NCBI GenBank assembly: GCA_023150875.1
Contig: JAKLKC010000023.1
Span: forward strand, 1 to 64,000
Direction of reading: 5' to 3'
Length of the DNA: 64,000 bases
Origin: Myxococcota bacterium
GTDB taxonomy: Bacteria; Myxococcota_A; UBA796; UBA9615; JAKLKC01
Positions 1 through 64,000 of this stretch are shown here, piece by piece. Each line of letters starts with the position of its first letter. The first letter of the stretch is position 1. Under the pieces are notes generated by a model that had not been told where the DNA came from, made no database searches, and worked only from the letters and a program-made list of their open reading frames with translations. A program made the position numbers and the translations under genes.

Positions 1-112
<112 letters not shown>

Positions 113-120
113 GGCGTCCG

Positions 121-756
121 CTACTTCACCAGCCCCCTCTGCATCGCGTACCGCATGAGCTGCGCGTTGGAGCTCATGCCCATCTTCTCCAGGATCCGGG
201 AGCGGTAGGTGCTGATGGTCTTCACGCTCAAGCCGAGCTGGGCACCGATCTCGGAGACGGAGCGCGCCGAGGCCAGCAGCAGCAGGACCTCGTACTCCCG
301 GGCCGACAGGAGCTCGTGGGGCGCCTCGGACCCGGAGCCGGCGTGGGCGACGTGCTCGGCGAGCTCCGCCGCCACCGTGTCGCTGAGGTAGCGCTTGCCC
401 TTGAGCACGCTGCGGATCGCCTGGAGCAGCTCCTCCGGCGCGCGGTCCTTGGTCAGGTAGGCCGAGACACCGGCCCGCAGCGCCCGGACCACGAACTGGC
501 GCTCGCCGTACATGCTCAGGACGATGATCTGCATCTCGGGCCGGATCTGGAGGAGCTCGGGCACCAGCTCGAGGCTGTTCCGGTCCCCGAGGGCGATGTC
601 GAGCACCAGCAGCGACCACTTCGACTTCCGCACCTGGTCCCTGAGCTCGGCGCAGGAGCCGACCTCGCCGATCGCCGCGCCGGGAAAGGCGTCGGCGACG
701 ATGCGGCGCAGGCCGGAGCGGACGATCACGTGGTCGTCAGCCAACAGGACGCGCAT
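121..756 (-). CDS. Two-component response regulator, NarL/FixJ family
   Basis: 211 aa. Residues 1-120 form a receiver domain with the acidic pocket D7-D8, probable phosphoacceptor D53 (LLVLDIALGD) and conserved K103 (YLTKD). Residues about 145-208 form a LuxR-type helix-turn-helix (LSAREYEVLLLLASARSVSE, then VKTISTYRSRILEKMG). It should bind DNA as a phosphorylation-controlled transcription factor. The start overlaps the end of the histidine kinase gene by 20 bp on the same strand, so the two are a cognate pair and probably translationally coupled. The regulated genes cannot be read from the sequence. Confidence 0.96.
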   Translation of the reverse strand: MRVLLADDHVIVRSGLRRIVADAFPGAAIGEVGSCAELRDQVRKSKWSLLVLDIALGDRNSLELVPELLQIRPEMQIIVLSMYGERQFVVRALRAGVSAYLTKDRAPEELLQAIRSVLKGKRYLSDTVAAELAEHVAHAGSGSEAPHELLSAREYEVLLLLASARSVSEIGAQLGLSVKTISTYRSRILEKMGMSSNAQLMRYAMQRGLVK

Positions 757-2566
757 CGTCTCCCTCCCGTGGGGGGTTCCGCGGGATCGTCACCGTCACG
801 GTCGTCCCCCGTCCGGATCTCCCCCGGATCTCCAGGCTCCCGCCGACGAGGGCCGCCCGCTCCCTCATGCCGATGATCCCCAGGGAGTCGCGGCTGTCGA
901 CCGCGGCGGACGCGATCCCCTGGCCGTCGTCGCTGACCGTGAGGACGGTCTCCTCCTCCGTCGCGACGAGGCCGATCTCCACCAGCGCCGCGCCCGCGTG
1001 GCGGATCACGTTGTTGAGCGCCTCCTGGGCGATCCGGAACAGCGTCACCGAAACCCGCTCGTCCAGGGCCCCGTCGTCCACGTCCGCCTCCACCTGGACC
1101 GCGAGGCCGGTGCGCGACTCGATCTCCCGGGCCTGCCAGTCCAGGGCCGCCGTCAGGCCGAGCTTGTCCAGCACGCCCGGGCGCAGGTCCGAGGAGATCC
1201 TCCGCACGAAGTCCACCGCGGCCTCGATCTGCCCGCTCATGGACGCCACGCCCTCCTCGAGGGCGGCCGTGCAGGGGAGCGCCAGCCCACCCGGAGGGCA
1301 CCGCGTGGGCAGCCGCGACAGCTCGATCTTCAGGGAGGTGAGGACCTGTCCCAGCTCGTCGTGGAGCTCCCGGGCGATCCGGACCGCCTCCGCCTCCCGC
1401 GCGACGTGGAGGCGGCTCGCCAGCGCCCGCAGCCGAGCCTGGGCCTCCACCGCGTCCCGGTGGCGGGCCGCCAGGGAGTCGGCCATCTCGTTGAACGCCT
1501 TCGCCACCGCGGCGAGCTCGTCGTGGGTGCGGGGGACCCTCGCCCGGACGGAGAGGTCCCCGGCGCCGAAGCGCTGGGCCACCCGGGCCAGGGAGCGCAG
1601 CCCCCGCAGGATGCCCAGCTCCGCGGCGATGAACACGGCGGCGATGGTGAAGAGGGTGATGACCCCCAGGGCCAGGAGGGCCCGGTAGAAGGCCGAGTTG
1701 GCCTGGTCCACGACGCGGTCGTGGGGCACGGCGACCGCCACCAGGAGCCCCGGCGCCTGCTGCAACGGGGCCGCCAGGAAGTACCTTCGGACGCCCGAGT
1801 CCCCGATCTCCAGGACCTTGCCGTGCCGCGACGCGGGGAGGGCGGAGAGGCCCGGGACGCGCTTGCCGATGGCCTCTGGGACGACGGCGTCCGAGTGGCT
1901 GCCCTGGGCGAGGATCGTGTCCGCCGAGTCCACGATGAACAGCGAGAACCCCTCCGGCGAGCCGCTCTCGTCGTCGATCCCGGCGAGCCACCCGAGGTCG
2001 ACCCCGTCGAAGAGGACGGCCGTCACCTCGCCCCCGGGGCCCCTCACCGCGAAGGCGTGGTTGAGGGTCGGGCGCTCGAAGATCGGCGAGACCAGGTAGG
2101 TCCCCGACGCGACGTCGCCCGACCGCAGGGCGGCGACGTAGGCCGGGTTGTCGCTCCAGCTCCGGTAGCTCGGCAGCGGGTAGGCGCTGGCGAGGACCTC
2201 GCCGCCGGGGGACAGGACGCCGAGGTTGGCGAGTTGCGGGTGGCCGGCGAGCAGGGCCTGCACGAACCCGGGATCCCGGACGATGGGCGACTGGAGGCCC
2301 TCCCGCGCCAGCTTGGCACCGAGCCAGGACAGGAGCTCCCGGGAGCCCTGGAGCTGGTGGGCGTGCTCGCGGCTGGCCAGGCGCGCCAGGTGCAGCGCGT
2401 CCCGCTCCATCCGGGCGAGGGCGGCGGCGCGCTCGTTCTCCGCCACGACGAACGCGAAGAGCACCGCGGGCAGCGTGGCGAGGCAGATCAGGAAGAGCAG
2501 GCGCCCCCGAAGCGAGATGGGCAGCGAGGGAGGCTCCCTGCGGGCTCGACTCGGGGGTTGCGCCAT
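737..2566 (-). CDS. Membrane sensor histidine kinase (HisKA_3 type) with Cache-like sensor and HAMP
   Basis: 609 aa. A transmembrane helix at about 21-42 is followed by a periplasmic region of about 250 aa resembling a double Cache sensor. A second membrane helix lies at about 297-318, then a HAMP segment to about 370. The dimerisation helix carries the phosphoacceptor His at about 402 (RELHDELGQVLT), as in NarX/DesK kinases. A GHKL ATPase domain follows, with an N-box (AQEALNNVIRHA), a G1 box (DDGQGI) and a final glycine-rich box (GRSGRGTTVTV). It should phosphorylate the overlapping downstream regulator in response to an extracytoplasmic ligand that cannot be deduced. The upstream lipoprotein gene ends only 6 bp away, so all three may be cotranscribed. 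Confidence 0.95.
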   Translation of the reverse strand: MAQPPSRARREPPSLPISLRGRLLFLICLATLPAVLFAFVVAENERAAALARMERDALHLARLASREHAHQLQGSRELLSWLGAKLAREGLQSPIVRDPGFVQALLAGHPQLANLGVLSPGGEVLASAYPLPSYRSWSDNPAYVAALRSGDVASGTYLVSPIFERPTLNHAFAVRGPGGEVTAVLFDGVDLGWLAGIDDESGSPEGFSLFIVDSADTILAQGSHSDAVVPEAIGKRVPGLSALPASRHGKVLEIGDSGVRRYFLAAPLQQAPGLLVAVAVPHDRVVDQANSAFYRALLALGVITLFTIAAVFIAAELGILRGLRSLARVAQRFGAGDLSVRARVPRTHDELAAVAKAFNEMADSLAARHRDAVEAQARLRALASRLHVAREAEAVRIARELHDELGQVLTSLKIELSRLPTRCPPGGLALPCTAALEEGVASMSGQIEAAVDFVRRISSDLRPGVLDKLGLTAALDWQAREIESRTGLAVQVEADVDDGALDERVSVTLFRIAQEALNNVIRHAGAALVEIGLVATEEETVLTVSDDGQGIASAAVDSRDSLGIIGMRERAALVGGSLEIRGRSGRGTTVTVTIPRNPPREGDDARPVG

Positions 2567-2572
2567 CGGGGT

Positions 2573-4018
2573 CTACGGCCCCCGCCGGGCCGCGCTCTCC
2601 AGGGCTGACGGTTCGGAGGCGCCGAGCCCGGAGTACACGAAGATCCCCATGAGGTAGAACCAGGCCGCGCCCCCCTCCTCCCCCACCGCAGACGAGACCT
2701 CCAGGAAGTACAGGCCCCCGGAGGGGAAGGCGTACCGGTCCAGCGCCGGGTCCTCCGCCGCGTTCACCGCCGCCTCCTCCAGTACGTCGCCCACCTCGTT
2801 CAGAAGGCGCACGTAGGGACTCAGCCTCGATCCGTAGTCGTTCCGGCCGCCCAACACCACCGACAGCTCCGCCCCGTCCTGGACGCGCAACGCGTACACG
2901 TCCACGTCCCCCACGGGGTCGATCCGCCCCATCAGGTACGCCTCCTCCCGCTCGCCGTCCGTCACCAGGGCGACCTCGTGGGCCGTCCCGAGGTCGTCGT
3001 TGGGCTCCTGCTCCGGCTCGTTGTTGCCCGCCGGATCGTCCTCCGCGAGCTGGAGCACGTAGAAGCGGTCCGCACCCCCCAGACCGCCGGGGTCCTCGAC
3101 GGTGAGGAACACGTACCCCTCGGGGTCCAGCACGGGGACGTAGGCGCGGTTGACCCAGTCCAGGGCGTCGTACCACGCGATGGGATCGGGTTCTCCGTCC
3201 CCAGGTGCCCAGAGGGTCACCAGGGGAGTGAGCCGCGTGCCCACGTCCGGGAACATGTAGACCCGCAGCATCGCTCCCGGGGCGGCGTCCACCCTCCACC
3301 AGTCCACGTCCCCGGGGAACGAGACGGCGCCGACGTGCGTGTAGTTCGTGGAGTACGCCGTCACCTCCCAGGGGGTCGCCTGGGACGCGGCGTCGTTGGG
3401 TTCCACCTCCTCAAGGGCCGGATCGAGCTGGAATAGGGTCGCCTCGTAACGCCACGCGTCGTCGATCCCGCCCTCCGGCTCCTCCCCCCGAAAGTCCCTT
3501 CCGTCCTCCACGCTGAAGAAGTAGGTCTCCGCCGCGGCGAGGCGGGTGATGAGGTAGGCGTCGGTCCCCTGGCCGCTCACCCTCTCGTAGTCGTCGTTGT
3601 GGCCGATCTCCACCCCCGCCGAGTTCCAGAGGCGGAGCACGGTGTCGGCTCCGGCCTCGTCGGAGGGATCGTCGGTGGCGGTGTCGACGACCACGTAGTC
3701 CCCGGCGTTCCCCTCGATCCGGTAGTAGTCGACGTCCCCGGGCGCGTTCACGTAGTCCGCGACCTCGTCGCCGTAGGCCACGGTCACCGCCTCGGCCAGC
3801 GCGTTGTTGCGGTCGCCCGCCCGGCAGGTCTCCGACTCGCAGATCTCCCCCGGCGCGCAGCCCGAATCGGCGGTGCACTCCGGGGGGGGCCCGGCGTCAT
3901 CGTCGGCGGTGTCGTCGTCCCCCTCGGGCAGTGAGGGGGATCCCCCACAGCCCGCCGCCAGGACCCACAGGGCCAGGGGGCCGATCCCCCGCCACCCCCC
4001 GAGAATCGTCGCGTCCAT
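2573..4018 (-). CDS. Surface lipoprotein with PPC-like domains
   Basis: 481 aa from the ATG at 4018. A lipobox (LWVLAAGC) puts the lipidated Cys near residue 19, followed by an acidic linker (GDDDTADDDAG) and a small Cys-rich motif (CTADSGCAPGEICESETC) common in myxobacterial surface proteins. Three repeats each contain a GDVDxY/W motif (GDVDYYRIE, GDVDWWRVD, GDVDVYALR), the signature of bacterial pre-peptidase C-terminal (PPC) beta domains. No catalytic domain is present, so binding or structural function is more likely. A longer in-frame extension exists upstream but is arginine/proline-rich and lacks a signal peptide. The histidine kinase gene starts 6 bp downstream, so a shared sensory or envelope role is possible but unproven. 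Confidence 0.85.
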   Translation of the reverse strand: MDATILGGWRGIGPLALWVLAAGCGGSPSLPEGDDDTADDDAGPPPECTADSGCAPGEICESETCRAGDRNNALAEAVTVAYGDEVADYVNAPGDVDYYRIEGNAGDYVVVDTATDDPSDEAGADTVLRLWNSAGVEIGHNDDYERVSGQGTDAYLITRLAAAETYFFSVEDGRDFRGEEPEGGIDDAWRYEATLFQLDPALEEVEPNDAASQATPWEVTAYSTNYTHVGAVSFPGDVDWWRVDAAPGAMLRVYMFPDVGTRLTPLVTLWAPGDGEPDPIAWYDALDWVNRAYVPVLDPEGYVFLTVEDPGGLGGADRFYVLQLAEDDPAGNNEPEQEPNDDLGTAHEVALVTDGEREEAYLMGRIDPVGDVDVYALRVQDGAELSVVLGGRNDYGSRLSPYVRLLNEVGDVLEEAAVNAAEDPALDRYAFPSGGLYFLEVSSAVGEEGGAAWFYLMGIFVYSGLGASEPSALESAARRGP

Positions 4019-4094
4019 CGGGTCGATCCTCCCCCGGGGGCCACGCCCGCGGCCCCTCGCCCACGCCGGGAGTCTACCAGAGGGCCGACCCGCA

Positions 4095-4123
4095 TTGCCC
4101 GGGGGGTCGCCAGGCTGCACAAT
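4095..4123 (+). promoter_or_regulatory. Predicted sigma70-type promoter giving a possibly leaderless mRNA
   Basis: TTGCCC at 4095-4100, a 17-bp spacer and CACAAT at 4118-4123. The -10 box ends 7 bp before the ATG at 4131, so transcription would begin at or next to the start codon. No Shine-Dalgarno precedes that ATG. A divergent TAGACT (4071-4076 on the minus strand) may be the -10 box for the lipoprotein gene on the other side. Confidence 0.45.
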
Positions 4124-4130
4124 CCCGCCG

Positions 4131-4937
4131 ATGCGCTTCACCGTCCTCGGCTCCGGCACCATCGTCCCCCATCCCCAGCGGGGGTGCGCCGGGTACCTGC
4201 TGCGGGGGGACGGGGTCGCCGCCGTCCTCGACACCGGCAGCGGCACCAAGGACCGCCTGGCGCGCCAGGGGGTCCGTCTGGGGGAGATCACCCACTTCCT
4301 CTACTCCCACGGGCACATCGACCACTTCTCGGACCTGCTCGTCCTGCTGTTCTACCGGGTCTACGCGCCCCCGGAGGACCGTCGGCCCGGCCTGACCATC
4401 GCCGGGCCGCCGGGGTTCACCGCCTTCTTCCACGGCGTCGCCCGCGCCGCGTGGCCCGACCTGATCGACGCCAACGCCGACGTGGAGTGGAGGGACCTCG
4501 CGCCCGCGGATCCCCCCCTGGACGCCGGCTGGTTCTCGGCCCGCGCCTTCCCCGTCTCCCACGGGCACCAGAGCGCCGTCGCGTGGCGGCTGGAGGGTCG
4601 CGCCGCGGATGGCCGCCCCTGGTCCCTGGCCTACAGCGGCGACGCCAGTCCGTGCCCGGGGCTGAACGAGGCGGCCCGGGGGGTGGACCTGCTCGTGTGC
4701 GAGTGCGCCTTCCCCACGTCCCGGGCGGTGCCGACCCACATGACCCCGGGGTCGGTGCGCTCCCTGGCCGAGGACGCCCGCCCGGGCCTCCTGGTCCTCA
4801 CCCACCTGTACCCCGAGGTCCTCGCCGAGGGCCTGCCCGGCCCGGCCTTCGACGGGTACTCCGGGAGGGTCGTCGTCGCCCACGACGGGCTCGCCATCCC
4901 CCTGCCCGTCCCCCCGCGCATCCAGGAGGAAGGATGA
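4131..4937 (+). CDS. Metallo-beta-lactamase fold hydrolase, RNase Z-like
   Basis: 268 aa. The N-terminus (MRFTVLGSGT) is typical of the RNase Z/arylsulfatase-like branch. The metal-binding motif SHGHIDH lies at 59-65. Further candidate ligands are a His in the SHGHQSAVAW segment, an Asp in YSGDASP, and a His in the late LVLTHLYPE segment. The fold uses two zinc ions in hydrolysis of phosphodiesters or thioesters; the substrate here is unknown, and the short length argues against assigning tRNA 3' processing outright. The last codon overlaps the next gene's start (ATGA), implying translational coupling with the secreted beta-helix protein. Confidence 0.88.
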   Translation: MRFTVLGSGTIVPHPQRGCAGYLLRGDGVAAVLDTGSGTKDRLARQGVRLGEITHFLYSHGHIDHFSDLLVLLFYRVYAPPEDRRPGLTIAGPPGFTAFFHGVARAAWPDLIDANADVEWRDLAPADPPLDAGWFSARAFPVSHGHQSAVAWRLEGRAADGRPWSLAYSGDASPCPGLNEAARGVDLLVCECAFPTSRAVPTHMTPGSVRSLAEDARPGLLVLTHLYPEVLAEGLPGPAFDGYSGRVVVAHDGLAIPLPVPPRIQEEG

Positions 4938-6190
4938 ACCGCTCCCACCGCCGCCCTCGCCCCGCCCGCGCTGGGGCGGTCGGCCTCGCCGTCGCCGCGG
5001 CCACGCTGACCTTCCCCCTCCTCGCGCCGGCAGCCACCCTCTACGTGCCCGATCAGTACGACTCCGTCGCCGACGCCCTCGCCGCCTCCCAGGTGGGCGA
5101 CACCGTGATCTTGAGGTCCGGCACCTACTACGAGTCCGTCACCGTGCCCGAAGAGGTGACCCTCCAGGGCGAGGAGCCCCCCCGCACGGTCCTGCACGCC
5201 CCCTCGGACGACGCCGCCGTCGTGCGCCTATCCCACCGCGCCGTGCTCGCGGGCCTGGCGGTGATCGGGGGGAAGCACGGGGTCCTGGTGGAGGACGAGA
5301 TCGGAGGGGATCCCGTGGAGCCCGAGGTCCGGGGGGTGCTGGTGGCGGGGGCGAGCCGCGCCGGAGTGGAGGTCCGGGGCGGCGTGCTCCTGACGGTGAG
5401 GGCCTCCACCCTGGCGGACAACACCCTCTTCGGCGCCTACGCCACGGAGGCGGGGAGGCTCACGGTCCGGAACAGCCTCGTCATCGGCAACGGCGTGGGG
5501 GTCGAGGCGGAGGGGGGCACCCTCGACATCCTCTACAACACCGTCGTCTCCCGGAACCGCAACGGGGGCGTGAAGGTCCACGGGCCCGGCTACTGGGGGC
5601 GGATCGTCAACAACACCATCGTCGCCAACGACACCGCGGGGGTGGACGTCGACGGCGCCTCCACCGCGGAGTTCCGCAACAACGTGGTCGTGTTCAACGA
5701 CTCCGGTTTCTTCAATGTTTCCGGCACCTTCGACGGCGTCACCGAGCACGACGACGTGTACGGGAACGGCGCGGACTGGACCGGCATGGCCGCCGGGCCC
5801 ACCGACATCTCCGTGGATCCCCTCTTCGTCGCCTTCGATGCCGCGGGGGACGGCTGGGACGACGACCTGCGCCTCTCCGCCGGGAGTCCCTGCATCGACG
5901 CCGCCGACGACTCCCTGGCCTACCAGGACCCCGACGAGACCGTCGGAGACCTCGGCGCCTGGGGGGGCCCGGAGTCGGGGGTCGTGGGGGCGAACTTCAA
6001 GCTCCGGGACGTGGTCATCGAGCCCATCGCCGAGGAGGGCTGCGCTGGCTGCGGCGGCTCCGCCCCCGACCAGGGGGTGGTGGGGGCGGCGCTGCTGCTG
6101 GTGCCGTGGGCGAGGCGCCGGGCGCCCGGCCTCACTCCCACTCGATGGTGGCGGGCGGCTTCGACGAGACGTCGTACACGACGCGGTTGA
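4934..6190 (+). CDS. Secreted right-handed beta-helix protein with MYXO-CTERM-like tail
   Basis: 418 aa. An N-terminal signal peptide (hydrophobic stretch about 14-34, cleavage probably after the Ala residues before TLYVPDQ) precedes a pectate-lyase/NosD-like parallel beta-helix. Repeated rungs such as [10 protein letters not shown]-type and [15 protein letters not shown] segments support this. Near the C-terminus a Cys-Gly cluster (CAGCGG) is followed by a hydrophobic stretch ([11 protein letters not shown]) and ARRRA, the plan of the MYXO-CTERM surface-sorting tag. The reading frame continues about 19 residues past the arginine cluster and overlaps the 3' end of convergent guaA by 59 bp. 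No catalytic residues were identified. The start ATG overlaps the preceding stop. Confidence 0.85.
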
Positions 6191-7688
6191 TCCCCCGGAC
6201 CTCGTTGATCACCCGGGTGCCGATCCGCCCCAGCACCTCGTAGGGCAGGTGGACCCAGTCGGCGGTCATGCCGTCGGTGCTGTGGACCGCCCGCACGACG
6301 CAGGTCTCGTCGTAGGTCCGCTCGTCCCCCATGACCCCCACGGTCCGCACCGGAAGCAGCACCGCGAACGCCTGCCAGATCTCGCGGTACAGGCCGGCGG
6401 CCTTGATCTCGGAGACCACGATGTGGTCGGCCTCCCGGAGCACGTCGCAACGCTCCCGGGTGACCTCGCCTACGATGCGGACCGCCAGGCCGGGGCCGGG
6501 GAAGGGCTGGCGCCACACCCTCTCCTCGGGCAGGTCCAGGGCGAGCCCCACCCGCCGGACCTCGTCCTTGAACAGCTCCCGCAGCGGCTCCACCAGGTCC
6601 AGCTCCATCCGCTCCGGCAGCCCGCCGACGTTGTGGTGGCTCTTGATGACCGCCGAGGGCCCCTTCACGTTCACGCTCTCGATGACGTCGGGGTAGAGGG
6701 TGCCTTGGGCCAGGAAGCGCACGCCGGGGAGACCCCGGGCATGCTCCTCGAAGACACGGATGAACTCCTCGCCGATGACCTTGCGCTTGCGCTCGGGATC
6801 GGTCACACCCTGGAGCCGCCCGAGGAACCGCTCCGCCGCGTCCACGTGCACGAAGTGCAGCCCGCCGTGGGCCTCGCCGTAGGCCCGGAAGAAGGCCTCC
6901 ACCTGCCGGCCCTCGTCCTTGCGGAGCAGGCCGTTGTCCACGAACACGCAGGTCAGGCGCTCCCCGATGGCCCGGGCCAGCAGGGCGGCCACCACCGTCG
7001 AGTCCACCCCACCCGACAGGGCGCAGACCACCCCGGCGTCGCCCACGGTGTCCCGGATCCGCTGCACTTCCGCCTCGACGAAACCCTCCGCCGTCCAGTC
7101 CGGCCGGGCGCCGCAGACCCCGAACAGGAAGCTCTCCAGGACCTCCGCCCCCCGGGGGGTGTGGGCGACCTCGGGGTGGAACTGGAGGCCGAAGACCCGC
7201 CCGTCCTCCCGGGCGCAGGCGGCGTTGGGGCAGTTCTCGCTCCAGGCGATGGGCCGGAACCCGGGGGGCAGGCGCGCGACGTGGTCGCCGTGGCTCATCC
7301 AGACCAGCTCCTCGCTCCCCGGCGAGAACGTCCGGAAGATCCCGCTGGCGTCGTCGATCCTCAGGGTCGCCCGGCCGTACTCCCTCCGGTCGGCGGGGAG
7401 GACCTCGCCCCCCAGGAGGTGACAGAGGAGCTGCATCCCGTAGCAGATCCCCAGCACGGGCACGCCCAGGTCGACCACGCCTGGGCCGATCCGAGGCGCG
7501 TCCGGCCCGTAGACGCTGGCGGGACCCCCGGAGAGGATGATCCCCAGCAGGCCCTCCCGGGGCTCGGACGCGAGGTCGTGGTGGAAGGGGCGGATCTCGC
7601 AGTAGACCTGCGCCTCCCTCACCCTCCGGGCGATGAGCTGGGTGTACTGGGACCCGAAGTCCAGGATGAGGATCCGCTCGCGGGGCAT
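6132..7688 (-). CDS. guaA: GMP synthase (glutamine-hydrolysing)
   Basis: 518 aa from the ATG at 7688, the expected family length. It converts XMP, ATP and glutamine to GMP in the cytoplasm. The class I glutaminase domain covers about 1-190 with the nucleophile Cys in GICYGMQ and the His/Glu pair in [10 protein letters not shown]. The ATP-pyrophosphatase domain has the P-loop SGGVDST, and the dimerisation domain ends with the diagnostic [10 protein letters not shown] longer in-frame start at 7790 adds a low-complexity stretch and was rejected. The gene is preceded by a good promoter, and its 3' end overlaps the convergent beta-helix gene. Confidence 0.98.
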
Positions 7689-7735
7689 GGGCTCGGGCTC
7701 CGTGCGGGAGGGGTGGGAGGGGGCCGGAGCAGGGG

Positions 7736-7764
7736 AGTCTAGTGTCGCCCGGGGCGGGTGTCGA
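7736..7764 (-). promoter_or_regulatory. Predicted guaA promoter
   Basis: On the minus strand TCGACA (7764-7759, five of six matches to TTGACA), a 17-bp spacer and TAGACT (7741-7736). Transcription would start near 7729, about 40 nt before the guaA ATG. Confidence 0.5.
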
Positions 7765-7847
7765 TGCCCCGCTCCACCGGCCCCGGCCATCGCACGGCTG
7801 GCCGGACGAGGACCGCGCCCGCTCCTGCGCCGCCGGAAGGGCGCGCC

Positions 7848-7853
7848 TATAAT
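7848..7853 (+). promoter_or_regulatory. Perfect TATAAT -10 box upstream of the XdhC-family gene
   Basis: An exact TATAAT in a stretch otherwise almost free of A and T. No convincing -35 is visible at 16-18 bp. Transcription would start near 7860. This excludes the in-frame ATG at 7852, which lies inside the box, and favours 7882. An ATG at 7862, right at the expected start site, opens a 7-codon frame (MRAGPSR) whose TGA overlaps the ATG at 7882. Confidence 0.4.
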
Positions 7854-7881
7854 GTCGGCCCATGCGCGCCGGCCCTTCCCG

Positions 7882-8721
7882 ATGATCGACGTCTACCGCG
7901 AACTGGCGCGGCTCGCCGAGGCCGGCGAACCCGCGGCGCTGGCGACCGTGATCGAGGTCCGGGGCTCCTGCCCCCAGGCCGCCGGCAGCAAGATGCTGGT
8001 CCGGACCGACGGGAGCATCGTGGGGACCGTCGGGGGCGGCGCGTTCGAGCAGCGGGTGATCGAGACCGCCCTCGGGGTCGTGGCCTCGGGGACCCCGGAG
8101 CGGGTGCGCCTGCACCTCACCCGAGACCTCGCCATGTGCTGCGGGGGGACGATGGAAGCGTTCGTGGAGCCCGTTGCCGGTCCGCCGGCCCTCCTGGTCT
8201 TCGGCGCCGGCCACGTCGGGGCCGCCCTGGCGATGGTGGCGACGGTGGCCGGTTTCCGGGTCACCGTGGTCGACGAGAGGGAGGAGTTCGCCCGCTCCGA
8301 GCGCCTGCGCGGGGCCCACCGGGTCGTCTGCGCCGCCCCCACCGACGTCCTGGACGAGCTGCCCTGGGGCGAGGGGACCTTCGCGGTCATCGTCACCCAC
8401 GAGCACTCCCTGGACGAGGACCTGCTCTGGCGCTGCGCCGGCCGGTCCTGGCGCTACCTGGGGATGATCGGCTCCCGGCGGAAGGTGCTGCGCTTCCGGG
8501 AGCGGTTCATCGCCCGCGGGGGCGATCCGGCCCGCTGGGACCGCGTCCACGCCCCCATCGGCCTGGACGTGGGGGCCGTGGAACCCGGCGAGATCGCCGT
8601 CGCCGTCGCCGCCGAGCTCGTGGCGGTGCTCCGGGGGGCCGGAGGCCGGCCCGCCTCGTCCCTGCGGCTTCCCCCCGGCGGGGCCCACCCGGAGGAGGAA
8701 GGGGCCGACGCCGGGGAGTGA
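7882..8721 (+). CDS. XdhC/CoxI family protein
   Basis: 279 aa. The N-terminal XdhC_CoxI domain shows the family pattern [15 protein letters not shown] and [10 protein letters not shown], with a Cys pair in [10 protein letters not shown]. The C-terminal half is a Rossmann-type domain ([12 protein letters not shown]), then MIGSRRK and the late HAPIGLDVG...GEIAVA motif. Characterised relatives insert or sulfurate the molybdenum cofactor of xanthine dehydrogenase-type enzymes. No molybdenum hydroxylase or cofactor gene is present in the window, so the partner must be elsewhere. The start at 7882 was chosen because the alternative at 7852 falls within a TATAAT box; neither has a clear Shine-Dalgarno. 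Confidence 0.9.
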
Positions 8722-8848
8722 TGGCCGCCGTCGCCGCTCCTCACCATCCTCGGCCCAAGATCTGGAGGGGAACGGTCCCGGAGCGGATCCGTACCGCGTT
8801 TCCCCGTGCCCGAGCCCAGGCGACCTCCAGTAGCTTGCCCGGGGATGT

Positions 8849-10204
8849 TCAGTCCGCCACGATCTCGAAGCGGATCACGGTGTCCCCCACGCCGATCCTC
8901 TCGCCCCCGAGGAGTCGCCGGCGGGGCGCGGGGACGCCGTCCACCAGAGTGCCGTTGCGGCTCCGGTTGTCCTCGATCCAGAACTCCTCGCCACGGCGGA
9001 CCAGGCGGCAGTGATAACGGGACGCCTTGGCGTCGTGCCGGATCTGGACGTCGTTGTTCCGCCCCCTCCCCACGGAGATCACGTCCCCCTCGAACCACAC
9101 CGTCTCCTCCGCGCCTCCGGCCTGGGTCACGTGGAGGCGAGCCCGCGACCCCGGCCCGGACGTGGAGGGCTGGAGGGGCTCCCGGGCGAGGGCCGCCTGC
9201 CACTCGGCGCTGGAGTGGACGGGAGGGGGTTCGCCTTCGACCGCCGCGGCCCGGAGGACCTCGCCCCCGTCCCGCACCCCGATGGCGATCTCCGGCAGGG
9301 TCGCCGCGCCGACCGGAGGGGCATCCCCGAAGGAGTCCTCGTCACCGGACGCTTCCTCGATGCGGACGTCCTCGTCGAGGTCGCCGGACTCAACACCCGC
9401 GCGGGCCGCCAGCCCCACGACACCCCCCCGGGGCGTCTCCGGCGCGCTGGGGGGCGGCGCCACCTCCCGTTCCTCGCCTGAGTCCCAGCCCTCGGCGACG
9501 TCCGCGGACTCCCTCAGGAGCTGGTCGAGGTCGTTCTGTACCTGGCCCGCGGCGAGCAGCACCTCGTCCAGGCGAGTCCCCCGGGCGGCGACTCCGCCCA
9601 GGGCGACGCGGAGCCCCTCGACCTCCCGCTCCAGGCCTTCCCGCCGCGCCTCGTACTCCTCGCGACCGAGCTCGCCGATCAGGTGGCGGAGGCGGAGCTC
9701 GTCCACCGTGGTCTCCGACTCGTCGATGGCGTGCCGCACCCGCTGGGCCTCCTGGTCCAGCGAGCGCCTCAGCCGGCGCACCTCGGCGAGTACCGGGGCC
9801 CCCTCCGCCAGGACGGCGCGGAACTGGCCCAGGTAGTCGGCGACCACGCGGTGCAGCACCTCGCCCCGGAACTCGGGGCCCAGCGCCCTCGCCCGCCCCG
9901 TCCAGCCGTGGAGCACCCGCGCCCGGGCGATCAACCCCCGCGCCTCCTGCATCACGGCCTCCTCGGCCGGAGTCGAACAGGACGCCGCAGGCTCGGCGGA
10001 GGACCCGCCCCCTCCCATAGGCTCGGGGGAGGTGTCCCCAGGTGCGGGGAGCGCGCCGGAGGCCGCTCCGCCCCCCCGGTCGCCCGGTCCCGCCTCCGCC
10101 CCCGCGAGGTCCCCCACGTCCTCCCCTCGCCCCTCCTCCTCCGCGGGCGGGAGGGGCGCGGGTCCGTTCCCGGCGACTCGGAGTTCTACGTTCGCATCGG
10201 CCAT
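8849..10204 (-). CDS. FHA-domain protein with coiled-coil N-terminal region
   Basis: 451 aa. Residues about 85-240 are charged and heptad-rich, consistent with a long coiled coil, flanked by Pro/Ala/Glu-rich linkers. The C-terminal 90 residues form an FHA phosphothreonine-binding domain with the conserved GR (ISVGRGRNND), SRYHCRL and NRSRNGTLVDG motifs. FHA proteins read phospho-Thr marks made by Ser/Thr kinases, which abound in myxobacteria, but no kinase gene is adjacent. There is no signal peptide or membrane helix, so a cytoplasmic scaffold is likely. A strong separate promoter lies just upstream, so it is probably transcribed apart from the dnaB cluster. Confidence 0.88.
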   Translation of the reverse strand: MADANVELRVAGNGPAPLPPAEEEGRGEDVGDLAGAEAGPGDRGGGAASGALPAPGDTSPEPMGGGGSSAEPAASCSTPAEEAVMQEARGLIARARVLHGWTGRARALGPEFRGEVLHRVVADYLGQFRAVLAEGAPVLAEVRRLRRSLDQEAQRVRHAIDESETTVDELRLRHLIGELGREEYEARREGLEREVEGLRVALGGVAARGTRLDEVLLAAGQVQNDLDQLLRESADVAEGWDSGEEREVAPPPSAPETPRGGVVGLAARAGVESGDLDEDVRIEEASGDEDSFGDAPPVGAATLPEIAIGVRDGGEVLRAAAVEGEPPPVHSSAEWQAALAREPLQPSTSGPGSRARLHVTQAGGAEETVWFEGDVISVGRGRNNDVQIRHDAKASRYHCRLVRRGEEFWIEDNRSRNGTLVDGVPAPRRRLLGGERIGVGDTVIRFEIVAD

Positions 10205-10241
10205 GCCGACTCCCCGCCCGCGGCGCGGACCACCGAACGGG

Positions 10242-10271
10242 ACAATAGAAACCGCGCGCGCGCACTGTCAA
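10242..10271 (-). promoter_or_regulatory. Predicted strong promoter for the FHA gene
   Basis: On the minus strand a perfect TTGACA (10271-10266), an 18-bp spacer rich in alternating GC, and TATTGT (10247-10242). The expected start is near 10235, about 30 nt before the ATG at 10204. Confidence 0.6.
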
Positions 10272-10299
10272 CACCACGAGCGGACTCGGCCATCCGCCG

Positions 10300-11070
10300 T
10301 CACCTCCCCACGGAACGGAGCCCCGGGAAGGTGGGCTCGCCCGCGGGGATCCCTCCGGTGCCCCCGAACCCGCCGAAGACGAGGGACGCCACGAGTCCCC
10401 CCGGGCTCGGGCTCACCACCACCGCCAGCCTTGGCTCCCGGCCCGCCTGGAACGAAGCGATGGCCGAGCTCACCCGCAGCGAGACGTCGACCCCCAGCAG
10501 GATCCCCGCCGTCAGCGCGTCCTGGTTGATGAGCCAGGACGCCAGGGCGGAGCCCAGCACCACGACGTCGGTGGCCAGGAAGGGCAGGCCCAACTCGGGT
10601 CTCCCCAGGGCCAGCAGGCCCGCCCCTGGCACCAGGATCGACAGGGCCATCCCGCCGTAGGACCGAGGGGTGGCCACGAGGCGGGTGCGGGCCCGGGGCT
10701 GAAGAGGGCTGCCCTCCACCTCCACCCGCTCCAGCACCTCCACGGAGAGGATCAGGGGGACACCGACCTCGACGCGCTCCCCACCGCTCTGGACCTCCAC
10801 GACGTCCCCGGAGACCAGGGACACCGTCCCCTCCACGACGGCGCCCCCCCGCAGGTGCAGGCGGACCCGGTCCATCCGGTGGAGGTCCTCGGGGCGCGCA
10901 TCCGCCACCTCGCCCCCTCCCTCCTGCGCCGCGTGGACGGGGGAGACCGTGAGGGCCAGTGCGAGACCGGCCAGGGCGGCCCGGCGCCGGAGCCGGCCCG
11001 CGCCCTGGGCCCCGGTGCGCCCACGAGCCCGGGATCGGGACCGTCCGGCGGGGAGTGACGCCCACGGCAT
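10300..11070 (-). CDS. Exported or membrane protein of unknown function
   Basis: 256 aa. The N-terminus has an arginine-rich region and a hydrophobic signal (ALAGLALALTVSPVHAAQ), with likely cleavage after AHAA-type residues near 48. A beta-rich segment follows (VRLHLRGGAVVEGTVSLVSG), resembling the short Sm-like or SH3-like barrels of cell-envelope proteins. Two or three hydrophobic segments come next (MALSILVPGAGLLAL, LPFLATDVVVLGSALASWLI). The region after 140 recalls small DUF5683-type membrane proteins, but this is not certain. It starts 6 bp after the dnaB stop and is probably cotranscribed with it. No function is proposed. Confidence 0.75.
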   Translation of the reverse strand: MPWASLPAGRSRSRARGRTGAQGAGRLRRRAALAGLALALTVSPVHAAQEGGGEVADARPEDLHRMDRVRLHLRGGAVVEGTVSLVSGDVVEVQSGGERVEVGVPLILSVEVLERVEVEGSPLQPRARTRLVATPRSYGGMALSILVPGAGLLALGRPELGLPFLATDVVVLGSALASWLINQDALTAGILLGVDVSLRVSSAIASFQAGREPRLAVVVSPSPGGLVASLVFGGFGGTGGIPAGEPTFPGLRSVGR

Positions 11071-11076
11071 GGAGCC

Positions 11077-12462
11077 CTAGATCCCCCCGAAGTGGTCCGG
11101 AGCGAGGTTCTCGAAGCGGGTGTATTCATTGAGCCAGGCGAGGCGCGCGGTCCCGATGGAGCCATTGCGCTGCTTGCCGATGATGAGCTCGGCCACCCCC
11201 TTGTCCTCGGAGTTCTCGTGGTAGACCTCGTCGCGGTAGATGAACATGATGACGTCCGCGTCCTGCTCGATGGCCCCCGACTCCCGCAGGTCGCTCATCA
11301 TCGGCCTCTTGTCGGCCCGCTGCTCCAGGCTGCGGTTGAGCTGGGAGAGGGCGATCACCGGCACCTTCAGCTCCTTGGCCAGCGCCTTGAGGCCCCGGGA
11401 GATCGTCGAGATCTCCCGCTCCCGGCTGTCCATGTGCTGGCCGGCGCTCATGAGCTGCAGGTAGTCCACCATCACCATGTCGATCCCGTGCTCGGCCTTC
11501 AGCCGGCGGCACTTCGAGCGCATCTCCATGATCGACAGCGCGGGGGTGTCGTCGATGAAGATGTTGTCCTTCTGGTGGAAGACTTCCACCGCCTCGATGA
11601 GGCGAGGCCACTCGGCGTCCCCCAGGTGCCCGGTCCTGAGCTTGTGGGCGTTGATGCGGGCCTCGGAGCACAGCAGCCGCATGGCGAGCTGCTCCTTGCC
11701 CATCTCCAGCGAGAAGTAGGCGATGCCGTGCCCCTTGTGGATGGCGGCGTTCTGCGCCACGTTGAGGCTGAGAGCGGTCTTGCCCATGGACGGGCGCGCG
11801 GCGAGGATGATCAGGTCCCCCGGCTGGAAGCCCGCCGTCATCCGGTCGAGCTCCTCGAAGCCGCTGGGCACCCCAGTGACGGCCTTGCGGTCCTCGTAGA
11901 GCCTCTCGATCTGGGCCAGGGTCGTGTCGACCACCTCGGAGAGGCGGGCGATGGACCGGGTCGAGCGGAACTCCGAGACCTCGAACACCGCCTTCTCGGC
12001 GAAGTCCAGCACCTCGGACACGTCGTCCCGCGCCGCGTGGACCCGGTCTTCGATCTCCGAGGCCACCTGGAGGAGCCGGCGCAGGAGCGCCTTGCTCTTC
12101 ACGATCTCCGCGTAGTGGGTGATGTTGGCGGTGGACGGGATCGCCTCGGGGAGGGCCGCGAGCCACGAGAAGCCCCCCATCCCGTCCAGCTCCTCCGCCA
12201 GGCGCTCCGACACCGTCAGCGGGTCGACGGGTCGGCTCTCCGCGGCGAGCTGCGTCATCGCGCGGAAGAGACGGCGGTGGGAGTCCTTGTAGAAGTCGTC
12301 CTCCCCCAGCACCTCCAGGACGCGATAGAGCGCCTCGGGCTCCAAGAGCACGCCCCCGAGCACGGCCCGCTCGGAGTCGATGCTGTGGGGAAAGGCCCGC
12401 ATCGAAGGCAGGGTGCCGACGCCGCTCGCCTCGGCGGCGACGCTCCGCCCGGGGTCCACCAT
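11077..12462 (-). CDS. dnaB: Replicative DNA helicase DnaB
   Basis: 461 aa, normal length. The N-terminal primase-interacting domain begins at about 25 (HSIDSERAVLGGVLLEP). The RecA-like helicase domain begins near 185 with Walker A RPSMGKTA and Walker B-like MVMVDYLQLM. It then has the SREREISTISRGLKALAKEL and ALSQLNRSLEQR segments and an arginine-finger region (IYRDEVY). The hexamer unwinds DNA ahead of the replisome. dnaB following rplI is a common bacterial order. There is no intein. Starts at 12462 or at M21 are both plausible; a good GAGG lies before 12462. Confidence 0.97.
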   Translation of the reverse strand: MVDPGRSVAAEASGVGTLPSMRAFPHSIDSERAVLGGVLLEPEALYRVLEVLGEDDFYKDSHRRLFRAMTQLAAESRPVDPLTVSERLAEELDGMGGFSWLAALPEAIPSTANITHYAEIVKSKALLRRLLQVASEIEDRVHAARDDVSEVLDFAEKAVFEVSEFRSTRSIARLSEVVDTTLAQIERLYEDRKAVTGVPSGFEELDRMTAGFQPGDLIILAARPSMGKTALSLNVAQNAAIHKGHGIAYFSLEMGKEQLAMRLLCSEARINAHKLRTGHLGDAEWPRLIEAVEVFHQKDNIFIDDTPALSIMEMRSKCRRLKAEHGIDMVMVDYLQLMSAGQHMDSREREISTISRGLKALAKELKVPVIALSQLNRSLEQRADKRPMMSDLRESGAIEQDADVIMFIYRDEVYHENSEDKGVAELIIGKQRNGSIGTARLAWLNEYTRFENLAPDHFGGI

Positions 12463-12511
12463 CGTGCCTCCTCGCCGCCGCCACGGGGTCCCGTGGCCGT
12501 CCGGGGTGGGG

Positions 12512-12540
12512 ATCCTACCGGGACCGGACCCTGCTGGGGA
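12512..12540 (-). promoter_or_regulatory. Possible dnaB promoter
   Basis: TAGGAT on the minus strand (12517-12512) with a weak TCCCCA 17 bp upstream (12540-12535). The -10 resembles other TAGxxT boxes in the window. dnaB may equally be read through from rplI. Confidence 0.25.
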
Positions 12541-12545
12541 GGGCT

Positions 12546-12604
12546 GGGCCTTCGTTCTCGGGACGGAGGCCCGCCCCCGCGGGCGGCGGCGCCCCGCCGG
12601 GGCG
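12546..12604 (-). terminator. GC-rich hairpin cluster between rplI and dnaB
   Basis: Three inverted repeats downstream of rplI: GGGCCT/AGGCCC (12546-12551 with 12567-12572), GCCCGC/GCGGGC around a CCCC loop (12569-12584), and CGCCCC/GGGGCG around GCC (12590-12604). The first two share bases and are alternatives. There is no T-run, so an intrinsic terminator is uncertain; pausing or mRNA end protection is also possible. Confidence 0.35.
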
Positions 12605-12639
12605 TCGCGGTCCGCGCGCGGGGGCGGGGTCTGGCGGGA

Positions 12640-13092
12640 TCAGTCCTCCTTGGGGACGACCGACACCTTCACCGTCGCCCTGACCCCCTGGGGCAGCTTG
12701 ACCTCCACCTCGTGCTCGCCGATCGCCTTGATGGGCTCGTCGAGGTCCAGGTGCTTGCGATCCACCACCACGCCCTGGGCCGCCAGCGCGTCGACGATGT
12801 CCCGGCTCGTGACCGAGCCGAAGAGGCGGTCCTCCTCGCCCACGGCCCGGTGGATCACCACACGCACCGCCTCGATGGCCGCCTTGCTCGCCATGCTCTG
12901 GTCGGTCACCTTCTTGCGGTGGATCTCCACCAGCCGCTTCTGGTGCTCGAGCTGGCGCACGTTGCCGACGCTCGCCCGGACGGCGAGCTGCTTCGGCAGC
13001 AGGAAGTTGCGCCCGTAGCCGTCCCGGACGTTCACGATCTCGCCCGACTTGCCGAGGTTGGCGACGTCCTCCTTGAGGATCAACCGCATCAT
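12640..13092 (-). CDS. rplI: 50S ribosomal protein bL9
   Basis: 150 aa, standard length. It opens with MMRLILKEDVANLGKSGEIV and the signature GYGRNFLLPK. A long central helix connects to the C-terminal domain ending KLPQGVRATVKVSVV. bL9 binds 23S rRNA domain V and helps frame maintenance. It is the last ribosomal gene of the rpsF-rpsR-DUF2232-rplI cluster and starts 25 bp after the DUF2232 gene. Confidence 0.98.
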   Translation of the reverse strand: MMRLILKEDVANLGKSGEIVNVRDGYGRNFLLPKQLAVRASVGNVRQLEHQKRLVEIHRKKVTDQSMASKAAIEAVRVVIHRAVGEEDRLFGSVTSRDIVDALAAQGVVVDRKHLDLDEPIKAIGEHEVEVKLPQGVRATVKVSVVPKED

Positions 13093-13117
13093 GGCTCGCT
13101 CCTTCGTCCCGGCGCGC

Positions 13118-14179
13118 TCATCCGTCGCCCGGGACCTGCTCTTCGCGTCCGTGCTCCAGCCTCCGGAAGTCGAACCAGGGGTCGAACAGCCCCACCAGGA
13201 GGTACAGGAGCGGAAAACCGAGAACCGTCATCGCCTGGACCGCGCCCGCGAGCGCGGCCGTGAAGGGCCCCAGGGGGAGTCGGCGAAGCCAATGGGTGCT
13301 CACCGCGATCCCCTGAAGCAGGTACCCCGTGCCCAGCACGATCATCACGTTCAGTGCGACGGGGAGCGCGGGGCCGAGCCTGGGAACGGACTCCCCGACG
13401 GGCCCCATCTGGAGCACCACCACCATCGCCACCGCCATGGCCGTCCACATCACCCCCATGGGGAGCCTGAAGCGGGCCAGGTCGCCAGGCACCGCCTCCC
13501 GCCCCGCGAGCCAGCGCGTCACCAGCACCGCCATCCACGACGTCAGCACCACCCCGGCCGCCAGGATCCCCGGGAAGAGCCGGGCGATCCAACCCGCCAC
13601 TTCCCGGACGCCCTCCTCGTCCAGTCCCAGGTCCGCCCCCGCCGTGGGCGCAACCCGCAGGATCTCCAGCGACGCCGCGCCGATCCTCTCGGGGATGGAG
13701 TCTCCCGTGACCCATGCCGCCAGCCCCCCCGCCACTCCCAGCGATGCGCAGTAGACGCCGGCCGCGGCGCCGACGGCCGCCGCCGCCGATCGGGTCCTCC
13801 CCAGCATGTCGCCCAGCAGCAGTCCGAGGGACCCGACGCCCAGGAGGTACACGAGCCCCGTGGCCCCCTGGCCCGTGAGGGCCGCCACGGCCGCGGCCGC
13901 CGCCCCCACCGCCGCGATCCCCTGGCCGAGGCCGTACCGCCGGTGGGCGATCACCACCGGCGCGACGGCGAAGGGCATGAGGGGACCCGAGAAGAGCAAG
14001 GCCGACAGCCCCCCCCACACCAGCGGCGCCCGCCACGAAGCCGGCCTCCCCCGACGCGGAGGAGCGCCCTCCCCACCGGCGACCACCTCGCGGTCGGGCA
14101 CGCCCTCCCGACTCCGGGCGGGGGATGAAGAGGACTGCACGACGGGTCGCCCGCGGCGGACCGGCCCCCCCGGGGCCAC
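13118..14179 (-). CDS. DUF2232 multi-pass membrane protein
   Basis: 353 aa with about eight hydrophobic segments (such as LVWGGLSALLFSGPLMPFAV, AAVGAAAAAVAALTG, GLVYLLGVGSLGLLLGD). A longer extramembrane stretch lies near 170-195, and the C-terminal part ends LLYLLVGLFDPWFDFRRL, typical of DUF2232/YybS-like proteins. Its place between rpsR and rplI is the usual context of this family in delta-type and Gram-positive bacteria. Function is unknown. The N-terminal 45 residues are low complexity, so the true start may be slightly internal. Confidence 0.85.
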   Translation of the reverse strand: MAPGGPVRRGRPVVQSSSSPARSREGVPDREVVAGGEGAPPRRGRPASWRAPLVWGGLSALLFSGPLMPFAVAPVVIAHRRYGLGQGIAAVGAAAAAVAALTGQGATGLVYLLGVGSLGLLLGDMLGRTRSAAAAVGAAAGVYCASLGVAGGLAAWVTGDSIPERIGAASLEILRVAPTAGADLGLDEEGVREVAGWIARLFPGILAAGVVLTSWMAVLVTRWLAGREAVPGDLARFRLPMGVMWTAMAVAMVVVLQMGPVGESVPRLGPALPVALNVMIVLGTGYLLQGIAVSTHWLRRLPLGPFTAALAGAVQAMTVLGFPLLYLLVGLFDPWFDFRRLEHGREEQVPGDG

Positions 14180-14203
14180 GACCCCGGTGGGTGGACCGGC
14201 CGA

Positions 14204-14491
14204 TCAGCCGCTCTCCGAGACGAAGGGCAGCAGGGCCAGGATGCGGGCCCGACGGATGGCCTGGGCCACGTCGCGCTGCTGCTTGGCCGTGGTGCCGGAG
14301 ATCCTCCGGGGCACGATCTTGCCCGTCTCGCTGATGAAATGCTTGAGGAGCTTCACGTCCTTGTAGTCGACGAACACGCCCTGCTCGGCGAGGACGCGAC
14401 ACACCTTCTTCCGACCGCCGCCGCGCCGTCCGCCGCGGCCACCCCGGCCGCCGCGCTCGTCGCGGTCCATGAACATCGGATCGTTCTCCAT
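14204..14491 (-). CDS. rpsR: 30S ribosomal protein bS18
   Basis: 95 aa. The core [20 protein letters not shown] and [19 protein letters not shown] are diagnostic. Residues about 12-30 form an extra Arg/Gly-rich stretch longer than in E. coli. bS18 binds bS6 on the 30S platform, and the bS6 gene lies directly upstream in the same cluster. A Cys in the VCRVLAEQG segment is a remnant of the zinc-type N-terminal motif, but a full set of ligands is not present. Confidence 0.97.
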
Positions 14492-14566
14492 GTCTCCTGC
14501 TCCTGCGCGGACGGGCGAGGCCCGGCGCGCGTCTCTCCTGGCTTGGACCGGCGTCGCGCTCCCGCT

Positions 14567-14971
14567 CTACTCTTCCTCGTCCCGCCGGGGCGCCTCCTCG
14601 TCGTCCTCCTCCTCGGCACGACGAGCCGCCATCATCGCCTCCTTCTGGCGCGCCTCCTCGATCCGCGTCTCCACATGGACGCGGTCCTTCACCTTCACCG
14701 TGAGGTAGCGGAGGACCGAGTCGTCCAGGCGGAGGGTCCTCTCGATCTCGGTGATCGCCGTGGGCTGGGCCAGGAAGCTGAAGAGGAAGTACTGGCCCTT
14801 CGAGAACTTCTCGATCTCGTAGGCGAGCTTCTTCTTGCCCCAGTCCTCCCGGTGGAGGACGTGCCCTCCCTGCTGGATCAGCTCGACGGAACGGCTGGCG
14901 ATGCGCTCGACGTCGTCCTCCTCCAGGTCCGGCTTGGTGATGTAGACCAGTTCGTATTCCCTCATGTACAT
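14567..14971 (-). CDS. rpsF: 30S ribosomal protein bS6
   Basis: 134 aa. It begins MYMREYELVYITKPDLEEDD and has the conserved LAYEIEKFSKGQYFLF segment. The C-terminal 30 residues are strongly acidic (EEEDDEEAPRRDEEE), as in many bS6 tails that can be polyglutamylated. The start at 14971 was chosen over the ATG two codons later because AGGAGG lies 8 nt upstream of it. It leads the rpsF-rpsR-DUF2232-rplI cluster. Confidence 0.97.
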   Translation of the reverse strand: MYMREYELVYITKPDLEEDDVERIASRSVELIQQGGHVLHREDWGKKKLAYEIEKFSKGQYFLFSFLAQPTAITEIERTLRLDDSVLRYLTVKVKDRVHVETRIEEARQKEAMMAARRAEEEDDEEAPRRDEEE

Positions 14972-15025
14972 CGCAGATTCCTCCTGGCGGCCCCGCGCGG
15001 AGCGCGGTGAGCGGCCGCCCGATCC

Positions 15026-15619
15026 CTATCGAGCACCGGTGGGGCTCGCCTCCGGGCCATTGATCCGGTTCATGGCCGCCGCGGGGCCGTCGGCGACGAC
15101 CGCCTCCACCGCGTCGGCCGCCTTCCCGACGACGTCGGGGACGCGGGTCCACTCCTCGGGCGCGAAGGGCTGGAGCACGTAGTCGGCGGAGTCCTGACCC
15201 GGAGCGGGGCGCCCGATCCCGATCCTGACGCGGACGAAGTCCCCACCACCCAACGCGGTGACCAGGTCCCGGAGGCCATTGTGCCCCCCGTGCCCCCCGC
15301 CCACCTTCACCCGCACCTTCCCGAAGGGCAGGTCCAGGTCGTCATGGGCGACCACGACGTCCCCCCGGGAGAGGTGGTGGAACCCCATCATCGGCCCGAC
15401 GGACTGGCCGCTCAGGTTCATCCAAGTCTGGGGCTTGACCAGCCACACGTCCCGCCCGGCGACCGTGGCCTTGCCGATGGAGGCGTTGAACTTCTTCCGA
15501 TCCAGGACGGACCCGTGGCGCCGAGCGAGCTCGTCCACGACCAGGAACCCGGCGTTGTGCCGCGTCCGGTCGTACCGCGCTCCTGGGTTCCCGAGCCCCA
15601 CCACCAGCATCTCCTCCAC
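15026..15619 (-). CDS. pth: Peptidyl-tRNA hydrolase
   Basis: 197 aa. It hydrolyses peptidyl-tRNAs that drop off the ribosome. The signatures are VVGLGNPGARYDRTRHNAGF, with the catalytic His at position 21, KPQTWMNLSGQSV, and AHDDLDLPFGKVRVKVGGGH. The C-terminus extends slightly beyond the usual GK region. It lies between rplY and rpsF, the usual rplY-pth-rpsF order. Translation may start at M1 or M4. Confidence 0.97.
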   Translation of the reverse strand: MEEMLVVGLGNPGARYDRTRHNAGFLVVDELARRHGSVLDRKKFNASIGKATVAGRDVWLVKPQTWMNLSGQSVGPMMGFHHLSRGDVVVAHDDLDLPFGKVRVKVGGGHGGHNGLRDLVTALGGGDFVRVRIGIGRPAPGQDSADYVLQPFAPEEWTRVPDVVGKAADAVEAVVADGPAAAMNRINGPEASPTGAR

Positions 15620-15669
15620 TCCTCCATCGGGGGCGCCGGTCCTCGCGCCGGCCCCGATCCGGCCCCGGA

Positions 15670-15699
15670 GGGGGTGTCACCCCCGCGGGGCGGAGCCCC
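15670..15699 (-). other. Tandem hairpins directly after the rplY stop
   Basis: GGGGGT/ACCCCC around GTC (15670-15684) and GGGGC/GCCCC around GGA (15687-15699) abut the rplY stop codon. No T-run follows. They could stabilise the rplY 3' end or act in attenuation before pth. Confidence 0.5.
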
Positions 15700-16308
15700 C
15701 TACTTCTTCTTCTTGGTCGGCTCCGGCGCCGCCGCGACCGCCTCGGCGGCCCTGCCCCCCCCGCTGACCTCGATCACCGGGAAGCTGCGCTCGAACGCGA
15801 TCTCGATGCCCTCGCCGGGCCGCAGGTCCGACGCCGTCACCCGTGCGCCATCGTCCAGCTCGGTGACGTCGACGATCACCGCCGCCGGGATCCGCCCGGG
15901 CGTGCACCGGACCTTCACGTAGCGGGTGAAGATCTTGAGCTTCCCGCCCGCCTGCTCCCCCTTGGACTTGCCCTCGGTGCGCAGGGGCACCGTCACCACC
16001 ACCTCCTCGTCCTCCCCCACCACCCGGAAGTCGGCGTGGAGCGGAGCCCGGCTCACGGGGTGCCGCTGGAGCTCGGAGATCATGGCCAGGTGGTTGGCGC
16101 CGCAGACGCTCACGGTCACGGGGCTGTTCCACCCCAGGGGGCTGCGGGCGAGCAGGCCCAGCGCCTCGGGGTCGACGCTCAGGGGCTGGTTCTCCACGCC
16201 GGCGCCGTACAGCACCGCGGGGATCGACCCTCCGCGCCTCAGCGCCCGGGCGGCTCCCTTCCCACGGCCCGCACGCGGCTGGGCCTCGATCCGATGGGTC
16301 TCCATCAC
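15700..16308 (-). CDS. rplY: 50S ribosomal protein bL25, long (Ctc) form
   Basis: 202 aa, so the long form in which a 5S rRNA-binding domain (residues 1-95, with GRGKGAARALRRGGSIPAVL and the late SELQRHPVSRAPLHADF) is followed by a beta-rich TL5-like domain. The family consensus carries the same LRR-G-IPAVLYG motif. It ends in a lysine run (PTKKKK). A GGGAGG ribosome-binding site precedes the ATG. prs lies 153 bp upstream on the same strand, a very common pairing. Confidence 0.97.
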   Translation of the reverse strand: MMETHRIEAQPRAGRGKGAARALRRGGSIPAVLYGAGVENQPLSVDPEALGLLARSPLGWNSPVTVSVCGANHLAMISELQRHPVSRAPLHADFRVVGEDEEVVVTVPLRTEGKSKGEQAGGKLKIFTRYVKVRCTPGRIPAAVIVDVTELDDGARVTASDLRPGEGIEIAFERSFPVIEVSGGGRAAEAVAAAPEPTKKKK

Positions 16309-16461
16309 GACCTCCCCGCGCGCCCCCCGATCACGGCGGGCCCGCGCAGAACGATTGACCGCTCGGGCGCGTCGGGCGCCTCCGCGGGAGCGGACATGGG
16401 GTGGAGGGTCTGCCTCCTCCCTTTGGGTTCGCCGGCGGGAGCCGGCTCGGTGCGTGGCGGC

Positions 16462-17409
16462 CTACTCGAATAGGGAGGAGACGGAGTCGCTGTTGTGGAT
16501 CCGCTCGATGGCCTCGCCGAGGAGACCCGCGACCGAGTGGGCGCGGATCTTGGGGCTCGCCGCGGCGGCCTCCGAGAGCGGGATCGTGTCGGACACGATC
16601 AGCGCCTCGATGACCGACTCGGAGATGCGCGACACCGCCTTGCCCGACAGCACCGCGTGGGTGCAGCAGGCGAAGACGCGAGACGCGCCCTTCCCCGCCA
16701 GGGCCGAAGCGGCCTGGGTCAGGGTCCCCGCGGTATCGACCATGTCGTCGAGTAGTATGGCGGTCTTCCCCGCCACGTCACCGATGATGTTCATCCCAGC
16801 GACCACGTTGGGGCCCTCGCGCCGCTTGTCGATCACGGCGAGGTCGCTGTCGAGGGACTTGGCGAACGCGCGGGCACGCTCGACGCCGCCCGCATCGGGA
16901 GAGACGACCACCGTCTTCCCGGCCTCGTGGAACTCCTGGAGGGCCTTGAGCATCACCGGCTTGGCGTAGAGATGGTCCACCGGGATGTCGAAGAAGCCCT
17001 GGATCTGGCCCGCGTGCAGGTCGACGGTGAGGATGCGGTCGGCCCCCGCGGCCTGCAGCAGGTCCGCCACGAGCTTCGAGGAGATGGGGGTGCGGGGGAG
17101 AACCTTGCGGTCCTGGCGGGCGTAACCGAAGTAGGGGATCACGGCGGTGATGCGGTCGGCCGAGGCCCTCTTGGCCGCGTCCATGATCACCAGCAGCTCC
17201 ATCAGGTTCTCGTTGACCGGCGGGCAGGTGGGCTGGACGATGAACACGTCGCGGCCCCGAATGTTCTCGTGGATCTCCACGAAGACCTCGCCGTCGCTGA
17301 AGCGGCGAACGGTCATCCGCCCGAGGGTCTGCCCCATGCCCTCCGCCATCCGCTCGGCGAAGGGGCGGTTGGCGTTGCCCGACAGGATCTTGAGGGGACC
17401 GTACTGCAT
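16462..17409 (-). CDS. prs: Ribose-phosphate pyrophosphokinase
   Basis: 315 aa from the ATG at 17409, the usual length. It makes PRPP from ribose 5-phosphate and ATP for nucleotide, His and Trp synthesis. Motifs include [40 protein letters not shown], the metal-binding [18 protein letters not shown], the catalytic-loop region [18 protein letters not shown], and the PRPP loop [12 protein letters not shown]. An extension of the frame to 17910 runs through the non-coding hairpin array and was rejected. The 5' leader contains or abuts that array. Confidence 0.98.
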
Positions 17410-17457
17410 GGATGTTCCGCGGACCTGGTGACCCGGCGGCGGGCCGGGGGGACAGGG

Positions 17458-17648
17458 CGGCGCCGGTCGCGCCGCGGAATCGCGCAATCGTAATCGTTCA
17501 GCTCCCCCCACGGGGGGAGGGGCCCAATCCCTTCGGGGATTGGGAGGGGGGCGGCGCCCCCCTGGAATCGCCTGGACGGCGATTCCCCGCGGGGGGTGCG
17601 GGCGGCCGGATTCACTCCGGCCGTCCAGGGGGGGCGCGTGCCCCCCCT
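17458..17648. repeat. Packed array of perfect GC-rich hairpins upstream of prs
   Basis: The 328-bp gap between rlmN and prs holds seven perfect inverted repeats. They are 17458-17474 (6-bp stem), 17502-17519 (8 bp), 17523-17544 (CCCAATCCC-TTCG-GGGATTGGG, 9 bp with a UUCG-type loop), 17545-17563 (AGGGGGGC-GGC-GCCCCCCT), 17564-17586 (GGAATCGCC-TGGAC-GGCGATTCC), 17603-17623 (CGGCCGGA-TTCAC-TCCGGCCG) and 17627-17648 (9 bp, GCGT loop). Units three to five abut without a spacer. TGGACGG (17573-17579) can also pair with CCGTCCA (17621-17627), giving an alternative long-range fold. It may be a REP/BIME-like element or a structured 5' leader of prs. Nothing else is seen in the gap. Confidence 0.85.
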
Positions 17649-17737
17649 GAAGGGCAGCGCGCAAACTAGCACCGCCCCCGCCGGCGGTCAAGCGGGCGAT
17701 GCCAGAAAAACCTTGCAGCGGGGCGGCGATCCGGCCC

Positions 17738-18853
17738 CTACCCCTCCGGGACCGCTGGGACCACGGGGAGGGTGGGACGGCCGGGGCGTGCCTGGGCGTA
17801 TCCCCCGAGCTGTCCGCACGCGGCGGCCACGTCGTCGCCCCGGGTCGTGCGGACGCTGGTCTGGACCCCGCGGTCCAGGAGGGCCTGCTGGTACTCTCGC
17901 ACCGCCCCATCGGTGGGCCGCCGGTACTCCGTCAGGGGTGTGGGGTTGTAGGGGATCAGGTTCACCTTGGCCGGGATCCCCCGCAGGAGCCTCGCAAGGC
18001 GCGCCGCGTCCTCCACGTCGTCGTTGATGCCCCGGAGCAGGATGTACTCGAAGGTGATGAGCTTCCGCTGGGGAAGGGGGAAGCGCCGGCACGCCTCCAG
18101 CACCTCTTCCAGGGAGAACCGCCCGGAGATGGGCATGAGCGCTTCGCGGGCGGCCTGGGTCGTGCCGTGGAGCGACACGGCCAGGTTGATGGGGGAACGC
18201 TCCCCCAGCTCCTTCATGCGGGGCACGATGCCGACGGTGGAGAGGGTGATCTTCCGGTGGCTGAAGTTCAGGCCGTCCTCGTACTGGACCACCTCCACGG
18301 CGTCCATGACGGCATCGAAGTTCAGCAGGGGCTCCCCCATGCCCATCAGGACGATGTTGCTGACTCGCCGATCCGAGAGCTCCTGGGCCTGGATCACCTG
18401 GTTCACGATCTCCGCCGCGGTCAGGTTCCGGGTGAAGCCCCCCTTGGCGGTGACGCAGAAGCGGCACGCCATGGCGCAGCCGACCTGGGTCGAGACGCAG
18501 AGGGTCAGGCGCCCCTCCTCGGGGATCAGCACGCTCTCGATCCGGAGCCCGTCGTCGAGCCGCCACACCAGCTTCGCCGAGCCGTCGTCGCTGCCCTGCC
18601 GGTGGACGAGCTCCAGGCGGGAGAGCCGGGCCACCCGGTCCAGCTCGGCGCGGAAGTCCTTGGACAGGTCGGTCATCTCGGCGAAGGTCCGGGCGCGGCG
18701 CTGGTAGATCCACTTCAGGATCTGGCGCGCGCGGAACCGCTCCTTGCCCAGCGGGCGGAGGAAGGCCTCGATTCCGGCCAGGGTCATGCCCTTCAGGTCG
18801 ACGCGGTCGTCGGAGGCCGGGGCTGGCCCGGCTGGGGTGTCGGGGGAGGTCAT
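17738..18853 (-). CDS. rlmN: Dual-specificity 23S rRNA/tRNA (adenine C2) methyltransferase RlmN
   Basis: 371 aa. This radical SAM enzyme methylates A2503 of 23S rRNA and A37 of some tRNAs. The cluster motif is CAMACRFC (CX3CX2C) in a [20 protein letters not shown] context. [15 protein letters not shown] is typical of the family, and a late Cys in the [10 protein letters not shown] segment fits the second catalytic Cys of the methyl-relay mechanism. The N-terminal domain ([20 protein letters not shown]) is the usual HhH-like RNA-binding fold. It lies 46 bp after the RNase G gene on the same strand. Confidence 0.97.
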
Positions 18854-18899
18854 TCGCGCTCTCGCTCCCGCGGGGGAGGGGTGGTGCGGGGCGGGGTCC

Positions 18900-20522
18900 T
18901 CAGGTCACCGAGACCCGCACCTCGAACTGCTCGACGTGGTAGTAGGCCAGGGCCCGGACGTGGACGGGGCGCCGCAGGCGGGTCCGCAGCTCCTCCAAGG
19001 ATCGGCGCTCCTGGTCGTAGAGGAGGTCGGCGACGTCGGGATGACAGAGCACCTCGACCTCCCGCACCTCCTCCCTCGCCCCTTTCCGGACCACCTCCCG
19101 GAAGATGTCGTAGCACACCGTCGTGCGGCTCCGGGTGAAGCCCCGACCCTCGCAGTAGCGGCAGGCCTCCGTCAGGTACTTGACCAAGTCCTCCCGGACC
19201 CTCTTCCGGGTCATCTCCACCAGGCCGAACTCGCTGATCCGCAGCACGTTGGTCCGGGCGCGGTCGGCCTTCAGCGCGTCCAGCAGGGCGCCGTAGACCT
19301 TGTCCCGGCTCTCGGGGCGGTCCATGTCGATGAAGTCGATGATGATGATCCCGCCGATGTCCCGGAGCCTGAGCTGGTGCACGATCTCCGGCACCGCCTC
19401 CAGGTTGACCCGTACCGTGGTCTCCTCCAGGTTGCGCCCGCCGACGTACTTCCCCGAGTTGACGTCGATGGCGGTCAGCGCCTCGGTGCGGTCGATGACG
19501 ATGTAGCCGCCGCTCTTGAGCCAGACCCTGCGGTTCAGGGCCCGGGCCAGCTCCACCTCGACGCCCCGGGCCTCGAAGACCGGGCTCCGGCCGTCGTGGA
19601 CCTCGATGCGGGCGGCGAGGGCGGGCATGAAGTCCTGGGTGAAGCGGAGGATCGACGCGTGGGTCCTCTCGTCGTCCACCACCAGGCGCCGCACGTTCTC
19701 GGTGAACAGGTCCCGCACCGCCCGAAGGGCGAGGTCCAGGTCCCGGTGCAGCAGCGCGGGCGCTCTCTCCTTCTGCCATCGCTCCTGAATCGCCGACCAG
19801 AGCCGCAGGAGGTAGTCCATGTCCGCCTGGAGGGCCGCGGTGTCCATGCCCTCGCAGACCGTGCGGACGATGATGCCCATGCCCGGCGGGCGCGCCGCCT
19901 CCGCGAAGGAGCGCAGCCTCCCCCGCTCGGCGGGATCCTCGATCTTGCGGCTGACGCCCACGTGTTCCACGCGGGGCATCAGCACGACGTAGCGGCCCGG
20001 CAGCGCGACGTAGCCCGTCAGGCGCGCGCCCTTGGTGCCCATGGGGTCCTTGGCCACCTGGACCAGGACCTCCTGCCCCTCGGAGAGGATCTCCAGGATC
20101 GGTCGGGCGGGTGGCCGCGTCGCGCCGGTGCCGGCGGAGGAGGTGAGGACTCCCTCGCCGTCGGCGACGGTGTCGTCCTCGTCCTCGTCCTCGGCGTCTT
20201 CGATGTCCTCGCCCCCCGCGGCGGCGGGCCCCCCGGGAGGGGGAGGCGCCGCCTCGGGCAACGCGTCCCGGCCGGATGTCGCGGGGGGGCCCCCCTCGAC
20301 GAACACGTCGTTGACATAGAGGAAAGCGGCCCGGTCGAGGCCGACGTCCACGAAGGCCGCCTGCATCCCCGGGAGCACCCGGACCACCCGTCCCTTGTAG
20401 ACGTTGCCGACGACACCGCGGTCCGCGTCCCTCTCGACGTAGAGACCCACCACCTGCCCGCCGTCCTGGTGGGCGACCCGGGTCTCGGCGCCGGTCCGAC
20501 TGACGAGGAGTTCGGAGCTCAT
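18900..20522 (-). CDS. rng: Ribonuclease G/E family endoribonuclease
   Basis: 540 aa from the ATG at 20522. The S1 domain (NVYKGRVVRVLPGMQAAFVD) is split by an insert at about 74-139 containing a strongly acidic run (EDIEDAEDEDEDD). The catalytic region has YIVIDRTEALTAIDVNSGKY and the metal ligands in IIIIDFIDMDRPESRDKV. The zinc-link CRYCEGRGF completes the dimer interface. There is no long C-terminal degradosome scaffold, so RNase G fits better than RNase E. It matures rRNA and turns over mRNA. It follows the radical SAM-DUF2344 gene by 13 bp, a conserved pairing. Confidence 0.94.
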   Translation of the reverse strand: MSSELLVSRTGAETRVAHQDGGQVVGLYVERDADRGVVGNVYKGRVVRVLPGMQAAFVDVGLDRAAFLYVNDVFVEGGPPATSGRDALPEAAPPPPGGPAAAGGEDIEDAEDEDEDDTVADGEGVLTSSAGTGATRPPARPILEILSEGQEVLVQVAKDPMGTKGARLTGYVALPGRYVVLMPRVEHVGVSRKIEDPAERGRLRSFAEAARPPGMGIIVRTVCEGMDTAALQADMDYLLRLWSAIQERWQKERAPALLHRDLDLALRAVRDLFTENVRRLVVDDERTHASILRFTQDFMPALAARIEVHDGRSPVFEARGVEVELARALNRRVWLKSGGYIVIDRTEALTAIDVNSGKYVGGRNLEETTVRVNLEAVPEIVHQLRLRDIGGIIIIDFIDMDRPESRDKVYGALLDALKADRARTNVLRISEFGLVEMTRKRVREDLVKYLTEACRYCEGRGFTRSRTTVCYDIFREVVRKGAREEVREVEVLCHPDVADLLYDQERRSLEELRTRLRRPVHVRALAYYHVEQFEVRVSVT

Positions 20523-20535
20523 GGGGTGGGAGTCC

Positions 20536-23265
20536 TCAACCGAGTGCGACGGGGGTCTCGGCGCCGCGCTGCTCCGGGACCTTCGGGGCGCCGAGCTCCA
20601 CCCCCTCCCGCACCAGCGCGAAGCCGGCATCCACCACGTCCTCTCCGAAGAGGACGGCGAGGCCTTCCCCGACCCGGATCCCCGCGCCACTCGGGGGGGA
20701 GCGGAAGCGGAGCACGCCCGGGGAGGCGGCCGCGGCGTCCAGGATCACCCGGGCGACGGGTACCGACCGGGTCTTCCCGTCGCGGATCAGCTCGGCCACG
20801 GGCCCCTCCGCGAGCCGGGCGAGGGCCGCCTCCACCCGGTCCGGCGGGGCCTCCAGGCGCCACGTCCAGGAGACGATGGACGCCTCGACGGAGGGCCCCA
20901 CCACCGGCACCTCCCAGGCGTGGAGCACGTCCAGGCCCTCGGGGAGCTGCGCGGAGAGGTCCCGGGCGAGGGTGGACAGGGCGTGGGGCCGGCGCACCTC
21001 GACGTCGCACAGCTCGGCCTCGGACCCGACCCCCACCGGGAGGGGCGGGCCCCACTGGAGGCGCATGTGGGGATGGAACCCCGCCGACCACAGCACCGGG
21101 ACCTCCAGGCGGCGCAAGGCCCGCTGGAACGCGGAGATCACCTCCAGGTGGGAGAGCATCCGGGCCCGGCCGAGGCGGGCGAAGCGCAGGCGGACCCGCT
21201 GGCGCATCTCCAGCGGCAGGCGAACGTCCACCACGTCGCGCCAGCGGTCGGCGGGATCGGAGGCGGCGGACGGGGTGGGGCGGGGCGGCTCCGCCGCCGG
21301 AGCGACGGCCCGGGCGGCCTCGGCCTGGAGGCGGGCGCGCATCCCCGGGGTGCGGGGCCCGTCGACCCAGACCTCCTCCAGCGTCTTGGGCGCCATGCGC
21401 TTCTCGCGGCGGGGACGCTCCCGGGGGGAGAGCCCCGGAGCGTCCTCGTCGAAGACCTCGTTCTTGACCACCCTGTGGTCGCAGACGCCGCAGTCGTAGC
21501 AGGGTGCCTCGGAGCAGTCGGGGACGAAGCCGGCCTCCAGGGACCGCATCCAGTCCTCCCAGAGCCACTCCGGGTCGACGCCGCAGTCGATGTGGCTCCA
21601 GGGCAGGACCTCCCCCGGGTCGCGGCGCCGCTCGTTGTAGAAGGCCGGGTCGATGCCGGTCTCCTCCATCGCCCTGCTCCACGCCCCCTCATCCAGGCGC
21701 TCCTGCCACCCGTCGAAGCGAGCCCCGTTCCTCCAGGCCACCTCCAGCAGCGCCGCGGTGCGCCGATCCCCTCGGCTGAATACACCCTCCATCACCGTGG
21801 CCCGGGACTCGTGGAACCGGAAGTTGAGGCCGGCGCGCCGCAGGTTGCGCCTCAGGAAGAGCTGCTTCCGCCGCACCTCCGCCAGGGTGACCTGGGGGCA
21901 CCACTGGAACGGGGTATGGGGCTTGGGCACGAAGGAGCTGACGTTCACGGTGATGGTGGCGTCGCGGCGGTGCTTGCGGGCGCGGTCCAGGCAGCGGGAG
22001 CCCAGGTCGATCATGGCGTTCAGGTCCTCGTCCCGCTCGGTGGGCAGGCCCAGCATGAAGTAGAGCTTCAGGCTGCGCCACCCGTGGGCGAAGACCTGGC
22101 CCACCATGTCCAGGAGGACCTGCTCGTCGATCACCTTGTTGATCACCGCCCTCAGGCGGGGGGACGCGGCCTCGGGGGCCACGGTGAAGCTGGTCTTCCG
22201 GACCCGACCGACCTGCTCCATGATCGCCGGGGTCAGGGACTCCAGGCGCATCGAGGGCATCGAGACCGCGGTCCGCGTCGCCTCGTGCTCGTCCATCAGG
22301 GAGAGGAGGAGGGGCTCGATGCAGTTGTAGTCCCCGACGGAGAGGGAGAGGAGGCTGAACTCCTCCCACCCCGTCGCCCGCGCGCCTTCGCGCACGATGC
22401 CACGGACCCGCTCCGGGCTTCGCTGGCGCTCGGGACGGTAGATGTACCCCGCCTGGCAGAAGCGGCAGCCCCGCATGCAGCCCCGCTGGACCTCCACCCC
22501 GTAGCGGTCGTGGACGATCTTGGTGTGGGGGACCGGCTCCCGAGTCGGGTACAGGGAGGCGTCGAGGTCGTGGAGGACGCGCTTCCGCACCCGCGGCGGC
22601 TGGCCGGGAGCGGGGACGATGGCCCGAACGGTCCCGTCGGCGTTCCACTCCACGTGGTAGAGCGAGGGGACGTAGATCCCGTCCACCTGGCCCAGCAGGC
22701 GGTGGAGGTCCCCTCGGGGGGCCCCGGAGTCCCGCCACCTGGCCACCACGCCCATGACGTCCAGGACGAGGTCCTCCCCGTCACCCAGGCAGACGGCGTC
22801 CAGGAACGGGGCCAGGGGCTCGGGGTTGAAGGCGCAGGGACCGCCGGCGATCACCACCGGATCCCCCGGGCCGCGATCCGCGGCGTGCAGCGGGATCCCC
22901 CCGAGGTCCAGCACCGTGAGCAGGTTCGTGTAGCTCAGCTCGTACTGGAGGGTGAAGCCGATGACGTCGAACTCCCGCAGCGGGGTGTGACTCTCCAGCG
23001 TGGTCAGGGGCAGCCCCCGGGACCGGAGCTCGCCCTCCATGTCCGGCCACGGGGCGTACACCCGCTCCGCGGCGAGGTCCTCGCGGCCGTTGACGACCGC
23101 GTACAGGATCTTCAGCCCGTTGTGGCTCATCCCGATCTCGTAGACATCGGGGTAGCACAGGGCGATCCGGCACCCCACGCGAGCCGGATCCTTGCGGATC
23201 TGGTTGACCTCGCCGCCGAGATAACGTGACGGCTTCTCGACGGCGCGCAGGATGTCCAGGTCCAT
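20536..23265 (-). CDS. Radical SAM protein fused to a DUF2344 domain (TIGR03960/TIGR03936 type)
   Basis: 909 aa. The start MDLDILRAVEKPSRYLGGEV matches this family. A cobalamin-like N-terminal domain (VIGFTLQYELSYTN, IAGGPCAFNPEPLAPF) precedes a radical SAM core with CMRGCRFC (CX3CX2C). The C-terminal 230 residues (LRFARLGRARMLSHLEVISA) are the DUF2344 radical SAM-linked domain, which in some genomes is a separate protein next to RNase G. The substrate is unknown; association with RNase G suggests RNA or ribosome modification by inference. A longer start at 23331 overlaps the predicted -10 box and was rejected. Confidence 0.93.
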   Translation of the reverse strand: MDLDILRAVEKPSRYLGGEVNQIRKDPARVGCRIALCYPDVYEIGMSHNGLKILYAVVNGREDLAAERVYAPWPDMEGELRSRGLPLTTLESHTPLREFDVIGFTLQYELSYTNLLTVLDLGGIPLHAADRGPGDPVVIAGGPCAFNPEPLAPFLDAVCLGDGEDLVLDVMGVVARWRDSGAPRGDLHRLLGQVDGIYVPSLYHVEWNADGTVRAIVPAPGQPPRVRKRVLHDLDASLYPTREPVPHTKIVHDRYGVEVQRGCMRGCRFCQAGYIYRPERQRSPERVRGIVREGARATGWEEFSLLSLSVGDYNCIEPLLLSLMDEHEATRTAVSMPSMRLESLTPAIMEQVGRVRKTSFTVAPEAASPRLRAVINKVIDEQVLLDMVGQVFAHGWRSLKLYFMLGLPTERDEDLNAMIDLGSRCLDRARKHRRDATITVNVSSFVPKPHTPFQWCPQVTLAEVRRKQLFLRRNLRRAGLNFRFHESRATVMEGVFSRGDRRTAALLEVAWRNGARFDGWQERLDEGAWSRAMEETGIDPAFYNERRRDPGEVLPWSHIDCGVDPEWLWEDWMRSLEAGFVPDCSEAPCYDCGVCDHRVVKNEVFDEDAPGLSPRERPRREKRMAPKTLEEVWVDGPRTPGMRARLQAEAARAVAPAAEPPRPTPSAASDPADRWRDVVDVRLPLEMRQRVRLRFARLGRARMLSHLEVISAFQRALRRLEVPVLWSAGFHPHMRLQWGPPLPVGVGSEAELCDVEVRRPHALSTLARDLSAQLPEGLDVLHAWEVPVVGPSVEASIVSWTWRLEAPPDRVEAALARLAEGPVAELIRDGKTRSVPVARVILDAAAASPGVLRFRSPPSGAGIRVGEGLAVLFGEDVVDAGFALVREGVELGAPKVPEQRGAETPVALG

Positions 23266-23326
23266 GGGGGGCTCCGGGTCCGCCGGACCGCTGCGGCCAC
23301 GAGCGAGGGGTTCGAGAGGTTGCAGG

Positions 23327-23355
23327 GACATACGGGCGCCGACCGGGCGTGTCAA
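23327..23355 (-). promoter_or_regulatory. Predicted promoter for the radical SAM-rng-rlmN unit
   Basis: Perfect TTGACA on the minus strand (23355-23350), a 17-bp spacer and a weak TATGTC (23332-23327). Transcription would begin near 23320, downstream of the ATG at 23331, supporting translation from 23265. Confidence 0.45.
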
Positions 23356-23409
23356 GGACCGGCGCGGGGGGCGGGGGGCAACCGGCAAGGTCCGGCGGCG
23401 GGCCCATCC

Positions 23410-23438
23410 TGGACTCGTCCGCGGCGTCCCGCTATCTT
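23410..23438 (+). promoter_or_regulatory. Predicted promoter, possibly leaderless
   Basis: TGGACT at 23410-23415, 17 bp, then TATCTT at 23433-23438. The box ends 7 bp before the ATG at 23446, and no Shine-Dalgarno is present. Confidence 0.45.
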
Positions 23439-23445
23439 GCTCGCC

Positions 23446-24207
23446 ATGCGACGTCCGGTCTCCCTCCTGATCTCCTCGCTCCTGGGCTTCCTCGTCTTCC
23501 CGAGGGCGGCTGGGGCGGGAAACCTCGGCGCGGCGACGGCGGGGGGCGGGGACTCCGTGGTGGAGGCGTCGTTCTCCGTGGAGTACGACGTGCGCTCCGT
23601 GGAGGCGCGGGTCGCGGACGTCGACACCGGGGAGCCCACGGGGCAGGACCCTTCGCTGGCATGGCTCAGGGCGGGGGGCCCCTACCTGGGCGTACGCATC
23701 ACGCCGGTCCGATACCTGAGCTTCGGCGGGCGGATCGGCCTCTCGCGCCCCCTCCTGCGGGAGGGCTCCTACGAGGGGTTGCTCCTCGTCTCGTTCGGCG
23801 CCGACGCCCGCATCACCCCCATCCACGTCCGGGGCGGCCTGTTCCGGGCCGGGCTCGTCGGCCAGTTCGAACTCACCCGCGACCGGGACGACGGCGGATA
23901 CGACCGCTTCCGGCATCAGCGGATCGCGGGGGGCCTGGGGGCCACGGTCGGGGACGACCGAGAGGGCTTCAACCTCCACTTCGCGGTGCTCTACAACTTC
24001 GTCGACGGCGAGCTCCGCAGCGCCGACGGGGGCACCCGCTACCGGATCCGCACCCAGATCCCCGTCGGTGGAGCCTTCGGCGCGGAATTGATCACGCCCG
24101 TGCTCAACCCCGCCTCCCGTCGCGCCGCCGCCCGCCTCCGCGCCTCCCTGGAGGTGCGGGTGGTGGACGCCTGGGGCGTCGGCGGTCAGGTGGGCGTGGC
24201 TTTCTGA
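23446..24207 (+). CDS. Predicted outer-membrane beta-barrel-like protein
   Basis: 253 aa. A signal peptide (LLISSLLGFLVFPRAAGAG) precedes alternating hydrophobic/polar strands ending in a terminal aromatic residue (VGGQVGVAF), as in many outer-membrane barrels. Regular strand pairs such as LGVRITPVRYLSFGGRIGLS and NLHFAVLYNFVDGELRS fit an 8-10 strand barrel. No specific family was recognised. The ATG lies 7 bp after a -10-like box, implying a leaderless or near-leaderless transcript. It is divergent from the radical SAM unit and convergent with the following lipoprotein gene. Confidence 0.75.
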   Translation: MRRPVSLLISSLLGFLVFPRAAGAGNLGAATAGGGDSVVEASFSVEYDVRSVEARVADVDTGEPTGQDPSLAWLRAGGPYLGVRITPVRYLSFGGRIGLSRPLLREGSYEGLLLVSFGADARITPIHVRGGLFRAGLVGQFELTRDRDDGGYDRFRHQRIAGGLGATVGDDREGFNLHFAVLYNFVDGELRSADGGTRYRIRTQIPVGGAFGAELITPVLNPASRRAAARLRASLEVRVVDAWGVGGQVGVAF

Positions 24208-24213
24208 CGCGAC

Positions 24214-25194
24214 CTACTCCGACGCCTCGTCCAGCACGCCCAGGTCCGGCTCCCACACGCTCACGTCGACGGCGTAGGTCACGCCCTCGGACTCGGCGCT
24301 CACGGCGAGGGTGGGGCCCGCCTGGTCGGCGAAGTCCTGGGTGATGGCCTGGGAGTACCGGAAGACGGCCCCCCGGCCCACGTCGACGAACTCGCCGGAG
24401 TCCGGCCAGACGGCGACGAAGGCATCGAGGGCGGCCCCCTCGTCCCCCACCGCGGGGGGCAGGCTGCCGTGGGGCAGGTCCCACCGGAGCGGCCCGATCC
24501 CCGCGTCGTCGTCCTGGGGATTGATGGAGAAGGTGTGGTTGTCCACCAGCCCCACCGACGCGAAGACGACCTCGCCGGCGACCCGCGGCGACAGGCCCGG
24601 GCAGTCCTCGAAGTCCGTCAGGGAGTACCCCCCCTGCACCTCGAAGCCCGCCGTGACGTCGCCGGTGAGGTCCACGTCCACGCCCACGTCGATGCCCAGG
24701 ATGGGCTTCTGGGAGGTCTCGACACTCAGCGGGGGCACCGCCGCCCCGTCCTCGTCCCTGAAGGTCACCTGGATCTCCGCCGTGCCCGATGGCGCGGCGG
24801 CGCCGAGGAACGCCCAGTCCGTGAAGCTGGCCTCGTAGCTGTAGGCATCGGTGGGCTGGGTGAAGGCCACCCGTCCCTCGAAGCCCACGGATCCCAGGAG
24901 GACGTCCGAGAACAGGTCCGGCCGGAAGTCCTCCGACTCCTCGCCGGCGTCCACGTCCGGGTGGGCCGCGGCGTGGAACAGCTCGGGGGTCCACCCGCAC
25001 GACTCGGAGACCAGGGCGGCGGACACCAGGACCGCGCGCCAGCCCGCGGACGTCGCGGCGGCGTAGTCCCGCATCACGACCCGCTCATCCAGGGGAAGGG
25101 GGGCGCGGTCGGTGAAGCACCCCACCAGCGAGGAGGTCGCCAGGGCGCCCCCCGCGGCGAGGAGAGACAGTGCGCGGCTACTCGTACAAGACAT
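24214..25194 (-). CDS. Secreted lipoprotein of unknown function
   Basis: 326 aa from the ATG at 25194, overlapping the end of acyP by 17 bp. The signal (LLAAGGALATSSLVGC) gives a lipidated Cys near 26. The mature protein is acidic and beta-rich with no recognised domain. Local patterns such as ILGIDVGVDVDLTGDVTAGF suggest a beta-sandwich. Overlap with acyP and ligA implies cotranscription, but a shared function is not evident. A longer reading frame to 25497 covers acyP in another frame and was rejected. Confidence 0.7.
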   Translation of the reverse strand: MSCTSSRALSLLAAGGALATSSLVGCFTDRAPLPLDERVVMRDYAAATSAGWRAVLVSAALVSESCGWTPELFHAAAHPDVDAGEESEDFRPDLFSDVLLGSVGFEGRVAFTQPTDAYSYEASFTDWAFLGAAAPSGTAEIQVTFRDEDGAAVPPLSVETSQKPILGIDVGVDVDLTGDVTAGFEVQGGYSLTDFEDCPGLSPRVAGEVVFASVGLVDNHTFSINPQDDDAGIGPLRWDLPHGSLPPAVGDEGAALDAFVAVWPDSGEFVDVGRGAVFRYSQAITQDFADQAGPTLAVSAESEGVTYAVDVSVWEPDLGVLDEASE

Positions 25195-25489
25195 CGAAGT
25201 GTTCGAGCTCCCCGGTGGCAGGCTCCTCTCGGACCTCCACCCGGTCGACCTGGGCCCTCTCGGGGCCGTGACGCCACCACTCCAGGAACCTCTCGCAGGC
25301 AGCCCGAGGTCCCTGGACCAGCGCCTCGACGGCACCGTCCCGGCGGTTTCGGACCCAGCCGCGGACCCCGAGGCGGTTGGCCTGCACGCGGGCGCTGGCG
25401 CGAAAGTACACCCCCTGCACGATGCCGTGGGCCACGAGCCGGAGTCTCGCCTCGTCGCCCGCCCCGCCTCCCGCACGCCGATCCGCCAT
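25178..25489 (-). CDS. acyP: Acylphosphatase
   Basis: 103 aa. It hydrolyses acyl phosphates such as 1,3-bisphosphoglycerate or carbamoyl phosphate. The family signature GIVQGVYFRASARVQANRLG gives the phosphate-binding Arg, and GWVRNRRDGAVEALVQG gives the catalytic Asn. The C-terminal EHFDVLYE is shorter than the usual -F-I-R-Y ending. It starts 4 bp after the ligA stop. Confidence 0.95.
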   Translation of the reverse strand: MADRRAGGGAGDEARLRLVAHGIVQGVYFRASARVQANRLGVRGWVRNRRDGAVEALVQGPRAACERFLEWWRHGPERAQVDRVEVREEPATGELEHFDVLYE

Positions 25490-25493
25490 CGCC

Positions 25494-27997
<2,504 letters not shown>

Positions 27998-29299
27998 GTG
28001 ACAGGGACACGCCGCATGTCGCGCACCACTCGAGAGCTGCACGAGAACGACCTCGACCTGAACGAGCTCAAGGCGAAGCGCATCAACGACCTCGCCACCC
28101 TGGCGAAGCGGCTTCGCATCGAGAACTCCTCGGGCATGACGCGCCAGGAGCTGATCTTCGCGATCCTTCAAGCCCAGGCGGACAAGGGCGGCGCGGTGTA
28201 CGCCACTGGAGTCCTGGAGTGCCTGCCCGACGGCTTCGGCTTCCTGCGTTCCGCCGACTACTCCTACCTGCCCGGTCCCGACGACATCTACGTGTCGCCC
28301 TCCCAGATCCGGCGCTTCAACCTCCGGACCGGTGATACCGTCGAGGGGCAGATCCGGCCGCCGAAGGAGTCCGAGCGGTACTTCGCGCTGCTCAAGGTGG
28401 AGAAGATCAACTATCAGGAGCCCGAGCGGGCCCGGGACAAGATCCTCTTCGACAACCTGACCCCCCTCTACCCCAACAGCAAGCTCTCGCTGGAGTACCA
28501 GCCGACGAACTACTCCACGCGCATCATGGACCTGATGACGCCCATCGGCCGGGGGCAGCGGGGCCTCATCGTGGCCTCCCCCCGCACCGGCAAGACGGTC
28601 CTGCTCCAGAACGTCGCCAACGCCATCGCCGCCAACCACCCCGAGGTCGTGCTCCTGGTCCTACTCATCGACGAGAGGCCCGAGGAGGTCACCGACATGC
28701 AGCGTACGGTGAAGGGAGAGGTGGTCTCGTCCACCTTCGACGAACCCGCCACCCGGCACGTGCAGGTGGCGGAGATGGTGATCGAGAAGGCCAAGAGGCT
28801 GGTGGAGCACGGCTACGACGTCGTCATCCTCCTGGACTCCATCACCCGCCTCGCCCGCGCGTACAACACCGTCGTCCCGCCCTCGGGCAAGATCCTCTCC
28901 GGCGGCGTCGACTCGAACGCCCTGCACCGGCCCAAGCGGTTCTTCGGCGCCGCCCGGAACCTCGAGGAGGGAGGCTCCCTCACCATCCTCGCCACGGCCC
29001 TCATCGACACCGGCTCCCGCATGGACGAGGTGATCTTCGAGGAGTTCAAGGGCACCGGCAACATGGAGCTCCACCTGGACCGGCGCCTGGTGGAGCGCCG
29101 GATCTACCCGGCGATGGACATCAACAAGAGCGGGACCCGCCGCGAGGAGCTCCTGCTCCCGAACGACACCCTGAACAAGCTCTGGGTGCTGCGGAAGGTG
29201 CTCTCGCCCCTGAACTCCATCGACTCCATGGAGTTCCTGCTCGACAAGTTCCAGAAGACCAAGTCGAACGCGGAGTTCCTCGAGGCCATGAACTCCTGA
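27998..29299 (+). CDS. rho: Transcription termination factor Rho
   Basis: 433 aa. The N-terminal helical domain ([20 protein letters not shown]) precedes the cold-shock-like RNA-binding domain ([20 protein letters not shown]). The ATPase domain has Walker [14 protein letters not shown], Walker [17 protein letters not shown], and the secondary RNA-binding Q/R-loop region [20 protein letters not shown]. It terminates untranslated transcripts and is likely important here because few U-tailed terminators are visible. The GTG at 27998 has GGAG 7 nt upstream; the ATG at 28016 is an alternative with AGGGA. Confidence 0.98.
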
Positions 29300-29358
29300 G
29301 CCCCGCCCCGCCCGTACCCGTCCCGTCCAGGACGGAGACCGACCCCGGATCGGGGGCT

Positions 29359-29387
29359 TTGGCGAGGGGCGGATGTGGTGCTAACTT
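29359..29387 (+). promoter_or_regulatory. Predicted korAB promoter
   Basis: TTGGCG at 29359-29364, 17 bp, then TAACTT at 29382-29387 preceded by an extended -10 TG at 29379-29380. It would give an 80-90 nt leader before korA. Confidence 0.4.
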
Positions 29388-29475
29388 GAAGCGCCCGGCA
29401 GGCATCGCCGCCGGGAGGTGACGGCGGCCGCCGTCCGGAACGCGCCCCCGCCGGGCGCCCCGACCCAGATCGAAA

Positions 29476-31329
29476 ATGGAACCAGCCCAGCCCTCCCCTC
29501 GCCCCGTGCAGGAACTCGATCAGGTGGTGATCCGCTTCGCCGGCGACTCCGGCGATGGGATGCAGCTCACGGGGACCCAGTTCGGGAACACCGCGGCCGC
29601 CCTCGGCAACGACCTGGCGACCCTGCCGGACTTCCCCGCCGAGATCCGGGCTCCCGCGGGCACGCTGGCGGGGGTTTCCGGGTTTCAGCTCCAGTTCGCC
29701 AGCCACGACGTGTTCACGCCGGGGGATGGACCGGACGTGCTCGTCGCGATGAATGCCGCGGCCCTGAAGGCGAACCTCCCGGAGCTCAAGCGCGGCGCCG
29801 TGGTGATCGCGAACGTCGGCGGCTTCGACGAGACGAACCTGAAGAAGGCCGGCCTCGCCTCGAACCCTCTCGAGGACGGCTCCCTCGACGGCTTCAAGCT
29901 CTACACCCTCGACGTCACCCGCCTGACGAGGGAGTGCCTGAAGGGGAGCTCGCTCAACACCCGGGCCATCGACCGATCCAAGAACTTCTTCGCCCTCGGC
30001 CTGATGTACTGGATGTACAACCGGCCCATGGAGACCACGCTGCAGTGGCTCCGGGATCGGTTCAAGAACCAGCCCGACGTGCTCGCCGCCAACGAGAAGG
30101 TGCTCCAGGCGGGTCACGCCTACGGCGAGACCACGGAGATGTTCGAGGTCACGTACCGGGTGCCGAAGGCCCAGGTCGCCCCCGGCACCTACCGGAACAT
30201 CACCGGCAACACGGCCCTCGCCTGGGGCCTGATCGCCGCCTCGAAGCTCGCGGGGATCGACCTCTTCCACGGCGCCTACCCCATCACTCCGGCCTCGGAC
30301 GTCCTGCACGAGCTGAGCCGGCACAAGGCCTTCGGAGTCGTCACGTTCCAGGCCGAGGACGAGATCGCCGGCGTGGCCGCCGCCATCGGGGCGGCCTTCG
30401 GCGGCAAGCTCGCCGTCACCACGTCCAGCGGGCCGGGGATCGCCCTCAAGACCGAGGCCATCGGCCTCGCGACCATGGCCGAACTCCCCCTGGTGATCAT
30501 CAACGTCCAGCGGGGGGGGCCGTCCACGGGGCTGCCCACCAAGACGGAGCAGGCGGACCTGCTCCAGGCGATGTTCGGGCGCAACTCCGAGGCTCCGCTG
30601 CCGATCCTGGCCCCGGCGACCCCCGGCGACTGCTTCCACATGGCCATCGAGGCGGCGCGGATCGCCATCAAGTACATGGTCCCCGTCTTCCTCCTGTCCG
30701 ACGGCTACCTCGCCAATGGCGCGGAGCCCTGGCCCGTCCCGAAGCTCGCGGACCTCCCGCGGATCCCGGTGACGTTCCGCACCGATCCCGAGGGCTTCTC
30801 CCCCTACCAGCGTGCCGCCGACACCCTGGCCCGCCCCTGGGCGATCCCCGGGACCCCGGGCCTGGAGCACCGCATCGGCGGACTGGAGAAGCACGAGCAT
30901 ACGGGCAGCGTCAGCTACGACCCGGTCAACCACGAGCGCATGGTGAAGCTGCGGGAGGCGAAGGTGGCCGGGATCGCCGCCGACGTCCCCGACCTCGAAG
31001 TGAACGGCGACACGTCGGGAGACCTGCTGGTCCTGGGCTGGGGCAGCACCTACGGAGCCATCACGGCCGCCGTCTCCGCCGCCCGAGCCCGGGGCCTGAA
31101 GGTCAGCTCCGCCCACCTCCGCCACCTCAACCCCTTCCCCCGCAACCTGGAACGGGTCCTCCGGAGCTACGGCCAGGTGCTGATCCCCGAGCTGAACATG
31201 GGCCAGCTCCGACTCCTGATCCAGGCCCGCTTCGTCCTGCCGACCATCGGCCTGTCGAAGGTCCAGGGTCAGCCCCTCAAGGTCTCCGAGGTCCTCGCCC
31301 GGATCGAGGAACTCGCCAGGAGCCACTGA
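29476..31329 (+). CDS. korA: 2-oxoacid:ferredoxin oxidoreductase, fused gamma-alpha subunit
   Basis: 617 aa. Residues about 15-190 form the gamma domain (VVIRFAGDSGDGMQLTGTQF). The alpha domain follows (FHGAYPITPASDVLHELSRH, TTSSGPGIALKTEAIGLA, INVQRGGPSTGLPTKTEQAD), ending with the transketolase C-terminal fold (YGQVLIPELNMGQLRLLIQA). With KorB it oxidatively decarboxylates a 2-oxoacid, most likely 2-oxoglutarate, to acyl-CoA with ferredoxin as acceptor, or runs in reverse. The two-subunit layout matches KorAB rather than four-subunit POR. Assignment of the substrate as 2-oxoglutarate is inference. Confidence 0.95.
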   Translation: MEPAQPSPRPVQELDQVVIRFAGDSGDGMQLTGTQFGNTAAALGNDLATLPDFPAEIRAPAGTLAGVSGFQLQFASHDVFTPGDGPDVLVAMNAAALKANLPELKRGAVVIANVGGFDETNLKKAGLASNPLEDGSLDGFKLYTLDVTRLTRECLKGSSLNTRAIDRSKNFFALGLMYWMYNRPMETTLQWLRDRFKNQPDVLAANEKVLQAGHAYGETTEMFEVTYRVPKAQVAPGTYRNITGNTALAWGLIAASKLAGIDLFHGAYPITPASDVLHELSRHKAFGVVTFQAEDEIAGVAAAIGAAFGGKLAVTTSSGPGIALKTEAIGLATMAELPLVIINVQRGGPSTGLPTKTEQADLLQAMFGRNSEAPLPILAPATPGDCFHMAIEAARIAIKYMVPVFLLSDGYLANGAEPWPVPKLADLPRIPVTFRTDPEGFSPYQRAADTLARPWAIPGTPGLEHRIGGLEKHEHTGSVSYDPVNHERMVKLREAKVAGIAADVPDLEVNGDTSGDLLVLGWGSTYGAITAAVSAARARGLKVSSAHLRHLNPFPRNLERVLRSYGQVLIPELNMGQLRLLIQARFVLPTIGLSKVQGQPLKVSEVLARIEELARSH

Positions 31330-31331
31330 AC

Positions 31332-32390
<1,059 letters not shown>

Positions 32391-32399
32391 AATCGGGAA

Positions 32400-34130
32400 G
32401 TGGCTGACGGACGCGAACCGCGGAACCCGTTGGAGGTGCTGCTCTCCCATCGAGAGATGCAGGCGCGCACCGCCGTGAGCCGGCGCATGTCCGAGGCGCA
32501 GGCCCTGCTCCGGGACCTGAGGGGCCCCCTCGCGGCCGAGGCGGAGCCCGGGGCGCAGGGGGGGCGGGCCCGGTCGCTGAGGGAGTGGGCCCTCGCCGAG
32601 GTGGGTCGCGCCGCCCAGGACTGGGCACGCTTCGGCGGCGACGTACGCCTGATCCTCCCCGCCGACTCCCTCGCTTCCGCCGCCGGCGGGCTCACCGGGT
32701 CCGTGCCGGATGCGTCCCTCCCGATCTCTCCCCCGATCCCGCCGAGCGAGCTGGCGGAGCCCGTCGGCGCGTCCATCGCCGACAGGAACACCGATGGGGG
32801 AGAGGCCGTTCGGGAGATCCCGGCCGCCGAGAAGCCCCCCTCCGGCCCTCCCCGCGTCCCCCTGCCCCCGAGCCTGGCGGCCGCCCTCTCCGCGTCCCAG
32901 GGGGGCCGCGTCCCTCCCCCCGCGGCTCCGCCGTCCCTCCCGCTTCCCCCATCCCTGCCGACGGCGGAGAGACTCTCCGCGGCGGAGGTCAAGGCGATGG
33001 TCCAGGGCTTCGGGAAGCCGAAGTGGGCCCGGGACGGCGAAGACCCTGGTCATCACCACATCGATCCCGCGGCGCTGGCGGGCCTCGGAGACCTCCTGGC
33101 GGAGGTCCCCATGCCCCCCGCGGAGCCGATGGACAAGATCACCGTCCGCAAGGAGCTCGACCTCCTCCTGAACGCCACCGGGGATCCGTCCACCGCCCGC
33201 TGGGTGGGCCTGCCGAGCCGGATCCAGCGCGCGCTGGTGGGCTACCTCGCCTGTCGCGCCCGCCGCGTCCAGGACCAGGAGGGGGCGGCGGTCCGGGCCG
33301 CGGGCCTGGAGGACAAGCTGGACCCCGTGTTCTCGCGCCTCAGCGCCTACAGCAAGCGCCACCAGCCGGGATGGGTCAAGGGCCTGAGTTTCGGGCACAC
33401 ACCGGATCGCGGCTCGTGGTACGAGGACGCGGTCCACTGGCAGACGGACCTCCAGCGGGCCCTCGGCGTCCCCGAGGAAAAGCGCCCGTCCATCAGTCCC
33501 GAGCGCCTGCTGGCGAAGGTGGAGAAGGCCGTGGCCGATTGTCCGGCGACGGGGTCCGACGTCGGGCCGGTCGTAGAAGCCCTGCGGGACGCCCTGGAGG
33601 GCGGGGTCCGCCCCGACGACCCCCGCCTCACCCGCCTCGCCCAGCCGTATCACGACGCCATGGTGGGCGCCGGTCCGGGGTTCAAGGAGCTTCGTCGCGC
33701 CATCCGGAGGGTGTCGGACCCGGAAGGGGAGTCGGCCGACGAGTCGAGCCTGGACGTGACCTCCGAGACGGGCCCCCCCGCCGACTGGGCGTGGTGGCCC
33801 GTGGTCCGGGGCAAGAGGGCCGTCATCGTCGGCGGCGACCGGCGGGAAGACGCCCGGAAGCGCCTCCAGGAGGTGTTCAACCTCGCCAGCCTGGAGTGGA
33901 TCCCCCTCCAGCACGAGAACAACACCCTCCGCTCCCTGGCCTCCTCGGTGGCGGCGGGGGGCATCGACCTGGTGCTGCTCCTGAGGCGGTTCGTCCCCCA
34001 CCAGGCGGACGAGATCCTGATCCCCGCCTGCAAGTCGGCGGGGGTGCCCTGGGTCTCGGTGGAGAGGGGCTACGGGGTCGAGCGCGTCCGCCAGGCCCTG
34101 GAGCGCTACCTCAGGGCCGAGGCGGCCTGA
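32400..34130 (+). CDS. Protein with C-terminal DUF2325-like domain
   Basis: 576 aa from a GTG start 9 bp after korB. The first 200 residues are charged and proline-rich with no family recognised; the centre (about 240-450) is helical. The C-terminal 110 residues (KRAVIVGGDRREDARKRLQE, WIPLQHENNTLRSLASSV, LVLLLRRFVPHQADEILIP) match the pattern of DUF2325, a small Rossmann-like domain found fused to varied partners. A TAGAAT spans the korB stop and ends 6 bp before the GTG, but cotranscription with korAB is simpler. Function is unknown; a regulatory or redox-sensing role near KorAB is only inference. Confidence 0.75.
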   Translation: MADGREPRNPLEVLLSHREMQARTAVSRRMSEAQALLRDLRGPLAAEAEPGAQGGRARSLREWALAEVGRAAQDWARFGGDVRLILPADSLASAAGGLTGSVPDASLPISPPIPPSELAEPVGASIADRNTDGGEAVREIPAAEKPPSGPPRVPLPPSLAAALSASQGGRVPPPAAPPSLPLPPSLPTAERLSAAEVKAMVQGFGKPKWARDGEDPGHHHIDPAALAGLGDLLAEVPMPPAEPMDKITVRKELDLLLNATGDPSTARWVGLPSRIQRALVGYLACRARRVQDQEGAAVRAAGLEDKLDPVFSRLSAYSKRHQPGWVKGLSFGHTPDRGSWYEDAVHWQTDLQRALGVPEEKRPSISPERLLAKVEKAVADCPATGSDVGPVVEALRDALEGGVRPDDPRLTRLAQPYHDAMVGAGPGFKELRRAIRRVSDPEGESADESSLDVTSETGPPADWAWWPVVRGKRAVIVGGDRREDARKRLQEVFNLASLEWIPLQHENNTLRSLASSVAAGGIDLVLLLRRFVPHQADEILIPACKSAGVPWVSVERGYGVERVRQALERYLRAEAA

Positions 34131-34176
34131 GGAGGCCGGGCCCCCATCGGGGACCGCGGGCGGGATCGCCGCCCCC

Positions 34177-36369
34177 TCACTTCGGGACCCCGGGAGCCTT
34201 GACGCGGAAGTAGCCCCGGGGCACGGGCTTCCCCTCCTCGCCGACCCTGCGCTCGGCCCTCTGGAGGAGCTCCGCCTGGGCATGGCGCTGGGGCTCGCCC
34301 GCGTCCAGCACCACCCGACCGTAGGTCCCGTCGGGCCTCAGGACCCGCGCCTTGGTGTTGCCGGCCAGGTAGGTGTCGAGGATCTCGTGCAGGACCCGGT
34401 CCTTCAGGCCCCGGTCCTCGACGGGGAACATCACCTCCACCCGCCGGTGGAAGTTGCGGGTCATCCAGTCCGCCGACGACAGGTACACCGCCGAGTCCCC
34501 GTCTGGCCCGCCGTTCTGGAAGTACAGGATGCGGGTGTGCTCCAGGAAGCGGCCGACGACGCTGCGGACGCGGATCCGCTCGCTGATCCCCGGGATCCCG
34601 GGCCGGAGGCAGCAGATCCCCCGGACCACGAGGTCGATCTCCACGCCGGCCTGGTTCGCCCGGTAGAGGGCGCGGATCACCTCGGGCTCCGACAGGGAGT
34701 TGAGCTTGGCGATGATCCGCGCCGGGCGCCCCCGCCGCGCCGCCGCCGTCTCCCCCTCGATGAGGTCCAGCACCCGGCGGTGCAGGTTCAGGGGGGCCAC
34801 CACGAACTTGTTCCACCGGGGGACGCGGGCGTATCCCGTGAGCAGGTTGAACAGGGCGGTGGCGTCCTCCCCGATCTCGGGGTCCGCCGTGAACAGCCCG
34901 AGGTCGGTATAGGTCCGGGCGGTGGAGGGGTTGTAGTTGCCCGTGGAGAGGTGCACGTATCGCACGAGCCCCTCCCCTTCCCGCCGCACCACCATGCAGA
35001 TCTTGCAGTGGGTCTTGAGTCCGATCAGGCCGTAGACCACGTGGACGCCGGCGTCCTCCAAGCGCCTGGCCCAGGTGATGTTCGCCTCCTCGTCGAAGCG
35101 CGCCTTGAGCTCGACGAGAGCCGTCACCTGCTTGCCGTTCTCGGCCGCCCTCTCCAGCGCCTTCACCACCTGGGAGTCGCCACTGGTGCGGTAGAGGGTC
35201 TGCTTGATGGCGAGCACCGAAGGGTCCTCGGCGGCGGACGCCAGGAGGTCCAGGAACGGGGCGAAGCTGTCGAAGGGGTGGTGGAGGAGGTGGTCTCGCT
35301 TCCGGATCTCCTCGAAGAGGTCCTCCCCGTGGGCCAGCTCGACGGGCACCCGCTGGGTGAAGGGCTTCTCCCGGAGGGAGTCCCAGCCCGGCAGGTCGCA
35401 CAGGCTCTTGAACGAGGTGAGGTTGAGGGGCCCCTCGATGCGGAAGACCGCCCGATCTCCGAGCTCCAGCGCGTCCTGGAGGAGCTGGACCACCTCCGAC
35501 GGCGCGCCGGTGTCGATCTCCAGGCGCACGGCGACGCCCCAGAGACGGCGCCGGACCTGCTTCTCGATGACCTCCAGCAGGTCCTCCGCCTCCTCCTCGT
35601 CGATGAAGAGATCTCCGTTGCGGGTGACGCGGAAGGGCCAGCATCCCACGGTGTGGAGTCCCGGGAAGAGCTGCTCGACGTTCATCGAGATCACGTCGTC
35701 CAGGAGCACGAACTCGTTGCGGCGCCTCTCGCTGGGCAAGGGGACCAGCCGGGGGAGCACCGAGGGGACCGGGACCACGGCGAAGTAGGAGGAAGTCCCC
35801 TCGGGCTCGTCCTCGGGCCGGAGAAGCACCGCGAGGTTGAGGGTGTGGTTCCGCAGGTGGGGGAAGGGGTGCCCGGGGTCCACCGCCAGGGGTGTCAGGA
35901 CGGGGGCGATCTGCCTCTCGAAGTGGTCGGTCACGCGTCGGCGCTGGGAAGGGCCCAGGTCCCTCGCCCCTAGCACCCGGATCCCGTGGTGGGCCAGCAG
36001 CGGCATGACCTCTTCCCGGAAGATCCGGTGCTTCTCGGCGACCATGCGGTGGGCGCGCTCGGCGATGGCCTCGAGCTGCTGGGAGGGAGACATGCCGTCC
36101 GCGGGGCGGTCCTGGATCTCCCCCTCCGCCTGCTGCAGGAGGCCCGAGACCCGCACCATGAAGAATTCGTCGAGGTTGCCCGCCGCGATGGCGAGGAACT
36201 TCAAGCGCTCCAGGGGCGGCGTCGCCGGGTCGCTCGCCTCTTCGATCACCCGGTGGTTGAACTCGAGCCACGACAGCTCGCGGTTGATGTACAGCCGGGG
36301 GTCGCGCAGGTCGGAAGGCCAGGCGCTCTCGAGGTCCTTCTGGGCGGCTCCGCGCCGCGATGTCGCCAT
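34177..36369 (-). CDS. ppk1: Polyphosphate kinase 1
   Basis: 730 aa from the ATG at 36369, preceded by GGAGG. It reversibly transfers the ATP gamma phosphate to polyphosphate. Motifs include [60 protein letters not shown], the phosphorylated His region [37 protein letters not shown] and [20 protein letters not shown]. All four domains of the PPK1 family are present, with a short tail. It stands alone on the minus strand between the korAB and rpmE units. Confidence 0.98.
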
Positions 36370-36456
36370 CGGTTCCTCCGGTGCGGGCCACTCCACCGCG
36401 CGGGGAGCGAGCGGGGGCGGCCTTCGCCGTGCGAGCGGCCGCCTCCGGACGGGCCC

Positions 36457-36485
36457 TTGCGCGGGACGCCCACCGGTGTTATCTG
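36457..36485 (+). promoter_or_regulatory. Predicted promoter for the rpmE-prmC unit
   Basis: TTGCGC at 36457-36462, 17 bp and TATCTG at 36480-36485. It would leave a leader of about 85 nt before rpmE. Confidence 0.35.
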
Positions 36486-36578
36486 TGCGCGGCGCTGCCG
36501 TGCCCGCGGGCACCGCCCGTGCCCACCGCCATGGTGCCGCCGCGCACCGAATACTACCGTGAACAGGAGTCTCTGGCC

Positions 36579-36803
36579 ATGAAGAAGGGGATCCACCCTG
36601 ACTACCGGGTCGCCAACGTGAGCTGCGTCTGCGGCAACACCTTCCAGACGCGCTCGACCATGGGCGACATCCGCGCCGAGATCTGCTCCGCCTGCCACCC
36701 CTTCTTCACGGGCCAGCAGAAGCTCATCGACACCGCCGGCCGCGTCGAGCGGTTCATGCGCAAGTACCAGAATGTCGAAAAGGGCAAGGCAGCCCGCTCG
36801 TGA
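36579..36803 (+). CDS. rpmE: 50S ribosomal protein bL31, zinc-binding type
   Basis: 74 aa. It begins [19 protein letters not shown], with Cys at 16 and 18 and a second pair at 36 and 39 ([14 protein letters not shown]), so it is the zinc-containing C+ form. Zur-type regulation acts on the C- paralogue in other bacteria; none is visible here. It heads a cluster with DUF1385, prfA and prmC, a conserved order. Confidence 0.97.
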
Positions 36804-36834
36804 GGGTCACGGGGGCGGGCCGCGGAGGACGACG

Positions 36835-37860
36835 GTGCCCGATCTCCTGAACGTCGGTGGCCAGGCGGTCATCGAGGGCGTGATGATGCGCGGCCCGCGC
36901 AGCATGGTCATCGCCGTCCGCAAGCCCGACGGATCCATCGTCGTGAAGGACGGCGAGTGGATCCCCATCGTGCAGCGCCTCCCGGTGCTGAAGCTGCCGT
37001 TCCTCCGGGGGGCGGTGGTGATGATCGAGGCGATGGTCAACGGGGTGCAGGCCCTGTCCTTCTCCGCCAACGCGGCCCTGGGGGTCGAGGGGGAGCAGCC
37101 GGACGGGGCCGTTCCGGACTCGAGGCAGGTGGCCCTCTCTACGGGAGCCATCGCCGGGTCCCTGGTCCTGTCCATGGCGATGGGAGCGGGCCTGTTCATC
37201 TACGCGCCCCACTTCCTGGCCAGCGTCGCCCTCAACCTCGCCGCCGGGCGCGCCCTCCTCGCCGAGGCCGACGTGTCGAACCCCCTGTTCCACGGGGTCG
37301 TCGGGGCGTTGAAGATGGCGATCTTCGTCGGCTACATCGTGGCGATCAGCCGCATCCCCGACATCCGCCGCGTCTTCCAGTATCACGGGGCCGAGCACAA
37401 GTCGATCTTCGCCTACGAGTCCGGCGAGGACCTGACGGTGGAGAACGCCCGTCGCCACTCCACCCTCCACCCCCGCTGCGGCACCAGCTTCCTCTTCTTC
37501 GTGATCATGATCTCCATCGGGGTCTTCGCGGCGGTCCTGCCGCTGATCCCCATGCCCGGGGGGCTCCGGGGCTTCCAGCTCAACCTCTTCCAGGCGAGCG
37601 TGAAGCTCCCGCTGATGTTCCCCATCGCCGGGCTCTCCTACGAGTTCATCCGGTGGGCGGGCAAGCGCCGGGACAGCGCCGTCCTCCGCGCCCTGGCCGC
37701 CCCGGGCCTCCTGATGCAGCGACTGACCACGCGGGAGCCGGAGGACGCCCAGATCGAGGTGGCCCTGGTCTCCCTCAAGCGCGCCCTGGAGCTGGAGGGG
37801 GCCCTGGCCGAGCCGCGTTACGACAACTGCGTCTTCCTGCCCCGGGCCGCCGAGGCGTAG
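36835..37860 (+). CDS. DUF1385 multi-pass membrane protein
   Basis: 341 aa from GTG at 36835, with GGAGGA 5 nt upstream. It begins VGGQAVIEGVMMRGPRSMVI, the family hallmark, and carries HGAEHKSIFAYE and HPRCGTSFLFFVIMISI. Five or so membrane helices are predicted. The His/Glu-rich motif could bind metal. DUF1385 genes usually sit between rpmE and prfA, as here; function is unknown in characterised species. A longer frame into rpmE was rejected. Confidence 0.92.
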   Translation: MPDLLNVGGQAVIEGVMMRGPRSMVIAVRKPDGSIVVKDGEWIPIVQRLPVLKLPFLRGAVVMIEAMVNGVQALSFSANAALGVEGEQPDGAVPDSRQVALSTGAIAGSLVLSMAMGAGLFIYAPHFLASVALNLAAGRALLAEADVSNPLFHGVVGALKMAIFVGYIVAISRIPDIRRVFQYHGAEHKSIFAYESGEDLTVENARRHSTLHPRCGTSFLFFVIMISIGVFAAVLPLIPMPGGLRGFQLNLFQASVKLPLMFPIAGLSYEFIRWAGKRRDSAVLRALAAPGLLMQRLTTREPEDAQIEVALVSLKRALELEGALAEPRYDNCVFLPRAAEA

Positions 37861-37944
37861 CTCCCCTCCCCCGCTCGCCGTCCCGCCCCGTTCCCGTTCT
37901 CCAGAGGCCCCGTCGGGTCGGCGCCGGTCCCCCAGGACACCGAG

Positions 37945-39024
37945 ATGTTCGACAAGCTGGACCAGGTCGCCGCGCGGTACGACGAGCTGAACGACCGGCT
38001 CGGCGACCCCGACGTCGCCTCCGATCCCCGGCGCTACCGCGAGATCGCCAAGGAGCACGCGGACCTCGCGGAGCTCGTCCACACGTGGCGCGCCCGCAAG
38101 GAGGTCCTGGACCAGCTCGCCCAGGCCCGGGAGCTCCAGCGGGACGCGGACCCCGAGATCCGGTCCATGGCGAAGGAGGAGATCGAGGGGCTGGAGGCGA
38201 GGCGGGCGGCCCTCGACCTGGCGCTTCGCAAGCTCCTGCTGCCCAAGGACCCGGGGGAGGGCCGGGACGTGATTCTGGAGGTGCGGGCCGGCGCCGGGGG
38301 CGACGAGGCGGCCCTCTTCGCCGCCGAGCTCTACCGGATGTACGAGAAGTTCGGCGAGCGGAACCGCTGGCGCTTCGAGGTCCTCTCGTTGTCCGAGACG
38401 GGGATCGGTGGCGTGAAGGAGGTCATCGCCTCCATCGCCGGCAAGGACGTCTACGCGAAGCTCAAGTACGAGTCCGGGGTGCATCGCGTCCAGAGGGTCC
38501 CCGCGACCGAGAGCCAGGGGAGGATCCACACCTCCACGGTGACCGTCGCCGTGCTCCCGGAGGCGGAGGACGTCGAGGTGCAGATCGCCGACAGCGAGCT
38601 GCGGATCGACGTGTTCCGCTCCGGGGGACCGGGTGGCCAGAGCGTGAACACCACCGACTCCGCGGTCCGGATCACCCACCTCCCCACGGGGATCGGGGTG
38701 GTCTGCCAGGACGAGAAGAGCCAGCACAAGAACAAGGCCAAGGCCATGAAGATCCTCAGGGCCCGCCTGCTGGAGATCGAGAGGGAGCGGGCGGCGCGGG
38801 AGGAGAGCGAGATGCGTCGCTCCCAGGTGGGCACCGGCGACCGGTCCGAGAGGATCCGCACCTACAACTTCCCCCAGAGCCGCCTGACCGATCACCGAGT
38901 CGGCCTGACCCTCTACAACCTCGACGCGGTCATGTCCGGCGACCTGGAGGAGGTCCTGTCCGCCGTGGCCTCCCACTTCGAGGCCGAGGCGCTGCGGGGG
39001 ACCGGGGCGGAGGCCCTCGGTTGA
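37945..39024 (+). CDS. prfA: Peptide chain release factor 1
   Basis: 359 aa. It recognises UAA/UAG through the PAT tripeptide in [17 protein letters not shown] and hydrolyses peptidyl-tRNA with the GGQ motif in [21 protein letters not shown] identifies it as RF1 rather than RF2, and no RF2-type frameshift is needed. The GGQ glutamine is methylated by PrmC, encoded 4 bp downstream. Confidence 0.98.
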
Positions 39025-39028
39025 GGCC

Positions 39029-39910
39029 ATGGGCGAGCGCTGGACGGTCCTCCCCCTCCTGAAGGCCAGTAGCGAGTTCCTGAAGTCCCGGGGGATCGAC
39101 ACCGCGCGCCTGGACGCCGAGGTCCTCCTCGCCCACCTCCTGGGGGTGGACCGGATCACCCTCTACACCCGCTTCGACCAGCCCCTGGGCGACGGGGAGA
39201 TCGCGGCGTACCGCGAGCGGGTCCGGCGCCGGGGCGAGAGGGTCCCCGTCGCCTACGTGCTCGGCGAGAAGGAGTTCTGGTCCCTCCGCTTTGAGGTCGG
39301 CCCGGGCTGCCTGGTGCCCCGCCCCGACACCGAGACCCTGGTGGAGGTGGCCCTACGGGCGCTCCCGCCCGAGCCAACACCCGAGGGGAGCGAAGCCCCC
39401 CTTCTCCTGGACCTCGGCACCGGCCCCGGCACCCTCGCCATCACCCTCGCCCGGGAGAGACCGATCCGCGCCGTGGGCGTGGACTCCAGCGCCGAGGCCC
39501 TGGCCTTCGCCCGGCGCAACGCCGCGGCCCTCGGGGTCGAGGCGCGGGTGGGCTTCTCCCGGGGGGACTGGTGGGACGCCGTTCCCCCCCGCTTCGCGGG
39601 GCGCTTCGCCGCCGTGGTGTCCAATCCCCCCTACCTCCCCGCGGACCTGCGCTCCGCCCTCGCCCCCGAACTGCGGCACGAGCCCGAGGCCGCGCTGTTC
39701 CCCGGCCCCGATCCCCTGATCTTCTACCGCCGGACCCTGGCGGAGCTCCCCCGCTGGCTCGCCCCGGGGGGGTGGCTGGGCTTCGAGGTGGGGGACGGGC
39801 AGGCGCCGGCGGTGGCGGACCTGGTCCGGCGCGCGGGCCTCACGGAGGTCCTCGTCGCGCCGGACCTCGGGGGCCGGGACCGGGTGGTCTCCGCGCGCCG
39901 CCCCGCCTGA
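39029..39910 (+). CDS. prmC: Release factor glutamine methyltransferase
   Basis: 293 aa. The helical N-terminal domain (FLKSRGIDTARLDAEVLLAH) precedes the SAM-binding core (LLDLGTGPGTLAITLARERP) and the catalytic NPPY motif in VVSNPPYLPADLRSAL. It N5-methylates the GGQ glutamine of release factors. The start at 39029 follows the prfA stop by 4 bp; it is cotranscribed with prfA. Confidence 0.97.
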   Translation: MGERWTVLPLLKASSEFLKSRGIDTARLDAEVLLAHLLGVDRITLYTRFDQPLGDGEIAAYRERVRRRGERVPVAYVLGEKEFWSLRFEVGPGCLVPRPDTETLVEVALRALPPEPTPEGSEAPLLLDLGTGPGTLAITLARERPIRAVGVDSSAEALAFARRNAAALGVEARVGFSRGDWWDAVPPRFAGRFAAVVSNPPYLPADLRSALAPELRHEPEAALFPGPDPLIFYRRTLAELPRWLAPGGWLGFEVGDGQAPAVADLVRRAGLTEVLVAPDLGGRDRVVSARRPA

Positions 39911-40079
39911 TCCCCCGCGCTCCCGGACGCGGTGAAGCGGTTCGTTCCCGACCATCGGTGCCGGGCACGTTCGTGCCCGATCTCCGCCGACACGGATGTC
40001 GCGGCGCAGGGATCCCGCCCCCCGCCGGGGGAGCCGGGCCCTGGGGCAGCCCACGCGCGCTCCCGAAGAAACCCGCGTG

Positions 40080-40107
40080 TTGACAACCACTTGCCGTTCC
40101 GTAGGAT
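40080..40107 (+). promoter_or_regulatory. Predicted strong promoter for the 40256 gene
   Basis: Perfect TTGACA at 40080-40085, a 16-bp spacer, and TAGGAT at 40102-40107. It would give a leader of about 140 nt. The rest of the 345-bp gap after prmC shows no gene or RNA that I recognise. Confidence 0.55.
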
Positions 40108-40255
40108 GCGTCGGACGCGGACGTGGCCGGCTGGCATCCCGCTTGCTCAGGCAGCGGACGGGCCGGTCCGGGCCCCAGGCACGGGATTGCCCTGGCGATG
40201 TGCTCAACACCGGGTCAAGATCCGGAGCGCTTCGACCAGGGGAGAGGAGAGGGAC

Positions 40256-41041
40256 ATGGCGGAGCTGGCGACCCACACCGCGGCGCGGAAGCGATTCCAG
40301 CCGGACACCGATCTGGCGAGCCACGAGTCGCGGGTGGTCTTCACGCTGCTGGGGATGGTGGCGGACCTCGTCCTCGACCTGGACATGACGGTCACCCGGG
40401 CGCGGGACCTGTTCACCCTGGCCCTCTACGAGAAGGCGGAGCAGCGCTTCCGCACGTCGACTCGGATCTCCCTCGCCTTCGACACCGCGCTGCGCACCGT
40501 CAAGAAGATCAAGCGCAAGTGGCGCGACGGCGGGATGGACGAGGCCGATGGCCCGCTCTACAACATGCGGCGGAAGGTCTACCTCATGCTCCTCTGCGAG
40601 GACATGGACCTGGAACGCATCTCCCGGGAGCTGCCCATCAACTACGAGGTGAACTACGCCCGCCTCGCGGTCGAGACCCTTATGGAGCAGGGTCTCGTCG
40701 AGGAGCGGGTGGAGCACGGCCAGGTCGTGTACCACGGGGTGCTCACCCGCGATCACATCGACCTGACCCGCAACCAGGACAGGGAGGCCGCCTTCGAGGG
40801 GTTCGACCGGTTCCTCGCCGCCCTCCGGAAGCTCGCGCGGGAGCGCCTGCTCAAGGGGAACACCAGTTCCCTCGCCCGGGGGTACATCGTCCGCTGCCGA
40901 CCCGAGGACGCCGCCGAGCTCCGGGATGACCTGCGGGCCGCGGTGGTCCAGGTGCTCATGAACTTCGAACGCAGGGCCGACGATCTCCGGGACGACCAGG
41001 TCCAGGAGATGGAAGTCCTGCTCGGCCTCACTCCGGGGTGA
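40256..41041 (+). CDS. Uncharacterised helical cytoplasmic protein
   Basis: 261 aa from ATG at 40256, preceded by a long purine-rich ribosome-binding region (GGGGAGAGGAGAGGG). No family was recognised. It has no signal peptide or membrane helix. The protein is mostly helical, with a central segment (LERISRELPINYEVNYARLA) that could be a winged-helix-like DNA- or RNA-binding region and a C-terminal helical domain. It has a strong promoter of its own, suggesting high or regulated expression. A deeper profile search is needed to assign it. Confidence 0.8.
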   Translation: MAELATHTAARKRFQPDTDLASHESRVVFTLLGMVADLVLDLDMTVTRARDLFTLALYEKAEQRFRTSTRISLAFDTALRTVKKIKRKWRDGGMDEADGPLYNMRRKVYLMLLCEDMDLERISRELPINYEVNYARLAVETLMEQGLVEERVEHGQVVYHGVLTRDHIDLTRNQDREAAFEGFDRFLAALRKLARERLLKGNTSSLARGYIVRCRPEDAAELRDDLRAAVVQVLMNFERRADDLRDDQVQEMEVLLGLTPG

Positions 41042-41084
41042 TCCCCGGCTCCGCGCGCCACGCCGCGGCCCGCGGGAGGAGACC

Positions 41085-41651
41085 ATGACCGATCCGCTCA
41101 CCGCACTGCTCAGGGTCACCCTCGTCGCTGTGGCCCTCCTGGCCCACTCCGGGTGCGCGCCGGGCGACCTGGACGCGCCGGGTCCCGGAGAGGCGCCGAT
41201 CCCCGACGACGGCGGCGATCCCCTCCTGCCCAGTCTCGCCCTGGACCCCAGCTCCGAGCCCGTGGAGTTCGACCTCGGCGACGGAGAGGGCCACGGCGGG
41301 GATGGCGCCGGCGTCTCCGTCGGCGTCGACGAGGCGGTCCCCCACCTCTCCGGCGACATGGGAGTGTTCCAGGTGTCGGTCGGCGAGACCTTCGTCTACC
41401 GGTTCGAGATCGTGGGGACCGGCGAGCCCGACATCGAGTGCCGCGCCGTGAGCGCCCCCGACGGCGGCACCTTCGCGCTGGCGACGGACCAGGGCGAGGC
41501 GATGTGGACCTGGACCCCAGGACCCGACGACCTGGGGCGCCACTCCGTGCAGTTCGCCCTGCTGCGGACGACGACCTTCGAGGTCCTGGACGCGCTGCTT
41601 CTGGAGATCCAGGTCTCGCCCCGGGAGGCCCTCGTCGAGTACGGCTTCTGA
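41085..41651 (+). CDS. Small lipoprotein with Ig-like fold
   Basis: 188 aa. The signal LLRVTLVAVALLAHSGC gives a lipidated Cys near 24. An acidic Gly/Asp-rich linker precedes a beta-rich domain (VGETFVYRFEIVGTGEPDIE, MWTWTPGPDDLGRHSVQFAL) typical of cadherin- or Ig-like extracellular modules. It starts 43 bp after the preceding gene, so cotranscription is possible. No enzymatic motif is visible. Confidence 0.7.
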   Translation: MTDPLTALLRVTLVAVALLAHSGCAPGDLDAPGPGEAPIPDDGGDPLLPSLALDPSSEPVEFDLGDGEGHGGDGAGVSVGVDEAVPHLSGDMGVFQVSVGETFVYRFEIVGTGEPDIECRAVSAPDGGTFALATDQGEAMWTWTPGPDDLGRHSVQFALLRTTTFEVLDALLLEIQVSPREALVEYGF

Positions 41652-41775
41652 TCCCAGCGCCCCCGCTACGGCGCCCCTCCCCGTCGCCCTCCTCCCCGCG
41701 CGGGTTCCCGCGGCGCCGAGGGTAGAGTAGGCTGCGCCGGCGGTCGGACGCGACCTGCCCGCCGCCCGGTGCGCC

Positions 41776-42666
41776 ATGGACCCCGACCGAGTCCCCTCCC
41801 TTCCCACCCGCCCCCGGATCCGCGCGAGCCTGGCGGCCGCCGTCGTTGCCTCGATGGTGGCCCTGCTCGTCGCCCTGACGTCCCCGGCCCAGGAGGGGGA
41901 ATCCCCTCCTTCCCTCTCCGCAGGATCTCCCGGGGAGGCCGGTGCCCCCGATGGCGCGTCCGCCCCGGAGGGGGAGGCCGGCAGCCCACGGAACTTCCCG
42001 CCGCCACCCGGTGCGGGAGCCTTCCTGGGCGCCCCGCCGGAGTTCCCGCGCAGCACCCTCTCCGAGACGGACCTGGACGCCATCGCCGGCCGGTTGCTGG
42101 CCCTCCAGTCCGCGGTCGGCTCCGGGGACGAGGGACGCATCCTCGCCGCCTTCGCCGACCTCCCCGAGGCCCGCCGGCAAGACGTGGCCGCCAAGCTCCT
42201 GGAGATGCGGCCGACGGAGTTCCGCCTGGAGACCGCCCTGGAGAGGAACATCGAGGAGGTCGAGCCAGGGCGCGAGGTCGTGGTCCACGCCGCGATGACC
42301 ATCGGCTCCGACTCCCCCTCGGGGCAGTACCGCTTCGCGGGGATCCCCGCCACCCTGGGCTTCCGCAAGGGGGAGGGAGGCGAGTGGCGCCTGATCTCCA
42401 CGAACCTGGACCGGGTGATCGTCTCCCCGCGTGCGGTCTTCAAGTGGGCCACCGGCGCCTGCGCGTCCACGGTCCTGCTGGGGGTGCTGTACCTGGGCCT
42501 GGTGATCTGGCTCGCCGTGGACAACGCCCGCCGGGACTGGTGGGGGCGGGAGAGTCAGCAGGTCGTGTGGTTCGTGCTGATCTTCGCCGCGTGCGGCCTC
42601 GGCCCCCTGCTCTACCTCGTCCTGGTGAAGCTCCGGCGGGCCCGGGCCCCGGGGGAGCCCGCCTGA
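41776..42666 (+). CDS. Membrane protein with N-terminal and C-terminal anchors
   Basis: 296 aa. An uncleaved or cleaved signal helix at about 18-36 is followed by a Pro/Gly/Ala-rich linker, an extracytoplasmic beta domain (about 95-220), and two membrane helices near 226-247 and 264-283 before an Arg-rich end. The pair of helices separated by WWGRESQQVV suggests a hairpin anchor. TAGAGT at 41723-41728 may be its -10 box. No family was recognised. Confidence 0.72.
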   Translation: MDPDRVPSLPTRPRIRASLAAAVVASMVALLVALTSPAQEGESPPSLSAGSPGEAGAPDGASAPEGEAGSPRNFPPPPGAGAFLGAPPEFPRSTLSETDLDAIAGRLLALQSAVGSGDEGRILAAFADLPEARRQDVAAKLLEMRPTEFRLETALERNIEEVEPGREVVVHAAMTIGSDSPSGQYRFAGIPATLGFRKGEGGEWRLISTNLDRVIVSPRAVFKWATGACASTVLLGVLYLGLVIWLAVDNARRDWWGRESQQVVWFVLIFAACGLGPLLYLVLVKLRRARAPGEPA

Positions 42667-42690
42667 TCCCGAGAGACGCCAGGCCTGCCC

Positions 42691-42719
42691 TTGTCGGCCC
42701 CCGGACGGGCTCCTATGAT
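42691..42719 (+). promoter_or_regulatory. Predicted promoter for the TPR/aspartyl protease pair
   Basis: TTGTCG at 42691-42696, an exact 17-bp spacer, and TATGAT at 42714-42719 (five of six matches). It would give a leader of 190-250 nt before the TPR gene. The remaining part of this 310-bp gap is less GC-rich than its surroundings and contains the in-frame signal peptide described for the next gene. Confidence 0.6.
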
Positions 42720-42976
42720 GGGCGGAGCGGTGCTTCACCTGCCTGGTGCGTGATTCGGGAGGCAATGGCTTGCTCCCTGTTTCATGGACCGGGGTTTGTC
42801 CCTTACCGCCTTGTGCACCCCTTCTGTCAGGGGAGCCTGCCGCGGTAACATGAAGCCCACCTCGCAAGAGGGGGCGAAGCCGCCAGCCCACACGGCCGAG
42901 GCGGGGAGGACCGCTTCTTCTGTTACCCGCGACGGTCGCCGCGCCGCTCCTGATCGCCCTCGGACTCTCCGCGGCG

Positions 42977-43981
42977 GTGACGACCGAGGCGGAGGTCGCC
43001 CCTCCACCCGCCGGGGCCGACCCCGCCGCCGATGCGCGTCCGGCCGCAGGGGAGGATGCCCGCCTGCTGGACGAGGCGGAGGCGCTGCGCGCCATCGGGG
43101 AGTGCCGCGTGGCGGTGCCCCTGCTGCGGAGGCTCCTGGCGTCCTTCCCCGACTCCCCCCACACCCCTCCCGCGATGCTGGCCCTCGGCCAGTGCCTGGA
43201 GGGAGCGGGCGACGCCCCGGGGGCCCGGGAGGTCTACGCCGCCCTGCTCTCCCGCGGCGACGCCGCCCGCCAGCGGGACGACGCCTGGTTCCGACTCGGC
43301 GCGACCTTCCTGGCGACCGGGGAGTGGGGGGCCGCGGAGCGGGCCTTCGCCCGGGCATCCCGCTCCCGCGGGCTGACCGAGGAGGGACGTGCCACCGCCC
43401 GCGTGAACGTCGCGTTCGCGGCGGCCATGGGCGGGAAGGATCGCAAAGCCGCGTCGTTGCTAATGAAATCAATCCAGATCCTTGATGCGTCGCCGGACCT
43501 GGGGGACGGGATGAGGGCCTACACCCTCGCCCAGGCGCGGGTGGCCTGGGGGGTGCTGCTGGCGCGGGAGGCCGCCGGGGTGCGCTTCGACACCCGGAGC
43601 GAGGCCGCCCAACGCCGACGGCTCCAGGAGAGGGCCGAGGGGCTGCGCCGCGCCGAGGACGTTCTTGGGTCGGTGGCGTCGTTCCGGCTGGCCACCTGGA
43701 GCTGCGCGGCCCTCCACCTGCTGGGCGGCGCCTACGAACGGTTCCACGCCGACCTCTCCGCCGCCGAGGCGCCCCGGGGGCTGGACGAGGCGGGGCGGCG
43801 CGCCTTCCACGCCGAGGTGGCCCGGCGGGCGGCTCCCCTGCTCCGGAAGGCCCTCGCCCACTACCAGGCCGCCCGGGACCTGTCGGTCGCCACGGGGGCC
43901 CTGGGGCCGTGGGGGGCGTGGGCGGGGGAGCGCGCCGCCCTGGTGGAGGACCTGGCGGCCTCGGCTCCGGGCGGGCCGTGA
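42977..43981 (+). CDS. Secreted TPR-repeat protein (start uncertain)
   Basis: 334 aa from the first canonical codon, GTG at 42977. Repeats of TPR/Sel1 type run from about 30 (LDEAEALRAIGECRVAVPLL, AMLALGQCLEGAGDAPGARE, FRLGATFLATGEWGAAERAF). Upstream in the same frame the sequence encodes LLLLPATVAAPLLIALGLSA, a clear signal-peptide core, but no ATG, GTG or TTG precedes it. A CTG at 42920 lies 9 nt after GGGGAGGA, so initiation may be there; a frameshift from ATG 42850 is the alternative. The stop overlaps the next start (GTGA), so the pair is coupled. Confidence 0.8.
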   Translation: MTTEAEVAPPPAGADPAADARPAAGEDARLLDEAEALRAIGECRVAVPLLRRLLASFPDSPHTPPAMLALGQCLEGAGDAPGAREVYAALLSRGDAARQRDDAWFRLGATFLATGEWGAAERAFARASRSRGLTEEGRATARVNVAFAAAMGGKDRKAASLLMKSIQILDASPDLGDGMRAYTLAQARVAWGVLLAREAAGVRFDTRSEAAQRRRLQERAEGLRRAEDVLGSVASFRLATWSCAALHLLGGAYERFHADLSAAEAPRGLDEAGRRAFHAEVARRAAPLLRKALAHYQAARDLSVATGALGPWGAWAGERAALVEDLAASAPGGP

Positions 43982-45873
43982 GTCCCCCCCTCGCGGCCCT
44001 CTGGGGATGGCTCGCGGCGGCTGCCGTGGCGGCGGCTCCCCCGCCCGCGGACTCCCCGCCCCGGGACCTGGACGTGCGGACGGGGGCGGTGCTGGCGCGC
44101 GCGCTGAACGCCGCGGGGGGGGTGGACCGGCTGCGGGGCCTCGACACCCTGCGGGTCCGCGCCCGGATCGAGGCCGCGGGGCTGGTGGGGCAGGTGCAGA
44201 TCGCCCTGGACTCCGGGGGCAGCTACGTCGAACGGTCCCGCCTGGGCCCCTTGGAAGCGGCGCTGGCCTTCGCTCCCGGCGCCCCGGGGTGGTTCCTGGA
44301 GCACGGCATCGTTCGCTCCCCACTGCCCCCCCCACGCCGCCGTGCGGGGCTCGACTCCGCCTACTACGACACCTGGCGCTACCTCCTGCCGGGGGCCCCC
44401 GGCCTGTGGGCCGCGCTGCGGGGGTCCTCCCAAGACCGGGACGTGGAGCCGTGCCAGTGGGTCGAGCTGCGCCCCGGCGGCGTGACGCCCCGGAGGATCT
44501 GCTTCTCCGACGCGACGGGCCTGCCCGCACAGGCCCGGTTCCAGGCCCCCGACTCCGGGTCCGAGGTCCGGGTCCGCTACCGGGCATGGCGGCACGTCGA
44601 CGGAGTGGCCCTCCCCTTCCTCCTCCGGGTGGAGAAGAAGGGGCTGCCCGGGAACGCGGTCACCCTGACGGTCACCGCCTGGGAGCTCGGACCGCGTATC
44701 CGGCCCGAGGACCTGGCTGCCCCCGAGGAACCGGGTCCCCCCGCCCTCCTGGCGGCGGAGGCGGCCCGGGGGATCCCGCTGCACTTCGACGGCTCCCACC
44801 TGTACCTGGACGCGCTGGTGGACGGGCGGGGACCGTTCACGTTCCTGCTGGACACCGGGAGCTCTACGTCGGTGCTCGACCGCGCCCTGGCCCGCGCCCT
44901 GGGCCTGGTCCCCGAGGGGGAGGTGGAGGTCCGCTCCGCCTCGGGCCCCGTCCGACACCAGCTCGTCCGGGTCCCGAGCTTCGACCTGCCCGGGGTCCGG
45001 CTGACCGGGGTGACATGGACGGCGGCGCCCCTCCGGACCACCCTCCGATCCCGCCTGGGACGGGACGTCCACGGACTCGTGGGGGCGGACCTCCTTCGGC
45101 GCTTCGTCACCGTGGTGGACTACTCCCGGGGCCGCCTCTCCCTCCACGATCCGGACGACTGGGAGGCACCCATGGGGGCGGTCGCCCTTCCCCTGGAGGT
45201 CACCGGGGGGGTGCCCTCGGTGCGGATCTCCGTTGACGGCGAGGCCGCCGAGCCCTTCGTCGTGGACACCGGCTCGGAGATCGGCGCGGTCTTCGGGGGA
45301 TCGGACCTCGCCCGGCGCCTCCTGGGACGGCACGGCCCGGGCTCCCCGGCGGTGGCCGACGGCGTGTCCGGGCCGGTATCGCTGACGGCGCTGCGGGTGG
45401 CGTCCCTGGAGGCGGGGCCGTTCCGGGTGGCCTTCCCCGTCCTCCACGTGGTCGACGCGCCCCCCGCCGTGTCCGGCGGGACCGCCCTCCTGGGCACCCC
45501 CTTCCTGTCCCGCTTCACCTGCGCCTTCGACCTCTCCCGGGACCGACTCTGGCTGGTGCCCGATGCGCGCTACGGCGATCCCGAGCCCCTCGACCGAAGC
45601 GGGCTGGCCCTGGGTTGGGAGGACGGGGACTGGCGGGTCCACGCGGTCGCCCGGGGTTCACCCGCGGAGGCCGCGGGCCTGCCCGTGGGGGCCCTGGTGA
45701 GGGCGATCCAAGGCACGCCCCTGACAACCTCGTCCCGGGGATCGTGGCGCTCCCTCCTCGCCGGGGCGGCGGGGAGGCAGGTCGTGCTGGAGATCGGGCG
45801 CCCCGGCGAGCGGGGGCGCCGCGTCCGGCTGGACCTCGCTCCCCCACCCCCTGGACGCCCCCCGCCTCCGTGA
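43978..45873 (+). CDS. Secreted two-lobed retropepsin-like aspartyl protease with PDZ domain
   Basis: 631 aa from GTG at 43978. A signal peptide (LAALWGWLAAAAVAAAPPPA) precedes a beta-rich region (30-250). Two retropepsin-like lobes follow, each with its own catalytic DTGS: FTFLLDTGSSTSVLD (Asp near 292) and FVVDTGSEIGAVF (Asp near 430), with hydrophobic-hydrophobic-Gly motifs downstream of each (HGLVGADLL, LLGTPFL). A C-terminal PDZ domain (RGSPAEAAGLPVGALVRAIQ) occupies about 550-620. Known bacterial relatives (PerP/TasP-like) are single-lobed, so the internal duplication is notable. It could cleave extracytoplasmic substrates selected by PDZ or by the upstream TPR protein. Confidence 0.88.
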   Translation: MSPPLAALWGWLAAAAVAAAPPPADSPPRDLDVRTGAVLARALNAAGGVDRLRGLDTLRVRARIEAAGLVGQVQIALDSGGSYVERSRLGPLEAALAFAPGAPGWFLEHGIVRSPLPPPRRRAGLDSAYYDTWRYLLPGAPGLWAALRGSSQDRDVEPCQWVELRPGGVTPRRICFSDATGLPAQARFQAPDSGSEVRVRYRAWRHVDGVALPFLLRVEKKGLPGNAVTLTVTAWELGPRIRPEDLAAPEEPGPPALLAAEAARGIPLHFDGSHLYLDALVDGRGPFTFLLDTGSSTSVLDRALARALGLVPEGEVEVRSASGPVRHQLVRVPSFDLPGVRLTGVTWTAAPLRTTLRSRLGRDVHGLVGADLLRRFVTVVDYSRGRLSLHDPDDWEAPMGAVALPLEVTGGVPSVRISVDGEAAEPFVVDTGSEIGAVFGGSDLARRLLGRHGPGSPAVADGVSGPVSLTALRVASLEAGPFRVAFPVLHVVDAPPAVSGGTALLGTPFLSRFTCAFDLSRDRLWLVPDARYGDPEPLDRSGLALGWEDGDWRVHAVARGSPAEAAGLPVGALVRAIQGTPLTTSSRGSWRSLLAGAAGRQVVLEIGRPGERGRRVRLDLAPPPPGRPPPP

Positions 45874-45896
45874 GGCCCCCGGCGGGCCCCGCCCGG

Positions 45897-46841
45897 TCAG
45901 ATCTGGCCCCGGGAGAGGAACTCGGCGAAGAGCTGGGGGGCGAGGGACTTCATCTCGCGGCGGGACGGGATGTCCCGCTGGCCTCGGGCCGTCGCCTCCC
46001 GGGAGCGGATCAGGGCTTCGTGGAAGCGGTCGGCGGGGTTCGGCGGCCGGGCGGGGACGGGGTGGAGGGCCCACAGCTCGGCGAGGATCCCCAGGAGGAC
46101 CAGCCACGGCCCGGGGGGGTCGAGGTCCAGGTCCTGGGCGTCCAGGAGCAGGGCCGCCACCCGGGCGTCCGCCAGGTCGCCGGGCCGGACCGCACCCGAG
46201 GCGGCGACGGCCCTCCGGTACACGTCCCGGGCCGCGAACGCCTCGCCCTCGCCGTAGCGGTGATTGGCGAGCCACAGGAGGGTGCGGGGGGCCGCGGGCT
46301 CCCGCTCCAGGGCCCGGTGGGCGGCCTGCTCCGCCTCCTCGGGGTAGCCCGCCGCCTCCCACCACTCCGGCGCGAGCCGGCCGGCGACCGTCCCGTCCGG
46401 ACCCAGGGCCTCGCAACCCCGGGCCACCGACGCGGTGACGCCCCGGCGCGCCGCCGCCAGCACGTCCCCCGGCGCGGCGGCGCCGATCCGGGCCAGCTCC
46501 GCCCCCAGGTCCGCGCTCGCCAGTTCCTCGGGGCTCCGCGTCGCCGCCACGCGTTCCGACAGGCCCCGGAGGGCCCTGGCCAGCGCCACCTCTCCCCGTA
46601 TCCCCGCCGCCGCCTCCGCCGCGCCCCCGAGGGCCCCGGCGGCGAGCAGACGCCTCACCGGGGCGAGGCGCGCGGACCGGCTGGAGAAGAGGCCGAGCTG
46701 GCCGGGGAGCTCGGCGGCCGGCTCCGGATCGTCCGCGAGGACCGGAGAGTCGGGCTCCTCGACCCAGGACACCGGAGGCGCGGGCTCCGCCGCCTTCACC
46801 GGCCCGAAGAGGTCCAACTGGATCTCCCGAGTCCACCTCAT
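45897..46841 (-). CDS. Unknown protein with TPR-like helical repeats
   Basis: 314 aa from ATG at 46841. It begins MRWTREIQLDLFGPVKAAEP, unlike known families. The central part (EEAEQAAHRALEREPAAPRT, LLWLANHRYGEGEAFAARDV) looks like alpha-helical tetratricopeptide-type repeats. There is no signal peptide. It ends 24 bp from the convergent protease gene and lies near a methyltransferase, but no link is clear. Confidence 0.7.
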   Translation of the reverse strand: MRWTREIQLDLFGPVKAAEPAPPVSWVEEPDSPVLADDPEPAAELPGQLGLFSSRSARLAPVRRLLAAGALGGAAEAAAGIRGEVALARALRGLSERVAATRSPEELASADLGAELARIGAAAPGDVLAAARRGVTASVARGCEALGPDGTVAGRLAPEWWEAAGYPEEAEQAAHRALEREPAAPRTLLWLANHRYGEGEAFAARDVYRRAVAASGAVRPGDLADARVAALLLDAQDLDLDPPGPWLVLLGILAELWALHPVPARPPNPADRFHEALIRSREATARGQRDIPSRREMKSLAPQLFAEFLSRGQI

Positions 46842-46949
46842 CCGCCCGCCGCCGCCTCCGCGGGCCCCGCCGCCGTCCGCATCGACCACCTCCAGGTTCC
46901 CGCCCCGCCCCGCCCGGACCCATGCGGATCCGCGCGCCCTCGCGCCATC

Positions 46950-47531
46950 TTACCGCCGCGGTTCGGCCACGTAGATCACCTGGTAGCTCAGGGGCAGGAG
47001 GCAGGGGATGGCGGGCTTGTGCCCCAGGGGCACCATGAACCCCACCGGGACGTCCTCCACCGGGACGAACCCGCTCAGGTCCAGCATGCGGTGGACCCAG
47101 CGGGGGAGGATGTAGTGGCGGTGCTCCCGGGTGTAGTAGAACCGCGGGAGCCGGAGCCACTCTGCGAGCCAGATCGGGGGGTGGAGGGGGTTCGGAGTGG
47201 AGAGGACCAGGCGTCCCCCCGGCGCGAGGAGGGTCCGGCAGTCCCGCAGGAAGCGGTACGGGTCGTCGACGTGCTCGACGATCTCCCCCGCCAGCACCGT
47301 GTCGAAGGCCGAGGCGGGGAGCAGGTCCGTCATGTGGGCGGCGTCGCCGGCGACGGTGCGGGTGTAGGGCGGCTCGGCCGGACGGGAGACCAGGTCGAAG
47401 CCGACGACCTGCGCGCCCCGCAAGAAGTGGTTGGGGATCTGGGCGAAACCGATGTCGAGGAGCCGGTCGCCCCGGGCGCGCTCCGCCATCAGCCGCAGGC
47501 GGCGGGTCTCGTTGGGCTCGACGAGGGGCAT
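46950..47531 (-). CDS. Class I SAM-dependent methyltransferase
   Basis: 193 aa. The SAM-binding motif is GDRLLDIGFAQIPNHFLRGA, followed by VVGFDLVSRP and a motif IV-like FDTVLAGEIVEHVDDPYRFL. It belongs to the methyltransferase 11/12 clade that methylates small molecules, lipids or glycans; the substrate is not deducible. It follows a lipoprotein gene by 34 bp on the same strand. Confidence 0.85.
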   Translation of the reverse strand: MPLVEPNETRRLRLMAERARGDRLLDIGFAQIPNHFLRGAQVVGFDLVSRPAEPPYTRTVAGDAAHMTDLLPASAFDTVLAGEIVEHVDDPYRFLRDCRTLLAPGGRLVLSTPNPLHPPIWLAEWLRLPRFYYTREHRHYILPRWVHRMLDLSGFVPVEDVPVGFMVPLGHKPAIPCLLPLSYQVIYVAEPRR

Positions 47532-47565
47532 GGGGCGAGGTCTCGGCGCGGGGGGTTGGGCGGGA

Positions 47566-48063
47566 CTAGGGCACGTCGGCGGGGAGGGTGTACTCGGTCT
47601 CCACCCGCGCCGAGGTCAGGCCCGCCGCGTCCGTCAGCGTGACCCCGAAGAGGAACGTCGCGCCGTACGTGAGGTCTCCGTTGGGCACCGCGAGGCCGAG
47701 CTCCAGGTCCCCCGAGGTGAACGCGGGCTCGGAGGAGGGGATGTCCGCCCCCGCGGCCTCCTCGCCATCGACGAAGATCGTGGCGTGGCCCCCGGGCACG
47801 TCGGCGTTGGGGTCTTCGAAGTGGAACGCGAAGGACAGGTAGTCGCCGCCGCTCTCCTGCACCAGCCGCACCACGAGGTCATCGATCTCCGGCGCGGCGG
47901 GCGGCGGGGTGTCGTCGTCACCGGCGCTGTCGTCGTCCGCGGTGTCATCGTCGGCGCTGTCGTCGTCGCCGACCGCTTCGGGCCCGCAGGCCCCGGGCAG
48001 GGCAAGCAGTCCGAGCCCGATGGCGAGGCGCATCCAGGCGCGCGCGGGGAGCGAGGGGGTCAT
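47566..48063 (-). CDS. Small lipoprotein with Asp-rich linker
   Basis: 165 aa from ATG at 48063. The signal (LAIGLGLLALPGAC) gives a lipidated Cys near 26. A long acidic linker (GDDDSADDDTADDDSAGDDD) is followed by a beta-sandwich-like domain (LSFAFHFEDPNADVPGGHAT, YGATFLFGVTLTDAAGL). The linker is very like that of the lipoprotein at 2573-4018, a shared lineage feature. No enzymatic motif. Confidence 0.75.
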   Translation of the reverse strand: MTPSLPARAWMRLAIGLGLLALPGACGPEAVGDDDSADDDTADDDSAGDDDTPPPAAPEIDDLVVRLVQESGGDYLSFAFHFEDPNADVPGGHATIFVDGEEAAGADIPSSEPAFTSGDLELGLAVPNGDLTYGATFLFGVTLTDAAGLTSARVETEYTLPADVP

Positions 48064-48219
48064 CGGGGGGTGGGCGTCTCCGGGGCCGACGGCCGGGACA
48101 AGCGAGTCCCGTGCCCGCCGATCGGGCGCGGCGGTGCCCGCGGGAGCGCGGGCGGCGGCGAGGATGGCACAAGGCGGCCTCGCCTGCCAAGGGCGACCGC
48201 GACCGGCGCGGGTTCGGGT

Positions 48220-48225
48220 TAGACT
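48220..48225 (+). promoter_or_regulatory. TAGACT -10-like box next to the radical SAM start
   Basis: TAGACT ends 5 bp before the ATG at 48231, with no -35 at normal spacing and no Shine-Dalgarno. It would give a leaderless message if used. Confidence 0.3.
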
Positions 48226-48230
48226 GGCCC

Positions 48231-49838
48231 ATGGCCTTTCCCCTCCCCGCCTTGCCCTGGCCGAGGTCCCGCCCCGACGGCGCGCGACCCCTCTGGCCCC
48301 TCCTGGGCGCCGAGGCCGCCGCCCACGACGCCCGGGCGGCGGCCAAGGGGGTGCCCACCTGGGCGGCCCTGGGGGAGGAGGCACGGCGGGGGCGGGCGCG
48401 CCTGCTCCTCCCCGTCCACCGCGACACCTTCCACCGCCTGGGCCCGCTGGCCCTCGCCGCGGCGGCCCTCGCGGGCGCCCCCGCCCCACCGGCCCTCCCC
48501 GAGCCCTTCCGGCCCCGGCCCCTGCACCGGGTCGATCGCCTCCTGCCGGCGTGGCTGGAGCACCTGCGCTTCGCCCTGGCGGGGCTCCCCGTCGAAGTGG
48601 GCGAGCCCGACGACGACCTGCGGGAGCTGCTCGCCGCCGTCGCCCGCTCCGCCCACCCCGAGAACGAGGGGACGCTGCTGCGGCTCCTGGGCGCCCTCAC
48701 CGGGGCGGTGTTCCGGGGCCCCCACACCTTCCACCTGGACGTCGCCAACGCCTGCAACGTCGACTGCGTCTACTGCTGGTTCCACTCGCCCCTGGCCAAG
48801 GGGAGGCCCGACGCCGGGGCCTTCGACAGGGCGTGGAAGCGCGAGGTGGTGGAGTGGGATGTCTTCACCCGCCTGGTGGACGACCTCGCCGGCATGGGGA
48901 CGTGCGAGGACGTGCTCTTCAGCGGCAAGGGCGAGCCCCTGCTCCACCCCCGGATCCTCGACATGATCCCCTACGTGAAGGGCAAGGGGATGGGACTGTC
49001 GCTGTTCACCAACGGCCTCCTGCTGCGGGAGGACGCCCGCCGGGCCCTGGTGGATCACGGGGTCGACCTGCTGTACGTCAGCCTCTCGTCGGCCTCTCCA
49101 GCGGTCTACGAGGCCCTCCACCCCGGACACCCCGGGCGGGAGCTGGACGAGGTGAGGAGGAACGTCTCCGAGCTGACCCGGTCGAAGCGCGAGGCGGACG
49201 CGGAGTCGCCGCGGGTGATGATGGTCGACGTCGTGACCACCCGCAACTGCGCGGAACTGCTTGACTTCTACGAGATGTCCCGGGACCTGGGCGCCGAGTT
49301 CGTCCGCTACCAGCTCGTGCACGTCCAGCCCTACAACCGCGAGCTGATGCTCCTGCCCGACCAGGTCGGGCGGCTTCGGGAGGACCTCGCCGAGGCCCAC
49401 CGTCGGGAGGCCGCGGGTGGGCCCCGCATCGTGGACAACATCGACTGGCAGGTGGAGACGCTGGACCCGGCCACCGGCAGGTGGGGCCACGCCCGCCTGC
49501 CGGGGGAGGGCTGCTACGTCGGCTGGACCTTCAGCCGCTCCTGGACCAACGGCGACGTCTCGTTCTGTTGCTCCCCGAAGGTGGTGGACAACCTGAACGA
49601 GCGGGGCTTCGCGGAGATCTGGAACGGCGAGACGTACTCCGCCTTCCGCAACGCGGCCCGGGACCTCGCCCGGCACGGGGACCTGACGTTCCGCAACGGG
49701 GCCAGGCTGCTGGGCGATCACTGCGCCGGCTGCCCGAACTACGAGGGGATCGGCCGGCTCGCCGCCGACCTGCGCCGGTATGGACTGGACCGCTTCGTGC
49801 GGGGGGCGGACGCGGAGCGCGTGTCGGGGAGGGCATGA
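48231..49838 (+). CDS. Radical SAM protein with SPASM-like C-terminus and long N-terminal domain
   Basis: 535 aa. A leucine/alanine/proline-rich domain of about 165 residues has no recognised match. The radical SAM core has CNVDCVYC (CX3CX2C) in LDVANACNVDCVYCWFHSPL, then VLFSGKGEPLLHPRILDM. The C-terminal third has further Cys residues (GCYVGWTFSR, SFCCSPKVVDNLNERGFAEI, HCAGCPNYEG) typical of SPASM auxiliary [4Fe-4S] clusters, seen in enzymes that modify peptides or sugars. No precursor peptide gene was found nearby. Next gene is ppc; the substrate is unknown. Confidence 0.88.
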   Translation: MAFPLPALPWPRSRPDGARPLWPLLGAEAAAHDARAAAKGVPTWAALGEEARRGRARLLLPVHRDTFHRLGPLALAAAALAGAPAPPALPEPFRPRPLHRVDRLLPAWLEHLRFALAGLPVEVGEPDDDLRELLAAVARSAHPENEGTLLRLLGALTGAVFRGPHTFHLDVANACNVDCVYCWFHSPLAKGRPDAGAFDRAWKREVVEWDVFTRLVDDLAGMGTCEDVLFSGKGEPLLHPRILDMIPYVKGKGMGLSLFTNGLLLREDARRALVDHGVDLLYVSLSSASPAVYEALHPGHPGRELDEVRRNVSELTRSKREADAESPRVMMVDVVTTRNCAELLDFYEMSRDLGAEFVRYQLVHVQPYNRELMLLPDQVGRLREDLAEAHRREAAGGPRIVDNIDWQVETLDPATGRWGHARLPGEGCYVGWTFSRSWTNGDVSFCCSPKVVDNLNERGFAEIWNGETYSAFRNAARDLARHGDLTFRNGARLLGDHCAGCPNYEGIGRLAADLRRYGLDRFVRGADAERVSGRA

Positions 49839-49944
49839 GGGCGCCACTCACATCGGGAGGACCGGCGGGGCGTCCCCCCTTCCGCGCCCTTGCCCCGTGG
49901 GCCGCCGCGTCCATGGTGGACCGGGCCAGGGAGGCTGCCCGACC

Positions 49945-52647
49945 ATGGGACGAACACGCGCCGTCGATGAGCCCCTCCGGCGGGACGTCCGCCACCTGGG
50001 CCGGGTCCTCGGGGACGTGCTGGTGGCCCTGGAGGGCGGCGAGGTCTTCGAGCTGGAGGAGAGGGTCCGCCGCCTCGCCATCGAGCGGCGCCGCGGACCC
50101 CGGGGCCGGCGCGAGGCCGCCGCCGCGGAGCTGTCGGAGCTGCTCGCGTCCCTCCCCCTGACCACGGAGGTGCCGGTGATCCGGGCCTTCGCGACCTACT
50201 TCCAGCTCGTGAACGTCGCCGAGCAACACCACCGCGTCCGCCGTGCCCGGGCCCACGCCGGGGACCCGGAGCCCCAGCGCGGCTCCCTCCTGTCGGTCCT
50301 CCGGGACGCTCGGGACGCGGGCAGGACCGCCGAGCAGGTGAGGGCGGCGTTCCAGGGCCTGGAGATCACCCTCACCCTCACCGCCCACCCCACCCAGGCC
50401 CTCCGTAGGACGGTGCTGGACAAGCTCGACCGGATCTCCAGCCACCTGGAGGAGGCGGACCGGTGCGCCCTCACTCCCCGGGAGCGGGAGGCGTCGCACC
50501 GGGAGGTCCGGGAGGAGGTCACCGCCCTGTGGCTCACCGACGAGGTGCGCCACGAGAGGCCCACCGTGGGCGACGAGGTGAAGAACGTCCTGTGGTACGC
50601 CGAGGGGGTGCTGTGGGACCGGATCCCCGAGCTGACCCGCGCCTTCGACGACGCCTTCCGACGGGTCTACGACGAGCCCCTGGGTGTCACCCGCACCCCC
50701 CTCCGGGTCCACTCCTGGGTGGGGGGAGACATGGACGGCCACCCCGGGGTCACCCCCGAAGTCTTCGAGGACGCCCTCCACGCCTACCGCGCCCGGGGTC
50801 TGCGGCGGCTGCTCCGGGAGGTCGAGGCGCTGGGGGGCGCCCTCTCGGCCTCGTCGCGCGCCGTCCCGAGCCCCCCGGCCCTGGCCGCCTCCCTCGGGGC
50901 GGACTCCCTCTCCATGCCCGAGGTCGCCGCCCGGATCGACCTCCGCACCGAGGGGGAGCCCTGGCGCCGCAAGCTCCGCTTCGTGGAGGCCCGCCTCGCC
51001 GCGTCCGCCGCCCGGTCCGAGGCCCACCGGGCGGCCCCGGGGGAGGGTCCTGCCCCCGGGGCGACCCATGGCGAGCCCTCGGGCCGGGGCGCCCTCCCCT
51101 ACCGCGCCGCCGGGGAGCTCGCGGCGGACCTGGACCTCGTCGCCGACACCCTCCTCGCCGCCGCGGGCCCCGACTCCGGGGAACGCCTCGCCCGGGATCT
51201 CTCCGAGCGGGTCCGGGCGCTGGGGATGGGATCGGCGGAGCTGGAGATCCGCGTACCCGCGGAGGACGCCCGGGACGGCGCCTCCGCCCTCCGGCGCGAC
51301 ACCGAGCCGGGCCCGGGGGGTGCCCGTCTCCTCGCCTCCCTGCGCCGGCTGGCCTCGGCCCAGGCCGAGGGGGGCGAGGAGATCTGCCGGACCCTGATCC
51401 TGTCCATGGCCCGGGACGCCGACGACGTGCTGGCCGCCCTCGCCTGCGCCCGGGCCTGCGGCGCGTGGGACGAGGCGCGGGGCTGCGCCCGCCTGGACGT
51501 GGTGCCCCTCTTCGAGCAGCTCCAGGACCTGGACGGGAGCCCCATCGTGGTCCGTGCGCTGTTCGCCGACCCGGGCTACCGCCGCCACGTCCACGCCCGG
51601 GGGGTCCAGGAGGTCATGCTGGGCTACAGCGACTCGGGCAAGCAGGTGGGCCTGCTGGCGGCGAGCGGAGCCTTGCGCCGGACCCAAGCGGCCCTCGCGG
51701 AGATCTGCCGGGCCGAGGGGCTGCCCCTACGGGTCTTCCACGGCCGGGGCGAGTCCGTCGCCCGGGGAGGCGGACCGGCGCAGCAGGCGATCCTCTCACT
51801 GCCCGCCGGCAGCGTGGCGGGTCGCTACAAGGCCACCGAGCAGGGGGAGGCGCTGGACCATCGTTACGCCCGGCCCGCCCTGGCCATGCGGACCCTTGAG
51901 CTGTTGGTGGGGGGCGCCCTCCTCCACACCCTCGGCGCCGAGCCCCGCCCCGATCCCGCACGGGAGGCCGCCTACGCCGGGGCCTTCGACGCCCTCGCCG
52001 AGGCCGGCCGGGACGCCTACCGCGCCCTGGTCTGGGAGGAGCCGCGGTTCGTGGACTTCTTCGAGGCGGCGACCCCCATCGACGAGATCGCCCGCCTCCC
52101 CATCGGCTCCCGCCCCTCCCGCCGCCGGGCGGGCGGCGTCGACGCGCTCCGGGCCATCCCCTGGGTCTTCGCCTGGACCCAGACCCGGGCCATCCTGCCG
52201 GGCTGGTATGGCGTCGGTTCCGCGCTGGACTCCTTCTCCGGGCGGGGCGGCGGCCCGGACCTGCTGCGGGAGATGTACGGCGCCTGGCCCTTCTTCCGGG
52301 CGGTGATCGACAACGTGGAGATGGTCCTGGCCAAGACCGACCTCCCCATCGCCGCCCGCTACGCCGACCTGGCGCCCCCAGACGCCCGGCGCGCCGTCTG
52401 GCCCAGGATCGTGAAGGAACACGCCCGAACCCGTCGCGCTGTACTCCGAGTGAAGGGGACGAGGCGCCTCCTCGCCGACAACCCCACCCTCGCCCGCTCC
52501 ATCGCCCTCCGCAACCCCTACGTGGACCCCATGAACTTCCTCCAGGTCGAGCTGCTCCGCCGCCGCCGCGAAGGGCAGCCCGGCTGCGACCGCCCCCTCC
52601 TGCTCACCCTAGGGGGGATCGCGGCGGGGATGAGGAACACGGGTTGA
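49945..52647 (+). CDS. ppc: Phosphoenolpyruvate carboxylase
   Basis: 900 aa from ATG at 49945, preceded by a GGGAGG, a normal length. It carboxylates PEP to oxaloacetate, feeding the TCA cycle. Motifs are the catalytic His in ITLTLTAHPTQALRRTVLDK, HSWVGGDMDGHPGVTPE, VMLGYSDSGKQVGLLAASGA, the essential VFHGRGESVARGGGPAQQAI and RNPYVDPMNFLQVELLRRRR. It fits KorAB as part of anaplerotic carbon metabolism. Confidence 0.97.
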   Translation: MGRTRAVDEPLRRDVRHLGRVLGDVLVALEGGEVFELEERVRRLAIERRRGPRGRREAAAAELSELLASLPLTTEVPVIRAFATYFQLVNVAEQHHRVRRARAHAGDPEPQRGSLLSVLRDARDAGRTAEQVRAAFQGLEITLTLTAHPTQALRRTVLDKLDRISSHLEEADRCALTPREREASHREVREEVTALWLTDEVRHERPTVGDEVKNVLWYAEGVLWDRIPELTRAFDDAFRRVYDEPLGVTRTPLRVHSWVGGDMDGHPGVTPEVFEDALHAYRARGLRRLLREVEALGGALSASSRAVPSPPALAASLGADSLSMPEVAARIDLRTEGEPWRRKLRFVEARLAASAARSEAHRAAPGEGPAPGATHGEPSGRGALPYRAAGELAADLDLVADTLLAAAGPDSGERLARDLSERVRALGMGSAELEIRVPAEDARDGASALRRDTEPGPGGARLLASLRRLASAQAEGGEEICRTLILSMARDADDVLAALACARACGAWDEARGCARLDVVPLFEQLQDLDGSPIVVRALFADPGYRRHVHARGVQEVMLGYSDSGKQVGLLAASGALRRTQAALAEICRAEGLPLRVFHGRGESVARGGGPAQQAILSLPAGSVAGRYKATEQGEALDHRYARPALAMRTLELLVGGALLHTLGAEPRPDPAREAAYAGAFDALAEAGRDAYRALVWEEPRFVDFFEAATPIDEIARLPIGSRPSRRRAGGVDALRAIPWVFAWTQTRAILPGWYGVGSALDSFSGRGGGPDLLREMYGAWPFFRAVIDNVEMVLAKTDLPIAARYADLAPPDARRAVWPRIVKEHARTRRAVLRVKGTRRLLADNPTLARSIALRNPYVDPMNFLQVELLRRRREGQPGCDRPLLLTLGGIAAGMRNTG

Positions 52648-52693
52648 ACGGCCGGTCGATTGCCGCATCCGATCCGGAAGCCGTCACGATTGT

Positions 52694-52780
52694 GCCGTAG
52701 GATGGTTGCTTCAGAAGGCGGAGGCAGCGCGCAAGAAGGACATCTGGATCGTTGGTGGAGGCGACTTGCCGGTTGGGTGA
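52694..52780 (+). pseudogene. Relic of a RibD-C/dihydrofolate-reductase-like gene
   Basis: An open frame ending in TGA at 52778-52780 reads AVGWLLQKAEAARKKDIWIV and then GGGDLPVG. The KDIWIVGGGDL stretch is the signature end of bacterial dihydrofolate-reductase-like (RibD C-terminal) proteins, but it stops just where more than 40 further residues are expected and no start or body is present. The 237-bp gap after ppc is less GC-rich than its neighbours. I read it as a degraded fragment. Confidence 0.4.
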
Positions 52781-52884
52781 TCTTGGCCCCCCACGGGTCT
52801 CTCGCCTGCGAGGGCGGTTGGCACGACGGATCCCGCTCTCATGCGCAGTCGCGTTCCAGCGTCCTCGCCCCCTGATGAAGGCCC

Positions 52885-53244
52885 TCAGTCCCCCATCTCG
52901 GCTCGCAGCAGGCGGACTTGGCGCTCCAGCTCGCCGAGTTCCACCTCGACCACCGTACGCACGATCTCGACGTCAATCCCGAAGTACTCGTGGGCAACCA
53001 CGTTGCGGAAGTCGGCGACGTCCCGCCACTCGACCTGGGGGTGGGCACGCCGGAAGTCCTCGGGGATCTGCCGGGCCGCTTCGCCGATGACCTCCAGGTT
53101 TCGGAGGACCGCGTCCCAGCGCATCCGGTCGGCCACGACCTCGGCGAAGGTCCGCCCCTCCGTGTAGGTGAGGACACGGCCGATGCACTCCAGGATGTCG
53201 TCAAGATACTGCCGGGAATCCCGGGATCTCGACCGAATCTTCAC
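52885..53244 (-). CDS. hepT: HepT-family toxin (HEPN ribonuclease)
   Basis: 119 aa. The catalytic HEPN motif RX4HXY is intact (RNVVAHEY, residues 80-87). It is the toxin of the HepT-MntA system, an RNase that cleaves tRNA or mRNA and is inactivated by AMPylation of the motif tyrosine. It overlaps the mntA gene by 44 bp. The flanking ppc and mscS genes are not related, so it is a mobile-type addition to the region. Confidence 0.9.
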   Translation of the reverse strand: MKIRSRSRDSRQYLDDILECIGRVLTYTEGRTFAEVVADRMRWDAVLRNLEVIGEAARQIPEDFRRAHPQVEWRDVADFRNVVAHEYFGIDVEIVRTVVEVELGELERQVRLLRAEMGD

Positions 53245-53527
53245 GGATTGTCTCCCAGAGGTGGGGGCGGACCGCGGCGGAGGTCACCAGGTCGACCTTC
53301 CTGCCGAGGGCCCCCTCCAGGAGCCGCTTGGCTCCCACCCAGGCGCGAAAGCTCGCCTGATCGAACTCGACCAGGAGGTCTACGTCGCTCTCCTGGGTGG
53401 CCTCTCCCCGAGGGAAGGAGCCGAACAGGACGAGACGCCGGACGCCGAGGGCCCGGAGAGCTTCGCTCTGGGACTGGATGGTGGCGATGACTTCGTCGCT
53501 GGAGGCCGGAACCCGCACGGCGCTCAT
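53201..53527 (-). CDS. mntA: MntA-family antitoxin nucleotidyltransferase
   Basis: 108 aa from ATG at 53527. The minimal nucleotidyltransferase motif GSX10DXD is present (LFGSFPRGEATQESDVDLL), with Gly-Ser at 36-37 and Asp at 48 and 50. In characterised pairs it AMPylates the HepT tyrosine. It is transcribed before hepT, as usual. A TTGACC at 53560-53565 on the minus strand could be its -35, but no clear -10 follows. Confidence 0.9.
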   Translation of the reverse strand: MSAVRVPASSDEVIATIQSQSEALRALGVRRLVLFGSFPRGEATQESDVDLLVEFDQASFRAWVGAKRLLEGALGRKVDLVTSAAVRPHLWETIREDSVEIPGFPAVS

Positions 53528-53665
53528 GGTTCCATGATCTGGGGGCGGCCGGGCCGCCGGGTCAAGACCCACTCATCGAAAAGACATCGTTCGCCTCGGC
53601 CGGGAGGGAGGAAAGGGCGGTCAAGCGCCTGACCGCCCGCCCCGCCAGGCGCAGCCCGGGGCCCC

Positions 53666-54697
53666 TCACGCGCCTGGGCCTCCGGAGCGGGAGCCCTCGC
53701 CCCCCTCGCCGCGCCCCGGCGCCGCCTCGACGCGCAGCGGGGGCACGCCGACGACGTCGATCGTCGCGGACGCGACGGAGATCCCCTCTCGATCGAATGC
53801 GTCCAGCACGTCGCGGGTGATCCGGTCCTTGAGATCCCGGATGCCGTGATCCGGGGCGACGAACCGCACCGTCGCCTCGATCCAGTTGTCCGTCAGGCGC
53901 AGGTAGACCTGCGGCGATACCTCCCCCCGCTCCAGGAAGTAGCGCCGGCGCATCGCCTCGATCGCCTCCGCCCCGACGTCCGCGAGGCGGACGGTGTGCC
54001 GGGCGGCCGCGTCGAGCAGGATCCGTTCGGCGGCGCGGCGATCCGCGCGGTACGGGATCGGGACGGTGAGCTCCTCCCAGATGTAAGGGAAGTCGTGGGT
54101 GTAGTTGTAGACGGGCTCGTCGAAGACCTTGTCGTTGGTGACGGTCACGATGCGGCCGGTGTACTGGCGGCTGCGCACCCACATCTCGGGCTCGGCGGCG
54201 CCGGCGGTGGTCGGCGGCTGGCCCATCTCCATGATCCGTGTCTGGATGAAGCCGAGCCCGATCACGTCGCCGCGCACGCCGGCCATGCGGATCCGGTCGC
54301 CGACCCCGAAGGTCCGGCCGCGCAGGATCACGAGGTAGCCCGCGAACGCCGTGACCACGCGCTGCAGGGCGAAGGCGAGGCCCGCGGTCACCAGGCCCAC
54401 CACCATCGCCAGCCGGTCCGGATCGTCGAACCAGATCGAGACGAGGACGACCAGGGTCACCACGGTGACCGAGAGCGAGATCCCCTGGCGGGACCAGAAG
54501 CGCACCCGCTCCCCTGCGCGCCGGCCGACGACCACGGCGGCGAGCGCCCGGAGCAGGCGCGTCAGCGCGACGGCGAGCAGCAGGACGGCGATCGTGAAGA
54601 GGACCTTCTTGCCGGTGTCGGCGTTGATGCCGACGAGGCGGATCCCGAAGACCTCCACCGCGTCCCGCGGACCGACGAGCCGGATGAACTCCTCCAA
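53666..54697 (-). CDS. Small-conductance mechanosensitive channel, MscS family
   Basis: 343 aa from a TTG start at 54697 with GGGAGG about 5 nt upstream. Two or three N-terminal membrane helices include FTIAVLLLAVALTRLLRALA and the pore region LVTAGLAFALQRVVTAFAGY. The MscS beta-domain hallmark ILRGRTFGVGDRIRMAGVRG follows. The C-terminal domain has VTNDKVFDEPVYNYTHDFPY. It gates at high membrane tension. Long frame extensions upstream encode only Arg/Pro/Gly-rich sequence and were rejected. Confidence 0.9.
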   Translation of the reverse strand: MEEFIRLVGPRDAVEVFGIRLVGINADTGKKVLFTIAVLLLAVALTRLLRALAAVVVGRRAGERVRFWSRQGISLSVTVVTLVVLVSIWFDDPDRLAMVVGLVTAGLAFALQRVVTAFAGYLVILRGRTFGVGDRIRMAGVRGDVIGLGFIQTRIMEMGQPPTTAGAAEPEMWVRSRQYTGRIVTVTNDKVFDEPVYNYTHDFPYIWEELTVPIPYRADRRAAERILLDAAARHTVRLADVGAEAIEAMRRRYFLERGEVSPQVYLRLTDNWIEATVRFVAPDHGIRDLKDRITRDVLDAFDREGISVASATIDVVGVPPLRVEAAPGRGEGGEGSRSGGPGA

Positions 54698-55233
54698 GCG
54701 GGCCTCCCACGCCCCGAGGGCACGCCTCGCAAACCTGTGGGGTGCGCGCCGAAATGGGAGAGGAGGGGATGGGCCCGTCGAGGGGCCCACCGCCCCGGGA
54801 CCTCGGATCGCACGGTCGGCCCCGACGCCGGGCCGCTCCCGCGGCGCCCCCGGGGGCGTGGCGCACGGGTGTTCCCGCGGCCCACGACCGGACTCCGAAG
54901 GGTGCGGCGAGGCCCCGGCGGTCGGTCGGTGGACGGACCCCGCCTCGACATCGTCCGGCGGACCGGCGGGCCCGGCAGCCACCACGGCGCCGCGCAGGCG
55001 CTGTGCGCGGTCCCTCCAACACCCGGGGCGTGCCCTCCGGGGCGGGACAGGGGCCGTCGCGCCCCGGTCGCCGACGGCCCAGGTGAGGCCCAGCGGCGAT
55101 AGCGCCCCCGCGTGCACGCTCCACCCATGCGCGCCCGTCCTTCGCCCAAAGAGCAGAAGGCGGTCGGAAGCGGCCACACCCGTGTGCCGACGCCGAGGGC
55201 CCGTGGTACCATCCCCGCCTCGGAGGACGTACG
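54698..55233. other. 536-bp divergent intergenic region
   Basis: No gene was supported here. It should contain the promoters of mscS (minus) and the caspase-like gene (plus). TACCAT at 55207-55212 is a possible -10 for the latter, but no -35 was clear. A GGAGG lies just before the ATG at 55234. GC content is very high throughout. Confidence 0.6.
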
Positions 55234-57492
55234 ATGAAGAGTTGGAACCTCGCTGTCGTGCTGGCTCTGGTCCAGTGCGCGTTGCTCGCATCAGCCCCGG
55301 CGCTCGGCGCGCCCGGTGCAGTCCCGCCGGACTTGAAGCCCGCACTCCGGACGGGGGCCCGCGCGACCAAGGACGCCGCCGTCGTTGTGGGCATCCGGCG
55401 ACATGCATTCCTGGGCCAGGTCCAAGGGGCCGACGCGGACGCGGAGGCTTTCTCGGAGCTGCTCATCCGCACGCGGGGTGTTCCTCGCAAGCGCGTCAGG
55501 CGGATCCCGGGGGAGTCGGCGAGCGCGCGGGCGATCTGGAATGGGGTCACGGAGCAGGCGGCGCGGACCGGTCGCGGAGGTACGTTCTGGTTCTACTTCT
55601 CGGGCCACGGCGCGCTGGGCGCGGAAGGGAGGCCGCTGCTCCGGGGGGTCACGGCCGGCGAGCGCTCCGCGACCGAAGACGATGGAGACCTGTCCCTCGA
55701 CCGCCTCCGCGACGCCCTCGCCGAGCTGGCGCGCCAGCGGGGGATCCGGGTGATCATGGTGTTGGACGCCGACTGGAACGGCACCGATCGCGAAGGGAGC
55801 CGGGTCATCGTCCCCGCCGTCCCGGAGGCCCCGGCGGCACCGGGCCCACACGACGTCTGGCTGCTCCCGGTCACGCACGGCTCTTCCCAAACCGGCGCGA
55901 TCGCGTCCACGGAGCACCCGTTGCCCCCGACGGGCCAGCCGGCCGAGGCCCCCGGGGTCGCGGTCTGGACGGGCTCGGCGGCGGGTCAGGGGGCCTGGAA
56001 CCTGCCGCTTTCCGGCGCGCCCCACGGAGTCTTCACCTGGCTCGTCCTCGGCGCCTTGCGGGGCTGGGCAGACGGCGAGGGGGGCGGCGAGCGAGACGGC
56101 ACCGTGACCGCCGGAGAGGCCTCGGCCTACGTTGCCCGAACGCTCCCCACCTTGGTGCGGGGCGGCCAGGCGCCGACCTTCTCGGGGCCTCTGGACCTCC
56201 CGCTGGTGCGGGCACGCCCCGTTCGCCTCGATCGGCCACCCCCCCTCCCCACCGCGTCGGACCTCCCTTGGGACGCCGTCGCGGTCCGAGCCCGGGCGCG
56301 GGACGTGGCCCGGGCCGAGGCGATCGCGCGAGCCCGGGCCGAGCAGGACGAGATCGCCGCCGACCGGCGCGCCCGGGTGGCGCAGATGGCCGCCGAGGAC
56401 TGGGATCGGGTGCAGGAGTGGGCAGCCCAGGGCACCGATGAGGGCGCCATCGCCGCGGCCCGCTTCGTCGCCCGCTACGGGAACGCCCGGACCTTCCTCC
56501 CCCCCGTACCCGTCGAGGTCGAGGATGACCGCTACACCCTCGAGGGGAGGACGGACGACTTCGACGTCCCGCAGGTCGCGTGGATGCGGGCGCAGTTCCC
56601 GACCCTCCCGGAGGCGCCCGAGGGGGCCGGTGGCGATGTGCCGGCGGTATCCCTGCGCTTGGGACTGGCCCTGAGACCCCTTCCCGCGGGCACCTACAGG
56701 ATCGGCAGCCCGGGCGGCGAGCCCGATCGAGGAGAGGAGGAGGGATTTCAAGACGTGCGCCTCGATGCACCCGTCCTGGTGGGGACGACCGAGGTGACCG
56801 CCGGGGTCTGGGCGGCGTTGATGCCCGAGAACCCGCTGGATTGCGCCGGCCGCTGCTCTCCGGCCCATCCCCTGGGCCAGGTCGGCTACCTCGATGCCGT
56901 CGCGTTCTGCAACCGTTTGTCGGCGCTGGAGGGGCGGGAACCCGCCTACCGCGTGGTCCCGGCCCCGTGGCTGTTCAAGGTGCGCCCCGACGCGGACGGC
57001 TACCGCCTCCCGTACGAGGTCGAGTGGGAGGTCGCCGCGCGTTCCGGAAGCCCGGCCCGGTTCGCCGGGTCCGACGACCCCGCGGGGGCGTGCGGGTACG
57101 CAAACGTCTCGGACGCTTCGCGCGGCGGGGCGACGTCACACGACTTCCCCTGCGACGACGGCGCCCCCCGGGCCACGCGAGTGGCGATGTACCGTCCCAA
57201 CCGCTGGGGGTTCTACGACATGACCGGCAACCTGGCGGAGTGGGTCGAGGGGGTCTACGTGGAGCAACCGACCGCGGACGAGGTCGTCGGCGGGGTGGTT
57301 CTCCAGATACTCTTCGGGGGGAGCTTCGGCCTCGGCAATGCCCGGATCGACCCGACCGTCCGCATCCATCGCGGCGGGTCCTGGGCCGACGGCACGCAGA
57401 GCGCGCGGATCGCAGCGCGCCGCACCGCGGTCATGGACCGACCCACGGTGCACCACGGCTTCCGGATCGCCCGGCCCGCCCAAGGGCCCTGA
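55234..57492 (+). CDS. Secreted caspase-like (catalytic Cys replaced) protein with C-terminal FGE-sulfatase domain
   Basis: 752 aa. A signal peptide (VVLALVQCALLASAPALGAP) precedes a caspase-like fold: KDAAVVVGIRRHA, GADADAEAFSELL, the catalytic-His site FYFSGHGALG (His125), and the position of the nucleophile VIMVLDADWNG. There Asp180 stands where DxCxSG-type peptidases have Cys, so proteolytic activity is unlikely. A coiled-coil region (about 345-400) leads to a full FGE/SUMF1-like domain (PAGTYRIGSPGG, RLPYEVEWEVAARSG, GFYDMTGNLAEWVEGVY, IHRGGSWADG). Fusions of caspase-like and FGE domains occur in bacteria; this one is exported and inactive in the first domain. Confidence 0.9.
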   Translation: MKSWNLAVVLALVQCALLASAPALGAPGAVPPDLKPALRTGARATKDAAVVVGIRRHAFLGQVQGADADAEAFSELLIRTRGVPRKRVRRIPGESASARAIWNGVTEQAARTGRGGTFWFYFSGHGALGAEGRPLLRGVTAGERSATEDDGDLSLDRLRDALAELARQRGIRVIMVLDADWNGTDREGSRVIVPAVPEAPAAPGPHDVWLLPVTHGSSQTGAIASTEHPLPPTGQPAEAPGVAVWTGSAAGQGAWNLPLSGAPHGVFTWLVLGALRGWADGEGGGERDGTVTAGEASAYVARTLPTLVRGGQAPTFSGPLDLPLVRARPVRLDRPPPLPTASDLPWDAVAVRARARDVARAEAIARARAEQDEIAADRRARVAQMAAEDWDRVQEWAAQGTDEGAIAAARFVARYGNARTFLPPVPVEVEDDRYTLEGRTDDFDVPQVAWMRAQFPTLPEAPEGAGGDVPAVSLRLGLALRPLPAGTYRIGSPGGEPDRGEEEGFQDVRLDAPVLVGTTEVTAGVWAALMPENPLDCAGRCSPAHPLGQVGYLDAVAFCNRLSALEGREPAYRVVPAPWLFKVRPDADGYRLPYEVEWEVAARSGSPARFAGSDDPAGACGYANVSDASRGGATSHDFPCDDGAPRATRVAMYRPNRWGFYDMTGNLAEWVEGVYVEQPTADEVVGGVVLQILFGGSFGLGNARIDPTVRIHRGGSWADGTQSARIAARRTAVMDRPTVHHGFRIARPAQGP

Positions 57493-57521
57493 TCACCCGC
57501 ATCGAACCAAGGGAGGTCCAG

Positions 57522-58145
57522 GTGGATCGCATCACACTCCTCAGGCTCGGGCGTAAGGTGCTTGGGCCGGCCGTGCGTCGGGGCTGCTCCCCGGCCGTGG
57601 CGAAGGGGCTCGCGGGCTTGGGCCTCGGGGCCATACTGGCCGCGTTCCCGGCATCGCCCGCCGTGGCCCGTCAGGCACCGGAGTCCGGGATCGGCCCGGC
57701 GAAGGTCGAGCAGGGCGCGACACCGCTCCGCGAAAGGCACTCTCCCCCCGAATCCCATGGGGAGACTGCCACCGTCCACCCATCGAGCTACCCGCAGAAG
57801 CGCCAGCGACTCGTGACGACCGTACGGACGGGTCCGCCGGTGTTCGCCGTGTTCATGGTGGTCAGCGGCGCGGCGGGGGGCGCGTGTGCCACCCTGGACG
57901 AAAGCGAGGCGTGGCGGATCCGCCTCTGTGGGATGAGCGTGGGCTACGCCATCGGCGGGCTCGTCATAGGCATCATCACCGAGGCCGCGCGCTCGGAACT
58001 GAAGGCGCTCGACGGTGCACGCGTCGGCGGGGAGCCCGGGGAGGCCGTACCTTCCGCCCCTCGCCCCGACGACCTGCTGCTGCCCAGGATCTCCGTGACG
58101 GCGGGCCCGCGCGCGGGCGGCCTGGAGCTGGCTTGGTCCTTCTGA
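57522..58145 (+). CDS. Small secreted or membrane protein coupled to the caspase/FGE gene
   Basis: 207 aa from GTG at 57522 with GGGAGG 5 nt upstream. An N-terminal hydrophobic segment (GLGLGAILAAFPASPAVARQ) resembles a signal peptide. Later hydrophobic stretches (VFAVFMVVSGAAGGACATLD, GMSVGYAIGGLVIGIITE) suggest two membrane helices. It follows the caspase/FGE gene by 29 bp and is probably cotranscribed. No family was recognised. Confidence 0.7.
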   Translation: MDRITLLRLGRKVLGPAVRRGCSPAVAKGLAGLGLGAILAAFPASPAVARQAPESGIGPAKVEQGATPLRERHSPPESHGETATVHPSSYPQKRQRLVTTVRTGPPVFAVFMVVSGAAGGACATLDESEAWRIRLCGMSVGYAIGGLVIGIITEAARSELKALDGARVGGEPGEAVPSAPRPDDLLLPRISVTAGPRAGGLELAWSF

Positions 58146-58308
58146 CCCTCGTGCCGCGGGTCCGCCCGCCGCGACGTCGGACTGGGCGCCGTCGTTCCTG
58201 GTCGCAGAGCGGTACCGACACGCGGGTCCGCATCGGGTCGTGGAGGGTAACGCCACCGACCATCCCCTCACCCGCCCCTGCGCTGCGGGGAGCCATGCCC
58301 ACACGCTC

Positions 58309-59772
58309 TCACGTCCTCCCCCCGCGCCCTCCCCACCGCCGCGTCGCCGCCGCCGCCCCGTCCCGCAACAGGGCCGACGCGCCGGCCAGCATGTCACCGG
58401 GGTCGATGCTCCGCCTCGCCAGGGCCTGGCGCACCAGGGCCGGGCGGGCGTAGAAGCGGAGCATCGCCGATCGCTGGAGCCACGACAGCTCGCGGGTGGT
58501 CATGCCCGGCGGCGCCCACACCGGGCCCTTGCCGGTGAGCTGCCAGGAGCTGAAGCGCTCGGGCTCCTCCAGAGGGTCGACGGCCCCCGGCGTGGCGCGG
58601 TAGCGCTCGTAGAAGGGGGAGCCGGGGTAGGGCACCGCGGCGTTGAACTTGGCGATGTCCAGGCCCAGCTCCCGGGCGAAGGCCGCCGTGCGCAGGCAGC
58701 TCTCCCGGGTGTCGCCGGGGAGGCCCATGATGAACAGGCCCATCGCCAGGATCCCCGCCTCCTTCGTCCAGCGCACCGCGTCCCGGGCCTGGCGGACCTC
58801 GGTCCTCTTGTTGCTCTCCTTCAGCACGAACTCGTCCCCGGCCTCGATCCCGTACATCAGCAGGCGGCAGCCGCACGCCGCCATCTCGCGGAGCAGCTCC
58901 GGGTCCACCTTGTCCACGCGGGTCTCCCCGATCCAGGTGAACCGGCGCTCCAGGCCCCGCCGGCGCAGCTCGGCGCAGAAGGCGAGGCCCTGGCGGCGGC
59001 TCAGGGGGAAGTAGGCGTCGATGAAGCCGAAGTCCCTCACCCCGAGCCGGTCCGCCACCCCCTCCATCTCGTCCACCACCCTCTCGATCCGCCGCTGCCG
59101 CACCCCTGGGAAGACCTCCCCCTGGGCGCAGAAGTCGCAGGAGTAGGCGCAGCCGCGGGAGCTCTGCACCGGCACCACCGGCCGGCGGGACGCGGTCATC
59201 GGGTCCCGGGAGTAGAGGGCCAGGTCGAAGAGGTGCCACGCGGGCTCCGGCAGGGAGTCGATGTCCCGCACCGCCTCCCGCGGGGGGGTGGTCACGACCT
59301 CGCCCCCGGGGGTCCGGAAGGAGATCCCCCGGACCGACGCCAGGTCCCCTCCCCGCTCCATTGCCGCCACCAGCTCGGGCAGGGTCTCGTCGGCCTCCCC
59401 CCGGGCGCACACGTCCGCCTCGCCCCGGGCGCACAGCTCCCGGTGGAACCGCGTGGCGTGGATGTTCCCCAGCACCACCTTCGCGCCCACCCGGGACCGG
59501 AGTCCCGGCAACACCTCCTTCACGGCACCCATGTTGGGGGTCAGCACCGAGAAGCCCACGATCCCCGGCCGGAACGCGGCGATCCGGTCCACCAGCGCTT
59601 CGGGCGGGAGGCCCTCGGCGAACTGGTCGATCACTTCCACCGAGTGGCCCGCCGCCTCGAGGCCCGCGGCGAGCTGGGCGATCCCCAGGAGGGGCACGGG
59701 GGAGAGGAACCGACCCAGGGCGCCGGCGGAGCGGCGGTAGTCGACGCCGGGATGGACGAGGGTGACGCGCAA
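58309..59772 (-). CDS. B12-binding-domain radical SAM protein
   Basis: 487 aa from TTG at 59772. The cobalamin-like domain runs to about 140 (VTLVHPGVDYRRSAGALGRF, VGFSVLTPNMGAVKEVLPGL). The radical SAM core has CAYSCDFC (CX3CX2C) with GIEAGDEFVLKESNKRTEV. Such enzymes methylate or rearrange lipids, antibiotics or hopanoids. A tandem repeat of CARGEAD (two 8-residue units) lies just before the core. The nearest genes do not fix a pathway. A TAGACT at 59841-59846 may be its -10. Confidence 0.9.
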   Translation of the reverse strand: MRVTLVHPGVDYRRSAGALGRFLSPVPLLGIAQLAAGLEAAGHSVEVIDQFAEGLPPEALVDRIAAFRPGIVGFSVLTPNMGAVKEVLPGLRSRVGAKVVLGNIHATRFHRELCARGEADVCARGEADETLPELVAAMERGGDLASVRGISFRTPGGEVVTTPPREAVRDIDSLPEPAWHLFDLALYSRDPMTASRRPVVPVQSSRGCAYSCDFCAQGEVFPGVRQRRIERVVDEMEGVADRLGVRDFGFIDAYFPLSRRQGLAFCAELRRRGLERRFTWIGETRVDKVDPELLREMAACGCRLLMYGIEAGDEFVLKESNKRTEVRQARDAVRWTKEAGILAMGLFIMGLPGDTRESCLRTAAFARELGLDIAKFNAAVPYPGSPFYERYRATPGAVDPLEEPERFSSWQLTGKGPVWAPPGMTTRELSWLQRSAMLRFYARPALVRQALARRSIDPGDMLAGASALLRDGAAAATRRWGGRGGRT

Positions 59773-59840
59773 GGGTCCTCGGTGGGCGGTCGTAGACCCG
59801 GGGGGCCGAACGAGGAGGTGAGCGGCCCTCGGGAGGGGCG

Positions 59841-59846
59841 AGTCTA
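59841..59846 (-). promoter_or_regulatory. TAGACT -10-like box
   Basis: TAGACT on the minus strand, 69 nt upstream of the TTG at 59772, matching other boxes in this window. No -35 at 17-18 bp. Confidence 0.25.
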
Positions 59847-59873
59847 GCCCATGAACGGAGCCTGGGCTCCCCT

Positions 59874-61472
59874 TTGCGGGCACCGGCGGATCCGGGGTAC
59901 AACCGGGGGGTCCTGGCGAGACTGACTGCGAACCAGGGAGATCCCCCCATTCCGGCGCTCCGCCGCATCCTGGCACTCCTCTCGCTCCTCGCCGCCACGG
60001 GCTGCGTCACCGTCCCGTGCGAGGAGCTGAACGCCGTACGGAACGCTCGGCGGGACGCCTTCGCCGTACCGCCGCCTCCGCCCCCCGTGGACGACGCCTC
60101 CGCCTCGGGACCGTGGCAGCTCGGCTTCCGGCTTCGGGAGGACCTCGTCAACCGGACCCTCGCCCAGGTCGTCGCCGGAGGCCGCCTGCCCCGCCGCTTC
60201 GAACGGGAGTTCGCCGCGGAACTGCCCCTGCCCGACTTCGTGGACGACCGCATCCCCGGGGTCCGCATCACCGCCGAGCTGGACCGCCTCGCCCTCCAGT
60301 TCCGGAGCGACTGCCCGAGCTGCGTCGGGCTCCAGGTGGGCGCGAGGGTGACCCTCGGCCTCCCCGAGCCCCTGCTGACCGTGGAGACCGGCGGAGAGGG
60401 ACGGGTGAGGGTGTACGGTCGCGCCGGGGCCGAGGGCGCGACGATCTACGCCGGGCTCTCGAGCCTCTCCGACCTCCGCCTGGACCTCGCCTCCCAGGTG
60501 GGCCGGGCGAGGATCGCCGCGGCCTTCGGCCCCAGGGTGACCGCCCTGGGGGCCAAGAAGACCATTGGCTCCCTGGGACGGGTCCTCCCCGGTGGGGGCT
60601 GGATCGAGAGGGCGGGGAACGCCCTGGTGGACCAGGTGACGGGGGCGGTCCTGGCCTCCGTAGAGGGTCTGCTCCGCCGCGTGGTCGGGGACGTGGGCCT
60701 GATCACCCTGCCCCCCATCGACCTCGGCGGCGAGCCGGTGCGGGTCGTCCGCGTGGACGCCATCGGCGAGGACCAGGCCCTCTTCGTCGGGATGGACACC
60801 GACCTGCCCGGCGCCGGAGAGGGGGACGCCGCCCGGGAGTCCCTACCCCGGGACGTCCCCGACGACCGGGGTTCCCGGGTGCGGGCCGCCGACCTCGCCG
60901 GACGCCGCGGCGACCTCTCCATCGCGGTCGCCCCCGGATTCCTGCGGGGCGCGGTCGCCGCCCTCTACCGCCGCGGGCGCCTGCCGCTGCGCTTCGACGG
61001 TCGCGGGAACCGAGATCCCGAGGGTGCCTACGAGGTCGACGTCCTGTCCGTCTCCGGCGACGGGGACGGCGTGGACCTGGCGGTGCGGATCTGGGACCTC
61101 GCCGGGGCCTGCGGCACCGTGGACCTTGCGTGCACCGCCCGGGCCACGGTCGGTGCCGAGGGGGAGCTGCGCCTCGCCATCGACGGGCTCCGGGCCATCG
61201 GCGCGGAGGGTTCCGGACGGCTGCTGGCCTTCGGTGTGGGGCTGTGGACCTCCGCGGTCCGCGGCCCCGTGGACTGGATGGGCCAGTTCACCACCGACCA
61301 GCGGCTGGAGCTCCAGGGCCTCGACGTCGCCGCGCGCCTCGCCGGGTTCGAAGCCCGGTCGGGTCGCCTGCTGGCGGACTGGGAGGTCGCCGTCGCGCCC
61401 CGGGAGCCGCCTCCCCCGGACCCCGGGGCTCCCTCCCACACGCCCGCTCTGCCTCCGCCACCGCCTCGGTGA
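59874..61472 (+). CDS. Large lipoprotein of unknown function (start uncertain)
   Basis: 532 aa from the only canonical start, TTG at 59874. A better signal peptide begins at ATT 59949, 7 nt after GGGAGA: PALRRILALLSLLAATGCVT with the lipidated Cys in the LAATGC lipobox. The mature part is beta-rich, of two similar halves (about 75-310 and 330-500), with a proline-rich tail (PPPPDPGAPSH). No family was recognised. The last 185 bp overlap the convergent acyltransferase gene. Confidence 0.75.
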   Translation: MRAPADPGYNRGVLARLTANQGDPPIPALRRILALLSLLAATGCVTVPCEELNAVRNARRDAFAVPPPPPPVDDASASGPWQLGFRLREDLVNRTLAQVVAGGRLPRRFEREFAAELPLPDFVDDRIPGVRITAELDRLALQFRSDCPSCVGLQVGARVTLGLPEPLLTVETGGEGRVRVYGRAGAEGATIYAGLSSLSDLRLDLASQVGRARIAAAFGPRVTALGAKKTIGSLGRVLPGGGWIERAGNALVDQVTGAVLASVEGLLRRVVGDVGLITLPPIDLGGEPVRVVRVDAIGEDQALFVGMDTDLPGAGEGDAARESLPRDVPDDRGSRVRAADLAGRRGDLSIAVAPGFLRGAVAALYRRGRLPLRFDGRGNRDPEGAYEVDVLSVSGDGDGVDLAVRIWDLAGACGTVDLACTARATVGAEGELRLAIDGLRAIGAEGSGRLLAFGVGLWTSAVRGPVDWMGQFTTDQRLELQGLDVAARLAGFEARSGRLLADWEVAVAPREPPPPDPGAPSHTPALPPPPPR

Positions 61473-62136
61473 TCCGGGTCTCCAGCTCCGCCCGGGCCAC
61501 CTCCGTCCCGCCCCGCTCCCGGCCCCCCGGCAGGTCCGACGCCCGGAAGGGCGGGCCGTAGACCACCACCGCCCGGGTGAAGGGGAGAGGGATCTCGGTG
61601 CGGTCCCAGGACGACAGCACGATCCGGCGGCGGCTCGCGCAGCCCAGGGGGACGATCCAGAGCCCGTGCCGCCGCGCCAGCGCCAGGAGTCCCGGCTGGA
61701 CCCGCCCCGCCGGGCCCCGGGGCCCGTCCACCGCCAGGGCGGGGTTCCACCCCTCCGCCACCAGCCCCGACAGCTCCGCCAGGGCCTTCCGCCCCCGCCG
61801 CGACGACGAACCCCGGACCACGAGGTAGCCGAACTCCTCGCACACCTCCTTCTGGATCGCCCCGTCCCGGCTCAGGCTGACCATGATGGCGCAGCGCTCC
61901 CCGTCGTGGGCCCCCAGAAGGACGAGCTGGCGCCCGTGCCAGAAGCCGTAGGCGTAACCCTCCCCCCGGGCGAGGATCCCCTCCAGCGCCTCCCTCCCCC
62001 TCCGCTCGACCCGCAGGGTCCGGTACAGGAACCGGACGCCCAGGGCCACCACCCGCCCCAGCCAGCGCCGGCCCGCACCGGCTCCCGCCTCGCCCCCAGG
62101 CCCGGCCTCCGCGGCTCCCGGCGCCGCCTCCGTCAC
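61288..62136 (-). CDS. Lysophospholipid acyltransferase-like protein (DUF374)
   Basis: 282 aa from GTG at 62136, overlapping the ABC transporter stop (GTGA). The DUF374 pattern is clear: YAYGFWHGRQLVLLGAHDG, MVSLSRDGAIQKEVCEEFGY, VVRGSSSRRGRKALAELSGL, VDGPRGPAGRVQPGLLALAR and SSWDRTEIPLPF. Members act on lipid A or phospholipids at the membrane. The C-terminal 50 residues are Arg/Pro/Gly-rich and overlap the convergent lipoprotein gene, so the real protein may end earlier in function, though not in frame. Confidence 0.88.
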   Translation of the reverse strand: MTEAAPGAAEAGPGGEAGAGAGRRWLGRVVALGVRFLYRTLRVERRGREALEGILARGEGYAYGFWHGRQLVLLGAHDGERCAIMVSLSRDGAIQKEVCEEFGYLVVRGSSSRRGRKALAELSGLVAEGWNPALAVDGPRGPAGRVQPGLLALARRHGLWIVPLGCASRRRIVLSSWDRTEIPLPFTRAVVVYGPPFRASDLPGGRERGGTEVARAELETRITEAVAEAERACGREPRGPGEAAPGARRRPPSPPAGDPTGLRTRRGARRRRGPGAPAAGRW

Positions 62137-63911
62137 GACGCCCCTCCGGGCCGGGGGGCGCCCGCGGCGACCTCGGTGGGCTCCGACGTCTGGACCCTCC
62201 ACAGCCGGGCGTACTCCCCCCCCAGGCCGAGCAGCTCCCCGTGGGTGCCGGCCTCGACGATGCGCCCGTCCTTCAGAACCACGATGCGGTCCGCGGCCCG
62301 CACCGTGGACAGGCGATGGGCGGCGACCAGCACCGTCCGGTCCCGCATCAGCTCCGCGAGCCCGGCCTGGACCTCGGCCTCGGAGCGGGAGTCCAGGTGG
62401 CTGGTGGCCTCGTCCAGCAGCAGCACCGGCGCGTCCCGCAGGAAGGCCCGGGCGATGGCCACCCTCTGCCGCTGCCCTCCGGACAGCCGTTCCCCCCTCT
62501 CGCCGAGCCGGGTGTCGTAGCCCTCCGGGAGGGCGCGGACGAAGGCGTCGGCGTGGGCCCGCCGCGCGGCATCCTCGATCCGCTCCCGGGGCGCGTCGGG
62601 GCGGCCGTAGGCCACGTTCCGGGCGACGGTGTCGTCGAACAGGAAGGTGTCCTGGGACACCACCGCGACGTGGGCACGCAGGGAGCGCACCGTCCACTCC
62701 CGCACGTCCCGCCCCCCCATCCGCACCGAGCCCCGGGTGGCGTCGGCGAGGCGGGGGATCAGGGAGAGCAGCGTGGACTTGCCGCTGCCGCTCTCCCCCA
62801 CCAGGGCCACCACCTGCCCCGCCCGCACCTCCAGCGAGATCCCCTGGAGCACCGGGCGGCCGGAGAGGTAGGCGAAGGAGACGTCCCGCAGCTCCACGTC
62901 CAGACGCCGGCCCGCGAGCTCGACGGCCCCGGGGGCGTCCGCGACGGCGGGGGCCTCGTCCAGCAGGTCGAACACCCTCTCGGCGGCGGCCAGCGCCTGC
63001 TGCCAGAGGGCCTGGAGCTGGGCGAGGCCCTTCAGGGGCTCGGTCATCAGGCCGACGGACACCAGGAAGGCCACCAGGGAGCCCGGGGTCGACCGCCCCG
63101 CCAGCACTTCGCGGCCACCGATCCACAGGACCACCGCCAGGGCCACCGCCGCCACCGCCTCCACCGCCGGGGAGCCGCCGACCTGCGCCAGCAGCGAGCG
63201 ATATAGCAGGCGGAGCTGGCGCCGCCCCAGGGCGCCCACCCGGGCCGCCTCGTACGCCTCCGCCCCCGAGACCTTCACCACCCTCTGCCCGGCGAGGGCC
63301 TCCTGGTAGCCGGCGGAGAGGGACCCCAGGGCGTCCCCCTGCTCCCGGGACCTCTCCCGGACCGATCGGCCGAAGGCGGCGAGGATCAGCGCCAGCACCG
63401 GGGCGATCACCAGGGTCAGGGCCGAAAGGCGGGGCTCCTGCCACACCGCCACGCCCAGCAGGACCGCCAGGGTGAGGGGGCGCTGGACCCCGGTGACCGC
63501 CGCCGCCACCGCCCAGTGGGCGGCGTAGGTGTCGTGGGTGAGGCGCGCCATCAGGTCGCCGGTGCGGTGGGCGGCCTGCTGGGCCAGGGAGAGGGACTGG
63601 ATCCGGTCGAACAGGTCTTCCCGGAGCCGCTGGATCACCCGCACCCCGACCCCCTTGGTCAGGGCGGTGCGACCGAACTCCCCGGCGGCGTGGGCGAGGT
63701 GGGCCAGCGCCAGGCCCCCCGCGACCGCCGCCAGGCGCCCGAGGTCCCCCGCCAGGAGGGCGCCGTCCAGGACCTCCCGCACCAGGAGGACGGTGGCCCC
63801 CCGCGCCGCCGACACCACGGCGACCAGCAGGGCGGCCACGGCGAGGGTCGCCGTGTGGGGACGGAGGTACGCGGCAAGCCGGCGACCGATCCCCCGCCTC
63901 GGTTCCCTCAT
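62133..63911 (-). CDS. ABC exporter with fused permease and ATPase, MsbA-like
   Basis: 592 aa. Six membrane helices in the first 320 residues precede the ATPase domain: Walker A VALVGESGSGKSTLLSLIPR, signature LSGGQRQRVAIARAF, Walker B VLLLDEATSHLDSRSE, and the H-loop VLVAAHRLSTVRAADRIVVL. It is a homodimeric lipid or drug flippase. Next to a DUF374 acyltransferase, lipid A or related export (MsbA) is the most likely role, but this remains inference. The start ATG overlaps a frame that enters from the right edge. Confidence 0.92.
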   Translation of the reverse strand: MREPRRGIGRRLAAYLRPHTATLAVAALLVAVVSAARGATVLLVREVLDGALLAGDLGRLAAVAGGLALAHLAHAAGEFGRTALTKGVGVRVIQRLREDLFDRIQSLSLAQQAAHRTGDLMARLTHDTYAAHWAVAAAVTGVQRPLTLAVLLGVAVWQEPRLSALTLVIAPVLALILAAFGRSVRERSREQGDALGSLSAGYQEALAGQRVVKVSGAEAYEAARVGALGRRQLRLLYRSLLAQVGGSPAVEAVAAVALAVVLWIGGREVLAGRSTPGSLVAFLVSVGLMTEPLKGLAQLQALWQQALAAAERVFDLLDEAPAVADAPGAVELAGRRLDVELRDVSFAYLSGRPVLQGISLEVRAGQVVALVGESGSGKSTLLSLIPRLADATRGSVRMGGRDVREWTVRSLRAHVAVVSQDTFLFDDTVARNVAYGRPDAPRERIEDAARRAHADAFVRALPEGYDTRLGERGERLSGGQRQRVAIARAFLRDAPVLLLDEATSHLDSRSEAEVQAGLAELMRDRTVLVAAHRLSTVRAADRIVVLKDGRIVEAGTHGELLGLGGEYARLWRVQTSEPTEVAAGAPRPGGAS

Positions 63912-64000
63912 GGTCCTCGCGAGCCTTGGGGCGGACCCGCCCCCGCCGCCCCGGGGCGATGGTGCGCCCCGGCTCCCCGCCTGTAAAGGGCGCCGCCACG
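63908..64000 (-). CDS. Possible C-terminus of the upstream gene, cut by the window edge
   Basis: A minus-strand frame is open from the right edge and stops with TGA at 63910-63908, overlapping the ABC transporter ATG as ATGA. The 30 visible residues (RGGALYRRGAGAHHRPGAAG then AGPPQGSRGP) show no family. It is listed because such overlaps usually mark operon neighbours, here perhaps another lipid A gene. Confidence 0.25.
   Translation of the reverse strand, partial: RGGALYRRGAGAHHRPGAAGAGPPQGSRGP

Follow-up and report, generated by a model that had tools for sequence, protein, structure and literature searches.

Insertion sequences of the ISBst12 group of IS66 (ISBst12; ISDge4, PMC12898284) are transposase-coding elements of 1.5-2 kb with ends of the GTAAnnG(T/C)TCAG type and an 8-bp target duplication. 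ISDge4 from Deinococcus geothermalis, a member of the group that transposes, has an 8-bp repeat and the ends GTGACTACTCAGCA/GTAACTGCTCAGCA (PMC12898284). The MITE described here shares this type of end and the 8-bp duplication, but is about 170 bp long and non-coding, and the coding ISBst12-like elements examined show no evident hairpin packing of this sort at their ends. In being short, non-coding, bounded by terminal inverted repeats, and probably moved in trans, it is like MITEPsy1 (PMC3189936) and MITEAba12 (PMC6382973), both of which, in the available parts of their descriptions, are related to other insertion sequences—MITEPsy1 perhaps to IS5, with a 4-nt duplication (PMC3189936, PMC6382973). 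The RAYT-associated REP/BIME repeats (PMC2817692) are likewise intergenic, dispersed, and palindromic, but are tied to tyrosine transposases and are not defined by terminal repeats with an 8-bp duplication (PMC2817692). No description of ISBst12/IS66 MITEs with the ends reported below was found in the open literature; the cross-phylum extent of the class and its covarying hairpin interior may be new.

The window, a stretch of 64,000 nucleotides from a Myxococcota genome, carries a cluster of hairpins between rlmN and prs (Table 1), and the whole is very probably explained by a decayed ISBst12/IS66-type MITE, the fold of which was selected during the spread of the element and not for prs. Judged by all of its sequence features, the element is a MITE: it is short and non-coding, has terminal inverted repeats and a fixed 8-bp duplication, and occurs in several dispersed copies.

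Table 1. Coordinates of the MITE, its parts, and the neighbouring genes in the window.
Feature	Position	Strand	Size or pairing	Remarks
prs, ribose-phosphate pyrophosphokinase	16462..17409	-		PF13793, PF14572; neighbour, outside element
Seventh stem	17458-17474		6 bp	outside the MITE
Left target duplication GCGCAATC	17482..17489	.		7/8 bases identical to 17659-17666
MITE, subfamily A	17490..17658	+	169 bp	limits from aligned copies; sister copies 169 and 170 bp
Left terminal inverted repeat GTAATCGTTCAG	17490..17501	+	12 bp	pattern GTAANNGTTCAG
Hairpin 1	17502-17509/17512-17519 (17502..17519)		8 bp	weakest stem when copies are compared (68% of cells paired)
Hairpin 2	17523-17531/17536-17544 (17523..17544)		9 bp	subfamilies differ by one C-G to G-C change
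Hairpin 3	17545-17552/17556-17563 (17545..17563)		8 bp	both sides changed in two pairs
Hairpin 4	17564-17572/17578-17586 (17564..17586)		9 bp	both sides changed in four pairs
Hairpin 5	17602-17609/17617-17624 (17602..17624)		7 perfect + one G-T	both sides changed in two pairs
Hairpin 6	17626-17635/17640-17649 (17626..17649)		10 bp	extends into right terminal repeat
Right terminal inverted repeat, decayed	17647..17658	-		CTGAAGGGCAGC versus CTGAACAGTTAC
Right target duplication GCGCAAAC	17659..17666	.		7/8 bases identical to 17482-17489
rlmN, 23S rRNA methyltransferase	17738..18853	-		PF21016, PF04055; neighbour, outside element

The hairpins upstream of prs that were noted in the preliminary description are real, with six stems in 17502-17649 and a seventh outside; 102 bases lie in perfect stem pairs, equal to the earlier count, and hairpins 2, 3, and 4 do abut. 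The UUCG loop also noted there exists in plus-strand RNA only—that is, prs-sense RNA carries CGAA in the loop of hairpin 2, because prs is on the minus strand—and the corresponding TTCG loop was seen in the window copy only. The MFE of positions 17458-17660 was calculated to be -136.9 kcal/mol, compared with -105.3 kcal/mol (sd 4.8) for shuffles (z -6.6), with 0 of 200 shuffles equalling it, and the whole rlmN-prs gap folds at z -5.8 relative to shuffles.

Alignment of the copies gave sharp limits, namely GTAAnCGTTCAG at the left and CTGAACnGnTAC at the right. The sister copies end in GTAAnnGTTCAG/CTGAACnGnTAC, and the right end of the window copy is decayed. The window duplication GCGCAATC/GCGCAAAC was obtained with the element length fixed at 169 bp, as in the sisters of 169 and 170 bp. 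Within the source genome, perfect 8-bp direct repeats surround three copies (C77, C111:19438, and C125), and two full copies (C106 and C111:62863) are without a target duplication.

Matches to the region were found in 17 places of the source genome, several of them ending at contig ends. Copies and fragments related to the element number at least 15; they lie by unrelated genes and, in many cases, where contigs break. The GTAAnnGTTCAG end, searched for with the pattern GTAANNGTTCAG, occurs 22 times genome-wide, a few of these occurrences being single ends with no element visible, and the reversed control occurs 0 times. Subfamilies A (window, C77, C111:62863, C147, and others) and B (C106, C111:19438, C125, C162, C20, and C161) have a common stem layout at 70-75% identity, and in two further sets (C31/C180 and C22/C128/C174) the ends are shared while the interiors differ. 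C31:1-140 and C180:51831-52032 represent a third family, with an identical left end, a similar layout, and different stems, the right end of which was not found there. C22, C128, and C174 (L012, L025, and L029), seen at contig ends alone, show the element's right half, beyond which the sequence is a different one (CCTCGGCCTTGCGGGCGCAGGG...); this may be a further MITE family or the terminus of an autonomous element that has been lost.

The preliminary description had proposed a regulatory leader for prs. As a riboswitch or attenuator, the hairpins in the 5' untranslated region would control expression in cis. Although the region folds strongly and only 80 bases separate the prs start from the element, which sits upstream of it on the transcribed side, such a leader is very improbable. 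The neighbours of other copies include nadA, a histidine kinase, tusA with a peptidyl-prolyl isomerase, and an FAD-binding oxidoreductase, and thus there is no tie to prs; in 112 relatives no convincing match to the element was found, while prs itself is present. Furthermore, no Rfam match was obtained in the window at the gathering threshold (with only tRNAs in 16 other loci), positions 17300-17800 showed neither an intrinsic-terminator nor a sigma-70 promoter pattern, and pairs are lost in young copies without compensation. No empty site was found in the relatives, all of which are outside the family and in which rlmN and prs are not adjacent. Since the insert is only 80 bases from the start of prs, it could by accident affect this gene. 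A structured RNA, the third of the earlier suggestions, is conceivable.

The kind of transposase is suggested by divergent single-ORF IS66 proteins that are bounded by the ends of the MITE, as observed in G005:C30, G005:C803, G077, G082, G058, and Roseburia inulinivorans. The first of these, from the order of the window genome, is 1984 bp long, with GTAACCGTTCAG at both ends and the perfect duplication CCTCGAGG; the R. inulinivorans element has one end exact and the other with one change. PF03050 was detected in all three of the single-ORF proteins tested, and DUF6444 in two of those. In one MITE-rich genome (G395), a DUF6444 reading frame starts 55 bp inside such an end, after which the contig stops; in another (G145), an IS66-type C-terminal fragment adjoins a one-mismatch copy of the end. 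This layout matches that of the ISBst12 group, and the link of the MITE to ISBst12 rests on the shared ends. No ISBst12/IS66-type transposase gene was found in the source assembly, which breaks inside these repeats, so that the absence of the transposase from the source genome is not certain; several MITE-bearing genomes likewise gave no PF03050 match. It had been noted earlier that no integrase lies nearby; this is correct, yet it misleads, since an element of this kind would depend on mobilization in trans.

Two other candidates were rejected. Canonical IS66 was considered as the partner, and the intact copies in relatives and hosts end otherwise (GTAAGCGTCAAATAAC and GTAAGCACGCAGC, with 8-bp duplications). 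Longer elements with the same ends were sought in 8-kb loci, and the end pairs found 0.9-3.7 kb apart have no target duplication; those that were checked enclose ordinary genes.

The earlier suggestion of a REP/BIME-like repeat was right in part. The element is indeed dispersed, intergenic, and palindromic, as would be expected of a repeat mobilized by RAYT (a Y1 tyrosine transposase), but the identity with REP/BIME fails on the long terminal inverted repeats, the 8-bp target duplications, and kinship with a DDE (IS66/ISBst12) transposon, the same ends being carried by IS66-type DDE elements. Y1 transposition is not known to make such duplications. Mobilization by RAYT is therefore hardly credible.

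Scanning of a genome collection for the two ends at a distance of 149-179 bp, a range of spacing imposed by the search, revealed at least 118 elements with the end pair in at least 117 stretches. Among the matches listed, 50 of 118 elements have a perfect 8-bp duplication, and 65 have a duplication matching at 7 or 8 of 8 positions, compared with a chance expectation of 0.04 of 116. The hosts among these listed matches belong to the Lachnospiraceae, other Clostridia, Chloroflexota, Desulfobacterales (Desulfobacterota), and Myxococcales (Myxococcota), and further to Nitrospirae, KSB1, Armatimonadota, an Actinomycetota MAG, and Roizmanbacteria. Of 379 genomes from the phylum to which the window genome belongs, only 3 have the end pair: besides the source genome itself, these are two MAGs from a single genus, in which 22 and 40 matches were counted strand-wise. 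The reversed end pair gave 0 matches in all 379. One of the two MAGs (G364:C71) appears, from its identical sequence and coordinates, to be the Myxococcales MAG CSSed165cm_553 (L080). Grouped by sequence, the interiors of the listed elements and of the source-genome copies form 14 clusters plus 38 singletons, and most are thus unrelated. With the terminal 14 bp removed, the interiors of the matches listed fold at a median z of -5.1, with 75% below -3, versus -0.1 and 1% for flanks of equal length, which makes hairpin packing typical of the class. The Myxococcales elements are weakly structured (z +0.4 to -2.8); Myxococcales elements with a GGGATTCACTCCC hairpin resembling hairpin 5 were also observed, and the ATTCACT loop of hairpin 5 is invariant among all source-genome copies.

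Several listed elements are of interest in themselves. L072, L096, L106, and L107 contain extra terminal motifs, as if they were nested or composite insertions, and L096 has an inner pair of ends, separated by 133 bp, that is flanked by a perfect 8-bp duplication. Within GTAAnnGTTCAG-ended elements, REP-like palindromes (GTCATTGCGAGG...GCAATGACA) are present in Chloroflexota (L067, L093, L105, L108, and L116), and the palindrome CCTCCCTCTGAGAGGGAGG in Clostridiales (L062 and L125). Because such palindromes lie inside these elements, the MITEs may carry certain orphan palindrome families as cargo.

Covariation was assessed both in the source genome and in 28 Lachnospiraceae-type elements. In the source genome, 10 of 52 pairs are changed on both sides, and the covariation score is 0.244, compared with 0.111 for shuffles and 0.027-0.072 for slid controls. 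The number of doubly changed pairs is not above that of shuffles (163 of 500 reach the same), as only two subfamilies contribute, whereas the cells and the score are above. In the Lachnospiraceae-type elements, compensation is seen at 23 of 47 pairs, with 176 cells versus 62 in shuffles and a score of 0.327 versus 0.126 in shuffles and at most 0.071 when slid, values favoured by the structure having been predicted from the same alignment on which it was tested. These 28 elements (e.g., L060:7552-7715 and L110:625-789) have a strongly covarying multi-branched fold, absent from Rfam, which includes a long variable hairpin ending in CATGCAAGCATG.

Between subfamilies A and B of the source genome there are 8-10 compensatory differences, and within subfamilies 0, with 2-6 broken pairs per comparison; as related copies share ancestry, the changes in the source genome represent few independent events. 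Conservation and covariation of the stems, raised in the preliminary description, thus hold between copies of the element, but not at the prs locus. Since the stems covary between subfamilies and only decay within them, selection on the fold appears to act on the spreading element and not on prs, the pattern being what one would see if the spreading lineage maintains the fold and copies may decay freely once resident.

The paired changes of the same element might instead be purely mutational. Correction of imperfect palindromes by template switching during replication is a generally known process, and would perfect the palindromes with no selection; the supply of the source-genome changes by only two subfamilies accords with it. 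However, within subfamilies the pairs break singly and none is corrected, where resident copies should be corrected too, and in the Lachnospiraceae family many pair types occur at a given position. An exclusively mutational origin is therefore unlikely, and selection on the fold during spread is preferred.

In the mechanism proposed for this selected element, an ISBst12-type transposase would act in trans on both ends, and insertion between rlmN and prs would have duplicated GCGCAATC, with the window copy presumably decaying since. The folded form would be selected while the element spreads, rather than for the regulation of prs. Its benefit may be to aid transposition, as single-stranded or cruciform DNA or as RNA; alternatively, a folded insert may do little harm at the landing site.

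A wider proposal, which is tentative and somewhat doubtful, is that of a cross-phylum class of ISBst12-type MITEs that need their covarying multi-stem interior, as a folded single strand of DNA or RNA, for their own spread. If this is true, the folded strand would be a working part of transposition or of element survival, in a DDE system for which no such requirement is known. Apart from this proposal, the MITE reading accounts for a group of orphan palindrome clusters found in several phyla. Because young copies decay and lineages compensate, the elements offer a natural test of selection for a fold inside a DDE transposon. They also provide a signature for annotation, namely GTAAnnGTTCAG...CTGAACnnTTAC with an 8-bp duplication.
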